Assembly: GCA_030427905.1 (NCBI GenBank)
Contig: JAUICL010000004.1
Location: 215,722-279,721, forward strand
Length of the DNA: 64,000 nt
Direction: 5' to 3'
Source: Bacteroidia bacterium
GTDB lineage: Bacteria; Bacteroidota; Bacteroidia; Flavobacteriales_D; Cryomorphaceae
Shown here one piece after another: positions 1 through 64,000 of this stretch. How positions within the stretch are numbered: position 1 is the first letter of the stretch; each line of letters begins with the position of its first letter. The notes below the pieces were generated by a model that saw only the letters and a program-made list of their open reading frames with translations, was not told the DNA's origin and made no database searches. The translations under genes and the position numbers were made by a program.

Positions 1-264
1 ATCTCTGTAATTGGGAATGCCTACCCGAAGGAGTACGCCAAAATGGTAGCGCTTGCAGCGAAGGGAGAAATAGAAGAAGCGAGAGCGATTCAACTCCGAT
101 TCATGCCGATTATCCGCAATATTTTCGCCGAAGGAAACCCTGGTGGTATCAAAGAAGTGCTGCGATTGCTGGATATCTGTGAGCCCCATATGCGTTTGCC
201 GCTCTACCCGGTGAGCGAAACGCTATCGAAGAAGCTCTATCAAGATGTGGCGGAATTGAGCTAG
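1..264 (+). CDS. dapA: 4-hydroxy-tetrahydrodipicolinate synthase, C-terminal end (partial)
   Basis: The open frame enters from the left edge and ends at 264, giving about 87 residues. The segment reads as the DapA C-terminus: an ISVIGN stretch, a helix with EEARAIQ, a NPGGIKEVL segment and a closing RLPLYPVSE motif, which match the end of the (beta/alpha)8 barrel and the C-terminal helices of the family. DapA condenses pyruvate and aspartate semialdehyde in the lysine/diaminopimelate pathway in the cytoplasm. The catalytic lysine lies outside the window, so activity cannot be judged. An internal ATG at 43 is not the true start because homology extends upstream of it. Confidence 0.85.
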   Translation: MSVIGNAYPKEYAKMVALAAKGEIEEARAIQLRFMPIIRNIFAEGNPGGIKEVLRLLDICEPHMRLPLYPVSETLSKKLYQDVAELS

Positions 265-277
265 ATTTTGAAAATAC

Positions 278-1537
278 CTACTGCGGCCCACCGCAAAAGT
301 GTCGAAGCTTTTGCTCAGCTTTTTCGAAACCCATTTGGTTACTCTTTTCCAAATCGGCACAACCATCGATGATGCTGTAGTTGAGAATGTGGGTGATGCC
401 TCGATTGAAGTAAGCTTCTGCGTATTCCTTGTTGAGCTCTATCGCCTGAGTGTAGTCATCTACAGCTCGATTGTACTTCCCGAAGAAGGAATTGATGTTT
501 CCACGCATATTGTAGGCTTCGGGGTCTGTGGGGTCGCTTTGCACAGATCTGTCAAAGTCGATGATGGCCTCGGCGTAGGACCCAAGCATGGTTTTCGAGA
601 ACCCTCTATTGAACAGGGCGTCGGTAAAGTCACTTTTGATGCCGATCGCCTTGGAGTAGTCTTCAACGGCCTGCTCAATATTCCCCATGTTTTTGAGCGT
701 CACAGCTCTGTTGAAGTACGCGTTGGCAAAGTTCTGATTGAGCGATATGGCAATGTTCAGATCGCTTAGCGACTCGTCGAGTTTGTTGAGTTTCTTTCGG
801 CTGATGGAACGGTTGAAATAGGCTATGGCGAAGGTGGGGTTTAAATCGATCGCTTTCGTAAATGCTTTCTCGGCTTCTTCATTCTCTCCAAAATTCAAAT
901 GAAATAGTCCTTTTACATCATAGACCAGCTCAGAGTAGGGGGAGAGCTTCATAGCGCTGTTTATGTCCGCCAGTGCAGCATCGTAGTCGTCGGCTCGGGT
1001 GAAGGTGATGGCCCGCTTGAGATAAGCGATGGTGTCGTTGGGATTTAAACTCAAAATAAACGTCAGATCCTCTATGGCCTCGGGGTAGTCTTTGTTTTCT
1101 AGCTCAGCCAAAGCTCGCGCATCCAGGTAGTAGGCGTCGTAGTCAGATAGCTCTAGTGCTTTGCTCAGGTCTGTGATCGCATCTTTGTAATTCCCTTGCA
1201 ATAGTTGCAGTCTAGCCCTTTGATCAAAGTACACATCGCTATCGGGGTTGATGGAAATGGCAGTGTCGTAGTCTCGCTTCGACTCTTCGTATCGCCCCAT
1301 TTGCTGAAGCATAAGTGCTCGTTTCATATATGCCTCTGCGAAGTTTCGATCTACTTCTATTGCATTGGTGTATTCCAGAATGGCGTTGTTGTAATTCCCG
1401 CCGCGTTTTTGCATCTCAGCTTTTTGCAGGTAGCGCATGGCTTCCTGACGGTTTTGCGTATATATATTTTGCGCAGTGAGCACGATGGTGCTCAAGCAAA
1501 GCGTTATTGTGAGTACAAGTTTGTGCATGCGGTCCAT
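278..1537 (-). CDS. Secreted tetratricopeptide-repeat protein
   Basis: A 419-residue protein with an N-terminal signal peptide (hydrophobic residues about 6-22, ending near TAQ) followed by about eleven consecutive 34-residue TPR units, recognisable from the recurring A-Y-x-x-R and D-P/N-P pattern (for example NPNDTIAYLKRA, NPTFAIAYFNRS). TPR solenoids mediate protein-protein contacts; the signal peptide puts this one in the periplasm or at the outer membrane. A second ATG at codon 4 could be the real start. It faces dapA across a 13-bp gap with no visible terminator. The partner and specific role are unknown. Confidence 0.85.
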   Translation of the reverse strand: MDRMHKLVLTITLCLSTIVLTAQNIYTQNRQEAMRYLQKAEMQKRGGNYNNAILEYTNAIEVDRNFAEAYMKRALMLQQMGRYEESKRDYDTAISINPDSDVYFDQRARLQLLQGNYKDAITDLSKALELSDYDAYYLDARALAELENKDYPEAIEDLTFILSLNPNDTIAYLKRAITFTRADDYDAALADINSAMKLSPYSELVYDVKGLFHLNFGENEEAEKAFTKAIDLNPTFAIAYFNRSISRKKLNKLDESLSDLNIAISLNQNFANAYFNRAVTLKNMGNIEQAVEDYSKAIGIKSDFTDALFNRGFSKTMLGSYAEAIIDFDRSVQSDPTDPEAYNMRGNINSFFGKYNRAVDDYTQAIELNKEYAEAYFNRGITHILNYSIIDGCADLEKSNQMGFEKAEQKLRHFCGGPQ

Positions 1538-1654
1538 CTTTTCGTTTATATCTTAACAAGTGAAAGGCCATTTTGTGGACGACTCTTCTAATTGATAAAA
1601 TTGACGTGCTCACACGGACATACGAAAGCCCTGACTGAGCTTTCTGAATATACG

Positions 1655-1678
1655 AAAAAAGGCCCAAAAAGGGCCTTT
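1655..1678 (-). terminator. Rho-independent terminator of the thiolase gene
   Basis: An 8-bp inverted repeat (AAAGGCCC / GGGCCTTT) with a 5-nt A loop lies 25 bp downstream of the thiolase stop on the minus strand and is followed there by a run of six T. Confidence 0.85.
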
Positions 1679-1702
1679 CTAATTTGATATGGGGTGAAGT
1701 GA

Positions 1703-2884
1703 TTAGTCGATGTTTTCGATAACCATGGCTGAAGCACCACCTCCACCGTTACAGATTCCAGCTCCACCGAGTTTTCCTCCGTTTTGTTTCAATACGTTGA
1801 TCAATGTTACAATGATACGCGCACCGCTACATCCAAGTGGATGTCCTAACGATACGGCACCCCCGTTCACATCTACTTTGGAACCGTCGAGTCCTAGTTC
1901 CTTGATATTTGCTAGTCCTACTACAGAGAAGGCTTCGTTCAATTCCCAGAAGTCGATGTCACCAGTTGACAAACCTGCTTTTCCAAGCGCCTTCGGAATA
2001 GCTTTTGAAGGAGCTGTTGTAAACCATTCAGGAGCCTGAGCAGCATCGGCGTAGCTTACAATTTTAGCCAATGGCTTTAATCCAAGCGACTCCATTTTCT
2101 CTTTGCTCATCAGGACCAATGCAGCAGCGCCATCATTAAGCGTAGATGCATTGGCAGCAGTTACAGTACCTTCTTTTGAGAACACAGGGCGCAAAGCTGG
2201 AATCTTCTCCATCTTCACGTTTTTGTATTCCTGATCTTCAGACACCATAACCGGGTCGCCTTTGCGCTGCGGAACAGCAACAGGAACGACTTCTTCAGCA
2301 AATTTGCCATCCGCCCAAGCTTTGGCAGATCTGTTGTATGACTCAATAGCGAAGGCGTCTTGCTCTTCACGGCTGATCTTGTACTCTCTAGCGCAAAGAT
2401 CAGCGCAGTTTCCCATGTGTTCGTTGTTGTACACATCAGTCAATCCATCTAGTACCATCCCATCTTGCATGGTGATGTTACCAAGTTTTGTTCCCATTCG
2501 AGAACCTGGAAGGTAGTGCGGCACGCGGCTCATGTTTTCCATTCCACCAGCTACTACCACATCATTATCGCCAAGGGCAATAGATTGAGCTGCCATCATA
2601 ATGGTTTTCATTCCCGATGCACAAACTTTGTTGACTGTAGAACAAGGTACACTGTCATCTAGACCAGCAAATTTAGCAGCCTGTCTTGCAGGAGCCTGAC
2701 CAAGTCCGGCTTGCAAAACGCAACCCATCAAAACCTCGTCGACTTCTTTAGCGTCAACACCTGCTTTTTCAAGAGCACCTTTAATAGCTGTGGCTCCCAA
2801 CTGGGTAGCCGGTACTGATGCAAATACGCCGTTGAAGCTTCCTATGGGAGTTCGAACAGCTGATACGATATATACTTCTTTCAT
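1703..2884 (-). CDS. Acetyl-CoA C-acetyltransferase (thiolase)
   Basis: A 393-residue protein, the usual length for biosynthetic/degradative type II thiolases. The acyl-accepting cysteine is C88 in VNKVCASGMK, the catalytic histidine is H348 in GHPLGCSGAR, and the second catalytic cysteine is C378 in GICNGGGGA. It interconverts two acetyl-CoA with acetoacetyl-CoA plus CoA, and may also act on longer 3-ketoacyl-CoA. No other beta-oxidation or PHB gene is next to it, so the pathway cannot be assigned from context. It stands alone, with its own terminator and a candidate promoter upstream. Confidence 0.93.
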   Translation of the reverse strand: MKEVYIVSAVRTPIGSFNGVFASVPATQLGATAIKGALEKAGVDAKEVDEVLMGCVLQAGLGQAPARQAAKFAGLDDSVPCSTVNKVCASGMKTIMMAAQSIALGDNDVVVAGGMENMSRVPHYLPGSRMGTKLGNITMQDGMVLDGLTDVYNNEHMGNCADLCAREYKISREEQDAFAIESYNRSAKAWADGKFAEEVVPVAVPQRKGDPVMVSEDQEYKNVKMEKIPALRPVFSKEGTVTAANASTLNDGAAALVLMSKEKMESLGLKPLAKIVSYADAAQAPEWFTTAPSKAIPKALGKAGLSTGDIDFWELNEAFSVVGLANIKELGLDGSKVDVNGGAVSLGHPLGCSGARIIVTLINVLKQNGGKLGGAGICNGGGGASAMVIENID

Positions 2885-2918
2885 TTGAAATGTAGTTTTC
2901 TAGTGATAAAATTCGGCA

Positions 2919-2926
2919 CAAAGATA
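2919..2926 (-). promoter_or_regulatory. Candidate Bacteroidota -7 element for the thiolase gene
   Basis: On the minus strand this reads TATCTTTG, a full match to the Bacteroidota -7 consensus TAnnTTTG, 34 bp before the thiolase ATG. No convincing -33 TTG element is seen at the expected distance, so this is a candidate only. Confidence 0.4.
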
Positions 2927-2949
2927 CACGCAAAATAAAGACCTAAGTC

Positions 2950-3432
2950 TTACTTGGTGATAAGGACGAATTCTTGTGAGCCCGCCTGGTCGAAATCTTC
3001 GCCATTCAACTTAAATGCCTTTTTGGTATTGGTGTAGCCGCAGTCTCCGTCGTATTCACCTCCCAACTCTATTTCTTCAATGATGGTGGCATACCCATCA
3101 GATTCTACTACGATTTCATACCCGTACACCACATAGTATGGAGCTTCGTTGTTTCGGAATGGGTACTCATCATTTATCAAAAACTTGGTGCCACCTTCGG
3201 GAAATACTCCACCTGTATAGAATGTGTCGGCGATTAATGGCTCGCTATTTGGTACGTAACGCACAAAATAAAGCTCATCAATTTCGTCTTCATCAAATCC
3301 ATCACTGCCCCCTTGCTTCAGTTCAAAGTAGAGCGAGTTGATTCGCTGAATATCTGGTTCATCACATTCTTTTGCGCAGGAAATAGCAAGAAAGCCAATC
3401 GCGAGAAGAGAGTAGAAAAATTGTGTTTTCAT
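2950..3432 (-). CDS. Small lipoprotein of unknown function
   Basis: The start at 3432 is chosen over one 33 bp upstream because it gives a clean lipoprotein signal peptide: MKTQFF, a hydrophobic core, then LAISC with C19 as the lipidated cysteine. The mature part (about 140 residues) is acidic, predicted beta-rich and has two further cysteines (in KECDEP and DGDCGY). No known domain is recognised. It is divergently transcribed from the DUF6340 gene at 3498. Confidence 0.75.
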   Translation of the reverse strand: MKTQFFYSLLAIGFLAISCAKECDEPDIQRINSLYFELKQGGSDGFDEDEIDELYFVRYVPNSEPLIADTFYTGGVFPEGGTKFLINDEYPFRNNEAPYYVVYGYEIVVESDGYATIIEEIELGGEYDGDCGYTNTKKAFKLNGEDFDQAGSQEFVLITK

Positions 3433-3497
3433 AAACTTGCGGCCAAAAATAGTGAAATGAAACAATGGAATCAGCCATTTTTTAAATTTGTCGGCTT

Positions 3498-4526
3498 ATG
3501 ACTTTTCGCCTTCTCTTATACGGCTGTATTGCGTCAATATTGTCTAGCTGTTCTTCGACCTATTACTACGCCGACTTTTTGGTTCCTTCCGAAGTCTATG
3601 TTCCATCTGATTTAAGAAGGGTGGGACTTTTGAACCGTGGGGCCGATCAAAGAGATGCGAGTCCTATATATGTCGATGGCATTCCTGTTGAGTATTTCGG
3701 CGGGGTGGGGAAGGCCGTAGGTGATCAAACGCTGGGAGTATTGTCTACCGCCAATCTCAACTTGAATAGGTTTCAAACGGTTGTTGTCCCGCTAGATGAA
3801 TATCAAACCGATGATCGAAAAGTGGTTCAGGATGAGCTTAGTCAAAGTGAAGTAGATAGTATCTGTATGGTGTATGATCTCGATGGATTGGTGTCTATTG
3901 ATGGAATTGATCTGAGCATTCGCACCAGCGGTGAAATCAATGTGGTGCCTACTACCGATCAGTTTGGGAATGTGGTTCGCGTACCCGAGTTCAGCCAGGA
4001 TCAGGAAATTAGCTATCAAGTTTCATGGCGGTTTTACAGAGCGCGATCGAGTAAATTGATCGACAGCTTTTCGGAAGAGTACAGAAGGATTACAACCACC
4101 ATTAGCTACGCTAGAGAAAATGGTTCGCGCGAACGATTGCCAGAAGATTTTGAAGTGGTGGCCCAGATGGCAGCATATGATTACATCCGACGCATTTCAC
4201 CACATTGGAAAGAAGATTACAGACTCTACTACAGGGGTGGCGAAGCCTTGTCGCGGATTTCATCCAATCTCGACTACAACGCCAATTGGGAAGAAGCGGC
4301 CAGCAAGTGGATTGCTCTGACTACAGCTGAAGATGAAAACACGCGATATATGGCTATGTTCAATATGGCTGTGGCTAGTGAGATGATTGGAAACCCGAGA
4401 TTGGCCAAGGAATGGGCTGAAAAGGCAAAAGCTGTAAAGCCAACAAAACAAGTCGACAAGTATTTGGAAATCATCAATCGCCAGATCTTGATTTACGATG
4501 TCCTTGAGTATCAGCTAACCAACTAA
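3498..4526 (+). CDS. DUF6340 family lipoprotein
   Basis: A 342-residue protein with a lipobox (ILSSC, C18) directly after a short hydrophobic segment, so probably anchored in the outer or inner membrane. The body matches the Bacteroidota DUF6340 family: an early VPSDLRRVGLLNR segment, a central VSWRFYRA strand, and a helical C-terminal part (MAMFNMAVASEMIGN, LAKEWAEKA) that looks like a pair of TPR helices. Function is unknown in the family. A TAAATTTG sequence at 3483-3490 sits unusually close to the start. The last nine codons and the stop are repeated at 5335-5370. Confidence 0.8.
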   Translation: MTFRLLLYGCIASILSSCSSTYYYADFLVPSEVYVPSDLRRVGLLNRGADQRDASPIYVDGIPVEYFGGVGKAVGDQTLGVLSTANLNLNRFQTVVVPLDEYQTDDRKVVQDELSQSEVDSICMVYDLDGLVSIDGIDLSIRTSGEINVVPTTDQFGNVVRVPEFSQDQEISYQVSWRFYRARSSKLIDSFSEEYRRITTTISYARENGSRERLPEDFEVVAQMAAYDYIRRISPHWKEDYRLYYRGGEALSRISSNLDYNANWEEAASKWIALTTAEDENTRYMAMFNMAVASEMIGNPRLAKEWAEKAKAVKPTKQVDKYLEIINRQILIYDVLEYQLTN

Positions 4527-4607
4527 AAGGGGCTTTGAATTTCCCTGGATTAAAGTTGACCGTTCTCATTCTTCAGGTTTGTCGTTCAAAACAGGCTGTG
4601 AACTCTT

Positions 4608-4675
4608 TCACCACAGAGCACTCAAAGAACACAGAGAATCTCTGTGCAACTCTGTGCCCTTTGCGGCCTTTGTGG
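4608..4675. repeat. CACAGAG-type intergenic repeat
   Basis: The segment combines CACCACAGAG, AACACAGAGAATCTCTGTG (an inverted repeat around AATCTCTGT) and CTCTGTGCCCTTTGCGGCC. This style of intergenic element, built on CACAGAG / CTCTGTG words, occurs in many unrelated bacteria and does not encode protein. Confidence 0.6.
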
Positions 4676-4775
4676 CTCCTACGCTAACCGCGTGCCGCCT
4701 TAGCTCCAGCGGTGGCGCCTTCGGCGACAGCGTGGTGCCTATTTTAGCTCAGAGCGTTTTTATTTCAGAACTGCG

Positions 4776-4860
4776 AAGCAGTGGTGACCGACTGCAAGGA
4801 GCGTCAGTACAAGAAGCAGTGGTGACCGACCAGCGGGAGCTACAAAGTAGTGGTGACCGA
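4776..4860 (+). repeat. Three direct copies of an AGYAGTGGTGACCGA unit
   Basis: Near-identical 16-17 bp copies start at 4776, 4814 and 4845 (spacing 38 and 31 bp). They are interleaved with AGCGTCAGTAC words at 4800 and 4863. Each copy contains GACCG, the reverse complement of the CGGTC core of the downstream 11-bp array. Confidence 0.75.
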
Positions 4861-4928
4861 TAGCGTCAGTACGTCAGTACAAGGAACACCCATTAGCGAT
4901 TTTAGAAGTAATCACCAAGTTAAAAACT

Positions 4929-4967
4929 TCGCAAATCGACATTCGTTAATCGGTGTTCAATATTCAA
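4929..4967 (+). repeat. 39-bp intergenic repeat, copy 1
   Basis: It begins TCGCAAATCG and contains GTTAATCGGTGTTC. It matches 5259-5297 with four mismatches over 39 bp. The two copies flank the 11-bp array. Confidence 0.8.
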
Positions 4968-5071
4968 TAATTCTTAACGTCGACTTCAAACAGAGATGTA
5001 AATCTACATCATCACTCAGCGCAACCCATATGATAGGTAAACCAACAGCTCTAGGCTACTAAAATCAACTC

Positions 5072-5159
5072 ACGGTCTCCATACGGTCTCCTTACGGTCT
5101 AGTGACGGTCTTCAGACGGTCATAATACGGTGATGTTGCGGTCAAATTGCGGTTTGACT
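5072..5159 (+). repeat. Tandem array of eight 11-bp units with conserved ACGGTC core
   Basis: Units start at 5072, 5083, 5094, 5105, 5116, 5127, 5138 and 5149, exactly 11 bp apart. The first six begin ACGGT and the last two GCGGT. Position 6 is C in six of eight units, and the last four or five bases of each unit vary freely. The spacing places every core on nearly the same face of the DNA helix. Confidence 0.85.
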
Positions 5160-5258
5160 TCGTATCAAATATTAAGCAGAACCATGACTTCCATGGAGAT
5201 ACTTTCTCACATCACTGTAATTCTGATCTCGAATGGAGAATAGCTCGAATCCAATATC

Positions 5259-5297
5259 TCGCAAATCGGCAATCGTTAATCGGTGTTCGACATTCAA
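5259..5297 (+). repeat. 39-bp intergenic repeat, copy 2
   Basis: Partner of 4929-4967, in the same orientation 330 bp downstream. It is followed by a run of eight G at 5305-5312. Confidence 0.8.
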
Positions 5298-5334
5298 ATA
5301 TTAAGGGGGGGGAGTTCTATCCGTGAAGAAAATC

Positions 5335-5370
5335 ACGATGTCCTTGAGTACCAGCTAACCAACTAGAAAG
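5335..5370 (+). pseudogene. Relic of the 3' end of a DUF6340 gene copy
   Basis: These 36 bp match 4495-4530, the end of the upstream DUF6340 gene, with three mismatches. In frame, both copies encode DVLEYQLTN followed by a stop. The single change inside the sense codons is synonymous (TAT to TAC), and the stop changes from TAA to TAG. This suggests the stub of a former tandem paralogue rather than a random short repeat. Confidence 0.6.
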
Positions 5371-5454
5371 GGATTCAAGAATCGTAGATTTTGTTCTCAG
5401 GAATTTTCAGTACTCCCGATTATCATTTCTTAACAATTTCTTTATATTGCTCGC

Positions 5455-6639
5455 ATGAAAAGTTTACCTGCAAGTTTACTTCTCGCCGCACTATCTTTCT
5501 GTGGCGTAAGTGTCTATGGCCAATGCGAGCCTTTCTTCGGAAAATTGTTGATTAATGAAGTCATGCCGGCTAATGACATGACGGCAACTGATCCCGCGGG
5601 TGAATACGACGACTGGGTGGAAATAGTCAATACCACCGATGAACCCATTAACCTAGAAGGCTATTTTTTATCTGACAACCATGGAAATAAGACCAAATAC
5701 GTTTTTCCCGATGTGGAGATCGAAGCCAACGGCTATTTGGTAATTTGGTGTGATAATCAAATTGAGCAAGAAGGACTTCACGCTCCTTTTAATCTCAGTT
5801 CGGCCGGAGAAGAAGTAGGGCTGTATAACCCCGATACCACTTCGGTAGACTTTGTGCGCTACGGCGATATGCCAGACGATATCTCAATTGGTCGCTTTCC
5901 AGATGGTGCCGGTCCGTTCAAGATTTTGATTCCGACCTTTAACGCCGAAAACACCAATAGTGTCAACCCGGGATTGGTAATTAACGAATACCAAGCCGAG
6001 AATGAGACCACAGAACAAGATCAGTGGGGTGGATATGAAGATTGGATCGAGTTGTACAACAATAGCAACTCACCGATCGATCTGGAAGGATATTTTCTGA
6101 GCGATAAAATTGGTGATCCTACGCAGTTTGTTTTTCCTGACACCACAATCGGAGCGCATGACTTCTTAATAATCTGGTGCGACCAAGGGCTCTTCGAGCC
6201 AGGGCTCCACACTTTCTTTAAGCTGGGCGGAAGCGGTGATGATATTATTCTCTCCGATCCAGATACCCTGACAATAGACTATGTGCGCTACATGGAGCAG
6301 ATTCCAGACGATAGTGAAGGAAGGTTTCCAAATGGAGTAGGTCCCATCTCTTGCATGATTCCTACACATGGTATTAGCAATGGAGAAATTAACTCCGTAT
6401 TTGATCGAGAAAATGGAGAACCATTGAAAGTTTGGCCGAATCCAGCCACAACATCCTTTTGGATTGATATTGACCCGAATAAATCCATGTCGAGATTAGA
6501 ACTTTTCGATATGCAAGGTAGGAAGGTGATTGATCGCGTTTTACCTGCCGGATTGAATGAGATATTTATTGATAATCTGCCCGATGGAGTGTATCTTGTT
6601 AGGGCTGAGGAGTATTGGACCAAAATAATCGTGAATTAA
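5455..6639 (+). CDS. T9SS cargo with two lamin-tail domains
   Basis: A 394-residue secreted protein. A signal peptide (about residues 1-22, ending VYGQ) is followed by two lamin-tail (LTD) domains, about residues 28-160 and 175-310. Each has the family pattern L/VINE..., (D/E)DW(V/I)E(I/L)YN, LEGYFLSD and a YLVIWCD / FLIIWCD strand. The C-terminal ~75 residues form a type A T9SS sorting domain (VWPNPATTSF, LFDMQGR, LPDGVYLVR), so the protein is predicted to cross the outer membrane and be attached at the surface or released. It precedes the CotH gene by 62 bp on the same strand, and the two may be cotranscribed. LTDs are non-catalytic binding modules; the ligand is unknown. Confidence 0.9.
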   Translation: MKSLPASLLLAALSFCGVSVYGQCEPFFGKLLINEVMPANDMTATDPAGEYDDWVEIVNTTDEPINLEGYFLSDNHGNKTKYVFPDVEIEANGYLVIWCDNQIEQEGLHAPFNLSSAGEEVGLYNPDTTSVDFVRYGDMPDDISIGRFPDGAGPFKILIPTFNAENTNSVNPGLVINEYQAENETTEQDQWGGYEDWIELYNNSNSPIDLEGYFLSDKIGDPTQFVFPDTTIGAHDFLIIWCDQGLFEPGLHTFFKLGGSGDDIILSDPDTLTIDYVRYMEQIPDDSEGRFPNGVGPISCMIPTHGISNGEINSVFDRENGEPLKVWPNPATTSFWIDIDPNKSMSRLELFDMQGRKVIDRVLPAGLNEIFIDNLPDGVYLVRAEEYWTKIIVN

Positions 6640-6701
6640 AATACAACTTTTGAAGCAGTTGTGCGTCATTTTTGGGAATCCGAAGTAACCACAATACCTG
6701 C

Positions 6702-9700
6702 ATGAAAACCAAGTTTTACCTTCTAGCAATAGTCATTTGCTGGGCGCATATCCTGAACGCCCAAGTTGTAATAAATGAAATCAGCGCCGCCAATTACGAC
6801 GGAGGCTTTACCGATAACTATGGTGAAGAAGAAGACTGGTTTGAACTGTACAACCCAACTGGAGCCGATGTAGATATTAGCGGGTACTACTTTAGCGATG
6901 ATGATACAGACCCTATGAAATGGGAAATCCCAGCTGGGGTTACCGTTCCAGCCAATGGGTACTTGCTTGTATACGCTTCGGGGCGAGGTGAGTTTGCCGC
7001 CGGAAATGTCCACACCGATTTTAAGATTACCCAAGCAAAGCAAGAAGGAGCTGTTTTAGCCGATGCAGCTGGAACGATCATAGACTCTTTCATGCTCGAC
7101 ATTCCTAACCAAGAAGGCCACTCGCGTGGTAGAACAATAGATGGAGCAACGACGTGGGGAATCATGACAACACCAACGCCAGGAGCGTCCAATACAGGGG
7201 TTTTGTTTGGAGAGTATGCCGATCTAGAAATAGAGACTCAACCGGGGTATTACACAGGAAGCGCGTCTGTAACCATCTCGAGTGCCACTCCGGGTGTTGA
7301 GATTAGGTATACTTTGGATGGTTCTGTGCCCACTGGGGCGTCTACCCTTTACACCGGGCCTGTAAATATTACGCAAACAACTACGCTTCGTGCACGTGCT
7401 TTTCATCCAGATGCCGACATCCCCGATAGCTTCATTGAAACCAATACCTATTTCATTGATGTCACGCATACCATTCCCATTATCTGTGTGTCCGGAGACC
7501 AGTTGCAAGTGCTTCTTGATGGAACCCAGATTGACCCAATAGGCCATTTAGAATATTTTGATGCCGATGGAACACTCCTCGCTGAGTGTGGAGGGGATTT
7601 TAATGAGCATGGAAATGACTCTTGGGCCTACCCACAACGAGGAATTGACTACATCACTCAAGATGAGTTTGGTTATGGAAATGAAATAAACTACCCCATT
7701 TTCAGAACCAAAGATCGCGAAGGCTACCAGCGGGTGATTATCAAGGCAGCGGCTAGCGACAACTATCCTTTCGAGAATGGTGGGGCGCATATCCGAGATG
7801 CCTATGTTCAAAGCCTTTCGCAAATCGCAGATCTGCGAATGGATGAGCGTACCTATGAGCCGTGCGTGATGTATTGTAATGGACAGTACTGGGGAGTTTA
7901 TGAAGTGAGAGAAAAGGTAGATGATCTGGATTTTACAGATTACTACTACGATCAAGGATCGGGAAATGTCGATTTCTTGAAAACTTGGGGTGGTACCTGG
8001 GAAGAATATGGCTCGGCTGATGAGTGGGATGATCTGAGAGATTACATTCTCGGAAACGACATGACCGATGCCGCCAATTACGACTACGTAAAAGGGCTTT
8101 TCAATACGGGTAGCTTAATTGATTATTTTACACTCAACTCCTACACCGTATGCTCCGACTGGCTCAACTGGAACACAGCTTGGTGGCGTGGTAAAAATCC
8201 AGATGGCGACAAAAAGAAGTGGCGCTACGTACTCTGGGATATGGATGCCACCTTTGGCCATTACGCCAACTTTACGGGAATTCCAGATCAAACACCCAAT
8301 GCCGATATCTGTGACCCACAACAAATAGGTGACCCAGGAGGGCAGGGGCACGTTCCCATTTGGAACGCGCTCGTAGAAAACGAAGAATTTTTTGCAGACT
8401 ATATCAATCGTTTCTCGGATTTATCTGGATCATACTTCAGCTGTGAGTTTATGATTCAGCATTTGGATAGCCTTGTGGCAAACATTGAGCCCGAGATGCA
8501 GATGCACATAGACCGTTGGGGCGGAACATATGCCGAGTGGGAATCAAACGTGCAAGAAGTCAGAGACTTTATAAATGATCGGTGTGCGGTGATCAATGAT
8601 GGGTTCCTGGATTGTTACGACGAACTCGACGGGCCATATGAAATTACGCTTATGGCTAACCCGCCAGAAGGTGGGCGTATTGACCTGCCTACTATGGAGA
8701 TAGATACATACCCTTTCACAACCACTTATTTTGGTGGGGTGGATGTGCCTCTTGATGCCGATGAGAACGATGGATACACTTTCAGCCACTGGAGTTCAAA
8801 CAACAACACCATCACCCCCGATGCTACGCTCGAAGAGATCGTGATGAACTTTACAGCAAATGATACACTCATTGCTCACTTTATACCAGACGTTACATAT
8901 CAAGTAGTTCTCGATGTCCAGCCTGCGAATACCGGGACAATTACTATCAATGGTTTGGAATACACAAGCTTCCCAGTTACAGTAGATTTGCCAGGCGATA
9001 GCCCAATAGATATTCAGGCTACTGCCATACCGGCTTGGGATTTTGAAAACTGGACATCAACTGTGGCAATGGCTTCTGGAAACTTGGCGGCCACCAATAA
9101 CTTTACCCTGACCGAAGGGGCAACCATCACGGCTAATTTCTATGAAGTGATTTACAATGTTCACTTTGAAGTGAGTCCAGCCGATGTTGGGGCCATTGAT
9201 ATAGATGGCGAAACCATTGATCCACTTCCACAAGAATTGACTCTCGCCGGAAACGTGCCTTTTGCAGTAAGCGCATACCCTATCAGAGAGTTCTACGAAT
9301 TCACCGATTGGAATATCATTTCAGCCAATCCGCTTCCCGATGCCAACACAGCAGATGTGGAACTGAGTTTTGGTAGTTCTGATCTCGTGATTGCCAATTT
9401 TATCGAATTGCCTAACTATCCGCTAGTAGTAGACACAAAGCCGCGAGATGTGGCTCGGATTAAAGTGGAAAGTGAAGTCATTACTGAATTCCCCTTCCAA
9501 AAGAACTATCTAGCCGATGAGCCACTCTTTATCGAAGTATTTGAAAGAGATAAGTGGAAGTTCTCGCATTGGGAAGTTGTATACGGAGCACCAGTTAACT
9601 TCCCTAAGGTTCTAGCCCAAAATTACATCTTGAGCACGTCAACTAAGCTTGTTGCTCACTTTGAAGAGCGAATTAATAATGTGTGGATTCCGACGAGTTT

Positions 9701-9962
9701 CACGCCAAACGAAGACGGAATTAACGATGTCTTGAAAGTGTATTACGAAGAGATCGATCTCGATGATTTCAAATTTATTGTGATGGATCGCTGGGGCAAT
9801 GAAGTTTGGAGTACAACAGACCCCAACGTTGGGTGGAATGGCTCAAATGAAGGTGGTGATTACTATGTTGACCCTGGAGTTTATGCCTACTTCATCAGAT
9901 ACATCGACTCAATCACCAAAAAGATTGTAGAGACTCACGGTCACGTGACGGTGGTTCGCTAG
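6702..9962 (+). CDS. T9SS cargo: lamin-tail, CHB_HEX-like, CotH kinase, beta-repeats
   Basis: A 1086-residue multidomain protein. The start at 6702 is preferred over 6672 because it gives a proper signal peptide ending LNAQ. Domains in order: lamin-tail domain (about 20-150); chitobiase/hexosaminidase C-terminal-like beta domain (about 174-245, with IRYTLDGSVP); CotH-type kinase fold (about 250-600, with GQYWGVYEVREK and the acidic motif WDMDATFG at 512-519); four repeats of about 85 residues ending in (L/I)(I/V)A(H/N)F (about 635-990); and a type B T9SS sorting domain (about 992-1086, with FTPNEDGINDV and DRWGNEVW). CotH proteins are atypical kinases that phosphorylate extracytoplasmic proteins. 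This one should act outside the cell. The VTC and DUF4956 genes follow downstream, a known gene association. Confidence 0.9.
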   Translation: MKTKFYLLAIVICWAHILNAQVVINEISAANYDGGFTDNYGEEEDWFELYNPTGADVDISGYYFSDDDTDPMKWEIPAGVTVPANGYLLVYASGRGEFAAGNVHTDFKITQAKQEGAVLADAAGTIIDSFMLDIPNQEGHSRGRTIDGATTWGIMTTPTPGASNTGVLFGEYADLEIETQPGYYTGSASVTISSATPGVEIRYTLDGSVPTGASTLYTGPVNITQTTTLRARAFHPDADIPDSFIETNTYFIDVTHTIPIICVSGDQLQVLLDGTQIDPIGHLEYFDADGTLLAECGGDFNEHGNDSWAYPQRGIDYITQDEFGYGNEINYPIFRTKDREGYQRVIIKAAASDNYPFENGGAHIRDAYVQSLSQIADLRMDERTYEPCVMYCNGQYWGVYEVREKVDDLDFTDYYYDQGSGNVDFLKTWGGTWEEYGSADEWDDLRDYILGNDMTDAANYDYVKGLFNTGSLIDYFTLNSYTVCSDWLNWNTAWWRGKNPDGDKKKWRYVLWDMDATFGHYANFTGIPDQTPNADICDPQQIGDPGGQGHVPIWNALVENEEFFADYINRFSDLSGSYFSCEFMIQHLDSLVANIEPEMQMHIDRWGGTYAEWESNVQEVRDFINDRCAVINDGFLDCYDELDGPYEITLMANPPEGGRIDLPTMEIDTYPFTTTYFGGVDVPLDADENDGYTFSHWSSNNNTITPDATLEEIVMNFTANDTLIAHFIPDVTYQVVLDVQPANTGTITINGLEYTSFPVTVDLPGDSPIDIQATAIPAWDFENWTSTVAMASGNLAATNNFTLTEGATITANFYEVIYNVHFEVSPADVGAIDIDGETIDPLPQELTLAGNVPFAVSAYPIREFYEFTDWNIISANPLPDANTADVELSFGSSDLVIANFIELPNYPLVVDTKPRDVARIKVESEVITEFPFQKNYLADEPLFIEVFERDKWKFSHWEVVYGAPVNFPKVLAQNYILSTSTKLVAHFEERINNVWIPTSFTPNEDGINDVLKVYYEEIDLDDFKFIVMDRWGNEVWSTTDPNVGWNGSNEGGDYYVDPGVYAYFIRYIDSITKKIVETHGHVTVVR

Positions 9963-9987
9963 AATATTTTATATTCACTCATTATTA

Positions 9988-10017
9988 AGAAATCATTACT
10001 GAACCATGATGATTTCT
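9988..10017. other. Hairpin between the CotH gene and the lipoprotein gene
   Basis: A perfect 9-bp inverted repeat (AGAAATCAT / ATGATTTCT) with a 12-nt loop, 25 bp after the CotH stop. It lacks a T tract. It could attenuate readthrough or protect mRNA ends within the locus. Confidence 0.4.
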
Positions 10018-10044
10018 GTGTTGAAACCAGCAAGATAAGACTGC

Positions 10045-10437
10045 ATGCGAAGATTAATTTGGCTATTTGGGCTGGCTATAGCCACGCTCACCATTTCTTG
10101 TGAAAAAGACCCCGGCGAAGGGGGTAGAGCATCAATTTCTGGGAAAGTATGGGTTGAAGAGTACAATGGGAATTGTACAGAGCTTCGAGGCTCATACTAT
10201 GGAGTTGACGAAGAAGTATACATCATCGCGGGAGACGACCCATCCTATTTTGAACGCGTACGCACTGGGCCCGATGGCACTTTTTGGTTTAGATACCTAC
10301 GTGAAGGAGACTATCGCGTGTATGCCATTTCAGAAAATTGTGTTCCTTTCAGTGGAGATGAAGCAGTTGAAATTGCCGTAGAAATCAAAGAGAAAAAACA
10401 AGAATTCGTTACCGAAGACATTGTCGTTATCAGATGA
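10045..10437 (+). CDS. Lipoprotein with a carboxypeptidase-regulatory-like beta domain
   Basis: A 130-residue protein with a lipobox (LTISC, C19). The mature part, ISGKVWVEEYNG ... GPDGTFWFRYLREGDYRVYA, follows the carboxypeptidase-regulatory-like (CarbopepD_reg/SdrD B-like) beta-sandwich pattern, in which an extracellular domain starts with a G-x-V strand and ends with a G-x-Y-x-(V/L) strand. The stop overlaps the next start (ATGA at 10434-10437), which indicates translational coupling to the downstream genes. It probably sits on the periplasmic side of a membrane. Function is unknown. Confidence 0.75.
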   Translation: MRRLIWLFGLAIATLTISCEKDPGEGGRASISGKVWVEEYNGNCTELRGSYYGVDEEVYIIAGDDPSYFERVRTGPDGTFWFRYLREGDYRVYAISENCVPFSGDEAVEIAVEIKEKKQEFVTEDIVVIR

Positions 10438-11006
10438 TTAGAACCTTTTTCATATCAGCTCTCCTCGTATGTTCCATAACTGTAAATGGGCAGTCAAAAA
10501 AACTACTCAGAACCTACGGCATTCAGTCTATGACTGAGACTACCGTGAAGTATGAGAACGGGGTGGAGATAAGCCGGTACGTTTCAGAAAAAGAGATATT
10601 TGACAAGGATGGCGAATGGATCGAGCAATTCGACTACACCGAAGAAGGAGAGATCAAAACCTACCGATCGCGTGTGTACCACAAAGGCGAAGTGATAGAT
10701 GAAGTAGAAGACAAGCGGATCGTAAAAAACAACGACAAGCCTGAATATTCCAGAACCCAATATACCTTCGACAAGGATGAGCTTAAGAAGGAGACCGATC
10801 TGGATGAAGAAGGCAATGTGGTTCGCGTGAAGACTTATTTCTACAACAATTTTGAAGACGTAAGCGAAGTTACCATCGCCGATGGTGAGCAAAATATTCA
10901 GGAGAAGCTCGTGTATACGTACGATGATCGCGGGCTTAGAATAGAAAAGCAGCGCATCGACTCAGAAGGTGTTTTACTCGAATCAAAGCATTATGCCTAT
11001 GAGTGA
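10434..11006 (+). CDS. Secreted YD-repeat-like protein of unknown function
   Basis: A 190-residue protein with a signal peptide (residues 1-19, ending VNGQ) and a strongly charged mature region of short repeated strands (EEGEIKTYRSRVYH, DEEGNVVRVKTYFYNN, YTYDDRGLRIEKQ). This resembles YD/RHS-type or MORN-like antiparallel repeats, though no family can be named with confidence. It begins inside the stop codon of the preceding lipoprotein gene and its 3' end overlaps the start of the VTC gene, so it is embedded in the coupled operon. Confidence 0.65.
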   Translation: MIRTFFISALLVCSITVNGQSKKLLRTYGIQSMTETTVKYENGVEISRYVSEKEIFDKDGEWIEQFDYTEEGEIKTYRSRVYHKGEVIDEVEDKRIVKNNDKPEYSRTQYTFDKDELKKETDLDEEGNVVRVKTYFYNNFEDVSEVTIADGEQNIQEKLVYTYDDRGLRIEKQRIDSEGVLLESKHYAYE

Positions 11007-11766
11007 AGACGAGCTGCAAAACGGACATAGCAAAATTGTTGGCTCGTTTGACACCATTGGGCTCGAAGAACTTCCAAAAGAAGTTTTGATGGAGCGCGTC
11101 GATCGAAAGTACGCTTTCCATGAATCTGAAATGGTTAATGTTTTAACAGGACTTTCAGAACACTATTATTTGATCAAGGCCGCTGGATCGGTGGTGGCAC
11201 CGTATGAGTCACTCTATCTAGATACCGAAGATTACAACTGTTACTATAGACACCACCGCGGTTTTAAGAACAGGGAGAAAATTAGATTTCGCCATTACCC
11301 CAAAACGGGGACAGCCTTCCTGGAGCACAAGTGGAAGAGCAATAAAGGGCGAACGTCCAAATCGCGTATTCCAATAGAGCCAAGCTTTGAAGTAGGAACA
11401 GTTGGAAAGGAATTTTTAAAACAAAGTCTGGTCAATACACCCTTTGACCGACTCATTCCTACCGTGCAAGTCGATTATCTGAGACTTGGGTTTATCTCCA
11501 AAGATTCAGATGAGCGATTTTCAATAGATTTTAATGTAGAAGGAGAAATGAATGGCCAAAGTGCTAGCTTCGGCGATGTGGCCATTTTAGAAGTAAAACA
11601 AGGGGTTCGTCATACCAGCCCAGTGGTTAGGAAGATGAGAACTTTGAAGATTAACGAAGTATCGATGAGTAAGTATTGTTTGGTGCTGAGCATGTTGAAA
11701 CCTGAGCTCAAGAACCACAATTTTAAAATGGCATTGCGAAGAATTACCAGAATAAACCATGCGTAG
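10999..11766 (+). CDS. VTC-domain polyphosphate polymerase-like protein
   Basis: A 255-residue protein starting at 10999; an ATG two codons upstream is also possible. It carries the VTC (CYTH-like tunnel) signature: VDRKYAF near the N-terminus, a YLDTEDYNCYYRHHRGF strand, the basic pairs REKIRFRHY, the FLEHKWKSNKGRTSKSR motif, and a closing ILEVKQGV acidic strand. These residues line the tunnel that binds nucleotide and growing polyphosphate in VTC enzymes. It has no signal peptide or membrane helix, so it is cytosolic. It overlaps both neighbours by 8 bp and is paired with DUF4956, as in many bacteria. Activity is inferred from family membership only. Confidence 0.85.
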   Translation: MSEDELQNGHSKIVGSFDTIGLEELPKEVLMERVDRKYAFHESEMVNVLTGLSEHYYLIKAAGSVVAPYESLYLDTEDYNCYYRHHRGFKNREKIRFRHYPKTGTAFLEHKWKSNKGRTSKSRIPIEPSFEVGTVGKEFLKQSLVNTPFDRLIPTVQVDYLRLGFISKDSDERFSIDFNVEGEMNGQSASFGDVAILEVKQGVRHTSPVVRKMRTLKINEVSMSKYCLVLSMLKPELKNHNFKMALRRITRINHA

Positions 11767-12502
11767 AAATTTGAACCGATTTGGAATCGCTGCACTAGCT
11801 GCGATCATATGTTTGCTATTTGGAACGGAGTCCTTTGGACAGGCAGCCCTTGCCGCTTTAACTGAGAGCCCAGTAAAAGAGCCCGCTTCGAATGTCGATT
11901 TTTTTAGTTTTCAACTCGATCGCTTCAATGTCGATTTTTTCGTCAGGCTGGCGATTGACCTGCTTTCGATGATCATCTTGATCCGTGGGATTTACTTCAG
12001 AGTGTACCGCCGTATCGATTTCTTCTTCACCTTTTTCATGTTCAATCTCATCATCTTTATTATCACCGTTTTGCTCAATAGCAATTCAGGTTTTAGCATT
12101 GGTGCGGCCTTTGGACTGTTCGCCATCTTCGCTATGCTGCGGTATCGCACAGAAGATATTTCGGCACGAGATATGACCTATCTATTCATGTCCATCACCA
12201 TTGGTTTGATTTCTTCAATCAATATGGGTACGGCTCTTGAAATTCTGGTGATCAATGCCATTATTCTTCTGACGGCGTTTTGTATTGAAGGAAATATTTT
12301 GGTGAAGCAAAGCTTTTCTAAGGTCATCGAATACGAGCGCGTCGATCTCATTAAGCCCGAGTACAAAGCAGAGTTGATCGCTGATCTTAAGGATCGAACA
12401 GGGCTCGCCATCCACAAAGTATACGTGAAGCGCATCGATTTCTTGCGTGATACAGCCCTTCTAAAAGTGTACTATCACAACGTTTCAAACCAGGATGTTT
12501 AG
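11759..12502 (+). CDS. DUF4956 family inner-membrane protein
   Basis: A 247-residue protein with an N-terminal hydrophobic or signal segment (about 10-28) and four to five further membrane segments (about 60-80, 88-106, 112-128, 140-178), then a soluble C-terminal domain (about 185-247) of alternating strands and helices (ADLKDRTGLAIHKVYVKRID). The conserved FAMLRYRTEDI motif after the third helix is characteristic of DUF4956. This family is repeatedly found beside VTC-domain proteins. The start codon lies 8 bp inside the VTC gene. It is likely the membrane partner of the VTC protein; biochemical function is unknown. Confidence 0.85.
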   Translation: MRRNLNRFGIAALAAIICLLFGTESFGQAALAALTESPVKEPASNVDFFSFQLDRFNVDFFVRLAIDLLSMIILIRGIYFRVYRRIDFFFTFFMFNLIIFIITVLLNSNSGFSIGAAFGLFAIFAMLRYRTEDISARDMTYLFMSITIGLISSINMGTALEILVINAIILLTAFCIEGNILVKQSFSKVIEYERVDLIKPEYKAELIADLKDRTGLAIHKVYVKRIDFLRDTALLKVYYHNVSNQDV

Positions 12503-13211
12503 ACGCCATTTACTGGCATTAGCCCTCTTGTTTTTACTTTCCTTGCCTAGCTTTGTCTACAGTCAGGTGGAAGATGATTTTGGGGTATGGACTACTTTTT
12601 CGTTAGATACAGATCTCTCGAAAGACCTGAATGTTTCCATTGATCAAGAGTTTCGTTTGGAAGACAATGCTACCCAATTGGGGCGTGTGTTTACGGATAT
12701 CGGGTTGGACTATGAAGTAGAAAACTGGCTTCGCTTTGGTACCAACTACCGGTTCATCATGGATAGGCGTGGGTCTAGCAATATTTTTGCACACCGGCAC
12801 AGGCTTAGTGTTGAGTCGGTTTTAAGAGCTCGCCACCAGCGCTGGACTGTGGCGTACAGGGCGCGATTTCAATGGGAAGTCAGAGCCCATAATTACGAGC
12901 AGGAATATGGATTTGCTCCCACTTATGATTTGAGAAATCGAATCAAATTGAGCTATCAGTACAACAGGAGATTTGAGCCATATACTTCTTTCGATATTCG
13001 GGTCTCGATACACGATCCCGATGTGCCATACCTTCAAGGTGTTGACCGATTTCGGGTACGGGCTGGGACAGATATCAAACTCTCCAAGCGTCAAGTCCTT
13101 GATCTATACTTTCTCTACAGCGAAGATGTACAAGTCAATTTTCCCGAGCGTAGCTTTATTCTTGGGGTCGCTTATGGATTCGGTACAGGACGCGCTAGGA
13201 TCGGATCTTAA
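12495..13211 (+). CDS. DUF2490 family outer-membrane beta-barrel protein
   Basis: A 238-residue protein with a signal peptide (residues 1-23, ending VYSQ). Throughout the mature part, amphipathic strands alternate (WTTFSLDTDL, LRFGTNYRFIMDRR, WTVAYRARFQWE, LDLYFLYSED) with the aromatic girdle pattern of a small barrel, and the family's early DFGVWTTFSL motif is present. The start overlaps the DUF4956 stop by 8 bp, so it is the last member of the coupled operon. Its stop overlaps the convergent Sua5 stop. Confidence 0.8.
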   Translation: MFRRHLLALALLFLLSLPSFVYSQVEDDFGVWTTFSLDTDLSKDLNVSIDQEFRLEDNATQLGRVFTDIGLDYEVENWLRFGTNYRFIMDRRGSSNIFAHRHRLSVESVLRARHQRWTVAYRARFQWEVRAHNYEQEYGFAPTYDLRNRIKLSYQYNRRFEPYTSFDIRVSIHDPDVPYLQGVDRFRVRAGTDIKLSKRQVLDLYFLYSEDVQVNFPERSFILGVAYGFGTGRARIGS

Positions 13212-14149
13212 TCTTTCCGAGAAGCTCTCTTAAGCTTGTCATTTATTGCCTTGCCTAACCCTGTGTTCGGCATCCATTCAGACAAAATCAAGTCATAGTT
13301 TCCCCGATCCAGTGCGCGAAGCGCCGCGAAAAGATTTCGAGCTGCTTCTTCCAAATTTCCAGATGGTGATAAGGCGATACCTTCCTTGCCATAGGTGGAT
13401 TGAAAACCGAGCACAGCGATGCGCTTTTCGGTATACTTTTCAATCAGTTGAGAAATGTCTCCTACTACTAATTCTGCCGTTGGAGCATAGTGATTTTCTA
13501 ACATGCCCGGCGCCTTGGGGTTCGAGCTGCTTTCTTCTCTCACAGGAATTTCACCCAATACTTTGAAAATCGCTTCATTGGGTATTCCACCTTGACGTAA
13601 AATTTCATAACTCGAATGGCTCATATCAACAATCGTCGATTCAAGTCCAACCTGACATGGCCCGCCATCTAGGATGAAATCAACTTGGTCGCCAAGCTGA
13701 TCAGCCACGTGTTGAGCTGTGGTAGGACTCACGTAGCCGAAGGGATTGGCACTGGGAGCGGCAAGGGGAAATTCGAGTGACTCGAGCAGCTTTTGAGTGA
13801 GTTTGTGGTTTGGCATTCTAACACCCACTGTATCGAGTCCAGATGTCACAATATCGGGTACGATGGCCGTTTTTTTCAAGATAATTGTGAGCGGGCCCGG
13901 CCAAAACGCCGCGGCCAGATTCTTGGCGTCTTCATGGAATTCGGCACTGAGTTCAGCCTGGGCAATGGACCCAATATGCAGGATCAAAGGGTCGTAATTG
14001 GGTCTGTTCTTGGCTTTAAAGATTTTCGCCACCGCCGACGATTCCAGCCCGTTTGCTGCCAAACCGTATACCGTTTCCGTAGGTATAGCTACCAAACCAC
14101 CGCTAATCAAAGCCTGCCTGGCTCTTTTGATATCTTCGCCTAGAATCAT
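13208..14149 (-). CDS. tsaC: L-threonylcarbamoyladenylate synthase (Sua5 type)
   Basis: A 313-residue protein with an N-terminal YrdC domain (about 1-195; IPTETVYGLA, KAKNRPNYDPL, FWPGPLTIIL, PSANPFGYVSPT) and a C-terminal Sua5 domain (about 215-313; APGMLENHYAP linker), so it is the long Sua5 form rather than the short TsaC form. It makes threonylcarbamoyl-AMP from threonine, bicarbonate and ATP for the t6A modification of ANN-decoding tRNAs. Its stop codon (TAA on the minus strand, 13208-13210) overlaps the DUF2490 stop on the plus strand. No terminator lies between the two convergent genes. Confidence 0.93.
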   Translation of the reverse strand: MILGEDIKRARQALISGGLVAIPTETVYGLAANGLESSAVAKIFKAKNRPNYDPLILHIGSIAQAELSAEFHEDAKNLAAAFWPGPLTIILKKTAIVPDIVTSGLDTVGVRMPNHKLTQKLLESLEFPLAAPSANPFGYVSPTTAQHVADQLGDQVDFILDGGPCQVGLESTIVDMSHSSYEILRQGGIPNEAIFKVLGEIPVREESSSNPKAPGMLENHYAPTAELVVGDISQLIEKYTEKRIAVLGFQSTYGKEGIALSPSGNLEEAARNLFAALRALDRGNYDLILSEWMPNTGLGKAINDKLKRASRKD

Positions 14150-14200
14150 AGTCGATTTAAAGGCTCAAAGATATCTCCTTTCTGCATTCTGAGTATAGAA

Positions 14201-16240
14201 TCAGCTGATTGCTCTCAAGCCGTTGTTCAAACCACTCAAATTCCCTGATCTCTCCTTCGTTGCAGTTTTGACATTTCGGAGTGTACTCATCTCCAAAAAG
14301 TGATCGGCGGAGACTCCGAGAATACAAATGTCATCGACTTGTTCGGTGGTGCCCATCCAGTTTTGAAGGGTAGACTCGAGCAGGCCTTGGCTGTAGTTCA
14401 CATCGTTTGGATTCATTTCTGAAACCAATGACTTAAAATTCCGGTACTTGAATTTTTTATCCTTCACCCCACCAAACTGGTCGTAGTATCCATCTGATGA
14501 AAGGATGAGTAAATCACCTTTTTCTAGCGTGAGTTCACTAGCCGAGAATGGTTTTCGCTTGCTGGTGAAGTTCCACCCGATTGGTAACCTATCCGACTTG
14601 TATTCTCGTACTTCTCCGTCGCGAACGATAAGGAGTGGTCTATTTGCCCCCGAGTATTGTAGCACACCTTCGCTTTTTATCCACCTACATAGAATGATGT
14701 CCATCCCATCTTTAATTTCATCCGTATCTCGATGCTGATTGAGCAAATCAGAAATACTTCCATTTAAGTAGTCAAGAATATCATTGGTGTCGTGAAGATC
14801 CATCTCTTCAATGGCCTGATTGAGAAAATTGTATCCCAAAAGGCTCATAAATGCTCCAGGAACTCCGTGTCCTGTACAGTCGGCTACGGCAAAGAATATG
14901 GAGTCTGGTGTGTCGGTAACCCAGTAAAAATCTCCCGATACCACATCCTTCGGTTTGAAAAGGAGCATGAATTCTCCTAGGAATGCTTGCATCTCAGACT
15001 CTTGCGGAAAGATGGCTCTTTGCAAACGCTTTGCATAAGCAATGCTGTCCATTACTGATTTGTTTTGGGCGGCGAGCAAATTGCGCTGCGATTCGAGCAA
15101 TTCTTTTTGATGTTCGATTTGCTCGTTTTTTCTCAAGATCTCTTTGTGCCTTCTCTCGGCAGAATCTCGATAGTTTCTAAAATGAACGGTAATCTCCTCG
15201 GCGAGATCCCTAAAAAAGCCGTAAAGACTTCCCATTTCATCCTTTCGAGTTTCCAGTCTTTCGTTGATAAAGTTTGCGGTAAAGCCAGACTCCACAAAGG
15301 CTTGCATATGTCCTGATAGGGTGATGATGGGTCTGGAAAGGAGCCGTGAAAGGTAATTTACCATGACACTTACCAGAATGAGACAAAGTACTATCATGAC
15401 CCAGAAATACGCTTTAATGTCAGCGAGAACCTGGCTGGCTCGGTCTTTTGTTTCAGTGATCAATGTCTCACAATAGTTCAGCAGGTTGTTCTCGTTTTGA
15501 TCCAGCTCTGCTTTCAGTCCAGAGTGGGTGTAGAGTCCATTCTTCTTGTGGTAGTAGTATATGTTGTTGAAGGCTTGCTGATAATTTTCTAGCAAGATGA
15601 TGGCCCCTTTTGTACGCTCGGTCTGGTTTTTAGATTTGATATTGAGCAGAATGAGATTCAGGAGTTCTTCAAATTTCTGAGCGTATTTATCCTCCTTCCG
15701 AATGATGAAGTCCTTTTCATGTCTTCTGAGCATAAGCACCTTCTCCAGTGGAATAATCTCTGGAAAGCTGTCTTCCAACAAGTGGGCGTAAGTCCGCATC
15801 TCGCCCGTCAACCCGTAGTCCTTAAACCCGAGTATGGTCGTAGACTCTACCAAATTGTGAAACGATTTATTGTATCGCTCCGAGAGGCTTTCGAGCTCTT
15901 TAAGCTGCTCATCCACCACAACTGATTGGCTCAAGTCATACTCCGATAGTTTTTCAATGGTTTCTTTCATTACCGATTGCCACTGTCGGTGATCGTCGAG
16001 CCGCACGCTCGATTCAGTCAGGAAATACGCATCGCTAATCAAGTCGATACTGATAAAGTCGGTTTGGGTCTTGGCATCGTTTAGCACCAGAGTTTTGTAT
16101 CGCTCAAGCTCGTTTACAAATTGGTTCGTCTCACTCTTTCTTTGAGTGTAATATGCCTGAATCAACAGGATTCCCGAAACGCAGATACTCACCGCTATAA
16201 ATGCGAGAATAATCTTGACACGGATGGGTTGGTTTCTCAT
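14201..16240 (-). CDS. Membrane SpoIIE-type serine phosphatase with extracytoplasmic sensor
   Basis: A 679-residue protein. TM1 is about residues 9-29; a helical periplasmic sensor (about 30-275) contains MLRRHEKDFIIR, a motif typical of helical-bundle sensor modules; TM2 is about 277-297; a HAMP-like segment (about 300-355) is followed by a coiled coil (about 360-400). The SIAYAKRLQRAIFP linker leads into a PP2C-type SpoIIE domain (about 415-645) with the metal-binding motifs VVSGDFYW, VADCTGHGVPGAFMS and LSSDGYYDQFGG. It should dephosphorylate a cytoplasmic Ser/Thr-phosphorylated partner, such as an anti-sigma antagonist, in response to an outside signal. No STAS or RsbW-like gene is adjacent, so the partner is unknown. 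Confidence 0.9.
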   Translation of the reverse strand: MRNQPIRVKIILAFIAVSICVSGILLIQAYYTQRKSETNQFVNELERYKTLVLNDAKTQTDFISIDLISDAYFLTESSVRLDDHRQWQSVMKETIEKLSEYDLSQSVVVDEQLKELESLSERYNKSFHNLVESTTILGFKDYGLTGEMRTYAHLLEDSFPEIIPLEKVLMLRRHEKDFIIRKEDKYAQKFEELLNLILLNIKSKNQTERTKGAIILLENYQQAFNNIYYYHKKNGLYTHSGLKAELDQNENNLLNYCETLITETKDRASQVLADIKAYFWVMIVLCLILVSVMVNYLSRLLSRPIITLSGHMQAFVESGFTANFINERLETRKDEMGSLYGFFRDLAEEITVHFRNYRDSAERRHKEILRKNEQIEHQKELLESQRNLLAAQNKSVMDSIAYAKRLQRAIFPQESEMQAFLGEFMLLFKPKDVVSGDFYWVTDTPDSIFFAVADCTGHGVPGAFMSLLGYNFLNQAIEEMDLHDTNDILDYLNGSISDLLNQHRDTDEIKDGMDIILCRWIKSEGVLQYSGANRPLLIVRDGEVREYKSDRLPIGWNFTSKRKPFSASELTLEKGDLLILSSDGYYDQFGGVKDKKFKYRNFKSLVSEMNPNDVNYSQGLLESTLQNWMGTTEQVDDICILGVSADHFLEMSTLRNVKTATKERSGNLSGLNNGLRAIS

Positions 16241-16390
16241 TTTATTGCACGTTTGCCAGTGCTTACGGCAAGTGTATGCCCCTGTTTCTAATTCAGGGTT
16301 ATGAGATTGTTATTCGAATGTTAATTGGGTTAATGATAGTTGGTAGAGCTCCATAGGCCTTAATTTCCAGGCAAAACTCCACCAATAAAA
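16241..16390. other. Upstream region of the phosphatase gene
   Basis: 150 bp between the phosphatase start and the stranded tRNA terminator, which must contain the phosphatase promoter. No clear TAnnTTTG element is seen. Confidence 0.4.
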
Positions 16391-16424
16391 AAAGGCCCTT
16401 AAAGAATGATTCTTTGGGGCCTTT
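16391..16424 (-). terminator. Terminator, probably the original one of the tRNA-Arg gene
   Basis: A 15-bp imperfect inverted repeat (AAAGGCCCTTAAAGAA ... TTCTTTGGGGCCTTT, TGAT overlapping the loop) is followed on the minus strand by a long T run. The only minus-strand sequence just upstream of it is the 13-bp copy of the tRNA-Arg 3' end at 16433, so it appears stranded at the far edge of the island. Confidence 0.75.
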
Positions 16425-16432
16425 AAAATGAA

Positions 16433-16450
16433 GTGATCGCGACAGATTCA
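16433..16450. repeat. Putative distal attachment site (copy of tRNA-Arg 3' end)
   Basis: Thirteen bases are identical to 20735-20747. The match continues imperfectly (GATTC follows after a one-base gap). It ends 9 bp from the stranded terminator. Confidence 0.6.
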
Positions 16451-16507
16451 CAACTTAAAACTCTCTATCTCTTGGCTCATTTGGAATCTAGATAATTTGA
16501 TGGTTTT

Positions 16508-16529
16508 TTCGGGGCTGATTCGGGGCTAA
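16508..16529 (+). repeat. Two tandem TTCGGGGCTGA-like 11-mers
   Basis: Adjacent 11-bp copies (16508-16518 and 16519-16529) differ at one base. They lie 58 bp inside the island edge, where integrase arm-type sites often sit. Function is speculative. Confidence 0.4.
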
Positions 16530-16658
16530 TCTGAGACGACAAACGAATTAATTCGTAGTATAGCTTGAATTTCATCGATTTTACGTGAGGGCTAAGTAAC
16601 TAATTCTGATAACTAGAATTCAATCCTAATAAATTATAAATTCAATGATTGATTTATA

Positions 16659-17699
16659 TTAAGAGATCTGATTTATCTTCTCGTTTAGCTCAGTAAGTTT
16701 TTCAATAAGCTCACCGAATGGCTCTGAATCACCATAAATGAATTCACTCTGAAGTTTTTGATAATCATTTTTGTAGTCATTCATTACCGACTCGGGAGGT
16801 ATGAACTTCAACTCTTCAACTACATGCTTAGAATAGTCTACCCATTTAAACCCATATAGCATCTCTCTACTTCTTACTACTTTTTCGAAGTAATTTAGAT
16901 TTTCAAACGGAATTAGTGCCTGTCCGCTTTTATATATTTGAAGAATATCAAACAAATGTCTAGACATTCTGTAGCTAATAATTTCATTCGGGTCTTTTTG
17001 AAATTCTTCATGAAGGAGTAGTATTTTATCCAAGCACGTTCTGTGGGCAGATATTAAAGGTATTTCTATGTTAAAGTTCTCAAGATATATTTTGCTTTCT
17101 GACGCATGTAAATTCATTATTAGATCAAGCTCTACATTCTCTTTAGGTGATAGAAGCGATCTCGTCCCAATTTGAATTTGAACATGAGGAATGTAATACT
17201 TATCATCTCTTTCACTTAAAATACTTGGAGCCTCTAAGTTGATCTCTATCGGATCTTTATCCGATGCTTTATATTCAGGGCATTCTAGCTCAAAATCCGA
17301 AATACCTATTTCAAGAATATTGGCTTTCAATTCTTGAATAAACGATTCAGATCTCAAAAAAGCATGACTTTTTCTTCTGAGTTTTTTTACATCCTGCTTA
17401 CTCAATTCATCAGGGAAATCGAAAAATTCTCTGTCGATGGCTAAATCTATATCTTCTGAAAATCTATCAATAAGTTTCCATCCTTTGCTTAAAGATGTCC
17501 CTCCTTTGAATACTAAATGCTTTCCAATAGAAGATTCAAATAGTGCTTTTAGGGCCACCATCAACCAAAGGTCTTTCTCTAAAACATTAGGGAGTAGCCC
17601 AGTAATTTCCGAAAGTCTATTGAATATTTCAATTTGATCTTTCTTGGTTAGTTTGAACCAATCTAGTGTCTTAATTTCAGGAGTAGCCGTCTTATCCAT
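16659..17699 (-). CDS. AbiEii-type nucleotidyltransferase toxin
   Basis: A 346-residue protein with the AbiEii/AbiGii signature: KGGTSL at 65-70, then SEDIDLA with the paired catalytic aspartates D83 and D85, an ELDLIM strand carrying a third acidic residue, and the HRTCLDKILLLHEE helix. These toxins transfer nucleotides to target RNA (tRNA acceptor ends in studied members) and give abortive phage immunity when the antitoxin is lost. It overlaps the antitoxin gene by 37 bp, as expected for the type IV AbiE arrangement. The gene is AT-rich and sits in the tRNA-Arg island. Confidence 0.88.
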   Translation of the reverse strand: MDKTATPEIKTLDWFKLTKKDQIEIFNRLSEITGLLPNVLEKDLWLMVALKALFESSIGKHLVFKGGTSLSKGWKLIDRFSEDIDLAIDREFFDFPDELSKQDVKKLRRKSHAFLRSESFIQELKANILEIGISDFELECPEYKASDKDPIEINLEAPSILSERDDKYYIPHVQIQIGTRSLLSPKENVELDLIMNLHASESKIYLENFNIEIPLISAHRTCLDKILLLHEEFQKDPNEIISYRMSRHLFDILQIYKSGQALIPFENLNYFEKVVRSREMLYGFKWVDYSKHVVEELKFIPPESVMNDYKNDYQKLQSEFIYGDSEPFGELIEKLTELNEKINQIS

Positions 17700-18262
17700 T
17701 CTGGTGCATATTTTAAATCACGGATTAGTTCATTTTGATTAATTCTTTTAACAATTTCTTCTATTCTTTGATTATCCCTATCCGAAATTTCATCCTTCCC
17801 CAGAGTTTTTAAGGCTTGGACTAAAAGCTGCACGTCATCATTCTTTATTGCCAAGATTTTAGGGGATGCGGTTTTAAACTTAACTTTGTGTTTACCAATT
17901 GTTAAAGTTCGATGATATCCGTCTATAAGGTAAACCGGATTCATAGGAACTTGGTTAGATAACCCTAAACGATTTAGAGCTGACATTCCAGTAGGAATTA
18001 GTCTTATTTTATCTCTTCTGGCAATTGCTCTAATTATTTGATCTAAAGTTGGACTAGACTCACCAAATAAATCACTTTGCCTGGGTTTATAGTAAACCCC
18101 CCTTGACACTCTATTTATTACTCCTTTCTTCGTTAATCTTGACAGAGTTTTGCGAACAGCATCATTAGATCCTATTTTTTGGAAGTCTTTTGCGAAAAAT
18201 ATTTTTCCAGATCTATTTCTACTTATTGCTCTCTCTACTTGGCTATCAACAGATAGATGCAT
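17663..18262 (-). CDS. AbiEi-like antitoxin/transcriptional regulator (DUF6088 type)
   Basis: A 199-residue protein beginning at the ATG at 18262. A longer frame would start inside the palindromic operator at 18278-18310, which makes that start unlikely. The N-terminal ~70 residues form a winged helix-turn-helix (AVRKTLSRLTKKGVINRVSRGVYYKP). The central part, LIPTGMSALNRLGLSNQVP and KFKTASPKIL, matches the DUF6088/AbiEi domain. AbiEi antitoxins neutralise the nucleotidyltransferase toxin and repress their own promoter by binding inverted repeats. Confidence 0.82.
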   Translation of the reverse strand: MHLSVDSQVERAISRNRSGKIFFAKDFQKIGSNDAVRKTLSRLTKKGVINRVSRGVYYKPRQSDLFGESSPTLDQIIRAIARRDKIRLIPTGMSALNRLGLSNQVPMNPVYLIDGYHRTLTIGKHKVKFKTASPKILAIKNDDVQLLVQALKTLGKDEISDRDNQRIEEIVKRINQNELIRDLKYAPEWIRRLLLKLRH

Positions 18263-18277
18263 GTGTGAAATTGATAT

Positions 18278-18310
18278 TTTGTCACAAATTTCGCAGATTT
18301 TTGTGACAAA
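18278..18310. promoter_or_regulatory. Double palindromic operator of the AbiE operon
   Basis: Two 11-bp sites, TTTGTCACAAA (18278-18288) and TTTGTGACAAA (18300-18310), are exact reverse complements separated by 11 bp. Each site is also a palindrome around its centre base. The pair lies 16-48 bp before the antitoxin ATG, the place expected for negative autoregulation by AbiEi. Confidence 0.75.
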
Positions 18311-18362
18311 CAAATCATAATTTTGAAATAAAAAAAGGGGGGGGGGTACAGGATGCTCTTAT

Positions 18363-18418
18363 CTACTGATCCTAAAGAATCAGTAGACTTAACCATACCA
18401 ATTCGAAGAATTGGTATG
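18363..18418. other. Two adjacent perfect hairpins
   Basis: CTACTGAT/ATCAGTAG (18363-18386, 8-nt loop) is followed 7 bp later by CATACCAATTC/GAATTGGTATG (18394-18418, 3-nt loop). Neither is followed by a T tract. They lie upstream of the AbiE promoter, after a run of ten G at 18337-18346. They could be a structured RNA, a recombination site or a protein-binding site. Confidence 0.5.
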
Positions 18419-18513
18419 CAACGATACGCATTTCTTTCTGATAGATGAAGTTTTGTTGGTAAATAATGATAACTTTTTCAAGTTCGACAGCTCATTAATG
18501 AACTTAGACTTAA

Positions 18514-18717
18514 TTGGTAATATATGACCGCTCTAAAACATCTTCTACCAAATCCACAGAACAGTACATTCAGATAGCTCTTAAACCTGAAAGCAAAGCA
18601 ATAATTAGCAAATGGGGAATTCAATCTCTTGATAGATCAAATTATATATTCCCACACATTGATAAAGGTATGACAGCAGAACGGCAGAGGAAGTTCACAG
18701 TTCTTGAGAATATCTAG
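18514..18717 (+). pseudogene. Remnant of a Bacteroidota tyrosine integrase
   Basis: A 67-codon frame (first codon TTG) reads DRSKTS ... QIALKPESKAIISKWG ... YIFPHIDKGMTAERQRKF. This is the segment of phage-type integrases between the first catalytic Arg region and the His box: a KT motif, an I-x-L-x-P-E-(A/S)-x-x-I-I-x-K-W segment, then YIFP. The N-terminal SAM-like domain and the C-terminal HxxR...Y box are absent. It fits as the decayed recombinase of the tRNA-Arg island. Confidence 0.6.
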
Positions 18718-18732
18718 AAAATGAGCAGCCAG

Positions 18733-19023
18733 CTATAAACTGAAGTCTGATGTATCTGATGAATCATTTATGAGTACCACCCTAGAAATTCCCTTATCTA
18801 CTTCGCGGAACTCGACACCAACTTTAGAGTTTTTTGCGTTCACATTAGATTTAGAAACTTTGTAAAGTGTAATATATAGTGGGTACTTATACCCAATTAT
18901 TTCTACCCCTTTCTTCTTGAGTGATGCTATTTTTTGATAGTCTCCATTGGCCACAGCCCACAGCTCACCTTTCCATTGTAAATATTTCAGATTAGGGTAT
19001 TCTTTCAGATATTGATCAGTCAT
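18733..19023 (-). CDS. Hypothetical protein, 96 aa, in the island
   Basis: A 96-residue protein without signal peptide or membrane segment. The N-terminal half (LQWKGELWAVANGDYQKIASLKKKG) is helical and basic. The rest looks beta-rich (YPLYITLYKV, VGVEFREVDKG) with an acidic serine-rich tail. No family is recognised. Its location between the integrase remnant and an empty stretch, and its AT-rich codons, suggest it arrived with the island. Confidence 0.5.
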   Translation of the reverse strand: MTDQYLKEYPNLKYLQWKGELWAVANGDYQKIASLKKKGVEIIGYKYPLYITLYKVSKSNVNAKNSKVGVEFREVDKGISRVVLINDSSDTSDFSL

Positions 19024-19640
19024 TTTTGGCTTATCTTGGTGTTTATTCGAAGATAGCGAATTAGGATGTAAACCAATGATTAGTCAAACTGCAAGTAAAT
19101 TGCTGGTTTCGAGGATATTGATTAAATACATCTCTTATATAGATAGGTTTAAATAAAGTACTATTCACGACCCCCATTCCCCATACCCCCCCCTTAAGTA
19201 TTCATTCAAAGAGCATTTAATCTGATTATCAATACACTTACGAGCAATAAGGATACTGAAAACTCCTAAAAAAGGGCAATTCTTTTAGGCGCTGATTATC
19301 AATGTTTAGGGTTTCATTCAGTATGATCTGGGATATAGTTTGGTTGTGTAGTTCTATTTCGGACTATACCTAATAAAGTGGGGCTAAGTATTGAAATAGG
19401 GAAAGACATGGGAAGGGTTTGGGAATATTCAAATCTGGAAAGTGCTGAACCTGATTGAAACAAAGCAATTAGATTAACATTGAATCTCTCACCTGAGTCA
19501 ATTCAAATTAGTAGGCTGTAACGAACTGGTTTTCCAATTATCATAGATCTTCAACTGGATTATATTGGTAATAAAGTTTAACAAGAATATTTCTTACCTA
19601 AAGCCTTAAGGTGTTTTTTGGATCTCATGTATTGTGCGCA
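19024..19640. other. Non-coding AT-rich stretch inside the island
   Basis: No gene is supported on either strand. Visible features are a run of eight C at 19186-19193 and two CTGATTATCAAT words (about 19220 and 19292). It may be the decayed remains of former island genes. Confidence 0.6.
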
Positions 19641-20552
19641 CTAGGCTCTTAAATTAAGCCTTAAGTATTCAACAGATTTACTAATTGATTCTTGATAATT
19701 TTTTAAGGCTTGAATACAATTCTCGGTATACATACTTTTTTTAAATGCATGATTCTTACATGCTCTAATTTCGGTAACATGTTTTAAAGCATCTTTACCA
19801 AATAAACTAGTCTCCATTATATCTGATTGAATTGCACTCAAAACATCTAAATAATCTCTTATCGTTCCGCCATCATCTCTTACTTTCGCATAGAGGTGAA
19901 CATAATTGTAGGCTTTACTATACTCTTGTATCAAATCTTCATCTTCTGTAGTTTCAACAGTTTCGGCTAAAGAGTGTACGCGAGCATAAAACAAGTCCAC
20001 TACATTTTGAATTTTATCTAAAAAAGATATTGCCTCAAAATCAGAGTCGCTAGAATATTGTGCTTTTAATTCTTTGATACTAACTAGTTCATTTTTAATA
20101 TTTTTTAAATGCCAAACAATATGAAATGGATCTACTTTATGTTTTAGAACAGTTTCGGAATATCCAAACGAATCAAACAGTTCTTTGCCGGAAAAACTTA
20201 AGAGCAAATCAACATTAAATATGCCACCATCAATCTCAGGAAATCTAACATTTGCGTAATAATCTTTGCCTCCTTCACAAATACTTATCTCCAGCTTTTG
20301 CAGATAATTATCTATTTGTGACAAACTGTCCATTGAAAGATTTAAGTAGAGTTTGAAGTAATTTATTGAATCGCTTTTCTTTCGTTTATTTTCTTTTTTG
20401 AATTCAACTCGAATTTGCCAATAAAACAGTCCCAGAGAAAACATAAAGCCGAAAAAAGCACCAATAAACGCTTCTAACATCATGGCAGAATCACCGAAGC
20501 TATGATCAGGAAAAAATTGTACCAAAACTCTATGATTAAGCGAAGGTGTCAT
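19641..20552 (-). CDS. Hypothetical membrane-anchored protein in the island
   Basis: A 303-residue protein (280 if translation starts at the internal ATG at 20483). One membrane segment near the N-terminus (FIGAFFGFMFSLGLFYW, about residues 29-45) is followed by a basic stop-transfer patch (KKENKRKKSD) and a long helical cytoplasmic part with little sequence character (IDNYLQKLEISI, FYARVHSLAETVETTEDED, YVHLYAKVRDDGG). The topology of one N-terminal helix plus a helical soluble domain is common among small phage-defence or sensor proteins, but no family is recognised. It lies directly upstream of the tRNA-side edge of the island. Confidence 0.6.
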   Translation of the reverse strand: MTPSLNHRVLVQFFPDHSFGDSAMMLEAFIGAFFGFMFSLGLFYWQIRVEFKKENKRKKSDSINYFKLYLNLSMDSLSQIDNYLQKLEISICEGGKDYYANVRFPEIDGGIFNVDLLLSFSGKELFDSFGYSETVLKHKVDPFHIVWHLKNIKNELVSIKELKAQYSSDSDFEAISFLDKIQNVVDLFYARVHSLAETVETTEDEDLIQEYSKAYNYVHLYAKVRDDGGTIRDYLDVLSAIQSDIMETSLFGKDALKHVTEIRACKNHAFKKSMYTENCIQALKNYQESISKSVEYLRLNLRA

Positions 20553-20690
20553 AGCAAAGATTCTAAAACGATGCTAATAATAGTAAAATCGTAAACATTC
20601 GCCTATAAGCATAAGTATCAATTGTATTAAAATATTAGCCATCCGAAAGACGCTTAAATGGATTCTGTGTCACATTCGTGTTACAACAAT

Positions 20691-20723
20691 AAAAAAAGCA
20701 CCCGCGAAATAAACGCAAGTGCT
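20691..20723 (-). terminator. Terminator directly downstream of tRNA-Arg
   Basis: On the minus strand a 10-bp stem (AGCACTTGCG / CGCGGGTGCT with two G-T pairs) around a 7-nt loop is followed by seven T. It ends 12 bp after the tRNA, on the island side of the repeat, and now serves the tRNA. Confidence 0.8.
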
Positions 20724-20735
20724 TAATTATCAGTG

Positions 20736-20809
20736 TGATCGCGACAGGATTCGAACCTGTGACCGTCTGCTTAGAAGGCAGATGCTCTATCCAGCTGAGC
20801 TACGCGACC
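20736..20809 (-). tRNA. tRNA-Arg (anticodon TCT)
   Basis: A 74-nt cloverleaf on the minus strand: acceptor GGTCGCG / CGCGATC with discriminator A, D-arm AGCTCAGCTGGATAGAGC, anticodon stem TCTGC/GCAGA with loop CTTCTAA (anticodon TCT, reading AGA/AGG), and T-arm ACAGG TTCGAAT CCTGT. CCA is not encoded. The 3' end is the insertion point of the island. Confidence 0.95.
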
Positions 20810-21161
20810 GATAGCGTGTGCAACTCCGTTTTACTACAATCCGCGTAGTGAAGCTGCCTGTGTCGTACTAGATGAACCCGAAGGTTGTGAATCTTGATAC
20901 GGTAAGCTACGCGACCGATTTAAATTTCGGAGTGCAAAAATAGTATTTTAAGTAATAAGACCAATCTATTCTATTGATAAACCTTGAATTTAGTCATCAT
21001 CTTTCGAGACTTTTGGAAACGTGGAAAAAAGAAATAGCTGCCAATCGTCGTTGTGATTCAGTTTCAACGATCCTATTACGATAGAAATTCGAACGCATAA
21101 GTTTTCTCCAAGCAGAAGGGAAAATCCCCAATTTCATTACATTCGGAAAAATTTATCGAAA
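20810..21161. other. Intergenic stretch with a copy of the tRNA-Arg 5' end
   Basis: The 15 bases AGCTACGCGACCGAT at 20905-20919 repeat 20798-20812 (the tRNA 5' end on the minus strand) in the same orientation. GTTGTGAATCT at 20884-20894 is the reverse complement of AGATTCACAAC at 16444-16454 beside the distal attachment site. No gene is seen. Confidence 0.55.
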
Positions 21162-22160
21162 ATGAAGAAGACTATACTCTGGACGCTATTTTGTTTTGTT
21201 TCGGTAGCAGCTATCAGTCAGGGCGTAACTTTCAAACCGAAGTGGAAGAAAGGGGAGAAGTACCAACTTGAAATTAAATCGTCGGATGTGCGATGGAACG
21301 GGGAAGAAATCCTGAGTGCGCATAAAAAGAACGTAAAGCCTATTCTCGATATAACAGATGTGGCTAAGACAATTATCGTAACTGTTTCGTATGAAGATGT
21401 ACTGCAAGGCGAACTCGATCAGGACTACTACGCGGCAGGCCTTTCGCCCGTGAAAGTACCGATGAGTTTAGTTTACTCAATCGATAAGAAGACAGGGGCG
21501 TACTCGTTAACAAATGGGGCACAATCGAGCAAAGATGTGACCAACGCCATCATCAAAGCTGGATACGATCTTCGGATCAAACTCGATGAAGTAAAGATGG
21601 GAATTGCCAAAAAGAAACTCGATCGATTCCAAACCCTGTTTGAGTCGCAGGCTGTGCTTGAAGCTTATTTTGGAAACTACCTTGAGATGATGCTCATTCC
21701 TTTTTTCAGAGAGTACACTGTAGGGAAAGCTGTTCAAGTAAATGGCGAAACAGCCAATCCATTCGACCCATCTAAGCGCGTGAAAGTTTCTCGCTCTTTG
21801 GTGCTTAAAAATCAAGACCAGCTCTCCTACAAAGCCTATTTTGAAGAGAATGCCACGATGGATTTGACGAACTACATTCCTTCCTTAAAGCCCATGGTCG
21901 AAGAGTCGATCAAGGAATCTGCAGAAGCCGACACGAGCATGACTCAGGCAGATCTCGCAGCTAAGTTGAGTGCCGTGGATGGAATGCTGCAGGAAGCTAC
22001 ATCTGAGAGCAAAAAGAAGGTGAATGTGGAGTTTGACTCGAAAGACACCATGCCGATCAAGATCAATATGACTTCGGAGGCTAAGGTGATGGTCAGCACG
22101 CTTAAAACGCTTCGTTCAGAATCGTCAGCCGACATCGTGATCAAAAAGATCCCACAATAG
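21162..22160 (+). CDS. Secreted protein of unknown function
   Basis: A 332-residue protein with a signal peptide (residues 1-19, ending AISQ). The mature part starts VTFKPKWKKGEKYQLEI, and such a start, on a beta-strand with a Trp and a K-G-(E/D)-x-Y motif, is common among periplasmic Bacteroidota proteins that appear to carry a two-lobed beta fold. A helical middle (KMGIAKKKLDRFQTLFESQAV) and an acidic Ser/Glu-rich stretch near residue 250 follow. No enzyme motif is recognised. It is monocistronic, with a strong terminator downstream. Confidence 0.7.
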   Translation: MKKTILWTLFCFVSVAAISQGVTFKPKWKKGEKYQLEIKSSDVRWNGEEILSAHKKNVKPILDITDVAKTIIVTVSYEDVLQGELDQDYYAAGLSPVKVPMSLVYSIDKKTGAYSLTNGAQSSKDVTNAIIKAGYDLRIKLDEVKMGIAKKKLDRFQTLFESQAVLEAYFGNYLEMMLIPFFREYTVGKAVQVNGETANPFDPSKRVKVSRSLVLKNQDQLSYKAYFEENATMDLTNYIPSLKPMVEESIKESAEADTSMTQADLAAKLSAVDGMLQEATSESKKKVNVEFDSKDTMPIKINMTSEAKVMVSTLKTLRSESSADIVIKKIPQ

Positions 22161-22194
22161 GTTTTATATAAAAATTGAGAATTTTATCATAAAA

Positions 22195-22224
22195 AAAGGT
22201 TGTCCTCGTTTGGACAACCTTTTT
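22195..22224 (+). terminator. Rho-independent terminator
   Basis: AAAGGTTGTCC / GGACAACCTTT stem with a 6-nt loop and a T run, 35 bp after the preceding stop. A-rich sequence on the other side could make it work in both directions. Confidence 0.88.
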
Positions 22225-22455
22225 GGTATTTAACCAATACTTTCTTGCAATGCGAATAGCTCATACGTTTTTCATAGCAGTATAATTGAAGCCCGAAGGG
22301 CGCTGATCATTCCAAGAGTTTTAATGTTTACGGCCGCAAATTTATGCCTTGATAGCTTGGTTGTCAACTTGAGTTTTTCAGAATAATGTTTTCATAACAT
22401 TTACGAATCTGCCCATATTGTACCTATTTTCAATTGTCATTTTTACCTTCGATTT

Positions 22456-22923
22456 ATGCGTACTTTAAGAACCGACCAGCATCATCCTGATTTTGTACTT
22501 CTTGTATCCAAGCTGGATGCAGAGCTAGAAGGTATAAATGGAGCCGATCACGCATTTTACGCACCGCTAAACACAGCAGATGACTTGAATTGGGTTGTTG
22601 TGGCCTACGAAAATGATGTTCCCGTTTCATGTGGAGCTTTCAAAAAGTTTGACGCCGAAACAGTTGAGATTAAACGGATGTACACCCTCCCCAATCATCG
22701 GGGCAAAGGATTAGCGAAATTGGTTCTCAAAGACTTAGAATCTTGGGCGGCATCTATCAAGGTGCAACGCATTGTACTCGAAACAGGAAAAACCCTTCCA
22801 AGTGCGGTTCAGTTGTACCAAAATCGCGGCTATGATATTATTCCCGCATATCCTCCGTACCAGGACGATCCGAATAGTCTCTGTTTTGAAAAGGTCATCG
22901 AGAGCGGAATATCAAGTAGATAA
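22456..22923 (+). CDS. GNAT family N-acetyltransferase
   Basis: A 155-residue protein of standard single-domain GNAT length. The acetyl-CoA pyrophosphate-binding loop is NHRGKGLAK (R-x-x-G-x-G/A), preceded by the strand VEIKRMYTLP and followed by the helix LVLKDLESWA. The C-terminal part, IVLETGKTLPSAVQLYQNRGYD, is the usual motif B. It transfers an acetyl group from acetyl-CoA to an amine; the substrate cannot be read from sequence. Confidence 0.9.
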   Translation: MRTLRTDQHHPDFVLLVSKLDAELEGINGADHAFYAPLNTADDLNWVVVAYENDVPVSCGAFKKFDAETVEIKRMYTLPNHRGKGLAKLVLKDLESWAASIKVQRIVLETGKTLPSAVQLYQNRGYDIIPAYPPYQDDPNSLCFEKVIESGISSR

Positions 22924-23025
22924 ATTGAATCTGATGCTTCTGTAAAGTCATGAAGTTTAGAGTCGATTATTTTAGGCATTGTCTTGATATTGAGTAAGTT
23001 TAAGGGTACTTAAAACAAACTAATC

Positions 23026-23400
23026 ATGACTGTAAAAGAAGTAGCAGACCAGCTCGTGGCCTATTGCCGAAAGGGAGATTTTGAAGGGGCTATGGCCGAA
23101 TTGTATCACCCCGAAATTGAGAGTTTCGAACCGGAAGGAACTCCGAGTCCGTATGTAAAAGGATTGGACGGTGTGAAGCGAAAATCAGCGGAGTTTGAAT
23201 CGATGGTTGAGGAGATGCACGGAATGGAAGTGTCAGATCCCATTATCGCCGATAGCTTTTTCTCTTGTGCTATGACAATGGACGTCACATTCAAAGGAGC
23301 ACCGAGAATGAAAATGACAGAGATATGCGTTTATGGTGTTGAAGATGGAAAAATAGTGCGAGAGCAATTTTTCTTTACACCAGCTCCACAGGAGGCGTAG
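23026..23400 (+). CDS. SnoaL-like / NTF2-fold protein
   Basis: A 124-residue protein with the NTF2-like pattern: N-terminal helix ADQLVAYCRKGDFEGAMAELYHPEIE, the GLDGVKRKSAEF helix, then beta strands ending MTEICVYGVEDGKIVREQFFF. Members range from small isomerases/hydrolases to ligand-binding proteins. No partner gene is present, so the role is open. It is cytoplasmic. Confidence 0.8.
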   Translation: MTVKEVADQLVAYCRKGDFEGAMAELYHPEIESFEPEGTPSPYVKGLDGVKRKSAEFESMVEEMHGMEVSDPIIADSFFSCAMTMDVTFKGAPRMKMTEICVYGVEDGKIVREQFFFTPAPQEA

Positions 23401-23424
23401 TTATTTGGAAGAGTCGGTAGGTAG

Positions 23425-23709
23425 TTAAATATCTTTTGATTCTTCCACTTCTTCTTCAATCGCCATAGCGATATAGGCCTTCACGATTTCAAATTGATCT
23501 GGAAAGACGCTCCACTCAAAATCTTCTATGCTTCGCGGCCAAACGCAGAGCTGAACCACTTCCACAGGGTCTTTATCAATATGCCCCTTCCAGGTGATCG
23601 GCTTCCAGTTTTTTCGCGAAATTTTCTTCGATGAGTCTGCCTTCAAGGCAAAGTCACCACTGATCTTGCGTCCACCTTTAAATTTGAAAGAGCCTTTGAT
23701 TTTATACAT
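23425..23709 (-). CDS. Small hypothetical protein
   Basis: The start at 23709 gives 94 residues and a clean N-terminus (MYKIKGSFKFKGGRKISGDF); a longer frame to 23802 overlaps the next gene and has no support. It is beta-rich with conserved-looking aromatics (KNWKPITWKGHI, VCVWPRSIEDFEW-like region) and an acidic helical tail (MAIEEEVEESKDI). No family is recognised. It may be cotranscribed with the DUF1801 gene 55 bp upstream. Confidence 0.5.
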   Translation of the reverse strand: MYKIKGSFKFKGGRKISGDFALKADSSKKISRKNWKPITWKGHIDKDPVEVVQLCVWPRSIEDFEWSVFPDQFEIVKAYIAMAIEEEVEESKDI

Positions 23710-23764
23710 ACACTTATTCAGATTGGCCAAAATTAATAAAGCTGCGCCACTAAGTCTATAGGTG

Positions 23765-24358
23765 CTAACAATTCTTGTACTTGTCGTAAAGCCCCTTGCC
23801 ATCTAGGATTAGCGGAATGGCCTTCTCCAATCTTCCCAATCGGGTTTTCTCCTGCTTGGCAGAACCGATGTGCTCGGCATATTCTTTCTGCTTACCTGGG
23901 CTCAATTTGTCAAACTCAGTTTTCAAGACTTTATCCGACTTTAGGGCATTCTTAAGTTCAGCTGGAATTTCGACCACCTTCTTTTCTGGTTTTAACCCCT
24001 TTCCCTGGCGTTGGTTTTCAATGGCTTCCTTCACATAAGCGTCTATCAGCTTCTTATCCATTTCATCTACTGAATTGAACCGCCATTGCCTAAGCGCTTT
24101 GGTTTTGCCATCTTGCGCATTGACGAGCACCTTCGAACCATCTTCGAGAAATACCCCTTGAAAAAACCAAATACCTACATAAGATTTAAATGCAGCCATC
24201 CCGGCTACGTTTTTTCCATCGATACAATAGACTGGTGCGCCCCATTTGATGGTTTCTTCCATCTCATTGTGCAGAAATACCGTTCTCAGAACGTTTAGCT
24301 CTTCTCGGTAGTTCTCGTGTTTGGCAATGTAATCTTCAACAGTTTTCTTGCTTGGCAT
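23765..24358 (-). CDS. YdeI/OmdA-associated DUF1801 family protein
   Basis: A 197-residue protein starting at 24358. The N-terminal DUF1801 part (about 1-110) has MEETIKWGAPVYCIDGKNVAGMAAFKSYVGIWF, of which ETIKWGAP and KSYVGIWFF are family hallmarks. The C-terminal YdeI/OmdA part (about 130-190) has PAELKNAL, FDKLSPGKQKEY and KTRLGRLEKAI. The family is cytoplasmic and of uncertain function. A second member with a different C-terminus is at 52557-53201. Confidence 0.85.
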   Translation of the reverse strand: MPSKKTVEDYIAKHENYREELNVLRTVFLHNEMEETIKWGAPVYCIDGKNVAGMAAFKSYVGIWFFQGVFLEDGSKVLVNAQDGKTKALRQWRFNSVDEMDKKLIDAYVKEAIENQRQGKGLKPEKKVVEIPAELKNALKSDKVLKTEFDKLSPGKQKEYAEHIGSAKQEKTRLGRLEKAIPLILDGKGLYDKYKNC

Positions 24359-24440
24359 AATTCTCTGAAAATAGAATTTCAAAATATTGATACTATTCCG
24401 AAATTCAAAGTGTAATTTCGACTCAGTTAAATCACTCTTC

Positions 24441-26699
24441 ATGAAAAATCTCCAAGTTCTCGCTCTTTTACTCTTTTTCTTTATAACCAAGTCAATATTG
24501 GCTCAGGATGAAGTTCCCGAACTTAGTTGGCCAAGAGAGGTGGAAGCCGCTGATGGTGTGGCCACATTTTACCAACCGCAGATCGACTCCCAAACTGGAA
24601 ATATTATTGAAGGTAGATGCGCCCTTAGTTACCAACCCAATGATGGAGAACTGGAGTTTGGGGCTTTTTGGTTTAGAGCTTTTCTACAAACCGACAAGGA
24701 AGTGCGAACAGTGGTTCTCGATCAAATGGATGTGTTAGATGTTCACTTTCCAGGCCTCGAAGGTGAAGAGAAAATAGCCGAAGTGGGAAAAAAGATCCAA
24801 GACGTTTTCGAATCGATGGATCTCGTTATGTCGCTCGATCGACTTTTAGCTTCACTGGATGATGAGCAAGACGTGCAGCATCTTTCAGATGAAATAGACA
24901 ACAATCCACCCGATGTGTATTACCGGGAAGAGTCTACCATTCTGATCACGATCGATGGTCAACCAATATGGAAAGAAGTTTCTGACAAGAATTTAAAGTA
25001 TGCGGTGAACTCTGCCTTCTTTATTTCGCAAGATTTGAAGTCGGACATGTACTTCATCAACGGTGGTGACTTTTGGTATACTTCGGCATCGCCAGACCAG
25101 CCTTGGGAGCTCACTACCAACATTCCCAAGGGCATTAGGAGCTTTGCGGATCAAAACAAACCTAAGTCGGAAACCGAAGAAGGTGAAGGAAATACCAAGG
25201 CGCCTAAGATACTGGTTGTCACAAAACCTTCTGAGCTAATCGTAATCCAAGGCAAGCCAGATTACCAAGCCATAGAAGGTACGAGTTTGCTTTACGTCAA
25301 GAACACAGAAAACGATATTCTCATGGATATCAATTCACAGATGCACTATGTTCTGATAGCGGGAAGATGGTACAAGTCTAAGTCGCTTGATGATGGTTCT
25401 TGGAAATTCGAAGACCCCCAACAACTCCCAGACGATTTTGCGAAGATTCCTTCTGGAAGCGATATGGAAACCGTTTTGGCCAGCGTACCAGAAACCCAAG
25501 AAGCTAGAGATGCACTGCTAGAGCAAGCCATACCGCAAACAGCAGAGGTGAGTAGGAGTGAAGCGAAGGTAGAAGTACAGTTTGATGGATCGCCAAAGTT
25601 CAAACAAATTCCAAATACGGATGTGGCTTATTCCGAAAACTCGGACAAGTCGGTGCTTAAAATCGATCAGAAGTTTTATGTCGTAGATAATGGGATTTGG
25701 TTTGTCTCAAACTACCCTGAAGGCCCATATGAAGTGAGTGATCACAGACCAAACGAAGTAGATCAAATTCCACCATCAGAGCCCGTGTACAATACCAAAT
25801 ATGTGTATGTCTATGGCTCTACGCCAGAAGTGGTCTATGTGGGCTACCTACCCGGATACACCCACTCATACGTGTACAATGGGGTAGTGGTATACGGTAC
25901 TGGGTACCATTACCCATACTGGTACGGTAGTTACTATTACCCACGCCCAGTGACGTATGGTTTCAGCGTACACTACAATCCCTACACTGGGTGGGGATTC
26001 AGTATGGGCTTTTCAGCTGGATGGGTTGGTTGGGGGTTTCATCCTTACTACCGCCCATATTGGGGACCTTGTGGTTATCGAGCAGGGTATAGACATGGCT
26101 ACTACAATGGATACAACCACGGATATCACAATGGGTATAGACGAGGTGCTGCCGCTGGATACGCAGCTGGAAGTAGAAATAATGCCTATGCCAATAGAGA
26201 TGGTGTAAGGAAATCAAATTACAAAGGACAAGTTGGAAGTCGGACGGATCGATCGCGTCCTTCTGGAAAGCAGAACAATATGTATGCTGACAAGAAGGGA
26301 AATGTGTATCAACGTGATAAAGGTGGAAATTGGGACCAGAAATCTCGCCCGAGTCGCGACGGAAGCCAAACTCCAAATCGCGGCGATTCTTCGGGGATGA
26401 ATAAAGGCCAAAGCCCCAGCAGAACGCCATCTACCAAACCGAATACCCCGAGCACAAGGCCGAGTACACCATCAACAAGGCCTTCAACCCCAAGTACGCG
26501 GCCACAGCAGCCGCAGACACGTCCGGCCACTTCGCATTCAAGACAGCAGCCGTCAAATTTGGATCGCAGCTACCAGAACCGGCAACAAGGACAACAAAAC
26601 TACAACCGGTCTCGTCAGCAAATGCAGAGAGCCCAACCCACAAGATCGGCGCCTACTCGCTCGGCTCCAAGTCGCGGTGGCGGTGGAAGACGCCGGTAA
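24441..26699 (+). CDS. Large secreted Tyr/Gly-rich surface protein
   Basis: A 752-residue protein; the start at 24441 gives a signal peptide ending ILAQ. The N-terminal ~440 residues contain two or three related beta modules (SSxMYYVL-type strands: DINSQMHYVLIAGRWYKS, KIDQKFYVVDNGIWFVS). Next is a segment of about 110 residues very rich in Tyr, Gly and Pro (GYHYPYWYGSYYYPRP), then a basic, disordered tail of Arg/Ser/Pro/Gln with PSTPSTR heptads. Proteins of this design occur in several phyla, and some are annotated as carbohydrate-binding family V/XII, but no activity is established. A strong terminator follows. Confidence 0.75.
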   Translation: MKNLQVLALLLFFFITKSILAQDEVPELSWPREVEAADGVATFYQPQIDSQTGNIIEGRCALSYQPNDGELEFGAFWFRAFLQTDKEVRTVVLDQMDVLDVHFPGLEGEEKIAEVGKKIQDVFESMDLVMSLDRLLASLDDEQDVQHLSDEIDNNPPDVYYREESTILITIDGQPIWKEVSDKNLKYAVNSAFFISQDLKSDMYFINGGDFWYTSASPDQPWELTTNIPKGIRSFADQNKPKSETEEGEGNTKAPKILVVTKPSELIVIQGKPDYQAIEGTSLLYVKNTENDILMDINSQMHYVLIAGRWYKSKSLDDGSWKFEDPQQLPDDFAKIPSGSDMETVLASVPETQEARDALLEQAIPQTAEVSRSEAKVEVQFDGSPKFKQIPNTDVAYSENSDKSVLKIDQKFYVVDNGIWFVSNYPEGPYEVSDHRPNEVDQIPPSEPVYNTKYVYVYGSTPEVVYVGYLPGYTHSYVYNGVVVYGTGYHYPYWYGSYYYPRPVTYGFSVHYNPYTGWGFSMGFSAGWVGWGFHPYYRPYWGPCGYRAGYRHGYYNGYNHGYHNGYRRGAAAGYAAGSRNNAYANRDGVRKSNYKGQVGSRTDRSRPSGKQNNMYADKKGNVYQRDKGGNWDQKSRPSRDGSQTPNRGDSSGMNKGQSPSRTPSTKPNTPSTRPSTPSTRPSTPSTRPQQPQTRPATSHSRQQPSNLDRSYQNRQQGQQNYNRSRQQMQRAQPTRSAPTRSAPSRGGGGRRR

Positions 26700-26716
26700 T
26701 CTTTTTGACCAAATGA

Positions 26717-26756
26717 AAAGCCGACCCAATTGCGATAGCGCATTCGGGTCGGCTTT
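26717..26756 (+). terminator. Rho-independent terminator
   Basis: AAAGCCGACCC / GGGTCGGCTTT stem with an inner secondary stem (GCG/CGC), 17 bp after the surface-protein stop. Its T tract is short. Confidence 0.75.
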
Positions 26757-27025
26757 CTACTTAAGGTTGATTTTAGATTATCTTTTCAAGATGTTGAAGG
26801 GAGATTCTTCAATCAAGTACATCAAATTTTGATTGTATGCATCTGGTGTTTGCCAAAATGACTCATGTGCATTTGAATAATCAGTCTCCGAGAGTTTTCG
26901 GAATCTTCGAAGGCTCAAATTCATTTCGAGATGTTATGATTTTTTTAAATTTTTGAGATGTGGTAGAACCAAGCGGATATTCTCTGATTTTCGTAGCTTA
27001 CAAGCCATAAAGAGTAACACTAGAA
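26757..27025. other. Intergenic stretch without recognised features
   Basis: AT-rich sequence between the terminator at 26717-26756 and the gene at 27026. No repeat, hairpin or open frame of note is seen. Confidence 0.5.
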
Positions 27026-27475
27026 ATGGGTAAGAAGATTAAGCCTGGCAAAGGCTACGGCAAAATCAAATTTGGTGCTTCTATGGAAGATGTGGAAGCC
27101 AGACTGGGAAAGCCCAGTGAAATAGAACGAGATGAAGACCAATTGACGTATTGGCATTACGACGATGAGATCTTATCGCTCACATTTGATGGGACCGAAG
27201 GCTGGAAGCTATCTTCGATTCTCGCGGGAGACTTAGGGATGAAGCTTTTTAGTCAAGACTTGGACGAAGTCAATCAGAATAGCCTTGTGGCATTGCTGAA
27301 AGAAAACGGAGTGAAGAATATCACATCGCAGGATGAGATTGTCGATGGAGCTACTGTAGTAACCATCGAAGCAGAAGATCTGGAAATGATATTTTGGTTC
27401 GAGAACGGAGATTTGACTGAAGTTCAGTGGGGCCCGTTTTTCAACGACGAAGACTCCATCATCTGGCCGGAATAA
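27026..27475 (+). CDS. Hypothetical cytoplasmic protein, 149 aa
   Basis: A 149-residue acidic protein without signal peptide. The start reads KPGKGYGKIKFGASMEDVEARLGKPSEI. The I-x-(F/L)-G-x-S-x-E-x-V-x-x-x-L-G-x-P pattern is like the first helix and turn of BamE/SmpA-type and immunity-like folds, though the rest (DEILSLTFDG, MIFWFENGDLTEVQWGPFF) is not assigned. No partner gene is adjacent. Confidence 0.65.
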   Translation: MGKKIKPGKGYGKIKFGASMEDVEARLGKPSEIERDEDQLTYWHYDDEILSLTFDGTEGWKLSSILAGDLGMKLFSQDLDEVNQNSLVALLKENGVKNITSQDEIVDGATVVTIEAEDLEMIFWFENGDLTEVQWGPFFNDEDSIIWPE

Positions 27476-27505
27476 AAAAGTCGCCACGAATTTCTCCGCG
27501 GCGAC
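27474..27505 (-). terminator. Terminator of the tricorn-type protease gene
   Basis: GTCGCC(A)CG / CG(C)GGCGAC hairpin 24 bp after the protease stop, followed on the minus strand by a run of six T. It may also end the convergent gene at 27475. Confidence 0.75.
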
Positions 27506-27529
27506 CTTTGAATTGATTTCTTAAGAACC

Positions 27530-30500
27530 TTATTTGGATGTTTCTTCTAGTAGGTGTTTTACAGCTGCTTCGAGTTGCTCATCGCGGTTTTGGGATGCCA
27601 TGCCAGGTTGGTTCGGCACTTTGATGTCTGGTTCCAACTGATTGTTTTCCATCAGCTCACCGGTTTTCACATCGCGCATACCCACTTGTGGAATACCAAA
27701 TACAGTACCGTCTAGCATCGACTCCCACCACACCGCAGTACCTGTTCCCGGAACGGGCATACCAATGAGTTTTCCGATTTCGAAATACTTATAGGTGTAT
27801 GGAAACAAGTGTGCGTCGCTATAGTTGCTTTCGCTCATAAGCACACAAGATGGTTTTTGCCATTTGCCAAGTGGTTCACCACCCATATTTTCTTGGCCAC
27901 GGGGTACAAACTGCATATAGGGTTCGCCGCTCAAGAAGGTGGCCAAATCATCGTGCAGCCAACCACCACCATTGAAACGCGTATCTACAATCAAGGCATC
28001 CTTGTCGTTGTGCTTACCCAATGCACGGCTGTACAATTCTCTGAAGCTCGATGAATTCATTCCTCGAACGTGTACGTATCCGATTTTTCCGCCAGAAAGA
28101 CTGTCAACAGCGGCTTCACGGGTTTTGATCCAGCGTTCGTACGCCAATTGATTCTGAGTTCCTCGGCTTATAGGTTCAATAACTTCGTCCCAGCTATCTC
28201 CATTTAGGCTAAATGAAACCAGTACTTTATCGCCCGCTTTCCGATTGAGCATCGGGTAGTAGTTTTCACCCGCTTTTATTTCCTTCCCATCTATTTTGGT
28301 GATGATGGTCCCTGGCTTGATCTTTCCTTCTTTGTTAATCAGCGGACTCTTATCCATGATCTCAATAATCTTGAGACCGTCGCCAGTATAGTTCTGGTCA
28401 TAGAAAACACCAAAGCAAGCGGTAGCATCATCGGTTGAGTTGCCATCCCAGGCAAAGGCTCCCGTGTGAGATGCGTTCACTTCTCCAAGCATCTCGCTCA
28501 GCATATCGGCAAAGTCATGGCGATTGTTGATGTATGGAAGAAAGCGTTCGTAATTGGCTTTGTACATATCCCAATCTACGCCGTGAAGATCTTCTAGGTA
28601 GAATTTCTTCTTAAACTGCCGCCAAGCATGCTCAAACATGTAAGCACGCTCTGCATCGGTGTTCAAATTCATTTCAGAACTGTAGGATATTCCTTCCATC
28701 TTTCCATCGGCTACAGTTATTTTCTTCAGACTACCGCGGTTGTTCAGAAAGATGTGCTTTTCCTTTTCATCAAACTGTAGCTCTGAATATCCACCGTCCA
28801 GATTTGAGATAATCTTGGTTTCATTCTCTTTGAAATTGGTTTTCCAAAGATTGGTTCCTTCTCCGGTGCTGGTGAGATAGTACAGGTTTTCACCTTCTTC
28901 ATCCAAAAGCATATCTGAGATGAAAGATGAAAAGATGGTCAGCTTGATCATGCGATCTTCCAATCCTTCCCATTCAACTTTGATTGGCTCTACTTTTTTC
29001 TCTTCTTCTTCATCGTCATCTTTCTTGTTCTTCTTGTCTTTTTTATCGTTTTCATCTTTATCTTCTTCACCGTCCTTGTCGTCTTCTTTGTTTTCTTTCC
29101 AAAATTCGTAGTCGGCTTTGTCGAGCGTGAAGCGCTGGTAAGCATCTTCTGTCAGGAAAAGAGCAAACACATCAGACTGCGATCCCCAGCTCCCGTGAGA
29201 GCGGTAGCCGCTGCGATCGGAAACCCAATAAACTACTTCACCGCCCATTCCAAATTTGGGCCGGTAGTTCCCATATCCGCTTTCTGATAGGTCTTTTGGG
29301 TTTTCGTCACCATTTACATTGAGCAGACCTACTTGCGTGTTCCATCTATTGTTGTCAAAGAACTCTACCAGCAACCACTTGCTGTCGGGTGACCAACTGA
29401 AGCCCTGATCTCCATCAGAATAGCTATAGTTCAAATCGCCTGACATCACGGTGCGAATTTCTCCAGATTCCAGGTTTTTAACTCGGATGGTGGTTCGCTC
29501 TTCGAGAAAGGCGATTTCTTTGTCGTCGGGGCTGTATGCCGCCTGAAAGGTTTCGGCATCTGTTTCTACCAGCGCCTTTTCATCTATCAAAGTGGCATTG
29601 TAGAAGTACTTTTCTTCTTTGCGATTTAGGCTTGCTTCATAAATATTCCAGCTCTCATTTCGCTCACCAGAATACATGAGCTTGGTTCCGTCGCTATTAA
29701 AATCTAGATCGCGTTCTTGCTCAGGCGTGTTGGTAATGCGCTTTGTGGCACTGAAGTCAATAGATGTTACGAACACTTCTCCACGAACTATAAAGGCAAT
29801 CTCCTTTCCGTTTGGAGAAACTTCAAAATCGGAAGCGCCGCTGTTAATCAGCTTAACGATCGTTTCATTGTACAGTTCATCACTGTGAATTGTGATCTCG
29901 ACTTTCTTGGGACTCTGAGTCTCGAGTTGTGTGTAGATTTCACCATTAAAATCATAGCAAAGCATGCCATCATTGGCCATGCTCAATGAGCGAACGGGAT
30001 GGTCTTCGAACATACTGACCTGAGTAAAACCCGAGGCCTTTCCGCTTGAGATGTCGGCTTTCCAAACATTGAAGGAACCGCTGCGCTCTGAAAGGAAGTA
30101 CATCTTGTCATCGCCTTTCCATATGGGATTGCGATCTTCGCCTTCCCAGGTGGTGAGCTGGTTGTAGGTCTTTGATGGGATGTCGTAAACCCAGATGTCA
30201 CGCGCTACCGAAGAAACGTGGTGCTTTCTCAGTGGGTCTTCGTATCCCTTTTGGTCGTGGTACAAAAACTTGGTCTCATCAGCCGAAAAATTAGTGGCAA
30301 TAGCCGGTGTGGTGATTAATTGTGTGGGCCGGCTGCCAGTATCAGACACGGTATAGAGTTCGCTCAATACGCCTGATGGAAACAACACCGATCGGTGATC
30401 ATCTAACCGAGATGATTCAAACACAATTCGCCCATCGCTCAGGTACTCACTAGGAAGATCCCATGAACTGTGAAAAGTGACACGGGTAGGGGCACCGCCT

Positions 30501-30787
30501 TTGGCATCGACAACATAGATGTCTCGATTGCCATTTCTCACCGAGGCGAAGGCAATTTTCTGACCGTCGGCTTTCCAAACGGGGTGTGATTCATAATCAT
30601 CGGTGTGCGTAATAGCCGTGGCAACACCGCCACCGCGAGGTACGGTGTAAATATCTCCTTGAAAAGAAAAGGCAATGGTTTTACCATCGGGAGAAATACT
30701 TGGAAATTTCAACCAAAGTGGATTCTCTTGCGCATGGCAAAGTAAGACGGTAAGGGCGCTGAATAGCCCGAGGATTAGTTTCTTCAT
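27530..30787 (-). CDS. Tricorn-type S41 peptidase
   Basis: A 1085-residue secreted protease (signal peptide 1-19, ending CHAQ). The N-terminal ~540 residues form two beta-propellers with PD40/TolB-like repeats (SPDGKTIAFS, WSPDSKWLLVEF). A strongly charged Asp/Glu/Lys stretch lies at about 560-599. Then come the tricorn core domain, a PDZ domain (about 800-880; IITKIDGKEIKAGENY) and the S41 catalytic region with VDTRFNGGGWLHDD and the nucleophile context SESNYSDAH (Ser near residue 990). It should cut peptides in the periplasm after substrates are gated by the propellers. It stands alone with its own terminator. Confidence 0.92.
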   Translation of the reverse strand: MKKLILGLFSALTVLLCHAQENPLWLKFPSISPDGKTIAFSFQGDIYTVPRGGGVATAITHTDDYESHPVWKADGQKIAFASVRNGNRDIYVVDAKGGAPTRVTFHSSWDLPSEYLSDGRIVFESSRLDDHRSVLFPSGVLSELYTVSDTGSRPTQLITTPAIATNFSADETKFLYHDQKGYEDPLRKHHVSSVARDIWVYDIPSKTYNQLTTWEGEDRNPIWKGDDKMYFLSERSGSFNVWKADISSGKASGFTQVSMFEDHPVRSLSMANDGMLCYDFNGEIYTQLETQSPKKVEITIHSDELYNETIVKLINSGASDFEVSPNGKEIAFIVRGEVFVTSIDFSATKRITNTPEQERDLDFNSDGTKLMYSGERNESWNIYEASLNRKEEKYFYNATLIDEKALVETDAETFQAAYSPDDKEIAFLEERTTIRVKNLESGEIRTVMSGDLNYSYSDGDQGFSWSPDSKWLLVEFFDNNRWNTQVGLLNVNGDENPKDLSESGYGNYRPKFGMGGEVVYWVSDRSGYRSHGSWGSQSDVFALFLTEDAYQRFTLDKADYEFWKENKEDDKDGEEDKDENDKKDKKNKKDDDEEEEKKVEPIKVEWEGLEDRMIKLTIFSSFISDMLLDEEGENLYYLTSTGEGTNLWKTNFKENETKIISNLDGGYSELQFDEKEKHIFLNNRGSLKKITVADGKMEGISYSSEMNLNTDAERAYMFEHAWRQFKKKFYLEDLHGVDWDMYKANYERFLPYINNRHDFADMLSEMLGEVNASHTGAFAWDGNSTDDATACFGVFYDQNYTGDGLKIIEIMDKSPLINKEGKIKPGTIITKIDGKEIKAGENYYPMLNRKAGDKVLVSFSLNGDSWDEVIEPISRGTQNQLAYERWIKTREAAVDSLSGGKIGYVHVRGMNSSSFRELYSRALGKHNDKDALIVDTRFNGGGWLHDDLATFLSGEPYMQFVPRGQENMGGEPLGKWQKPSCVLMSESNYSDAHLFPYTYKYFEIGKLIGMPVPGTGTAVWWESMLDGTVFGIPQVGMRDVKTGELMENNQLEPDIKVPNQPGMASQNRDEQLEAAVKHLLEETSK

Positions 30788-30897
30788 GATGGGTTTGATT
30801 GGTCTGTATTAACTCGAAGAAACGAAAAAAAGTGATGCCTAATTAGATTTGTGATTTTTTAAGATGGTGACTACTAGACTTTACTGAGGTTGAGCGT

Positions 30898-31776
30898 TCA
30901 GGTGTGGACGTGAAGGTTAAGACTAGAATCAGGGGTGGGAGAGAACCAAATCTTAATTTGATCGTGTACCACATCGTTCCACAACATTCTGTAGTGTCCG
31001 GTTTTTTCCAACGCCACAAGCTCTGTGTCTGGGTGGTTGCTAGCGAGCATTTCGGAATTTTTGAAGGGAATGACTCTATCAAACTTATCATGGATAATGC
31101 CGCGCCTATTCGGAAACACATCTTTCATTTTGTGGTTCACTTGAAGCGATGAAAAGGGTTCATCAAACAAGTACTCAGCGTTTGAAATAATCTGATTTAG
31201 CGCCGGTTTGGAGAACCCTACTAGTCTTGAGAATGGTTCGATAAATTCCGAGAAGTCGTTTGGGCTGGTCAGGATGATAAACCTATCAATGGCAATAGGA
31301 TTTCGAGAAAGCGTATGTGTAGCCACTGCCGAACCGAACGAATGGGTGACTATAGAAATGGGTACAGCCGGATTGACCCGACGGATCACCGCTTCCAGTG
31401 CTAAAGTGCATTCCTTCAGATTTGTTTTGCGGTGTTTTGAATGGCCATGGGCAGGAAGATCAAAGCTGATGACATGATATCCTTGATAGGCCAATACGTT
31501 GCCAATACCCGACATACTCCCAGCGTTTGACTCCCAGCCATGTACAAGAATTACAGGTGCACCCGCTGGGTCTCCGATTTCATAGCATTGAATATCCCCG
31601 AGTTCTGAAGGGGCAGAAAAGTGATGTGCTGTGTTGTAAAAAGCGATTTCCTTTTTCTTGAAAGGTAAGCGCTGCGTTTTCTGCATAAAATCAAAAGCGA
31701 TATCACCGGCTTTTTTAGAGTCTATCCGATCGAGAATCTTGAAATAGGTTTTGATGAATAGGAGTTGTGGTTTCAT
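30898..31776 (-). CDS. Alpha/beta hydrolase controlled by the adjacent TetR regulator
   Basis: A 292-residue protein with the alpha/beta-hydrolase layout: oxyanion-hole motif HGWESN, nucleophile elbow THSFGSA, acid in HDKFDRVIPF and histidine in KTGHYRMLW. No signal peptide is present, so it is cytoplasmic. The substrate cannot be read off; a small ester or lactone is likely by family. It lies 50 bp downstream of the TetR gene on the same strand, and its short upstream region contains a palindrome matching one upstream of tetR. Confidence 0.88.
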   Translation of the reverse strand: MKPQLLFIKTYFKILDRIDSKKAGDIAFDFMQKTQRLPFKKKEIAFYNTAHHFSAPSELGDIQCYEIGDPAGAPVILVHGWESNAGSMSGIGNVLAYQGYHVISFDLPAHGHSKHRKTNLKECTLALEAVIRRVNPAVPISIVTHSFGSAVATHTLSRNPIAIDRFIILTSPNDFSEFIEPFSRLVGFSKPALNQIISNAEYLFDEPFSSLQVNHKMKDVFPNRRGIIHDKFDRVIPFKNSEMLASNHPDTELVALEKTGHYRMLWNDVVHDQIKIWFSPTPDSSLNLHVHT

Positions 31777-31790
31777 GGTTTCGGTTTAAA

Positions 31791-31808
31791 ATATACCAAA
31801 CGGTATAT
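31791..31808. promoter_or_regulatory. TetR-type operator upstream of the hydrolase gene
   Basis: ATATACC-AAAC-GGTATAT, an 18-bp palindrome with 7-bp arms, 15 bp before the hydrolase start. It shares the ATACC-N4-GGTAT core with the site at 32442-32455. Confidence 0.75.
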
Positions 31809-31826
31809 TAGAAGGTAAAAAATATA

Positions 31827-32423
31827 TTAGCTCGTCCAGTAGTCTTTTATCATTTGGTCTACAAAGTCCATGGTGTCGCTCAGGTGCTGGGGATCTTTCA
31901 GCATGCTAGCAGTGAACACAGCTCCCTCTATAAGCGAAACCAGCCTTTTGCCTTCTACTTTGGCATCAAGGCTCGCTTTAAATTCACCTTGCTCTTGCCC
32001 AGCTTTCACTATTTTGATCATGTTTTTCTGAAGCTTTTTTAGCACGGTAACAACTCGCTGGTGAAGTTGCGGATTCATATTATTCGAATCTACGCCCACA
32101 TTGAGCAGTGGACAACCCCCAACTGCTATCGTATCGTTGTAGTAGTTTCGATAGAAGTGCGTCATAATTTGGAGCTTGGCATGGGGCGATTCCACCATGT
32201 TCATCAAATCGGCGAGCTTCCAGATTACCGTTCTTACATTGTAATTAAATGCTTCAACGGCCAGATGTTCCTTATTTTCGAAGTTTCCGTAGATGGCACC
32301 TTTTGTAAGGCCCGTCACCCGTGTAATATCAGTCATGGACGTGGCCTTGTAGCCCATCGTATTAAAGACGGGAGCTACCTTCTCAATGATATACTGCGTG
32401 GTGAGCTCTGACTTCTTGGCCAT
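31827..32423 (-). CDS. TetR family transcriptional regulator
   Basis: A 198-residue protein. The N-terminal helix-turn-helix (about 10-60) has the TetR pattern MTDITRVTGLTKGAIYGNFENKEHL-like spacing, with TKGAIYGNF as recognition helix. The C-terminal ligand domain includes GGCPLLNVGVDSN, typical of a subgroup that responds to small electrophiles or hydrophobic effectors. It probably represses itself and the hydrolase gene through two matching palindromes. The inducer is unknown. Confidence 0.92.
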   Translation of the reverse strand: MAKKSELTTQYIIEKVAPVFNTMGYKATSMTDITRVTGLTKGAIYGNFENKEHLAVEAFNYNVRTVIWKLADLMNMVESPHAKLQIMTHFYRNYYNDTIAVGGCPLLNVGVDSNNMNPQLHQRVVTVLKKLQKNMIKIVKAGQEQGEFKASLDAKVEGKRLVSLIEGAVFTASMLKDPQHLSDTMDFVDQMIKDYWTS

Positions 32424-32441
32424 GGGACAAAGGTATAAAAA

Positions 32442-32455
32442 ATACCGATTGGTAT
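32442..32455. promoter_or_regulatory. TetR-type operator upstream of the regulator gene
   Basis: ATACC-GATT-GGTAT, a 14-bp palindrome with 5-bp arms, 18 bp before the tetR start. It has the same core as 31791-31808. Confidence 0.75.
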
Positions 32456-32494
32456 ATTGTGGTGTATCACCAAAAAGAAAGAAGTCGTTGCAAA

Positions 32495-33481
32495 CTAGAA
32501 ATTCATACGCATAAAAGTGAAGTCCTCGACATCTTCTTTGCGCGGAGTTGGGCGTTTGTACTTCTCTGGAACTTCATCCCAGCTTTGGTAGATAGTACCA
32601 TCGATGTAATAGGTGTTGTCGGTTGCTGCCATCGCCAAATGTTCTTCGTCAGTTGCGACGCTGTAGGAACGACTAGGGGGCTCAAGACCTGCTGTGCTAC
32701 CGGCTGATATCATTTCAAGTTTTCCATCGCCATCGATATCGGCCTTGATCCAATGCAATTTCAAAATCCGATGGTAGCTTCCATCTGCTATCATCTCACC
32801 GATAGTCCTGTTGAACTTAGCCATCAACTCTTCTCCACCTTCTAGGTCTTCTCGCACGGCAAAATACAGTGACCGCGTGACCAATGGCACATGACCGACT
32901 TCTAAGTGAGTCGCCAAATCACCGGGCTGAAACTGCATGAGGTAGTGAATCAATAAATCATCGATAAGAATGTATTCGACTCTGCCTTTCAGTAAGGCAT
33001 TGAGATTGGCTTGATCGCTTTCACCGCTTACAATCTCCAAGTGCTCAAAGTCTGCAGACTCGGGCCCATAAGAGTAGGAGTCTACGATACCTAGTGTGGT
33101 TCCATCTGGAAGCTCGCTCAAATCGCTCATAGAAACGTCGCCACCAATCTTGGAAACAAGAACGAGTTGGTTTTGTAAATAAGGGTCAGAAAACCGAAGG
33201 TAGCCTTCTCTTTCTTCGTCTTTCCACAAGGCAGCTGATCCATCGTAGTCCCCAGTTTGAAGTCCCGATAAGACGTTTTTGAAGGGAATTATCTTTGTGC
33301 TCGTCGCGATTTCATTTCTATTCAACGCCTCACGCACCAACTGCCCAGCTACAGCCATAGATTCTTCAGAGTGAGTGAACGGAGGCCAAGAGTCCGAAGC
33401 CAATTCTAGATCAACAATTTGAGCTGTGGCGTGAAAAAAGGAAGTACCAAAGCACAAGGAAATGAGTAGGAGTCGCAACAT
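32495..33481 (-). CDS. Orphan periplasmic solute-binding protein (SBP family 3) with EF-hand tail
   Basis: A 328-residue protein with a signal peptide (1-20, ending ATAQ). Residues about 22-250 match bacterial extracellular solute-binding family 3: ELASDSWPPFTH at the start, RFSDPYLQNQLVLVS in the middle and GSYHRILKLHWI at the end. The C-terminal ~75 residues are an extension that opens with an EF-hand-like loop, DIDGDGKLE. No ABC permease or ATPase gene is nearby. It may deliver ligand to a distant transporter or act as a stand-alone sensor. Confidence 0.82.
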   Translation of the reverse strand: MLRLLLISLCFGTSFFHATAQIVDLELASDSWPPFTHSEESMAVAGQLVREALNRNEIATSTKIIPFKNVLSGLQTGDYDGSAALWKDEEREGYLRFSDPYLQNQLVLVSKIGGDVSMSDLSELPDGTTLGIVDSYSYGPESADFEHLEIVSGESDQANLNALLKGRVEYILIDDLLIHYLMQFQPGDLATHLEVGHVPLVTRSLYFAVREDLEGGEELMAKFNRTIGEMIADGSYHRILKLHWIKADIDGDGKLEMISAGSTAGLEPPSRSYSVATDEEHLAMAATDNTYYIDGTIYQSWDEVPEKYKRPTPRKEDVEDFTFMRMNF

Positions 33482-33663
33482 AATTTTAGTTTGAATCTAA
33501 AGATAAGCTAAAGACGGAATTTATTAGCAGTTCGATAAAAATTGAAACCTGCCAACTAGGCTTAAAGAACTGAATCAATTCTTGGGAAAGATTGCTCTTA
33601 ATTCAATGGCTTTATCGTATTCCGATTAGGCGAAATGAGTCTGTTGAGTGAAAATGAACTAGG

Positions 33664-34689
33664 CTAGAAACGGTAGTTTGCATTGAGCAAGAACTGGCTA
33701 CGCTTTCCAAAAACACCCAACTCTACTCGATACATCCAATGCTTATTTATTTGATACTGCGCCCCAAGGAGAAGGTTAAATGGAGCGGCCACTTCTTTAT
33801 CGAGTTGATAGTCAATCTTGGAGTTTCCAACATCGTTTCCTTCTCCATACTCTTCAATCTTATCAATTATTTGGTTGGCAATCACTCTTTGTCCTGGTGG
33901 AAGTCCACTGGCCCACTCACGCATGGTTTCTATATTGCTACCTGTTCCTATCGAAGGAAAGATATCACTAATCGGTATGCTCCCGCGCGTGTCGCTATTG
34001 ATTTGCTGATAAAATGTACCCACCCAAGCAGTGAGCATTCGGTCTGCTCTTTTTTCATCAATAAAATTGTGACCTAATCTTAGACTACTATTGAATGCTG
34101 GAACTGGCTCCACAATTACGTCTACATCTACAAAGTTGTAGTTGTTGTCCCATATTACTACAAGTTGGCCAACCTTTCCTGCTAAAGTCATCCCAAGACC
34201 GAATGATGTTGCTTCAAAGTGCTGAGAAGTTTCAAACCCGATGGGCTCGATAAGAGTGACATCGGTATTCGTTGTTCCTCCACCAATTACCCCGTAAACA
34301 TTTAGAAAAGGAAGTACCCAAATATCAGGGCGAAAGGTCACCGCATGAGTTGTAGCAATGGTTGGTCCAAACTTTATAAAATTGCTCAGGTCAGCCATTG
34401 GCCCACCATTGAGTCCGATTTTAACACTCGAAATATCTATTTCTTGCGTTTGAGTGAAATAGATCACACTGGCCCCGTAGGGCAATTGGATATCAAACCC
34501 CCGCTTGTAGGCCTTGGCACCTAAGAATGGTAGTGCCCGATCGTAGTTCATGGATTTCAAGCTATCATAATAGGCTTGATGTATAGCATTTTGAGAACTT
34601 TTGTTCTCTTGAGCGGAAGTCAGTGTAGAGATGAATATACTCGAGACCAGTACACTCCAAAACAAAATACTTTTGATTCTGTAATCCAT
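33664..34689 (-). CDS. Outer-membrane beta-barrel-like protein
   Basis: A 341-residue protein with a signal peptide (about 1-26, ending TSAQ). The mature region shows alternating amphipathic strands (DIQLPYGASVIYFTQ, WVLPFLNVYGVIGGG, SFGLGMTLAGKV) and ends in the aromatic-terminated strand FLLNANYRF, the usual C-terminus of an outer-membrane barrel inserted by BAM. No specific family is named. It stands alone, with about 180-220 bp of featureless sequence on either side. Confidence 0.75.
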   Translation of the reverse strand: MDYRIKSILFWSVLVSSIFISTLTSAQENKSSQNAIHQAYYDSLKSMNYDRALPFLGAKAYKRGFDIQLPYGASVIYFTQTQEIDISSVKIGLNGGPMADLSNFIKFGPTIATTHAVTFRPDIWVLPFLNVYGVIGGGTTNTDVTLIEPIGFETSQHFEATSFGLGMTLAGKVGQLVVIWDNNYNFVDVDVIVEPVPAFNSSLRLGHNFIDEKRADRMLTAWVGTFYQQINSDTRGSIPISDIFPSIGTGSNIETMREWASGLPPGQRVIANQIIDKIEEYGEGNDVGNSKIDYQLDKEVAAPFNLLLGAQYQINKHWMYRVELGVFGKRSQFLLNANYRF

Positions 34690-34913
34690 GGGCTAAATTT
34701 AAAAACTCTGAGAAAGCTCAATTAAAAAACTTTTCTATGCTCGAAAGGAACATTTTTCATAAGCAGTTAAAACCTGTTTTTACAATTATACTTAACAGGG
34801 GTGTACTTTATGCGATCATACTAAAACTAGGATTACAATACTACCGAATGTGTTAATTCTCGCGAAGCATCTTAGTGGTGCTGGGAAGCGTCAAATGAAT
34901 AAATTGAACTTAG

Positions 34914-36464
34914 ATGTTTTCTAGAATCTTTACGTTACTGTTGTTCCTTTCATCCCTTAGCTGTTTTTCTCAAACCCTTGAGTGGTATGATGTACATACA
35001 CCAAGTGATGTTATAAATAGCACTTATTTTCACGGCCCCATGGCAGTAACCGATGACGGCGTATGGGTTGCTTCTATCAAAGAAAACCAGGACATTATTT
35101 CTACCATAGAATATGGAAAGCTCATGCTACGAAAGTTTGATCTTGACGGTATTTTGCTCTCAGAAATAATACTTCCTGGGCAAGGGCATGTCGCCGATAT
35201 AAAGGCCGTAGAAAATGATCTCTACATGCACATCATTGTCAAAGACAGTATTCAGCTGGGTTCAGAATGGGTCACCACTGAGAATGGATTTAGCAAAGAT
35301 ATATTCGTCAAGAGAGATAGTGAAGGGGCATATTCTTATGTGGAACCAAGTACCAATAATTTGGCCGGAGTGGGAATCACTTCAAGCGGTGAATTTCTCT
35401 ACGTAAATCAAAACGGATTTGCGAATTCTGTTGAGCTCAAAGTAATAAGCTTGGATGGTCAGGTGCTTATGACAAAGGATCTTCCTGGTATGGGCTACGT
35501 TACAGGAATTGAAGAGAAATCAGATGGCACTGGTTACATTCTGCTTGGTTCATGTGCTCAAGCTACTACCATAGATGGTTTGGAGATCGTACCACCGGCA
35601 TTTTATAATAATTACATTATTTCAACTGATACTGAGCTAAACTTCGAGTGGTTCAAAATCATAGATGATATTTCTTGTGTACGATCCTTTGGATGGAGTG
35701 GCGAAGGAGTCACATATTGGTTTGGGGGTACTGCTATAGCTCCTACTTTTGAAGACCATCCATTTACTGGTCCGAATGAAATTGGACTCGATTATTTTCT
35801 GACCAAGGTGCAAGATGAAGCATATAACTGGGTCAATGAAGTTGTGGACTCTACGGGGTGGTCTGGCGCTTTCCCTTCAGAACAGCAACCAATGGGAGTT
35901 GATTCGGAGATGAATACCTACATCATAGGCTATGCTCGAGGAAATGCAATTACCTGGGAGAATGGAGATGTAACGGAAAACGAAGGAACACGCGATATCT
36001 TCGTCGCGTCATACGCACCCAGTGGAGACCTACGTTGGGCACGTACTTTTGGGTCTATGAATTTTGATGCGGGTGCATCTATCGCGGTAGTAGGAGTTGA
36101 TGAGTTCGTAATTACGGCCACAATTAGCGGAGAGATGACCATTGACGGCGAAGTCATCAATGGGGAGCCAGGTGTATTACTAACAGCCAAGTTTAACACT
36201 CAAGCCCTAAGTGCTGGTGATGTGTCAGAACGAAGATCGATCCAACTTTACCCGAACCCCACTGCTGGTTTGCTCAATTTGAAATCAATAGGAGAGAGTG
36301 AAGTGCATCAAGCCTCTCTTATTTCAGTGGACGGGGATGAGATCAAATCGTGGTCGGGCAGTATGCCGGAGCAAATTGACTTATCTGAATTACCTGCGGG
36401 GCTTTACTTTCTGAAACTCCAAGACGCCAGGGGAGTGACAGTAGAGCGTATTATTAAGAGGTAG
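34914..36464 (+). CDS. T9SS cargo with beta-propeller-like body
   Basis: A 516-residue secreted protein: signal peptide 1-19 (ending CFSQ), a body of repeated strands with GxxxY/W-x-(V/I) and D-G patterns typical of SBBP/propeller-like surface proteins (YLLGSCAQATTIDG-type blades, LRWARTFGS), and a C-terminal type A sorting domain (LYPNPTAGLLN, LSELPAGLYFLKL). Its stop lies 8 bp from the convergent batD stop, and no terminator fits between them. The ligand or function is unknown. Confidence 0.85.
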   Translation: MFSRIFTLLLFLSSLSCFSQTLEWYDVHTPSDVINSTYFHGPMAVTDDGVWVASIKENQDIISTIEYGKLMLRKFDLDGILLSEIILPGQGHVADIKAVENDLYMHIIVKDSIQLGSEWVTTENGFSKDIFVKRDSEGAYSYVEPSTNNLAGVGITSSGEFLYVNQNGFANSVELKVISLDGQVLMTKDLPGMGYVTGIEEKSDGTGYILLGSCAQATTIDGLEIVPPAFYNNYIISTDTELNFEWFKIIDDISCVRSFGWSGEGVTYWFGGTAIAPTFEDHPFTGPNEIGLDYFLTKVQDEAYNWVNEVVDSTGWSGAFPSEQQPMGVDSEMNTYIIGYARGNAITWENGDVTENEGTRDIFVASYAPSGDLRWARTFGSMNFDAGASIAVVGVDEFVITATISGEMTIDGEVINGEPGVLLTAKFNTQALSAGDVSERRSIQLYPNPTAGLLNLKSIGESEVHQASLISVDGDEIKSWSGSMPEQIDLSELPAGLYFLKLQDARGVTVERIIKR

Positions 36465-36472
36465 ATTACAAT

Positions 36473-37807
36473 TCACGGGTTAATCCAGTCATTCGAATCT
36501 TTCGGAATATAGTTTGTGAGAGTAGCACGCCGCATTTCTTTCCATTGCTGTGCCGTTAATTTTTGAATGGCGGTTTCCGGTTTGGTGAATTTGTCACCGA
36601 AGTGATCGAGAAGATATTTCAGGCTTGGTTCTTCGAGGTTCAAGCGATCTAGCCAAGCGTAGAGACTTGCCTTCTTATTGCCTTCGTCATTTGCATCGAG
36701 TGATTTTAAAAATAACTTGAAATAGTGCTCTTCGGATTCTAAGTAGGCTTTGTGAGCCAGGCGACGACGATCGATGAATTCTTTGAGTTTCCAAATCAGG
36801 AAAATCAAAATGGCTAAGCCCAATCCATACGCCGCCACCTTTTTGGCGATGGTTTTGAAATCCCGAGGCGATTCGGCTTCTGTGGCAGCTGCTTGTTCAG
36901 CTCGGAGCTCCGCAGCGAGCGAATCTTTGATCGAAGCGACAATTCCCAAATCGGGATTGGGGCCAACAGTTATCGTTTTAGCTGGAAGCGTGCGTTTGTA
37001 TAGCTTTTGCTGGTAAGGGTGCCACCATTGAATGACCTTTTTAGGAATGGTCACTTCACCTTCCTGCTCAAACAAGTAACGCACGGTTTCTTCCGAGCTG
37101 GCGCTGATAGATGTTTTAGTTCGGTTGTTTTGTGCACTCGGTGTCTTGGGGTAAAGACTTACCTGCGGAATGCTATCCCAAGTGATGGTGGGAATGAGCG
37201 CTGCAATCGTGTTTTGAGCAACCAAGGAGAGACGTCGTTCTACCACATCGCCTACCTTGACGTGAGCCAAGTCGCCGCTCCAGTTATCTCTAACCGAAAG
37301 ATCAGAAGTCACCAGCCAATTAGAAGGGTCGAAGCCCGGTGGAATGGGTTTGACGGTTATCACGCGCTCCTTTGTAGACACCGTTCGCGAAACTCCTTTG
37401 TATCCACCATCCGGAGGTGTTTCCACTTCGACTTTAATCGATGGAAAAGTCAGACTTCCCTCTTCAAAAGGAAAAACGTTGAAGATCATCTGCACACCGG
37501 AGTATGTCTTACCGCCACGCGATTTACTCGTGCTCACCGATCGGAAATAAACGGTGCTGGCATTGTTAACCTTGATATTTCCTGGATCGACCCCCGAAGT
37601 AAACCACGTGGATGTGTACACGAAAATGGACACTTCGACTGGCTCACCGACATATACTTTGGTCTTGTTTAATTGCACCTCGCTCCAAAGTTCCTGGCTT
37701 TTTGCCGTACCGGAAATGAAAAGCGCTAACGCAAGAAGCAGGGAATAGCTCCAGCGCAAACCCTTCAAACTGGAGCAATATGTTCTACCAAGGCTTTTCA
37801 TTGGCAT
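36473..37807 (-). CDS. batD: BatD family protein
   Basis: A 444-residue protein. After an N-terminal leader (hydrophobic part about 18-36, ending AKSQ), the BatD beta-sandwich region (about 40-300) begins VQLNKTKVYVGEPVEVSIFVY, the family's hallmark. A membrane helix (about 331-348, AAYGLGLAILIFLIW) is followed by a cytoplasmic helical tail. At 444 residues it is shorter than many BatD proteins (about 550-600). It is the last gene of the operon and overlaps the BatB-BatC gene by 23 bp. The operon supports envelope or stress tolerance in Bacteroides and Leptospira, by an unknown mechanism. Confidence 0.88.
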   Translation of the reverse strand: MPMKSLGRTYCSSLKGLRWSYSLLLALALFISGTAKSQELWSEVQLNKTKVYVGEPVEVSIFVYTSTWFTSGVDPGNIKVNNASTVYFRSVSTSKSRGGKTYSGVQMIFNVFPFEEGSLTFPSIKVEVETPPDGGYKGVSRTVSTKERVITVKPIPPGFDPSNWLVTSDLSVRDNWSGDLAHVKVGDVVERRLSLVAQNTIAALIPTITWDSIPQVSLYPKTPSAQNNRTKTSISASSEETVRYLFEQEGEVTIPKKVIQWWHPYQQKLYKRTLPAKTITVGPNPDLGIVASIKDSLAAELRAEQAAATEAESPRDFKTIAKKVAAYGLGLAILIFLIWKLKEFIDRRRLAHKAYLESEEHYFKLFLKSLDANDEGNKKASLYAWLDRLNLEEPSLKYLLDHFGDKFTKPETAIQKLTAQQWKEMRRATLTNYIPKDSNDWINP

Positions 37808-39509
37808 TTGGCTTCAAGTTTTTGCGCTTTACTTCGAATTCAAATTTCTTCATCAGGAAACGAGCCGGATCATCGTCGATCTTTCGCATCAGGACTTTCT
37901 GGTTGTTTTGCTCGCTGCCAGATTCAAAATCATCTGGAACTTCATCCATTTCCTTTCCTTTTCGAATATCCGTATTGACCGTTTCTTCCAACCTTTCCTT
38001 CTCCATATCTTTCTTAGTGGCTTCTTGCCCGCCACCGCTTAGGTCTTCCATGCTCTTGTTTTCCTCGTTCTTGGCTTTGCCTTTTTCCTTGCTCTCTTGA
38101 GCTTCTGCCAGGCTGGCTTGGGATGTTTCCTGGAGCACGCGCTCTAATTTCGAATACCCATCTTGGGCCGCTTGCATAGTGGGATCCATCTCGGCTGCCT
38201 GACCAAAGGCCAACATGGCCGAAGCATAATCACCATTTTTATAATAAGCCAGCCCCAAATTGTATGCGCCCAAAGAAGTGGTGTCCTTGCTGAACTCAAG
38301 AATAGCGTCGTCGTAGTCGGCGGCTTTAAAATAAGCCACACCCTTGCGCAGTGGATCTTGGTAGGCGTCTGCCGCAGCGGTGTAATCTCCTTGGTCGCTT
38401 AAGCGCTGGCCTTGGTAGTCGGGTGTGAACCAGAGATCTTCGAAGGTCTTTGAGCCATCAGATTGGCAGGAGCTCAAAAACAAAACCCCCAAGGTGGTGT
38501 AGAGCACCCATCCTTTCCGGAACCACAAGAGCACAATGGCCACAACGGGAATTAGGAATAGAACCCCAAAGTCGCGCCAATCGTCTTCTTTCTTCTCTGG
38601 CTTCTCGGTAAACTCTAGATTTTCGCGAGTCGTTTTTGCGATCAATTCCACATCACTCTGATCGAGTGTGAGCTGGTGGACAGTGACCTGTTCGAGTGAA
38701 TTTATTTTGGAAAGGGCGTCAGCATTCAGGCTCGAATACACGGCCTTTCCTTCATCCATCAGGCTGCCCCGCCCAGAGTAGGCCGGCACTTCGCTACCCA
38801 TGGCCGTACTCATCGGCATCACATCTATGGTGCGGTTTTTATCTCGGGTGAATGCTTGCAAAAGATTAAAGTCGGCGTCTTCAAACTCATCGGTAAAGAG
38901 CAGAACGCGTCCCGGTGCTTCGGTAACAGAAAGAAGCGTGTCGGCAAGGGCAAAAGCCTTCCTGAGATCGGAACCTCGAAACGGCATCACCTTTGGCGAT
39001 AAGTTTTCAATATGGGTATTGATGATGCGATAATCGTCGGACAAGGGCACAATGGTATGAGCAGTTCCAGCAAAACCGACTAGAGCTACTCGGGCACCTG
39101 GGTCTGCCTTCAGCAGGTCTTGGATTTTGAACTTGGCCCGCTCCAACCGGTTTGGCTGCATATCGCTCGCCATCATACTCTGAGATAGGTCGAGAAGGAT
39201 CACTAGTGGGCTCTCAAGCGTTTTACCCGGAAGTTCTACTTTTTTCCAGGTCGGGCCAGCCAAGGCAACGACTCCAATGCAAAAGGCCAAAAACTGAACG
39301 ACTTGCATGGTCACTTTAATACCCGTTCGCCCCTTTCCGATCACGTATGGTCTCAGGTGCGGGGCGATTATTTTCTTCCACTTTACATCTTCACGGATAC
39401 TGAGTATTCCCATCAAGAACACCAAAGCCACGGGAACCAGAGCCCAAAGAAACTGGGGCCTGATAAAGTGAAAATCACTCCACGATATGGGAAAAACATC
39501 ATGCAGCAT
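37785..39509 (-). CDS. BatB-BatC fusion: VWA domain plus TPR
   Basis: A 574-residue protein. Two N-terminal membrane helices (about 20-37 and 66-84) precede a von Willebrand factor A domain (about 98-290) with the MIDAS motif DLSQS and the GSDLRKAF threonine/serine region. A third membrane helix (about 322-360) leads into a TPR region (about 375-455; ADYDDAILEFSKD, AYYKNGDYASAMLAFGQA) and a charged tail ending DDPARFLMKKFEFE, a motif of BatC proteins. In Bacteroides batB and batC are separate genes; here one frame encodes both. The TPR part would face the periplasm or cytosol depending on the third helix. Confidence 0.88.
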   Translation of the reverse strand: MLHDVFPISWSDFHFIRPQFLWALVPVALVFLMGILSIREDVKWKKIIAPHLRPYVIGKGRTGIKVTMQVVQFLAFCIGVVALAGPTWKKVELPGKTLESPLVILLDLSQSMMASDMQPNRLERAKFKIQDLLKADPGARVALVGFAGTAHTIVPLSDDYRIINTHIENLSPKVMPFRGSDLRKAFALADTLLSVTEAPGRVLLFTDEFEDADFNLLQAFTRDKNRTIDVMPMSTAMGSEVPAYSGRGSLMDEGKAVYSSLNADALSKINSLEQVTVHQLTLDQSDVELIAKTTRENLEFTEKPEKKEDDWRDFGVLFLIPVVAIVLLWFRKGWVLYTTLGVLFLSSCQSDGSKTFEDLWFTPDYQGQRLSDQGDYTAAADAYQDPLRKGVAYFKAADYDDAILEFSKDTTSLGAYNLGLAYYKNGDYASAMLAFGQAAEMDPTMQAAQDGYSKLERVLQETSQASLAEAQESKEKGKAKNEENKSMEDLSGGGQEATKKDMEKERLEETVNTDIRKGKEMDEVPDDFESGSEQNNQKVLMRKIDDDPARFLMKKFEFEVKRKNLKPNANEKPW

Positions 39510-40503
39510 GCTTCAATCGGGCTTTGTTAATCAATGAAAGAATACTTCCCAATAAACTCAGAAATAGGAGCAGAGCGAGCGAAATACCCAGCGGGTAGTG
39601 GTAGAGCACAGTCACGGGTTTGTACTTCTTCTCTCTATACTCAATGGGTTCGAGTTTATCTACTACGGCGTATATTTTCTCTAATTCTTCGGCATCCTTG
39701 GCGCGGAAGTATTTACCTCCCGTGATTTCCGCGATTTCCTGGAGCGTTTTCTCGTCCAAGTCAGAACCGCCTTTTCCCGGTTCTCCAATGCCTATGGTAT
39801 AAACGATCACGCTATCGCGTTTGGCCATTTGGGCACCATCGAGTGGGAGGATGTCAGTGCCCGCGTCCACCCCATCAGTGAGCAGCAGCATGACCTTAGT
39901 TTTGATCGAATCTTCGGCAAACATGTCCACACCTTTGGAGATGGCTTTTCCGATGTTCGTCATCTGCCCCGCCATCCCCACATCGGCTTCTTCGAGCAAT
40001 TGGTCTACCGTTTTCAAGTCGGGGGTGAATGGAGCTTGCACGTAGGAGTTCGTAGCGAAAAACAAGAGTCCCATTCGATCGCCTTCTCGTCGGGAGATAA
40101 AGTCGTGCATCAAGTTTTTGACTGCGTCCCATCGTCTGGTTTTTTGTCCATCGAGCACCCAATCTTTGTGAGCCATACTAAATGAGATGTCGGCTGTAAT
40201 CAGGAAGTTTCTGGAAGTCTTGACTTCCATTTCGGGTTCGCCCACAATTTGTGGCGACGAGAATGCCCCGATGAGCAGAATCCAACTAATGAGTAGGACA
40301 ATCCAATAGAAGGCGTTTCTCCGTTTTACGAAAGCCGATTTCCGAAGCTTTTCACCCGTACTCACAGAGATTTTTTCCACACTGGGCATGCGAAGTGACG
40401 CGCTCCGCATCCGCAACCGCGGTACCAAAAGGTACACCAGGACAGGGAGTGGTAGTAGCCAAAACACCCAAGGGTATGCTATTTCAAAATTAGCTGGTAG
40501 CAC
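39499..40503 (-). CDS. batA: BatA (VWA domain membrane protein)
   Basis: A 334-residue protein beginning with GTG. It has N-terminal membrane helices (about 9-26 and 60-80), a VWA domain (about 95-290) with MIDAS DISFS and a LLTDGVDAGTD strand, and a C-terminal helix (about 305-325). It overlaps the DUF4381 gene by 14 bp and batB by 11 bp. VWA domains bind partner proteins through a metal ion; with BatB it probably forms a membrane complex worked on by the MoxR ATPase. Confidence 0.9.
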   Translation of the reverse strand: MLPANFEIAYPWVFWLLPLPVLVYLLVPRLRMRSASLRMPSVEKISVSTGEKLRKSAFVKRRNAFYWIVLLISWILLIGAFSSPQIVGEPEMEVKTSRNFLITADISFSMAHKDWVLDGQKTRRWDAVKNLMHDFISRREGDRMGLLFFATNSYVQAPFTPDLKTVDQLLEEADVGMAGQMTNIGKAISKGVDMFAEDSIKTKVMLLLTDGVDAGTDILPLDGAQMAKRDSVIVYTIGIGEPGKGGSDLDEKTLQEIAEITGGKYFRAKDAEELEKIYAVVDKLEPIEYREKKYKPVTVLYHYPLGISLALLLFLSLLGSILSLINKARLKHAA

Positions 40504-40981
40504 GGTGGTTTTTTATCCAATTTTCTATTTGTTCTACAATCGCTTTGCGGTCAGATTCAGCGGGTACCTTTTCTTCAAAAACGTATGCTGTCAGCTGGGC
40601 TTCATAGCTCGATAGCCTCGTTCGTCCTTTTGTGGTTTCATCCAGAAAAGCATACCATGACGCACCTGTGAGTGATGCCACTTCTTCACGGCTATAAACT
40701 GAAATGGCTGTGCGTTTTAGGGTGATCAAGCCATGACCGAGCTGCTCAGCGCCGGACAATTGATTCAATTCGCTCAGGGCTTGACGTCGGTAACGGTTCT
40801 TTCGGTAATGTCTTATCAAAACAATGATGGTGGCAGCGGCGATGACTATCAAGACCGCAGCCAGAACTTTCCAACCAATAGTCTCAAAGGTAAAAGGCAC
40901 CGGATCGGGCTCTTGCAATGGGGCCAAGTTTAGGTTTTGAGCCATAACACTCAAGGAGTCTGTCGCCTCTTGAAAACTCAT
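40490..40981 (-). CDS. DUF4381 family membrane protein
   Basis: A 163-residue protein with one membrane helix (about 34-55, KVLAAVLIVIAAATIIVLI) followed by a basic cytoplasmic domain (YRRQALSELNQLSGAEQLG, AISVYSREEVASLTGASWYAFLDE) matching DUF4381. It is a standard member of MoxR/DUF58/VWA operons, located between DUF58 and BatA. The start overlaps the DUF58 stop by 4 bp. Confidence 0.88.
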   Translation of the reverse strand: MSFQEATDSLSVMAQNLNLAPLQEPDPVPFTFETIGWKVLAAVLIVIAAATIIVLIRHYRKNRYRRQALSELNQLSGAEQLGHGLITLKRTAISVYSREEVASLTGASWYAFLDETTKGRTRLSSYEAQLTAYVFEEKVPAESDRKAIVEQIENWIKNHRATS

Positions 40982-41913
40982 CGTCCAGCGTTTTTAAAAT
41001 ATCCCTTCAATTGATCTTCAAGCGGCTCAGCGGTGTTGATTAAGAATGTTGGAATTCGGTGCTTTTTTAGCTTGAGCTTGAAGTCTTCAAAATCACGATC
41101 AAAATCACTGCTCACCCGATCTCTAATGTCTTTTCGCTTGCCTTTCACGTTGACCTGTTGGCGGTCATCACCCGCAATAAAATTGGCTTCGGGCAAGTCG
41201 CGCTCCATGGGGTCGTAGATCTTGGCCGCAATCACATCGTTGTGTTGCGCCATGATGGTCAGGTATTTGATCGTCTCGGGAGAGTAGCGGTGGAAGTCGC
41301 TGATGAAAACAACGAGGTAGTCGTGGGTCACGATGTTTTTGATCTTGCTTGAAGCTTCCTTAAATGCCAGTTCAAAATCGAGATCATTGAGCTCGCTCAG
41401 TTCTTGGTTTCGCTTTACAATTTTCTCAAAAAATCGGAGAATATTGCGTCGATCTCTTTTGGGGGCAACGATGTCGATTCCCTTGTCGGCAAACACCACA
41501 CCACCCACGCGATCTCCTTCCTTTAGGACTCTAAATGCTAGTGTGGCAGCCAATTCGGCTGCACGCGTAGCCTTCGTGGTTTCTTTTGACCCAAAGAACA
41601 TCGACCTCGATTGATCGACTACAATCAGAGCTGGCTTTTCTTTTTCTTCAGAGAAAACCCGTGTATGGGTCTCGCCAGTTCGCGCTGTCACTTTCCAATC
41701 GATGGTGCGTATATCGTCGCCTTTGCTGTAGAGCCGCACTTCTTCAAAGTCAAGGCCGCGACCACGGAGTTTTGAAGCGTGTTTTCCTCCCAATACAGAA
41801 CTCACTTTCTGCCGATTGGCTTGGAGGCTAAATTGCTGGGCAATACGCTCCATTCTCAGCAAGGAATCGAGTGAGGTAAAGACTGGTTCCGGATATTTAG
41901 TATCCTTATCCAT
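40978..41913 (-). CDS. DUF58 domain protein (MoxR-associated)
   Basis: A 311-residue cytoplasmic protein. The DUF58 core has GKHASKLRGRGLDFEEVRLY, DDIRTIDWKVTARTGETHTR and a VWA-like VVDQSRSM strand. It starts one base after the moxR stop. In studied operons DUF58 proteins are the substrate-side partner of MoxR AAA ATPases and are thought to recruit or remodel VWA-domain clients. Confidence 0.92.
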   Translation of the reverse strand: MDKDTKYPEPVFTSLDSLLRMERIAQQFSLQANRQKVSSVLGGKHASKLRGRGLDFEEVRLYSKGDDIRTIDWKVTARTGETHTRVFSEEKEKPALIVVDQSRSMFFGSKETTKATRAAELAATLAFRVLKEGDRVGGVVFADKGIDIVAPKRDRRNILRFFEKIVKRNQELSELNDLDFELAFKEASSKIKNIVTHDYLVVFISDFHRYSPETIKYLTIMAQHNDVIAAKIYDPMERDLPEANFIAGDDRQQVNVKGKRKDIRDRVSSDFDRDFEDFKLKLKKHRIPTFLINTAEPLEDQLKGYFKNAGR

Positions 41914-42879
41914 TTATGCGATTACCGCTACTTTTTCCAAGATCTTCTTGAGCACGGTGTCGTGTGAGATTCGATCGGCGTTGGCTTCGTAGCTCAGGAT
42001 CAATCGGTGTCTGAGACAGTCGAGTGTCACTGCGCGTACATCATCAGTGGTTACGCTATCGCGCCCATTCATCCAGGCATGGGTTCTGGCGCAACGGTCT
42101 ATGGCGATGGTACCACGCGGACTTGCTCCAAAGTCTATCCAGGCGTCGAGCTCTTCATCGTATTTCTTCGGGTAGCGCGTAGCGGAGATGATGTCGACTA
42201 TGTACTTTTCCATTGCTTCCGAAATAGTGATTTTGGCGATCTCTTTTCTCGCTTCAAATATGATTTTTGGATCGAGCTTGTCGTGCTTCTCTTCCGAATT
42301 GCCGTGCTGCTCTTCTCGGTTTAGACGCATGATCTTTACTTCCGAAGCATCGTCGGGATAGTCTATCATGACATGCATCAGGAAGCGGTCCATCTGCGCT
42401 TCGGGTAGGGGATAGGTTCCTTCTTGCTCCACGGGGTTTTGGGTGGCGAGAACCATAAAGAGCGGATCCATTTTATAGGTCTTGCCAGCTACCGATACCT
42501 GTCGCTCTTCCATGGCTTCCAGTAGCGCCGATTGCACTTTGGCCGGCGAGCGGTTTATCTCATCGGCTAGGATGAGATTGCTGAATATGGGCCCTTTTTG
42601 GAAAATGAATTTTTCATCGGAATTGGGCTGGTAGATTTCGGTTCCCGTCACATCAGAAGGAAGTAGATCAGGCGTAAACTGAATTCGGCTCAGCCCACAG
42701 TTCAATTCCTTGGCCAGCGATTTGATGGCTCGCGTTTTGGCTAAGCCGGGAAGCCCTTCCAAAAGCATGTTGCCATTTGCCAAAAGAACGAGGATCAATT
42801 TATCGACCAAGTCATCCTGACCGATTATGGAAGCCTGCATTCGCTTTCTAAGTTCCTGTATAGATTGGTGCGCACTCAT
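41914..42879 (-). CDS. MoxR family AAA ATPase
   Basis: A 321-residue AAA+ ATPase: Walker A GLPGLAKT at 42-49, Walker B LILADEINR, the sensor-1 region MVLATQNPVEQEGTYPLPEAQMDRF, and a C-terminal lid. The family has MoxR as a chaperone that activates or inserts cofactors into VWA proteins. It is the first gene of the six-gene minus-strand operon (moxR, DUF58, DUF4381, batA, batBC, batD), in which every junction overlaps or abuts. Confidence 0.93.
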   Translation of the reverse strand: MSAHQSIQELRKRMQASIIGQDDLVDKLILVLLANGNMLLEGLPGLAKTRAIKSLAKELNCGLSRIQFTPDLLPSDVTGTEIYQPNSDEKFIFQKGPIFSNLILADEINRSPAKVQSALLEAMEERQVSVAGKTYKMDPLFMVLATQNPVEQEGTYPLPEAQMDRFLMHVMIDYPDDASEVKIMRLNREEQHGNSEEKHDKLDPKIIFEARKEIAKITISEAMEKYIVDIISATRYPKKYDEELDAWIDFGASPRGTIAIDRCARTHAWMNGRDSVTTDDVRAVTLDCLRHRLILSYEANADRISHDTVLKKILEKVAVIA

Positions 42880-42911
42880 TTTCTCGATTGGTTTTGGGAT
42901 TGAAAATGGTT

Positions 42912-42945
42912 AAAAAAAGGAGTACCTGAAAAGATACTCCTTTTT
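42912..42945 (-). terminator. Terminator of the 501-aa sulfatase gene
   Basis: AAAAAGGAGTA / TACTCCTTTTT stem with a 10-nt loop, 21 bp after the sulfatase stop. On the minus strand it ends in seven T. It separates the sulfatase cluster from the moxR operon. Confidence 0.85.
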
Positions 42946-42966
42946 AATATTTCAATAATCAGCGAT

Positions 42967-44472
42967 CTAGTTTCTCGGTGGCGTCGCCAACGATTGGACA
43001 ACTTTGTCAACCGACAGCGAAGATCCCGTTTGTGGTGGGAAATCCTTAAAAGTTCCTAGAAACTCGGCAGCAAAACGCTGTGCGGGTACAAATAACCACA
43101 TGTTTTCTCCATACCAGCGAGTGTACATTCCAGATTCAAATGACACTTCGTATGGATCTGCTCTCAAGTTGATAGCCAAAGGCCAGCTTGGAGACTTACG
43201 ATATGCAGTTGAAATATTTCCTTCTTGAATGGTAAAGTGAAGTTTCCAATCTGCATAGCGAATCGCGTTGAGATTTGCTCCAGCATCGAAGTAGAAGATT
43301 TCCTTTCGTGGTGCTTCTTCAACTTCACCTTTGAAGTAAGGCATCAAATTGTAGCCATCCAGGTGTTGCTTAAAGGTCCGTCCATTGGCAGAATAACCGT
43401 TCAATACTTTCTCTTTGATATCTGGTTCACCAGCTGCTGCAACTAGAGTCGGCATCATGTCTTCGTGCGAAAAGATGTCGTTGTATACTGTTCCCGGTTC
43501 AATAACGTCGGGCCATCTGATAGCACATGGTACGCGGAAACCGCCTTCCCACGTTGTTCCTTTTTCGCCTCTAAATGGGGTTGAACCACCATCAGGCCAA
43601 GTGAATTTCTCAGCACCATTGTCGGTTGAGTACATCACAATGGTATTGTCTGCAATCCCCAGTTCATCAAGCAAGTCTAGAAGACGGCCAACCGCCATAT
43701 CGTGCTCTACCATCGCATCAGGGTAGAGCCCGATACCCGTGGCTCCATCGCTTTCTTCACTCAGGTGAGTCCAAACGTGACAACGCGTTGAGTTCATCCA
43801 AACGAAGAATGGTTTCCCGTCTTCGTGTGCTTTGCGAATGAACTTTACAGCCGCATCTTCAAATTCTTTGTCAACGGTCTCCATACGCTTCTTGGTCAAA
43901 GGGCCGGTATCTTCGATTTTTCCATCAGCCGTACTGTGAATTACTCCTCGTGGCCCATACTTCTTACGAAACTCTGGATCTTCTGGGTAGTAATACCCTT
44001 CTGGCTCTTCTTCAGCGTTGAGGTGGTAAAGGTTACCAAAGAACTCATCGAATCCGTGGTTCGTCGGTAAATGCTCATCTTGATCTCCAAGGTGGTTTTT
44101 ACCGAACTGCCCTGAAGTATACCCATGCGGCTTAAGAAGCTCTGCAATAGTGGGTTGAGATTCTTGGATGCCGTGAGAATCACCAGGCATACCAATTGTC
44201 AGAAGCCCTGTTCTAAATGGGTGTTGGCCAAGTATGAATGCAGCGCGACCTGCCGTACAAGATTGCTGTGCATACCAATCGGTGAACTTGGCTCCTTCAT
44301 TAGCCACACGGTCAATGTTTGGCGTTTCGTACCCCATCAATCCGTCGTTGTTAAAACTTACATTCGACCATCCAATGTCGTCTCCCCAAATCACTAGGAT
44401 ATTGGGTTTGTCTTGTGCATAGGTACATACAGCCATCAGAGATGCTGCCAGTACCGCGTTTAATCTTTTCAT
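42967..44472 (-). CDS. Secreted sulfatase (501 aa)
   Basis: A type I sulfatase with a signal peptide (1-20, ending TYAQ). The metal-binding start is NILVIWGDDIGWS. The catalytic cysteine, to be converted to formylglycine, is C72 in SCTAGRAAFILG; the motif is C-x-A-x-R rather than the commoner C-x-P-x-R. Further family landmarks are GKNHLGD and MYSTDNGAE. It should hydrolyse sulfate esters outside the cytoplasm; the substrate is not readable. Neither a formylglycine-generating enzyme nor anSME lies in the window. A 306-bp gap separates it from the next sulfatase upstream. Confidence 0.9.
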   Translation of the reverse strand: MKRLNAVLAASLMAVCTYAQDKPNILVIWGDDIGWSNVSFNNDGLMGYETPNIDRVANEGAKFTDWYAQQSCTAGRAAFILGQHPFRTGLLTIGMPGDSHGIQESQPTIAELLKPHGYTSGQFGKNHLGDQDEHLPTNHGFDEFFGNLYHLNAEEEPEGYYYPEDPEFRKKYGPRGVIHSTADGKIEDTGPLTKKRMETVDKEFEDAAVKFIRKAHEDGKPFFVWMNSTRCHVWTHLSEESDGATGIGLYPDAMVEHDMAVGRLLDLLDELGIADNTIVMYSTDNGAEKFTWPDGGSTPFRGEKGTTWEGGFRVPCAIRWPDVIEPGTVYNDIFSHEDMMPTLVAAAGEPDIKEKVLNGYSANGRTFKQHLDGYNLMPYFKGEVEEAPRKEIFYFDAGANLNAIRYADWKLHFTIQEGNISTAYRKSPSWPLAINLRADPYEVSFESGMYTRWYGENMWLFVPAQRFAAEFLGTFKDFPPQTGSSLSVDKVVQSLATPPRN

Positions 44473-44725
44473 TATTGAATCGCTTATTTGGTTGATGGGG
44501 TAAATATAAGGACAGTAAATGAGCGTTTGGTTTGATATCGTATTAATTTAATTGGAACCTATCGAGATGAAGATATGTATCTTGCCGACTGGATTGATTT
44601 CTCTATCGATAAGTGAGCTCGTCTGTGATAAGGTTCTTGAAAAGGTTAGAGAAAATTTTAGAGATTAGGTTGCTTAAGCTGTAAACTTATGGCAACTATA
44701 TGAAAACCAGACTGCTAGCATCAAG
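44473..44725. other. Upstream region of the 501-aa sulfatase gene
   Basis: It holds the sulfatase promoter region. On the minus strand a TATATTTA word lies about 35 bp before the start, one mismatch from TAnnTTTG. Otherwise nothing is recognised. Confidence 0.4.
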
Positions 44726-44761
44726 AAAAAGCCGAACTCACAGTAGCGAGTTCGGCTTTTT
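44726..44761 (-). terminator. Terminator of the 811-aa sulfatase gene
   Basis: A 14-bp stem (AAAAAGCCGAACTC / GAGTTCGGCTTTTT) around an 8-nt loop, 18 bp after the stop, with a T run on the minus strand. Confidence 0.88.
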
Positions 44762-44778
44762 ATAGAAATATCAGGATT

Positions 44779-47214
44779 TTAGTGTGTCATCAAAACCCTA
44801 CGGGCTTCTGCTTCCAAATCCACATATGGAGTGCCTTCTACAGTTACTCCTACAAACTGGATCTTTCCACCTTCAAACTCTCCAGGTGTTTTGTATAGAT
44901 CACTCACATTATCACCACTGTCATATCCTACACAAAGCCCATCACCCGATAAGGTAAACTTAGCCGGCTGGGTTTTTATCTCTTTTTCGGCGACTACTTT
45001 ATCATCGATATAGAGCTTGGCAGTACCATAGGTTTCGCCGTACTCACCTGTTCGCTCCTTGGTGAATTCGAGCCCTAAAGTGTGCTTGCCTGCGCCCAAC
45101 TTTTCACTAGACATAAGCACTTGCTCAGGCTTAATACCTAGGAAATTGTAAGAGTAGTAAAGTTTTTGATCTTTGATAAAGAGTGCATGTCCACCAAATC
45201 GCGATCCATGCGCAAAGAGCACTCCTTTTGAATTTGACTCTAGATCTACATTCGCTAGGATCTTGTAGCTTCTACCTCTGATGTTCACGGCAACTCCTTC
45301 AGGTACGGGAGCGGTATTTGGGTAGTAAACATAGCGATCTCTTGGCGGCTCTTGAGATGGACGCTCAATGGTCAAGATCTCAGCTGCACTTCTATCATCA
45401 AGGGGAAGCACTTTATTCTTTTCAGCTTCTTCAAACCAAGTGTCAATCAGCTCTTGAAGCTTCTCAGGATGTTCTTCAGCCAAGTTTATAGACTCTGCTC
45501 GATCTTCTTCTACGTGATAGAGCTCCCAGACGTCATCATCAAAATTACCTTTACCTGTGAGCGGAGCGTGGATAGTCGCGGCTTTCCATCCGTCTTTCCA
45601 GATTCCGCGCGTACCCAACATGCAGTAATACTGCACATCCTTTTGAGTTGGTGCGTTTGGCTCTGCATTGAAGGTATAAGCCATTGAAACGCCTGACAGG
45701 GGAGTTTGCTCAACGCCGTTGTATACCTCTGGCATCTCTACCCCACAAGCTTCTAATAGAGTTGGCACGATGTCAACAGAATGGTGATATTGATGACGAA
45801 TCTCTCCTTTTGCTTTGATTCCTTTTGGCCAGTGAATAACCAATGGGTCATTGGTTCCACCGGCAAACTGAGAGTAACGCTTGAACATTTTAAACGGAGC
45901 AGAAAAGGCAGCAGCCCAACCCGTAGGGAAGTGGTTGTAGGTCTCTGGTCCACCGAGAACTTCCAGATACTTCATGTTTTCTGATAGTTCATCTGGATAA
46001 CCGTTAAAGAACTTGTTTTCATTCACCGATCCATTCGGGCTTCCTTCTCCTGAAGCACCATTGTCTGCTGCGTAGAGCACGATGGTATTATCCAACTGTC
46101 CTGACTCCTCGAGGTAGTCTATAACTCGACCTACTTGAGCATCAGTGTACTCAGAGAATCCGGCGTAAACTTCTGCCATTCGCGAGAAAAGTCGCTTTTC
46201 ATCATCGTTTAGTTCATCCCAAGGCCGCACGTAGTCAGCAGGGTTAGCCATGTTTTCTGGAATTGGGTTGAAGTCAACCATCTCCGTATTTTCAGGAAGA
46301 ATTCCCTTTTCCTTCATTCTTTCTACCACCCAGTCGCGGTAAGCGTCGTATCCATCGTCGAATTTGCCTTTGTACTTATCAGCGTATTCTTTTGGTGAGT
46401 GGTGTGGCGCGTGATTTGCCCCAGGACAATACCACATATACCAAGGCTTAGATGGGTTTGTGGCGTTTTGATTGCGGAGCATCTGAAGCGCTTTATCTGC
46501 TAAATCCTTCGAAAGGTGATAGCCTTCTTCTGGAGTAGCAGGAGCTTCAGTGAAATGGTTGTCTTCAACCAGATCCGGGTACCAGTTATTGGTTTCACCC
46601 CCGATAAAACCATAGTAGCGATCAAAGCCAATTGAGTTTGGCCATTCAGATCGGCTTCCACCTGGAGCTACATCTTGCTCGGGAACATTGTGGTTCTTTC
46701 CAATCCAAAATGTACTCCATCCATTGTCACGCATGATTTGTGCAAATGGGGCACAGTCGTCAGGTACACGTCCATTGGCTCCGGGATAACCATCTGCAGT
46801 TTCAGTAATGGCAGCCATTCCGTTTAAGTGGTGGTTTCTACCGGTTAGAATAGTCGAACGAGTAGGGGAGCAGAGTGCAGTTGTATGCCACTGCGTATAG
46901 GTCAATCCGTTTTCAGCGAGTCGATCCATTGTAGGCATATTGATTCGCCCACCGTATGGCGACCAGGCTCCTAGTCCGGTATCGTCATAGAGAATAAATA
47001 GAATGTTTGGAGCTCCTTCTGGAGCACTTTTTGGAGTAAAAGCCGACCAGTCGGGTTTTGAATCACGTACATCCAAAGCGATGGTGCCTTTGAACCCATC
47101 ATCTGATTTTGTGGTCGTTTTATCGCTTTTCTTTTCGGCAGGCTGGCAAGAGGCGAGAATTGCAATTCCCGCACAAATTACTCCAAAGCGAAAGGGAGAA
47201 AGGCTAGATTTCAT
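44779..47214 (-). CDS. Lipoprotein arylsulfatase (811 aa)
   Basis: An 811-residue protein. The lipobox ILASC puts the lipidated cysteine at C23. The sulfatase domain starts NILFILYDDTGLG; the catalytic cysteine is C115 in LCSPTRSTILTG (canonical C-x-P-x-R). GKNHNVPE and VLYAADNGASGEG complete the site. The last ~190 residues form a beta-sandwich (KGVLFAHGSRFGGHALFIKD, YSYNFLGI) shared with the 791-residue sulfatase at 47991, so the two are paralogues. Length and layout follow the Pseudomonas AtsA-like group. It is anchored to a membrane outside the cytoplasm. Confidence 0.9.
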   Translation of the reverse strand: MKSSLSPFRFGVICAGIAILASCQPAEKKSDKTTTKSDDGFKGTIALDVRDSKPDWSAFTPKSAPEGAPNILFILYDDTGLGAWSPYGGRINMPTMDRLAENGLTYTQWHTTALCSPTRSTILTGRNHHLNGMAAITETADGYPGANGRVPDDCAPFAQIMRDNGWSTFWIGKNHNVPEQDVAPGGSRSEWPNSIGFDRYYGFIGGETNNWYPDLVEDNHFTEAPATPEEGYHLSKDLADKALQMLRNQNATNPSKPWYMWYCPGANHAPHHSPKEYADKYKGKFDDGYDAYRDWVVERMKEKGILPENTEMVDFNPIPENMANPADYVRPWDELNDDEKRLFSRMAEVYAGFSEYTDAQVGRVIDYLEESGQLDNTIVLYAADNGASGEGSPNGSVNENKFFNGYPDELSENMKYLEVLGGPETYNHFPTGWAAAFSAPFKMFKRYSQFAGGTNDPLVIHWPKGIKAKGEIRHQYHHSVDIVPTLLEACGVEMPEVYNGVEQTPLSGVSMAYTFNAEPNAPTQKDVQYYCMLGTRGIWKDGWKAATIHAPLTGKGNFDDDVWELYHVEEDRAESINLAEEHPEKLQELIDTWFEEAEKNKVLPLDDRSAAEILTIERPSQEPPRDRYVYYPNTAPVPEGVAVNIRGRSYKILANVDLESNSKGVLFAHGSRFGGHALFIKDQKLYYSYNFLGIKPEQVLMSSEKLGAGKHTLGLEFTKERTGEYGETYGTAKLYIDDKVVAEKEIKTQPAKFTLSGDGLCVGYDSGDNVSDLYKTPGEFEGGKIQFVGVTVEGTPYVDLEAEARRVLMTH

Positions 47215-47346
47215 AGTTGGGTGAGATTGATTTGGGGCAAGTTTAGTTATAAATGTTGAAATCTTGCCGTATCCAAGAAGTTATAAGGATTTCAAGCTCA
47301 AATATCTGTTTATCATTGAGACTAAACAGTAAATCGCATTGCTTCA

Positions 47347-47985
47347 TCAACCTGCTTTCTTCAAAAAAGCCCTACCCATCAGCAGAATAGGAATAAGGAG
47401 AAGAATGTAGTTGCTCAACGAAGGCATAGTGAATGCCGTGAAAACCGAAACGATACAAATAACCGGTGTTAACAGAATCATTCTCGAAATAGATTGAATA
47501 ACGCCTCTAGGGATTTCATGCGTATGCCATTCGCTATGCTTGGAAACATAATTCCAGATCATAAACATGATCATACCGCACAAGAAGTGCGCAGATGCGA
47601 AAATAATGGTCACTTCTACATCGGTTCTGTACAGTGATTTTAGCTTGGAGATAAAAGGCAGGAGTGATACAACAACTAAAAGGAGCACATTAAACCAAAT
47701 GAGCTTCGAGTTTACGTGCTTCACTATTTTGAAGATAAGGTGATGCTGCATCCAGTATATGCAGATTAGCAAGAAACTCGTGACATAGGCGATGAGATAG
47801 GGCTCCATGGAAACGAAAAACGCATTTAAGTTTCCCTCGCGGATATGCTCGCCTTCGGGAATATCTATCCCGAGTACCAGTAGGGTAGAAGCAATAGCAA
47901 AGACCCCATCGCAAAAGGCAAGCAATCGCGATGGGGTCAATTTTTCTGGGTTTACCAATTCCTGATTTGTATTTTCTACAGGCAT
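47347..47985 (-). CDS. TMEM175 family (DUF1211) potassium-channel-like protein
   Basis: A 212-residue protein with six membrane helices and the TMEM175 signature near the first helix. The usual R-x-x-x-F-S-D-G motif reads RLLAFCDGVFAIASTLL here, with Cys replacing Ser. The second landmark, FLLICIYWMQHHLIF (W-x-x-H-H in the fourth-helix region), is present. Bacterial members form K+-selective leak channels. The gene begins 5 bp after the 791-aa sulfatase stop, so it is in that operon. Confidence 0.85.
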   Translation of the reverse strand: MPVENTNQELVNPEKLTPSRLLAFCDGVFAIASTLLVLGIDIPEGEHIREGNLNAFFVSMEPYLIAYVTSFLLICIYWMQHHLIFKIVKHVNSKLIWFNVLLLVVVSLLPFISKLKSLYRTDVEVTIIFASAHFLCGMIMFMIWNYVSKHSEWHTHEIPRGVIQSISRMILLTPVICIVSVFTAFTMPSLSNYILLLIPILLMGRAFLKKAG

Positions 47986-47990
47986 GGGTT

Positions 47991-50366
47991 TTACTGAATC
48001 GGTTTTTCTGGAAAAACTTCAATCGTTACTTTTTCAATTTTCCCTGAAAATTTATCAGATTTCCCATAGTCAGCCACGTAAGTACCCTCATCCATGCCTA
48101 CATCGGCCAGGTCATCTACTGAGAATATGCCCGGCTGAGTGCGTTCTATTCTTCCTTGGGCTACTTCTACACCGTCTGCAGTGATGGTTCCTAGTCCACC
48201 TTTACCTAGGCCCTCTCCATCGTACTCGAAATGATACACAAGGGTGTGCACTCCTTTGCCTAGCTTCTTGTTGGCGATGATGTCAGTAGTTTCCAAACCT
48301 AGGAAATTGTAACTAAATGCTGGTTTTCCATTCTTGACATAAAACGATAGTCCACCGAACCTTCCACCCTGACAAACCATGACGCCGTTCCCATTTTCAT
48401 CGACTTCTACTTCAGCAGTCATGGTATAGCTGGTATTGCGCAGGTCAATAAAAATATCAACCCCCATACCGCGCATACCTTCAACGTACGTCACCGATGT
48501 GCGGTCGCCTAGTAAGACAGGTCTTCCCACGGCCTTTGCATCTGTTCGAATCAAGAGACGATCGTCTAGTGGCAGCACGTGATACTTCTCAGCTTCTTCC
48601 ATAAAGAGATTTTGAAGCTCATCAAGTCTCTCAGGCTGGTCGTCGGCAAGGTTATTGGCCAAACTATAGTCTTCGTTTGTATTGTAAAGATCCCAAACAT
48701 CTTCTTGTAGGGTGTGAGAAGGCTTTTGTTTCCATGGAGCCCTGTGAATGGTGCGCGCTAACCAACCATCGTGATAAATAGCGCGGTTACCAAACATCTC
48801 AAAATACTGAGTGGTATGCTCTTCGGGAGCATCAGCCTGATTGAAAGAATATGCAAAACTCGTTCCCTCTATTGGATCTTGGACAATTCCGTTCACCATT
48901 TCTGGTGCAGGAATAGATGCGAGTTCATAGATGGTGGGAGCAACGTCAATAACGTGCGTAAACTGCGACCGAACTTGGCCAGTCTGATCAATTCCATTTG
49001 GCCAGTGAACAACCATTCCGTTTCTCGTTCCACCAAAGTCAGAGCCCACTTGTTTGGTCCAGGAGAACGGCGCATCCATAGCCACTGCCCAACCGGCTGA
49101 GTAATGCGGATAGGTAGACGGCGAACCCCATTCATCGTAATGCGTAAGCATTTCATCAACGGTTTCGGGATAGGCGTTGAAGTAGGTCATTTCTTGATAC
49201 ATACCATTCATTTGACCTTCGGCACTTGCACCATTGTCTCCAGCGATGTATATGAAAATGGTATTGTCAAGCTCGCCCATTTTTTCGATAGCGTCTACGA
49301 GTCTTCCCACTTCGTGATCGGTGTGCGAGGCAAACCCAGCGTATACTTCCATCTGACGCGCAAACAGCTTTTTCTCGTCATCTGAAAGCGTATCCCAATC
49401 CTTAATATCTTCGGGCTTTGGCGCTAGCTGCGTGTTTTCTGGTACAATACCAAGCTCGATTTGCTTAGCGAGCGTTTCTTCTCTCACCTTGTCCCAGCCT
49501 TGGTCAAACTTTCCTTTGTACTTCTCAATCCACTCTTTTGGCGCGTGGTGTGGCGCATGAGTAGCTCCCGGGGCGTAGTACATCATGAATGGCTTGTCGG
49601 GCTGCAAACTCTGTTGCGTTCTTACCCACGATATAGCTTGATTGGTCATATCGGTGGTGAAGTGGTAGTCTGGATCATTTGGAGTTTCGATCAAAGTCAC
49701 TCCATCGTAAATGAGCGGAGACCATTGGTTCGTCTCTCCCCCCAAGAATCCGTAAAACTTCTCGAATCCGGAATGAGCTGGCCAACGATCCATGGGGCCG
49801 TTATTCGAAATTTCCCATGGCGGAACTTCGTGACTCTTCCCAAATTGAGCTGTATTGTATCCGTTTTGGCGGAGAACTTCGGCCATTGGCGTCACCGTTT
49901 GCGGTCGCACACCTGTATATCCGGGAAAGGTGGTCGCTGTTTCGGTGATTACACCCATATTGTTGCTGTGATGGTTGTACCCAGATAGTAAGGCCATCCG
50001 TGTAGGGGCACAGAGCGAGGTGGTGTGAAACTTATTGTAGCGGAGCCCTGCATCGGCGAGCCGTTCGATCGTGGGCATTTCAAGAGGGCCACCAAAAGCT
50101 TGGCTGGCACCAAAGCCCATATCATCGATAAGTAGCACGACCACATTTGGAGCGCCCTCTGGGGCTTTTACTTCAAATCGCTTCGGAGGAGTTGCGTCTC
50201 TGGCGTCGAGTTCAGTATACTTCTGCCTTTTTGGTTCTACGATGGGCAGCACGGTCCGATCTATTCCGCCAGTCTGGGCTTTTGGAACCTGTTCGGGGCT
50301 TTCTTTTTTCTCCGATTCACAGCCAGCTAAGGCTATGAGCGAGAGAGCGATGATTAATTTTCTCAT
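47991..50366 (-). CDS. Lipoprotein arylsulfatase (791 aa)
   Basis: A 791-residue paralogue of the 811-aa sulfatase. Lipobox ALAGC (C16). Metal site NVVVLLIDDMGFG, catalytic C119 in LCAPTRMALLSGY (canonical), GKSHEVP and IYIAGDNGASAEG. A C-terminal beta-sandwich of about 190 residues (GVMVCQGGRFGGLSFYVKNG) follows the catalytic domain. It lies 69 bp downstream of the porin gene and 5 bp upstream of the TMEM175 gene on the same strand. It likely cleaves an aryl or sugar sulfate at the cell surface; the substrate is unknown. Confidence 0.9.
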   Translation of the reverse strand: MRKLIIALSLIALAGCESEKKESPEQVPKAQTGGIDRTVLPIVEPKRQKYTELDARDATPPKRFEVKAPEGAPNVVVLLIDDMGFGASQAFGGPLEMPTIERLADAGLRYNKFHTTSLCAPTRMALLSGYNHHSNNMGVITETATTFPGYTGVRPQTVTPMAEVLRQNGYNTAQFGKSHEVPPWEISNNGPMDRWPAHSGFEKFYGFLGGETNQWSPLIYDGVTLIETPNDPDYHFTTDMTNQAISWVRTQQSLQPDKPFMMYYAPGATHAPHHAPKEWIEKYKGKFDQGWDKVREETLAKQIELGIVPENTQLAPKPEDIKDWDTLSDDEKKLFARQMEVYAGFASHTDHEVGRLVDAIEKMGELDNTIFIYIAGDNGASAEGQMNGMYQEMTYFNAYPETVDEMLTHYDEWGSPSTYPHYSAGWAVAMDAPFSWTKQVGSDFGGTRNGMVVHWPNGIDQTGQVRSQFTHVIDVAPTIYELASIPAPEMVNGIVQDPIEGTSFAYSFNQADAPEEHTTQYFEMFGNRAIYHDGWLARTIHRAPWKQKPSHTLQEDVWDLYNTNEDYSLANNLADDQPERLDELQNLFMEEAEKYHVLPLDDRLLIRTDAKAVGRPVLLGDRTSVTYVEGMRGMGVDIFIDLRNTSYTMTAEVEVDENGNGVMVCQGGRFGGLSFYVKNGKPAFSYNFLGLETTDIIANKKLGKGVHTLVYHFEYDGEGLGKGGLGTITADGVEVAQGRIERTQPGIFSVDDLADVGMDEGTYVADYGKSDKFSGKIEKVTIEVFPEKPIQ

Positions 50367-50435
50367 GATTGGTTAGGTTAAGGGGTTGATTGTGAGCTAT
50401 ACGTGAAGTCTTTTTAGTTCGTGAGTAAAAGGGCT

Positions 50436-51569
50436 CTAGTTGAAGCTGTATTTCATACTGAACTGAAATCTATTTGCTTCTCCATCGGCACCATCCTTGT
50501 TGGTACGCGTACCGTAGAGGTATTCTATTCCCGCAAACGCATTTGGCATAAAGTGCCAAATCAAGTTTGCAGCAAAATAGTTGGTTCGGTTAAAGCTGTT
50601 TCCCGGTTGACCATCTGTATTGTAGTTGAATCCGTGGTTATATACTACGAGTGACGTGAACTTTGGAACCCATTGGTGCTGGTACCCAAGTGTAAATCCT
50701 TCATCAACGATTGGTTCGATTTTTCCATTCTTATCGAGCCCAACAGAAAGGCCACCTCGATAACGACCCACACCTGGGCCATATAGGGCTTGGTAGATAA
50801 TCTTATCTGCTTTAAATAAATTCAATTGACCCGATAGGTTTGCACCATACAGTGTGGCCGATTGGCTACCTCCAGCATCGAGCTCGTACGTAATATATCC
50901 AACAAAACCAGTCAGTTGAATATGTCCCCATTCTTTGGTGAGTCGATAGCGAGCATTAAAGTCGGGGTACGGACTGTAGAAGGCTCCAGTGTCAGCCGGT
51001 GCTTGTCCAGTTTCTGTGGGTACTTCCACTGCCAAGGCAATGTAAGATGACTTGGTGATCAGCGGCTTGAATCTGAGCATGGGGTTTCTCGCGAAGGCAT
51101 AGGCACCGGGTTTCTCGAAGTCGAGGGTAGGAGGGATGATGGTCTCATCCATAAAGTTTGACCACCACTGACCGGCCATCCATCTTTCACCAACTTCCAC
51201 GAAGGCATGTCGCATTCTAAACGCACCGCCACTTCCGTAAAAATCGCCTTCAAAGTATGCCCTAATTTTAGTGCCATTCACTTGGGTGCGTGCGTCTAGG
51301 TGCAGTCGCGATTCCTTGGCGTTTAAGTGTGTGCTGGCACCTTCCGAACCGTCGGTTGGAATTTTAGTCACATCAAAAAAGTCAGGCGACCCAATTGGAT
51401 CGAGATCGTGGATAAGGTCAAATTTGACATACCCGCCGATCTTTAGTTTTGTCTGGGTATTTGGGATTAAAAACCATCCCGGCTCTACCGCTGCTGTTGA
51501 GTCCTGCGCCTTCAGACCATGAAGTGTCATAAGTCCAATGCCCAGGCAAATGAGCTTTTTCAAATACAT
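50436..51569 (-). CDS. DcaP-like outer-membrane porin
   Basis: A 377-residue protein with a signal peptide (1-21, ending LKAQ). It shows the DcaP-family opening TKLKIGGYVKFDLIHDLDPIGS, the IPTDGS segment, RLHLDARTQVNGTKIRAYFEGDFYGSGGAFRMRHAF, and a last strand ending QFSMKYSFN. DcaP porins are trimeric barrels that pass dicarboxylates and other small negatively charged compounds. The gene sits between carbonic anhydrase (10-bp gap) and a sulfatase, suggesting it handles substrates or products of the sulfatases. Confidence 0.82.
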   Translation of the reverse strand: MYLKKLICLGIGLMTLHGLKAQDSTAAVEPGWFLIPNTQTKLKIGGYVKFDLIHDLDPIGSPDFFDVTKIPTDGSEGASTHLNAKESRLHLDARTQVNGTKIRAYFEGDFYGSGGAFRMRHAFVEVGERWMAGQWWSNFMDETIIPPTLDFEKPGAYAFARNPMLRFKPLITKSSYIALAVEVPTETGQAPADTGAFYSPYPDFNARYRLTKEWGHIQLTGFVGYITYELDAGGSQSATLYGANLSGQLNLFKADKIIYQALYGPGVGRYRGGLSVGLDKNGKIEPIVDEGFTLGYQHQWVPKFTSLVVYNHGFNYNTDGQPGNSFNRTNYFAANLIWHFMPNAFAGIEYLYGTRTNKDGADGEANRFQFSMKYSFN

Positions 51570-51579
51570 CTCAGCGGTG

Positions 51580-52458
51580 TTATTCGGTCTCGAAATCTAT
51601 TTCGTCGGCATTCACCACCCGATCGTTCAAGGGCTGTACTGGTCGGTTGTTCTCAGCGATTTTTGCTGCAAACGCACCGATCTGCTCAGGAGTCAGAGAG
51701 ATGGTGTTTTTCATGACCAACCACTGTACATCTTCGCTACAAGGTGGTGTAGTCAAAGAACCAGAATAGTGATAGGCAGGTTGTTCTGAAGGTACCACTG
51801 TATTTATGTTCAACTCGGTATCCGTTACATGCTTTGAATCTCCTTTCTGATTGGGGATATGAGCAATAATCTTGTCAAAATTGGCATTTGGAGTTTCTCC
51901 TTCTTCAAACAAGACGCTTACTACAGCTAAACTTTCGTCGTCGCTTTGGTGCACTAGGTGCATTTCCATAGGAAAGTGCATGCCGTCTACGGTATGCTCA
52001 CTAGGTGTGTGAAAGTGGAATTGTTTGAGGGCGTATGTTTTCCCATTAATGGTGGTTTCACTTCCTTCTTCCACCGAAACTTGAATGGTGTGTCCATTAT
52101 CGATGATCTCATCCATATGCTCATTATGAGCTACGTGAAACGCTGGGTGGGAACCGTAGTTTAAGGTGAAGTCAGTGCCAGCAACCACGTCGCTCTTTTC
52201 AATATCGATAGGTGATTGGTGAGTACCGTGTGCACACATATTATACACAGGATCCAGGTTTCCCCAGTTTGCAGGACCTTCATCGCCCGTGTAGCCCCAG
52301 TGGGCTGGTCGCGCTGATGGCTTTGTTTCACTCTTTGGAGTTTCTTCTTTTGTGGAATCTTGACTCGTTTCCGTTTTGGTTGGTTCTTGCTGACCACATG
52401 CGGCCAAGAGAGTCATAGCCAGAGCTATGAATCCGATTCTTTCTAAGGTTTTCATCAA
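51580..52458 (-). CDS. Lipoprotein alpha-carbonic anhydrase
   Basis: A 292-residue protein. Lipobox LLAAC (C21) is followed by a ~35-residue Thr/Ser/Glu/Lys linker. The alpha-class domain (about 55-290) has HWGYTGDEGPANWG, SPIDI, zinc histidines in QFHFHTPSEH and MEMHLVHQ, and the SLTTPPCSEDVQWLV strand with the usual Cys pair partner. It interconverts CO2 and bicarbonate outside the cytoplasm. As the first gene of the CA-porin-sulfatase-TMEM175 set, it may set local pH or supply bicarbonate. Confidence 0.92.
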   Translation of the reverse strand: MMKTLERIGFIALAMTLLAACGQQEPTKTETSQDSTKEETPKSETKPSARPAHWGYTGDEGPANWGNLDPVYNMCAHGTHQSPIDIEKSDVVAGTDFTLNYGSHPAFHVAHNEHMDEIIDNGHTIQVSVEEGSETTINGKTYALKQFHFHTPSEHTVDGMHFPMEMHLVHQSDDESLAVVSVLFEEGETPNANFDKIIAHIPNQKGDSKHVTDTELNINTVVPSEQPAYHYSGSLTTPPCSEDVQWLVMKNTISLTPEQIGAFAAKIAENNRPVQPLNDRVVNADEIDFETE

Positions 52459-52556
52459 TTGGTAGTTTGGTTGACTAAAACTATTAAAAAAAATGTTAAA
52501 CCGTACCTATAAATGAAGGGATGTCTTAATGACGTCAGGTCAAGAAGTTTACTGGC

Positions 52557-53201
52557 TTATTTGTCCGTCAGCTGTTTATGCGACCCATCGCATCGCGGCA
52601 TCCTTTTCGACAATCCACAAATGCAATCGTGGATACCCTTGCCAGCGAAAACGCGGTCGCGGCTTTTTTCAATGCGTGAAGTTCTGGTGGCGGATTGTTT
52701 TGGTTGGGCGAAATGCAATAAGTAGCCACGCTGACGCCCCGGTGTGAGCTGATCGAAAGCCACTTTGTAATCTGGATCGTCGGCAAAATAGGTCTCCAGT
52801 TCGGCGGGAACGTCGTAATCAGAAGTCTTCTTCATCTCCACTTTGAGTCCGGCCTTTTCCACTTCTATGGCTTCGAATATGTATTGCTTGATGAGCTTCT
52901 CTGATTCGACCACTTCGGTTACAGAGTGAAAGCGCATTTGCCGGGCACCCTGCACATTTTCGGTGATTTTTAAAAGGACACCTGCATCATCTTTGAGCAG
53001 GCTACCCTTGGTAAACATAATCGCACAGTAGCCTTTAAACTCGTGGATGATCACCACGTTCTTTCCCTGAAAGGTGTAGCAGGGATGCATCCATTTGAAG
53101 TCTTCTACCATACCGCAGTCACCGACTATGGCTCGCAAGTGCTTAAGTTCTTCCTGCCACTCGGCTAGTGCGTCGATATAGGCGTCTACTTTGGGGTTCA
53201 T
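52557..53201 (-). CDS. YdeI/DUF1801 protein with a C-terminal CDGSH iron-sulfur motif
   Basis: A 214-residue protein starting at 53201; an upstream in-frame ATG would place the cspA terminator inside the gene. The N-terminal DUF1801 part has EDFKWMHPCYTFQGKNVVII and KGYCAIMF. The YdeI part has PAELETYF, FDQLTPGRQRGY and SATRTSRIEKS. The last ~22 residues are CICGLSKRMPRCDGSHK: C193, C195, C204 and H208 fit the CDGSH motif C-x-C-x2-(S/T)-x3-P-x-C-D-G-(S/A/T)-H, which binds a 2Fe-2S cluster. Its paralogue at 23765 lacks this tail. Function is unknown; a redox or cluster-sensing role is an inference. Confidence 0.85.
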   Translation of the reverse strand: MNPKVDAYIDALAEWQEELKHLRAIVGDCGMVEDFKWMHPCYTFQGKNVVIIHEFKGYCAIMFTKGSLLKDDAGVLLKITENVQGARQMRFHSVTEVVESEKLIKQYIFEAIEVEKAGLKVEMKKTSDYDVPAELETYFADDPDYKVAFDQLTPGRQRGYLLHFAQPKQSATRTSRIEKSRDRVFAGKGIHDCICGLSKRMPRCDGSHKQLTDK

Positions 53202-53239
53202 GGGGGAAAGAAACGAAAACTTGGAGGAACGAGTAAGAA

Positions 53240-53276
53240 AAACGCCCCAAACCGCATAGTGCGATTCGGGGCGTTT
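53240..53276 (-). terminator. Terminator of cspA
   Basis: AAACGCCCC / GGGGCGTTT stem with inner CGCA/TGCG pairing, 20 bp after the cspA stop and followed on the minus strand by a T-rich tract. Confidence 0.82.
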
Positions 53277-53295
53277 CAATAGATGACTTATGCGC

Positions 53296-53490
53296 TTAGC
53301 TGATAACTTTTACGTTAGTCGCGTTTATTCCTTTGCGTCCTTGAGTCTTTTCAAAAGATACTTTGTCGTTATCTCTGATTTCGTCGACAAGACCACTTTC
53401 GTGTACAAAAATGTCTTCGCTTCCGTCGGCTGGATGAATAAATCCAAACCCTTTTGTGTTGTTGAAAAACTTTACAGTTCCTTCGTTCAT
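53296..53490 (-). CDS. cspA: Cold-shock protein (CspA family)
   Basis: A 64-residue single cold-shock domain: VKFFNNTKGFGFI contains RNP1 (KGFGFI) and EDIFVH is RNP2. It binds single-stranded RNA/DNA and loosens mRNA structure. It follows the DEAD-box helicase gene by 23 bp on the same strand, so the two are probably cotranscribed. A strong terminator follows. Confidence 0.95.
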   Translation of the reverse strand: MNEGTVKFFNNTKGFGFIHPADGSEDIFVHESGLVDEIRDNDKVSFEKTQGRKGINATNVKVIS

Positions 53491-53513
53491 GATATGTGTT
53501 GTTAAATAAATAC

Positions 53514-54719
53514 TTAATTGATAAATGTGTAGGCCATGCCTTTCTTGCCGGCCCGGCCTGTACGTCCTATGCGGTGTATATAGCTATCCATCGTCAAAGG
53601 CAGTTGGTAGTTGATGACGTGGGTCACGTCCTGAATGTCGATACCCCGAGCGGCCACATCTGTTGCCACGAGTACTTTGGTTTTACCCTTCTTGAATTGC
53701 TCAATGGCTGCATTTCTATAGTTCTGGGACTTATCGCCGTGAATCATCCCACTCGGAATTCCCGTCTGGCTTAGCTTTTTGGTCAATCTATTGACGAGTC
53801 GCTTGGTCTCAGCAAAAAGAATAACCCGCTCGAAGCTGTCCTGGCTGATGAGATCTACTAGCTTACCAAACTTATCTTCAGTGGGTCCTACTTCTATAAT
53901 GTCTTGCTCTACCGTGTTGGTCGATGTAGTCCCTTGACTCACCTTAATCTCAACAGGTCGGTATACCAGGCTATCGATGATCTTGCGCTGCTTCGGATCT
54001 ACAGTAGCAGAGTAAAGCAAGGTTTGTTCTCTATTCTGCATCCGTGCCACCATTTTCTTGATGTCGTTGACGAAACCCATGTCTAGCATTCGGTCAAACT
54101 CGTCTAATACCAACACCGAAACATCCTGAAAGCGAATGGCACCGCGATTGGCCAGATCCATCAGCCTTCCGGGAGTACCTACGATCATGTGGCTTCCGCG
54201 ACGAGCTTTGGTCAAATCCTTACCCATCGCTGTACCACCGATATAGCACGATACAAAGAGCTTCATCCCGTGAGTCAAACTCTTAAACTCGCTTTCTACC
54301 TGAAGCGCGAGCTCTCTGGTTGGCACCACAACGAGTGTAGTAAATTGATCGCGCGGATTTTCCGCTAGTCTTTGGATAAGCGGAATAAGAAAGGCACCGG
54401 TTTTTCCTGTACCTGTATTGGCTACCCCAATCATATCCTTGCCTTCTAGAAGGCTTTTATAAGATCGGCTTTGTATTTCTGTCGGGGTGGTGTAGCCCTT
54501 TTTGTCGATGTTTTGCTGTAATCTTTGATTCAGTTTAAACTGACTGAACGATCCCGTAGCTACTGGTTTTGATTCAATAGCTGTTTCAGCTTTTTTGATT
54601 AATGACTTTGGATCAATCGAAGACACCGCCTTTTTCCTTGTTTGGTGCTGTCTTCTTTTTTGTGTGCTTCCACCCGTATTGTTAGGCTTGCGGCGATTTT
54701 TATTTCTTGTATTATTCAT
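53514..54719 (-). CDS. DEAD-box family ATP-dependent RNA helicase (DEFD variant)
   Basis: A 401-residue protein. A basic, disordered N-terminus of ~50 residues is followed by the Q motif (FSQFKLNQRL, TPTEIQ), motif I ANTGTGKTG, motif Ia PTRELALQ, motif II VLDEFDRMLD (DEFD in place of DEAD), motif III SAT, motif V ATDVAARGID and motif VI HRIGRTGRAG. It ends soon after motif VI (KKGMAYTFIN), so it lacks a long C-terminal extension. It unwinds RNA, probably during cold adaptation, given cspA downstream and a desaturase upstream. Confidence 0.93.
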   Translation of the reverse strand: MNNTRNKNRRKPNNTGGSTQKRRQHQTRKKAVSSIDPKSLIKKAETAIESKPVATGSFSQFKLNQRLQQNIDKKGYTTPTEIQSRSYKSLLEGKDMIGVANTGTGKTGAFLIPLIQRLAENPRDQFTTLVVVPTRELALQVESEFKSLTHGMKLFVSCYIGGTAMGKDLTKARRGSHMIVGTPGRLMDLANRGAIRFQDVSVLVLDEFDRMLDMGFVNDIKKMVARMQNREQTLLYSATVDPKQRKIIDSLVYRPVEIKVSQGTTSTNTVEQDIIEVGPTEDKFGKLVDLISQDSFERVILFAETKRLVNRLTKKLSQTGIPSGMIHGDKSQNYRNAAIEQFKKGKTKVLVATDVAARGIDIQDVTHVINYQLPLTMDSYIHRIGRTGRAGKKGMAYTFIN

Positions 54720-54736
54720 TATTGTTTTGTTTGGTG

Positions 54737-54757
54737 AACAGTCTTTTTTCGACTGTT
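54737..54757. other. Hairpin between desaturase and helicase genes
   Basis: AACAGTC / GACTGTT stem with a 7-nt loop begins just after the desaturase stop. No T tract follows on the minus strand, so it is a weak terminator or an RNA-stability element. Confidence 0.5.
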
Positions 54758-54758
54758 T

Positions 54759-55793
54759 TTAGGCTGCTCTTCCTAGTTCTTTGAGCATCCTGGAGTGACT
54801 CTTGATCGCTCCGTAAAAAGAAGCTTCAGAGTTATAAGGGATATTAAATTCTTTCGCCGTTTTCATTACGATGGGCGCTAATTTCCGGTAATGGACGTGG
54901 CATACGTTCGGAAATAGATGATGTTCTACCTGAAAATTCAACCCTCCAATGAACCAGGTCAAAACTCTATTTGTTGGACAAAAGTTGGTGGTGGTGACCA
55001 TCTGATGAACCAGTCTATTCGTTTCCATCACACCTTTTTCATCTGGCGATGGAAATTCCAGATCAGGCATGACGTGGGCAATTTGAAACACCGTAGAAAT
55101 GGCCATTCCGGTTACAAGATGCATACTAATGAAGGCGAGAAAGACCATCCACCATGAAAACGATGTCACCAAAATAGGGAGCACTAGAATGAATGAAAAG
55201 TAGATGACTTTCCAGATGATTATATTCCAAATCCGACGGTGATATGCTCGTTTTGTGCGAAGTAGTCCAAATTGGTAGTATCGTTTTGCGCGAACAAAAT
55301 CTTTGGACGTAACCCACGACAGTGTAGCGAGTGAATAAAAGAACCACGTATAGTAATGCTGGTATCTGTGAATTGCCTTGCTAGGTCTATCTGGCGAGAA
55401 CTTCAGGAATGGCGGCGTATTGATATCATCATCACCATGATGGATGTTGGTAAAGCTATGGTGAAGTACATTGTGCTGAAGCTTCCACATGCCGGCATTA
55501 GCGCCAACCATATTCAGGGTTAGTCCCAAGACCTTATTGACCATTCTGTTTTTTGAATAGGAGCCGTGGTTGGCGTCGTGCATAACCCCCATGCCTATTC
55601 CAGCCATACCTATGCCGCTGATCACGTATAGCATGAATAGTAACCAAGTTTGATGGAATGGAATAGTGAGAATGATAAGAATAGGAAGTGCGAACAGGCA
55701 AAGCATGAAGGCGGTTTTTGCCACCATCGATGAATTTCCGTATTTGGAATTCCCACTTTTCTCAAAGTAATCTGAAACTCTTTCCTTGAGCAC
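54759..55793 (-). CDS. Membrane fatty-acid desaturase
   Basis: A 344-residue protein starting with GTG. The three histidine boxes of membrane front-end/acyl-lipid desaturases are present: HDANH (about residue 74), HNVLHH (about 109) and QVEHH (about 292). Four or more membrane helices lie between (LFALPILIILTI, VISGIGMAGIGMGV, WWMVFLAFISM). It introduces a cis double bond into acyl chains to keep membranes fluid. It lies upstream of the RNA helicase and cspA on the same strand, which fits a cold-response group. Confidence 0.92.
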   Translation of the reverse strand: MLKERVSDYFEKSGNSKYGNSSMVAKTAFMLCLFALPILIILTIPFHQTWLLFMLYVISGIGMAGIGMGVMHDANHGSYSKNRMVNKVLGLTLNMVGANAGMWKLQHNVLHHSFTNIHHGDDDINTPPFLKFSPDRPSKAIHRYQHYYTWFFYSLATLSWVTSKDFVRAKRYYQFGLLRTKRAYHRRIWNIIIWKVIYFSFILVLPILVTSFSWWMVFLAFISMHLVTGMAISTVFQIAHVMPDLEFPSPDEKGVMETNRLVHQMVTTTNFCPTNRVLTWFIGGLNFQVEHHLFPNVCHVHYRKLAPIVMKTAKEFNIPYNSEASFYGAIKSHSRMLKELGRAA

Positions 55794-56211
55794 TTTTGAG
55801 AAATCAGCTTGAGCTGACCTGGAAAATGTGATATTCTTTATAGAACTGTTTTTAGTTAATCAATTTCATCTTGCATTAAATAAGTAAGGCCAATTGATGC
55901 AGTACAGCATACAACACTGTATTGCGATTGGCGGTGAAGTAGAGATGAGAGTGATAACCTAAACTAGGGAATGTCTTATAGATACTGACCGGAGGAATTC
56001 TAAAAATTCCTTTACTGACTTAATGATATGGGTAAAACTTTTTTTACCTGTGGCAAAGGACGTTACAATAAATGGCTATTCCTAATAAAAAGATGCAAAT
56101 CGCTATTTCGACCGCTGCTCTCCCGAGTAATAATGGTGCAGATTAACGAGCTAACCACTTTATAGGTTTCCAATTCAGAATTTGTATATTTAGCTAGCAA
56201 CCAATCAAATT
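55794..56211. other. Divergent intergenic region, 418 bp
   Basis: It separates the desaturase (minus) from the giant gene (plus) and must hold both promoters. A 14-bp inverted repeat TCAGCT-TG-AGCTGA lies at about 55803-55816, close to the desaturase start. A TATATTTA word at about 56184 is one mismatch from the -7 consensus. No gene is seen. Confidence 0.5.
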
Positions 56212-59200
56212 ATGGGCTATAAAACTCGGCAGCTTCTAGTTTGCCTGTTTTGTCTATTCGGCATTTCGGGTTACGCCCAGTTGGACGTTCAGCTCAATAT
56301 TAACCCCAATATTTCACCCTATTTATACGAATGGGAAGGCGCCGGAGCACAAGATATTTTGGTGACCGTACAAAATCCCCAGACCAGTCAGGTACAGGCT
56401 ATTTTTAGGGTTTGGGTTTTGAATGGTGCTGGTGAAGAAATTGGAAATTCCAGCCCGGGCGACAGTCCTATCATTCCTATCGAACCCGGGATGTTCACGG
56501 CACCCCTGGCTGAGCTGTTTCCCATCTCAGCACTCAACTATGAAGGAGATTACGAGACGGAAATAGTCCAGACTGGGAAGCTTCCAGAAGATAACTATAC
56601 CATGTGCATTGAAGCATTGCAGCCCAGCACATTACAACCCTTGTCGCAGACTTCATGTGCATCATTTAACGTGATGGGCTATCAGGATCCTTTCAATATT
56701 TTCCCTCCTGATGGTCAGGTAGTAGAGCTGTCCGTAGTTCAAGACATGGTTTTTCAGTGGAGTAGTGTAGTGCCCGTACCGAATTTCGGAGGAATCTACC
56801 AGTTTTCCATTTACGAAGTCTTTCCCGGGCAAGACCCTGTTGAAGCCTTGAACGTGAACCCTTCCATTGTCTCAGAGGAGATATTTGATGAAACACAGTT
56901 TCTTATGCCGCTGGACTATGCCCCTTTTGAGCCCAACGAGGGAGGGTACGTTTGGAATGTTCGAGCTGTAAACCCTGGTGGTGAAACGTACACTGAGCCC
57001 AATGGGCAGAGCGAACCATCTGTGTTCTATGTGAGTGATGGAACCCAAGGTGAATGCACCTGTGTTTCTTGCACCCTGACTGGAATGAGCATGTTCGTAA
57101 ACGGTCAAGAGAGCGCTTCTCTACAAGTTCCAGCCAATGCGGCAGTTAACTTTGTTCCCCAATACGATGTGGTTTGCGATCCAGACGATTGCCCGGTAGT
57201 TTTCGATGGATATTTAACAGCTACCTATTCTTCTCAGCAGAATCCCGATCAAACGTACCAATTGCAAGCTGGAGAAGAAATAGTCTTGCCCGGCTCTGGC
57301 TTGCTCTATATTACTTGGAGCGGCTCAGCAACTTGTGATGGAAGCATTTGCACTTGTGAAGGTACCTACGGACCTGTGCAATGGCAGGTGACTTCAGACG
57401 AAGTCACAGATCCGACGGGTGGCACTTCAATCAAGGATGGAGAAGAGACGGGTGGTACGGGTGAAGACATGTGTGAATGTGGACCATGCTCGCTACAGTC
57501 CTTGTCTATTCTGCAAGATGGTCAGCCACTCGATGGTGAGAATCTACCGATAGGTACGCCGCTTACCATTGATGCTCAAATCTCAGCATCCTGCGTACCC
57601 GAGTCGTGTGAACCGCTTGTAAACGGATATTTTAAGGTTGGTTATACCCCTCAAGGTGGATCCTGGACTGAGCATGTTTTAGCCGACGAGAGTTCAACCT
57701 TTTCTATTCCCAAGGTCGTTTCTATGCTCATTGTTGATTTTGTGGGAACCGTCTATTGCGATGGCCAACCTTGCCCATGTGATGGCGTGAACGGGCTCGA
57801 GATTTTTGTCAACCCGTATCCAGTTACAGGGGGACCACCAGACCCGATTCCAGACCCCGAGAATCCGGGGGAGCCACCGCCTGAAAAAGTTCCACCAGAC
57901 TCCATTGAGATGGCTTGTAATCCGCTTATAAAGCGATTGGATCCGGCAACTCCCATCGACTTGGGCATGGTTCTCGAAGAACCTGAGACCTTTCCATTCC
58001 CAAGGGCTGTGCCTATTCATGCGGAAGGAATAGATTGGGATTATGCGATTTTCGAATGCGATGGTTGTGAGGGCGGCAAAAGCCAAATTCAATATCCGGT
58101 GAAGGATAGGATGAACTGGGGTGCCTACAGATGGCGGATTATCTCAGGGCTGGGCTCTTTGAATGATCCTTTTTCAGCTGATTCCATTCAGAAGGCAGAA
58201 GAGAATAAGCAGGCGATCTTAGATGAAATCGACAAGCTGAATAAGAAGCGCGATGAGCTCAATGACAGGCTGGCTAACGGAATCGAAGCTGATACTGCGC
58301 GCTATAGCCAAATGCTTAATGAAGTAAAAACGGCTTATGAAAGTCTGAAGGAAGAACATGAAGCCTTAAAAGACTCGATTGCTGATCTTTCTGAAGCAGA
58401 GCAGGAGGAATACGAGTATTTCCAAGACCAGCAAGATACCCTTGGAATTTTCCAAGACAGTGTTTCCGCGATTCAAATTCGGATTCAGGATTTAGAAGAA
58501 AAGCTGTCGAACCCACCGAGTGCGGAAGAAGAAGCCCTGTTGATAGTAGCTGAAGAAAAGGCCGAGGAATGGCAGGCTGCCAGAGATGATGTTGCCGCCT
58601 TTGAGGAGACAATTTTAGAGGAGCGACAAGCGATTGAAGATAACCTAAAAAGTCTGAAGGAAGCTGAGCGCTCAAGTGCCGATGCTTATGTAGATGCTAG
58701 CAATGATATTCTCGCTCAAACCAGGGCCATTACAGAGCTCGAAGAATCGCTGTACAATACCTCCGAATTGAGGGCATATCGGAAAGCGAGAATTAAATGG
58801 AACATACAGTACAATCGCATGTTCGGAAGTTTTGTCTCCGGATATGCTCCAGAAAATTTGTGGGAGCTCAAAAAAGAGAGTATTCGGGATAAGACACTTG
58901 AGCTAGCCCTGACTCACCCCGATGACCGGGAAGACGAGTACCAGGAAATCCACACCGAGTTGATGAGCTTCGTACCGCTACCCAGCCAAGCATGTGTGGT
59001 GTATTCTGAAAATGAGAATTGTGCCCTTTTCGCTAGTGAATTGGTTTCAGCGACATTCGATTATGACACGGCCATGTCAAACTTGAATAATAGCGCTTCC
59101 TTCTTAGATCCAGCCATTAGAGCTGCTCTGGCCGAGGCCCGCGCCCAGCTCGAATCGAGCGAATCAGCTCTTGTTACGATGCGAACCAATGCTGCTCAGG

Positions 59201-62200
59201 CGTCCATGGCCTACAATGGTGCCGCTGAAGAGTCGATTCAACTGCTCCGCGACTTGGAAGATGAAAAGATTCAAAAGATTGCCACCATGGATCAGAAGGC
59301 CGAAGAAGCTGGTGCAGCCGAAGCGAATTATCAGACTGCCAAAGGTGAGCGACAGGCAAATTTTGAAGCGAATAAGCTCGGTTGGGAACTAGCCTTGGCG
59401 GAAGAACGAAATCGCGAATCCGTCTTCCATAGCAATATATCTGCCCAAGTAGATTCTATAGTGAGTATCCAAGCCAGACTAGACTTGATGCGCACAGAGC
59501 TTCGCAAGCTGGTCTTTGAAGAAGAAGCCCTTCAAGATCAGTTGGATAAGCTAGAGAATTCGATTTCCAACCTGGATGGAATTCTCGAAGCCTTGAGAGA
59601 GGAGCCAGAGAAAATCGAAGAAGAGCTCGAAGAGCTGGCGAATCGCTTGAAAGACCTCGAAGAAGAATTGAAAAAAGCCGAAGAGCATCTCGCTAAAGTA
59701 TCGCAGCCCAAGCGGTTTGCAAGTGGTCCCGAAGTCTATTACATCCCTCCGCCATTGGAAGAAGTTTTTAAGGTAAATGGGAAAATGCCGACTTTCCAGG
59801 AATACATTTCCAAAGTAGATTCTGCAAAAGCAGAGCTTCAAATCGCTCAAAACAACAAGAGATCAATCCAAAAATACCTGGTGTCGGTTACTGATCAGGT
59901 CGCTTGGGAATTGTTAGGATATAAGAACAACGAGAACCGTATAGCTGAACTCGAAGAGAGAATTTCAGAATTAGATCAGGAAATAGCCCAAGCTCAAGGT
60001 GAGTTGGCCCTAGAAGAAATGGACGACCATGCTGATCTTCAGCAGAAATACGATGAGGCCAAGGCGAAGCAAAAGGAAGCTGAAGATAAGGCCGAAGAAT
60101 GTGAAGAGTCGGACTCTGAGCAAAAGCAAAAGGTAGAAGACTTGATCGAAAGGAGAGATCAAGCTAAGCAGGAATTAGACGAGAAAAAAGAAGAGCTAGC
60201 TACGGCTCGGTCACAGAAACAATATCAAGAAGATCTATTCAGGAATTCATCAAACACACTTCGCGAGCGCAGCGGAAAAGTGCAGGAAATGCGTTCGGAG
60301 ATTGTGGCACTCGAGCAAGAGCTCGGAAGGCTTCAAAATGAAAAAACGATTGCCAAGGCACAAGATGAAGAAGGATTGGGTGATGATGTAACAGGGGAAG
60401 ATGCTTTAGAAAGTGGATTGGAATCAGCGGAAACGGAATTGGCCGGCCTGGAGTCGTCTTTGGCATCTATTGAATCGAGTCAGCAATCAAATGCTCTTGC
60501 CTTGAAGAATGCCACCAAATCGGTCTTTGAAGCAGATTCTTTAATGGTAATAGCAAGAGACGAATACCTGGCACTTGAAGACTCTCTGGAAGCCGCTTAT
60601 GAAGAGCTTAAAGAAGGTGCGAATTGCTCCAATCACTGGGCAACTGTAGCCAAAGAATGGGAGCGCAAAGCAGAAAAAATAAAAAAGGCGATCGATTCGC
60701 AGACCCAAGCCACATCAGATAAAATTCAGGAAGATGAAGGCGTTTCAGAATTGAATAAACGGAAAGAAGAAGCGGAGGCTCAGTTGAAAGAAATACAAGA
60801 AGCCTTGGCAAAAAACGAGAGTTCTGTTTCTGATATTTTGTCCGAAAAGGCCCAGCGCATTGAGAAGGCAGACGCTGAACTGGAAGCCGCAAAAGAGAAG
60901 TTGGAAGAAGCCGAAAAAGCGCTGCGCGATTGGCTCGTGAAGGAGTTTGAGTCGGTGACTTTCGATGTGGAAATTGAGCTGATCGGAGATGACGAAATCG
61001 TCGATAAATGGCGATCAAACGATGGCGAAGTAAAACTCATTCGAAAATTGAGATACAGCGGAAGCCGCATTCCGAAACTTCAGAACAAGTACGCGAAAGG
61101 TAGCATCCCAGAATTGACTACAAACGCCATTTGTCAAGTGACATTGGATAAGCTCATCGGTGGCATGCCCGATAAACTAATTCCACCCACACCGCTTGGA
61201 CCCGAACCGCGAACGATTGCATTGGTGTATGAAAATGGGAAGCCAATATGGCCCGAGTGGCCTGTGATACCGCAAGACGAGAAGCGGTTTTTACAGAAAG
61301 ATGTCCTTCTCCTAGCTTCCTTCTTCACACCCGATTTTGACGAGTTGCAGTATTACTGTTCGAGTAATATGGACTGCCCTGCGCATCCACCTACTATTGA
61401 TGGAATAATGGATGTAGGCTCTTACAGCTGGAATTTGGAAGGAAGGCAAATCAATAAATCAACCAATTGGAGATACGCCATTTGGGAAACAGCTGAAGTG
61501 AACAAGCCACTAAAGGAGAAGAAACAAGAGCTTAAATCATACTTCGATGGAAATTTGATTGTTGGCGATAATCCGGTAGAGCAAATCTCAAAATACAACG
61601 TTGTTCCGGGTGTACTCATAGAAGTTCCGGACACGCTATTTGGAGTGCCCGATACGACAGTAGAACTCCTTGGAAGGGTAGTTCGGGGTGATCACAAAGG
61701 CTTGCCAGCAGAAGAAGTTGAATTTGAAGCCAGATTAATTGCGGGTAGTAGCACGGGATATGGATTCGATGGAGATAGTCTGAAAACTGATGACACCGAC
61801 AACCTTGGGTACGCTAAATTGGATTTCGATTTTGGAGATGGCTTCGCCAAGTTCGAAGTAGATGTCCGTTGGAAGCGCGGTGGTCAAGTGATTGAGTCCG
61901 ATAAAATAATTCTGATCGCTCCCGTATCCATCGATATTCATAAAGTGGGGCCGGGGCCTCCCGAACTGGCTTGGGTCACCGCTGCTGAAGCAGTTGATAA
62001 TGGAAGTGCCGACGTCAAAGGCCTGGCTCAAGGTTTACCTGACTGCGTTTACGATGGCGAAACGGAATTGACTGAAGATTGTCAGCGACAGATGCGCTGT
62101 GTTGCCGGTCTCCTAGACTATTACTACGGATTTGTCAATGAGAAAGTGGTTGAATTTGAAATCGATGATTCCGAAATCAGTCTCAAACCACCTTCCGATT

Positions 62201-64000
62201 CGACGGAATACTTCGGAATAGCTCACACCATTTTGATGAATGTTCGAGAAGACGTCGAGGCAGAGATGACAGCCTCAGTCGAAGAGAAATACATGCCACT
62301 CGGTCGTCCGGGAACTGCGAAGGCCACGATGAGTTCGGAATTGATTGAAGAGTTCTATATCGGTGAAAAAGATGCCTTATTCCTCGTCTTGTTGGATAAC
62401 CCCGTTCCAGTCGGGACCGTCATCAACGGTCAGGGTATGCTTGGCGTTGATGCAGGAGGAGTTGGCATAGGCTTAATGATTCCACTGCAACAGGTCAAAC
62501 TTGAAGTTGCCGCCGTAGAAGTTCAAAAGGAAGGGGATGGGTTTATTGCCATTGCCGGAGAAGTGAGCTGGAATGGTAGCGTCAAGGCTCAGGTGCTGAG
62601 CTTTGATTTGGAAGCTACCAAATTGGGGATAGAAGTGGATGTGGGAGCAAAAATCGAAGGGACAGTGGGCCATGAAAAATCCTTGCCTGACCCCATCGCA
62701 TTTCAAGGGATATTCAGTCCATCTGGCGATTTTGTAGCTGGAATCTCGAATCTCCCCGAATTGGAATTCAAAGGCCTGAAACTGGTTCAAGGCGCATCCA
62801 TTGTGCTAGATATGCATAGCAACGCCGGGCCTACCGCTAGCCTTGCCTTCAAAGGGGTTTTTATACCAAGTGCATCACTTGAGCTTCCAAGTCAGTTCAA
62901 CAAAGCCGAAACGGATGAACCAACCTTACTAACTGCTGAAGACTTTTACATCGGTATGGAGGGAGTAGGTGGAACCATTTCGCTGAGTGGTACTCTTTTC
63001 GCGGTGGGCTTTAATGGCTACGTCCTTTCGGGTAAATCTGTGTCCATAACGCTTGAAAACAACGAACTCATGGCTTTCGAAGTAGGCGGACAGCTTGATT
63101 TAGGAAGTCCGTTTCAGGGTGGTTTGGTGACAACTATCACCCATTCTGGGGAAGAGTTTAAAGCTGAGATTCACACGGAGACACCAATATTTATTCCACA
63201 ACTGAAGGTGGTCTTTTCGATTTTACCCAATTCAGGGTTTACGGCAACGGCAGATGTTTATACCCTAGAATTGAATTCCAATGTGCAATCAGAAAAGATT
63301 GGGACCTTTAAAGTGGACAAACTGGCCATCAAGTCGAATGGCGACGTGAGCGTAGATGAAGTTGGACTCGAGGATGGCACGCTCGACTTTGGCTCCGGAT
63401 TCCAGATTCAACAACCGAAACTCTCATTTACAATAGCTAACAAGGAGTCTTCTTTCTGGCTAGCCGGTAAAGTGATTTTACCCAAATTGGAAGATACTTA
63501 CGTAGATGGAAAGGTAGGAATGAAGCCGGGTCCGGTTTTCTTTGTGGAAATCAATGAAGCGGCCATTACCATTGAATATGGGCCAGTGACAATGGAAGGT
63601 AAGCTCGCTTTTAGCCAGTCAGAATTCAGAGGCGAGTTTGGTGTTGGCTTCAAGAATATGTCTGCCGGAATTGATGGCTTGTTGATCTTTGGAAATAAAC
63701 CAACAGAAGAAGGTACAACTGCATTCAGCTACTGGTACGCCGAACTGAGTGTACCCGTGGCTATTCCTCTGGGACAAACCGGAGTTTCCATTCTCAAGCT
63801 GGGTGGTGGTTTGGGCTTCAACTATACGCCACCTATGGGCGATGTAGACGGCTTTGCTGTAAATACGAACGCACTTTCGTTTAAGGCCCTAATGGGATTT
63901 GGAAACACACCTCAGGGAAAAGTCTTGGCGGGTGAAGTGCAGGTATCGTTTACGGTTACAGAATTTAGTCTTTACGGAAGAGTTTGGGCTCTTAATAAAC
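56212..64000 (+). CDS. Giant secreted multidomain protein with long coiled coil (partial)
   Basis: An open frame of 2596 codons with no stop before the window ends. A signal peptide (1-22, ending GYAQ) is followed by Ig/FN3-like beta domains (about 23-270; resembles the TANFOR-type N-terminus of large Bacteroidota proteins, by eye). Two tandem 8-Cys modules (282-382, 421-523) and a Pro-rich linker (about 528-565) follow. A mainly coiled-coil region (about 660-1585) is broken near 865-965. A long beta-rich part after that has repeated GFxG/GxV strands, including Gly-rich segments near the right edge (LKLGGGLGFNY). Codon use looks like the neighbours. It is likely a surface or periplasmic fibre or tether. 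C-terminus and anchoring are unseen. Confidence 0.85.
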   Translation, partial: MGYKTRQLLVCLFCLFGISGYAQLDVQLNINPNISPYLYEWEGAGAQDILVTVQNPQTSQVQAIFRVWVLNGAGEEIGNSSPGDSPIIPIEPGMFTAPLAELFPISALNYEGDYETEIVQTGKLPEDNYTMCIEALQPSTLQPLSQTSCASFNVMGYQDPFNIFPPDGQVVELSVVQDMVFQWSSVVPVPNFGGIYQFSIYEVFPGQDPVEALNVNPSIVSEEIFDETQFLMPLDYAPFEPNEGGYVWNVRAVNPGGETYTEPNGQSEPSVFYVSDGTQGECTCVSCTLTGMSMFVNGQESASLQVPANAAVNFVPQYDVVCDPDDCPVVFDGYLTATYSSQQNPDQTYQLQAGEEIVLPGSGLLYITWSGSATCDGSICTCEGTYGPVQWQVTSDEVTDPTGGTSIKDGEETGGTGEDMCECGPCSLQSLSILQDGQPLDGENLPIGTPLTIDAQISASCVPESCEPLVNGYFKVGYTPQGGSWTEHVLADESSTFSIPKVVSMLIVDFVGTVYCDGQPCPCDGVNGLEIFVNPYPVTGGPPDPIPDPENPGEPPPEKVPPDSIEMACNPLIKRLDPATPIDLGMVLEEPETFPFPRAVPIHAEGIDWDYAIFECDGCEGGKSQIQYPVKDRMNWGAYRWRIISGLGSLNDPFSADSIQKAEENKQAILDEIDKLNKKRDELNDRLANGIEADTARYSQMLNEVKTAYESLKEEHEALKDSIADLSEAEQEEYEYFQDQQDTLGIFQDSVSAIQIRIQDLEEKLSNPPSAEEEALLIVAEEKAEEWQAARDDVAAFEETILEERQAIEDNLKSLKEAERSSADAYVDASNDILAQTRAITELEESLYNTSELRAYRKARIKWNIQYNRMFGSFVSGYAPENLWELKKESIRDKTLELALTHPDDREDEYQEIHTELMSFVPLPSQACVVYSENENCALFASELVSATFDYDTAMSNLNNSASFLDPAIRAALAEARAQLESSESALVTMRTNAAQASMAYNGAAEESIQLLRDLEDEKIQKIATMDQKAEEAGAAEANYQTAKGERQANFEANKLGWELALAEERNRESVFHSNISAQVDSIVSIQARLDLMRTELRKLVFEEEALQDQLDKLENSISNLDGILEALREEPEKIEEELEELANRLKDLEEELKKAEEHLAKVSQPKRFASGPEVYYIPPPLEEVFKVNGKMPTFQEYISKVDSAKAELQIAQNNKRSIQKYLVSVTDQVAWELLGYKNNENRIAELEERISELDQEIAQAQGELALEEMDDHADLQQKYDEAKAKQKEAEDKAEECEESDSEQKQKVEDLIERRDQAKQELDEKKEELATARSQKQYQEDLFRNSSNTLRERSGKVQEMRSEIVALEQELGRLQNEKTIAKAQDEEGLGDDVTGEDALESGLESAETELAGLESSLASIESSQQSNALALKNATKSVFEADSLMVIARDEYLALEDSLEAAYEELKEGANCSNHWATVAKEWERKAEKIKKAIDSQTQATSDKIQEDEGVSELNKRKEEAEAQLKEIQEALAKNESSVSDILSEKAQRIEKADAELEAAKEKLEEAEKALRDWLVKEFESVTFDVEIELIGDDEIVDKWRSNDGEVKLIRKLRYSGSRIPKLQNKYAKGSIPELTTNAICQVTLDKLIGGMPDKLIPPTPLGPEPRTIALVYENGKPIWPEWPVIPQDEKRFLQKDVLLLASFFTPDFDELQYYCSSNMDCPAHPPTIDGIMDVGSYSWNLEGRQINKSTNWRYAIWETAEVNKPLKEKKQELKSYFDGNLIVGDNPVEQISKYNVVPGVLIEVPDTLFGVPDTTVELLGRVVRGDHKGLPAEEVEFEARLIAGSSTGYGFDGDSLKTDDTDNLGYAKLDFDFGDGFAKFEVDVRWKRGGQVIESDKIILIAPVSIDIHKVGPGPPELAWVTAAEAVDNGSADVKGLAQGLPDCVYDGETELTEDCQRQMRCVAGLLDYYYGFVNEKVVEFEIDDSEISLKPPSDSTEYFGIAHTILMNVREDVEAEMTASVEEKYMPLGRPGTAKATMSSELIEEFYIGEKDALFLVLLDNPVPVGTVINGQGMLGVDAGGVGIGLMIPLQQVKLEVAAVEVQKEGDGFIAIAGEVSWNGSVKAQVLSFDLEATKLGIEVDVGAKIEGTVGHEKSLPDPIAFQGIFSPSGDFVAGISNLPELEFKGLKLVQGASIVLDMHSNAGPTASLAFKGVFIPSASLELPSQFNKAETDEPTLLTAEDFYIGMEGVGGTISLSGTLFAVGFNGYVLSGKSVSITLENNELMAFEVGGQLDLGSPFQGGLVTTITHSGEEFKAEIHTETPIFIPQLKVVFSILPNSGFTATADVYTLELNSNVQSEKIGTFKVDKLAIKSNGDVSVDEVGLEDGTLDFGSGFQIQQPKLSFTIANKESSFWLAGKVILPKLEDTYVDGKVGMKPGPVFFVEINEAAITIEYGPVTMEGKLAFSQSEFRGEFGVGFKNMSAGIDGLLIFGNKPTEEGTTAFSYWYAELSVPVAIPLGQTGVSILKLGGGLGFNYTPPMGDVDGFAVNTNALSFKALMGFGNTPQGKVLAGEVQVSFTVTEFSLYGRVWALNK
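57055..57780 (+). other. Two tandem 8-cysteine modules in the giant protein
   Basis: Module 1 (57055-57357) and module 2 (57472-57780) have the same cysteine order: C-x-C-x2-C, then C-x4-C, then C-D-G-x2-C-x-C. They are otherwise only loosely alike, each about 100 residues, and consist of beta strands between the cysteines. Four disulfides or metal sites per module are possible. Confidence 0.75.

Follow-up and report, generated by a model that had tools for sequence, protein, structure and literature searches.

Our best explanation for the seven genes at 5455-13211 of the window (the whole 64,000-nucleotide stretch of Bacteroidia DNA analysed here), to which we give an even chance, is that they form one envelope-spanning phosphate line, in which a VTC-like polyphosphate synthase/translocase split between two proteins is combined with an outer-membrane exit and a CotH protein acting outside the cytosol. 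Read from the sequence, seven open reading frames fill this interval on the same (+) strand:

5455..6639, + strand: secreted LTD (lamin-tail) protein, with LTD in two stretches and a Por_Secre_tail/TIGR04183 T9SS type A tail
6702..9962, + strand: secreted CotH protein, with LTD, CHB_HEX_C_1, CotH and Flg_new_2 (InlB-like repeats) domains and a CHU_C/TIGR04131 type B tail
7722..8588, + strand: CotH kinase domain of that protein (PF08757), whose model resembles B. cereus CotH (5JD9/5JDA)
10045..10437, + strand: cassette lipoprotein of the LIPO family, about 130 aa, with a lipobox (LTISC) recognised by eye
10434..11006, + strand: exported YD/RHS-like repeat protein (YD family), a sub-threshold match, with a signal peptide recognised by eye
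10999..11766, + strand: VTC-domain protein, a triphosphate tunnel enzyme (PF09359), starting at ATG 10999, with no signal peptide seen by eye
11759..12502, + strand: DUF4956 membrane protein (Pfam DUF4956, 169 bits)
12495..13211, + strand: DUF2490 predicted outer-membrane beta-barrel (PF10677)

The initial annotation had described seven same-strand genes, the last five coupled by overlaps of 4-8 bp, and the sequence bears this out, with overlaps of 4 bp (10434/10437) and then 8 bp three times (10999/11006, 11759/11766 and 12495/12502). The remaining gaps are short as well, 62 nt before the CotH gene (taking ATG 6702, which we prefer to the listed TTG 6672, as its start) and 82 nt between it and the lipoprotein gene. 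Scans for promoters and terminators gave fewer matches than in shuffled sequence. The family assignments made earlier also hold, since VTC (92.2 bits, cut-off 23), CotH (115.4 bits, cut-off 23.8), DUF2490 (68.3 bits, cut-off 29.8), DUF4956 and both T9SS tails (TIGR04183, 36.2 bits, cut-off 23; TIGR04131, 36.2 bits, cut-off 35) all exceed curated cut-offs, as do the LTD, CHB_HEX_C_1 and Flg_new_2 matches. The lipoprotein has a weak CarboxypepD_reg match of 19.5 bits, under the cut-off of 32.3.

As had been proposed, the genes form a recurrent set. In 100 relatives, VTC was found in 85 and DUF4956 in 92; of 89 VTC regions fetched, two lost their VTC gene to the ORF script (L069, L120), leaving 87 counted loci. 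Genes at all loci were called with a simple longest-ORF script, and the locus HMMs, as distinct from those of Pfam, were seeded with genes of the window and its own genome and iterated on the loci. VTC and DUF4956 lie within 500 bp of each other in 84 of the 87 relatives' loci, 29 of 31 phylum-sample loci (three loci being common to these two sets) and, among the matches listed, 74 of 75 loci from a genome-contig scan, and their ends overlap in 55 of 84, 15 of 29 and 55 of 74 of these, respectively. A CotH gene lies on the same strand within 5 kb in 13 of the relatives' 87 loci, the window's own included, against 0.75 expected, an enrichment of about 17-fold. The scan, which was seeded with cassette-type DUF4956 and over-represents cassettes, found the set across Bacteroidota and placed CotH near VTC in 37 of 75 loci (among the matches listed). 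At L136, L137, L141, L173, L178, L181, L188, L189, L199 and L207 the gap between CotH and VTC is only -11 to 9 bp. A LIPO gene lies within 2.5 kb of VTC in 11/87 relatives' loci and a YD gene within 1.5 kb in 6/87, against 31/75 and 30/75 among the scan matches listed. All four complete cassettes from the same family as the window (L073, L087, L098 and L108) have an LTD/T9SS-A gene upstream of CotH. Named isolates with CotH belong to Runella (L136, L137), Larkinella (L141), Emticicia (L186) and Colwellia (L202). In B. thetaiotaomicron, DUF4956 and DUF2490 are listed as neighbours BT3498-99 (PMC10434189).

CotH is not a constant companion of the pair: within 5 kb on the same strand, it is absent from 57 of the 67 loci that could be assessed in the order. 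The initial annotation would have given up the single system had CotH and VTC/DUF4956 only rarely been found together; the association is indeed a minority one (10 of 67), but it is far above chance. These surveys bear on a rival explanation in which VTC-DUF4956 is a self-standing inner-membrane pair for phosphate or nucleotide homeostasis and the other genes (CotH, barrel, surface proteins) are frequent neighbours with separate functions. The pair is widespread in the relatives, mostly without a nearby CotH, and about one third of the pairs sit in a conserved housekeeping block (PDH, ispF, porV-porU); both observations indicate that VTC-DUF4956 has a role without CotH. In two genera the pair is followed by an inorganic pyrophosphatase. 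One control genome, Bacteroides ihuae, matched VTC, DUF4956 and DUF2490 with no CotH match. We count in favour of the single line that, among 14 control genomes, VTC and DUF4956 matched the same three and CotH two of these plus B. subtilis. However, the enrichment of CotH, the adjoining of VTC by CotHs from separate branches, the overlapping or near-zero CotH-VTC spacing at several loci and the presence of the same triad in Gram-positive pel loci (PMC7112168) all speak against independence, and we regard this explanation as unlikely.

At the start of the proposed phosphate line stands the VTC protein, for which the initial annotation had named a cytosolic VTC enzyme; the residues expected of a polyphosphate polymerase are indeed kept. 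Its profile matches solved Vtc4 (3g3q, E 2.9e-13), and the Vtc4 tunnel residues K200, R264, R266, K281, R361 and R373 align with the kept K38, R97, R99, K112, R163 and R174 (numbered as in alignment A1, with residue 1 at codon 10996); E426 lies beyond the aligned stretch. Searches of the PDB with the single CotH and VTC sequences returned nothing, but profile searches did match. Vtc4 has been described as coupling synthesis to translocation, with R264 and R266 among its tunnel residues (PMC9911596), and in fission-yeast Vtc4 the R262A,R264A change eliminated polyphosphate (PMC9938405). Pfam at E up to 1 gave VTC and a chance BspA_v match in the VTC protein and DUF4956 alone in its partner, with neither an SPX nor a Vtc1-like transmembrane domain. 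The DUF4956 protein has five predicted helices at 58-177, followed by a C-terminal beta-alpha-beta-beta domain. Profile searches for a solved relative of DUF4956 found none, the best Foldseek E was 0.22, and the best VIA Z of 7.1 falls inside the noise quoted for helical models; because no solved relative was found, translocation by DUF4956 is a guess. Judging by homology and the kept residues, the cytosolic VTC protein would polymerise phosphate from ATP. It may then hand the chain to DUF4956 for passage across the inner membrane, and the pair would do in bacteria, as two proteins, what the VTC complex does in yeast. We counted against a single phosphate line that the host genome also carries a polyphosphate kinase of the PP_kinase family.

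The CotH domain has a kinase-like fold, its model matching 5JD9 with a Foldseek E of 1.5e-9 and a VIA Z of 28.2 (rmsd 2.8 over 300 residues). B. subtilis CotH is inactive when D228 or D251 is changed (PMC7821199). Their equivalents in the window, numbered along window:7554-8627, are D202 (codon 8157-8159; conserved in 35 of 37 rows) and D229 (codon 8238-8240; in 34 of 37), and the two Asp are 27 residues apart versus 23 in 5JD9, the latter being the spacing of D228/D251. The initial annotation had made its proposal depend on the ATP-binding residues. Both catalytic Asp and a conserved Asn are kept, and so is a conserved Glu, but the column after the glycine loop that holds Lys in 26 of 37 rows has Q then R in the window, at a place where the alignment may be shifted by one residue. 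The window's close relatives share the QR, which, with the lamin-tail, chitobiase-like and InlB-like accessory domains, would suit a pseudokinase or a T9SS-tailed adhesin kept for binding. We consider this quite improbable given the retained Asp, Asn and Glu and the fold match to B. cereus CotH at Z 28.

That CotH is built for export, as claimed initially, was borne out: a crude hydropathy scan found a hydrophobic N-terminus in 52 of 56 cassette CotHs among the matches listed, and the window's protein has a signal peptide, read by eye, and a T9SS-B tail. The idea that an extracytosolic CotH is a special adaptation of Bacteroidota did not survive, since gammaproteobacterial cassette CotHs have hydrophobic N-termini too. 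Of 50 cassette CotHs scanned for tails (alignment A8, 50 of the 56 CotH ORFs), 28 have type A, 4 type B and 18 neither, assuming that no member matches both types, and a crude pattern found a lipobox in 13 of 56, all among the matches listed. Export as a T9SS-only trait was thus rejected, as some of the 18 tail-less proteins carry a lipobox. The T9SS translocon protein SprA is present in the host genome. In trees built with FastTree, which gave long-branch warnings, cassette CotHs are spread over separate branches, with 14 changes of label, of which at least 9 are forced. The CotH alignment A5 comprises the window and 36 of the 37 listed rows (L171, almost the same as L168, was omitted), A6 comprises the window and 61 of the 76 rows for DUF4956, and A1 and A2 have 28 rows each.

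The last gene may provide the way out. DUF2490 is listed as a putative porin family (TC 1.B.81; PMC4827864). In the main VTC lineage, where 127 of 157 rows were assessable, the matches listed comprise 45 loci with CotH and barrel, 2 with CotH only, 20 with the barrel only and 60 with neither, in a table that pools all samples and with the type II set typed from the tree; the barrel is thus present at 45 of 47 CotH loci. A second VTC-DUF4956 lineage lacks the barrel and, among the matches listed, has CotH in 6 and none in 15 of 21 assessable loci. Over phylogenetically independent pairs the link between barrel and CotH was not significant (4.2 pairs the same way, 0.1 the opposite way and 15.7 without difference; median p 0.125).

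In five of six gammaproteobacterial scan loci, four of them with CotH, the DUF2490 slot is occupied by a Porin_O_P barrel (among the matches listed); the sixth, L205, has VTC-DUF4956 and no porin. Slot porins were recognised by Pfam in L189, L202 and L203 and by local HMM in L199, L207 and L248. A five-sequence profile of slot porins matched only Porin O/P structures, the solved OprO/OprP homologues (E 5.6e-40), and OprP eyelet residues are, by eye, partly kept in L199 and L207. Few Gammaproteobacteria have VTC, which was present in 6 of 185 genomes, the centre included. In the sampled genomes the gene orders are VTC-DUF4956-Porin_O_P (L248) and DUF4956-CotH-VTC (L247); L246 has CotH, DUF4956 and VTC on one strand, kilobases apart, and in L245 and L249 VTC and DUF4956 are kilobases apart, with no CotH in the fetched stretch. 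A weak local Porin_O_P match beside DUF2490 in L152 scored far below the others and was not counted as a porin slot. We also set aside an argument from charge for a polyanion channel. Net charge per 100 residues is 4.2 in 78 cassette DUF2490 proteins versus 2.9 in 20 non-cassette ones (p 0.03, matches listed), but the window's barrel has net 0 and nine Porin_O_P-type proteins average -2.3.

In the envelope-spanning line that we favour, the product would pass the outer membrane through the DUF2490 barrel, or through an OprO/OprP-type barrel in some Gammaproteobacteria, with the lipoprotein and the YD protein as putative periplasmic or outer-membrane accessories. CotH would be a kinase-fold enzyme outside the cytosol, a location that its sequence supports, and may use the phosphate that the line exports; it apparently leaves through T9SS in the window, and in other genomes as a lipoprotein or Sec substrate. 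Alternatively, VTC/DUF4956 might make an activated phosphate and CotH act as a transferase onto a surface polymer, free polyphosphate never being exported. Contiguity of the triad with the pel operon in streptococci, clostridia and bifidobacteria (PMC7112168) favours such modification of a polysaccharide or matrix; yet we noticed no polysaccharide synthase among the identified recurring neighbours (many neighbours being unassigned), and the presence of Porin_O_P in the slot suggests small anions or polyphosphate, making this rather unlikely in our view. A bolder form of the envelope-spanning reading, of which we are doubtful, is that VTC-DUF4956 polyphosphate, passed through the barrel, serves as the donor of the secreted CotH, directly or after conversion. 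Surface phosphorylation would then be self-fuelled, which would explain how an extracellular kinase can be active despite the scarcity of ATP there.

In conclusion, a widespread compact cassette joins a predicted polymerase, its membrane partner, a candidate outer-membrane exit and a secreted kinase-fold protein, and makes both the phosphate donor of extracellular bacterial kinases and the role of bacterial VTC-domain proteins open to experiment. We came across no account of the Gram-negative cassette in the literature searched on its families. Like the yeast VTC complex, in which the Vtc4 polymerase is joined to a transmembrane channel, it has a VTC catalytic domain with polymerase residues and, nearly always adjoining, a membrane partner; unlike that complex it has no SPX domain and places the membrane part in a protein of its own, from a different family (DUF4956). 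The window's CotH shares the kinase-like fold and both catalytic Asp with the Bacillus spore-coat kinase (5JD9/5JDA) but is one part of a large T9SS cargo that also carries lamin-tail and InlB-like domains, and the conserved Lys is not clearly kept. Some gammaproteobacterial cassettes resemble the OprO/OprP phosphate porins in carrying Porin_O_P in the barrel slot, with eyelet residues partly kept by eye, whereas the window has DUF2490. The closest parallel is the CotH, polyphosphate polymerase and DUF4956 group reported to accompany Gram-positive pel exopolysaccharide loci (PMC7112168): the same three families stand side by side, and CotH belongs to a family known for an extracytoplasmic spore-coat kinase. 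Unlike that group, whose hosts have no outer membrane, the cassette includes a barrel (DUF2490 or Porin_O_P) together with a lipoprotein and a YD protein, its CotH often carries a T9SS tail, and no pel operon was seen. As the triad is already published for Gram-positive pel loci, we regard the cassette as its Gram-negative variant.

Seven genes form a cassette on the forward strand, and Pfam and NCBIfam searches confirmed the family of each. The initial annotation had the last five of these same-strand genes coupled by overlaps of 4-8 bp, and the sequence read directly gives overlaps of 4, 8, 8 and 8 bp.

5455-13211, + strand: cassette of LTD/T9SS-A protein, CotH protein, lipoprotein, YD protein, VTC, DUF4956 and DUF2490 barrel
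13208-14149, - strand: first gene downstream of the cassette

The host genome (3.8 Mb) possesses a T9SS (SprA) and matches CotH four times and VTC and DUF4956 once each, so that one of four CotHs sits in the cassette. Judged by its T9SS tails and neighbors, the host probably belongs to Bacteroidota. Upstream, in and before a stretch of about 930 nt without a convincing gene, lie two direct repeats: the first, of 41 nt at 90% (4495-4535 and 5335-5375), copies the end of the DUF6340 gene, and the second is of 44 nt at 86% (4929-4972 and 5259-5302).

Among 100 relatives from the order, the host included, VTC occurred in 85 genomes, DUF4956 in 92, CotH in 97 (509 matches across the sample) and DUF2490 in 98. 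We annotated 89 regions, stretches of up to 20 kb around VTC matches, with HMMs seeded with genes from the window and its own genome. DUF4956 lay within 500 bp of VTC in 84 of the 87 loci recovered, DUF2490 within 2.5 kb in 17, the lipoprotein within 2.5 kb in 11 and the YD protein within 1.5 kb in six. A same-strand CotH gene was found within 5 kb at 13 of the 87 loci versus 0.75 expected from 509 CotHs in 296 Mb. Where at least 4 kb was available on both sides (67 loci), CotH was present at ten: 7/12 loci bearing DUF2490 versus 3/55 lacking it.

At about one-third of the relatives' loci, the VTC-DUF4956 pair is set between PDH E2/E1-cytidine deaminase and ispF-porV-porU, neighbors defined by clusters of 33, 32, 30, 21, 32 and 35 members with Pfam names from one representative each. 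Most loci in this block have no CotH there; CotH-bearing cassettes do lie inside it at L062 and L053 (by cluster) and, in the species-genome scan described below, at L168 and L171, where gene size and strand are the sole basis. We infer that the block originally held the full cassette and that CotH and its companions were lost in many lineages of the order. At other individual loci, sprA lies beside or near the pair (L048, L060 and L066; Pfam for L066, clusters for the others), and two genera of the same family, g26 and g30, have an inorganic pyrophosphatase (PF00719, representative L102) after it (L085, L102, L110-L112, L115-L117). Eight genomes carry DUF4956 with no adjoining VTC (L124-L131), and a genome-wide VTC search was empty in seven of these.

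Scanning species genomes with cassette-type DUF4956, a seed that over-represents cassettes, yielded at least 80 loci. Among the matches listed, the order CotH-lipoprotein-YD-VTC-DUF4956-DUF2490 recurs, whole or in part, in Cytophagales, Chitinophagales, Bacteroidales, Flavobacteriales and unclassified Bacteroidota, as judged by record names. The 75 VTC loci among these matches include CotH at 37, DUF2490 at 55, the lipoprotein at 31 and the YD protein at 30. An even sample of the phylum showed VTC in 29 of 148 genomes and CotH at 7 of 31 VTC loci (6 of the 26 assessable). Two Bacteroidota-type cassettes in records titled Bifidobacterium breve MAG (L172) and Sphingomonadales MAG (L188) are probably mis-binned contigs.

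On the VTC-DUF4956 tree, the main lineage (127 of 157 rows assessable) has CotH together with a barrel at 45 loci, CotH without barrel at two (one, L193, on a 3.5-kb contig), a barrel without CotH at 20, and neither at 60. The raw Fisher value of 3e-16 for this link includes related rows and pooled samples, and independent pairs give a one-sided trend (4.2 versus 0.1) that is not significant. In the second lineage (21 of 27 rows assessable) no barrel was found, and CotH is present in six and absent from 15. One or two CotH genes directly follow DUF2490 at L132, L133 and L134, with VTC not nearby, which suggests that barrel and CotH can exist as a pair on their own.

DUF2490 is described as a putative porin of function not established (PMC4827864, in part). 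Among the scan matches listed, Porin_O_P instead follows DUF4956 in Litorirhabdus (L189), two Haliea (L199, L207), Colwellia (L202) and Psychrosphaera (L203), CotH preceding VTC in all five except L203; a sixth gammaproteobacterial locus, from Arenicella (L205), has neither. Porin_O_P was assigned by Pfam for L189, L202 and L203, and by a local HMM built from all five porins for L199, L207 and L248. Searched against the PDB, the five-porin profile found Porin O and Porin P only (E 5.6e-40 and 3.1e-38). OprO is selective for PPi or polyphosphate according to titles cited in PMC5877670. Passages of that paper also report a Porin_O_P family member whose level is unaffected by phosphate, and the OprP binding residues named there are, by eye, only partly retained in L199 and L207; the Porin_O_P slot is therefore a hint rather than proof.

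The cassette CotHs are not a single clade: the FastTree tree (99 rows, of which 47 are cassette CotHs and 51 others) has 14 label changes, at least nine forced by starred branches, and CotH presence on the VTC-DUF4956 tree changes 26 times, at least 20 of them forced. In our reading, a CotH was repeatedly recruited, exchanged or lost beside the pair, and this speaks for a functional link. The model of the window CotH domain (pLDDT 78.5, pTM 0.83) finds B. cereus CotH as a structural match (Foldseek E 1.5e-9; VIA Z 28.2), and the CotH profile matches 5JD9 with E 1.5e-43. The window domain keeps Glu120 (33 of 37 rows), Asp202 (35/37), Asn207 (32/37) and Asp229 (34/37); Asp202 and Asp229 are counterparts of D228 and D251, changes at which inactivate B. 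subtilis CotH (PMC7821199, in part). At a column with Lys in 26 of 37 rows, the window protein has Gln, then Arg. A crude scan covered 56 cassette CotH ORFs that lay clear of contig ends and had a long domain match; 52 showed a hydrophobic N-terminus, and the other four (L109, L151, L154, L202) appear mis-started or cut. Of 50 scanned for T9SS tails, 28 had type A and four type B.

The VTC profile found the structures of Vtc4, Vtc2 and Vtc3. Counted along 8i6v_E, Vtc4 K200, R264, R266, K281, R361 and R373 correspond to K38, R97, R99, K112, R163 and R174 of our VTC alignment, all invariant or nearly so in its 28 rows. As described in parts of PMC9911596, polyphosphate synthesis by Vtc4 takes place in the cytosol and supplies a membrane channel, and the Vtc4 structure was solved in the R264A/R266A/E426N form; the active-site double change R262A,R264A in fission-yeast Vtc4 eliminated polyphosphate (PMC9938405, in part). 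The window VTC protein gave no transmembrane domain match. DUF4956 adjoins VTC nearly always, frequently overlapping it; its model (pLDDT 83.6, pTM 0.70) predicts five helices plus a small domain at the C-terminus, and no solved relative was found. From its pairing with VTC, our guess is that DUF4956 could be a translocase. In the second lineage, the gene immediately preceding VTC often encodes a protein of about 350-370 aa; those of L035-L040 cluster together, and L215, L216, L219-L223 and L225-L227 agree by size only. One representative, from L038, had no Pfam match.

The location of each cassette part is well supported as predicted from sequence; the product and direction of the cassette and the donor of CotH we infer. 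The Gram-negative cassette was not described in the literature searched; a transcriptome table lists B. thetaiotaomicron BT3498-99 as DUF4956 and DUF2490 (PMC10434189, in part). The association of VTC, DUF4956 and CotH in other bacteria, put forward in the initial annotation, is in print: Gram-positive pel loci are described as carrying CotH, a polyphosphate polymerase and DUF4956 among their accessory genes (PMC7112168, in part), and VTC and CotH genes lie near each other at a C. perfringens locus (PMC2879425, in part). We judge the cassette to be real, recurrent and envelope-spanning, a new Gram-negative variant of the published triad.
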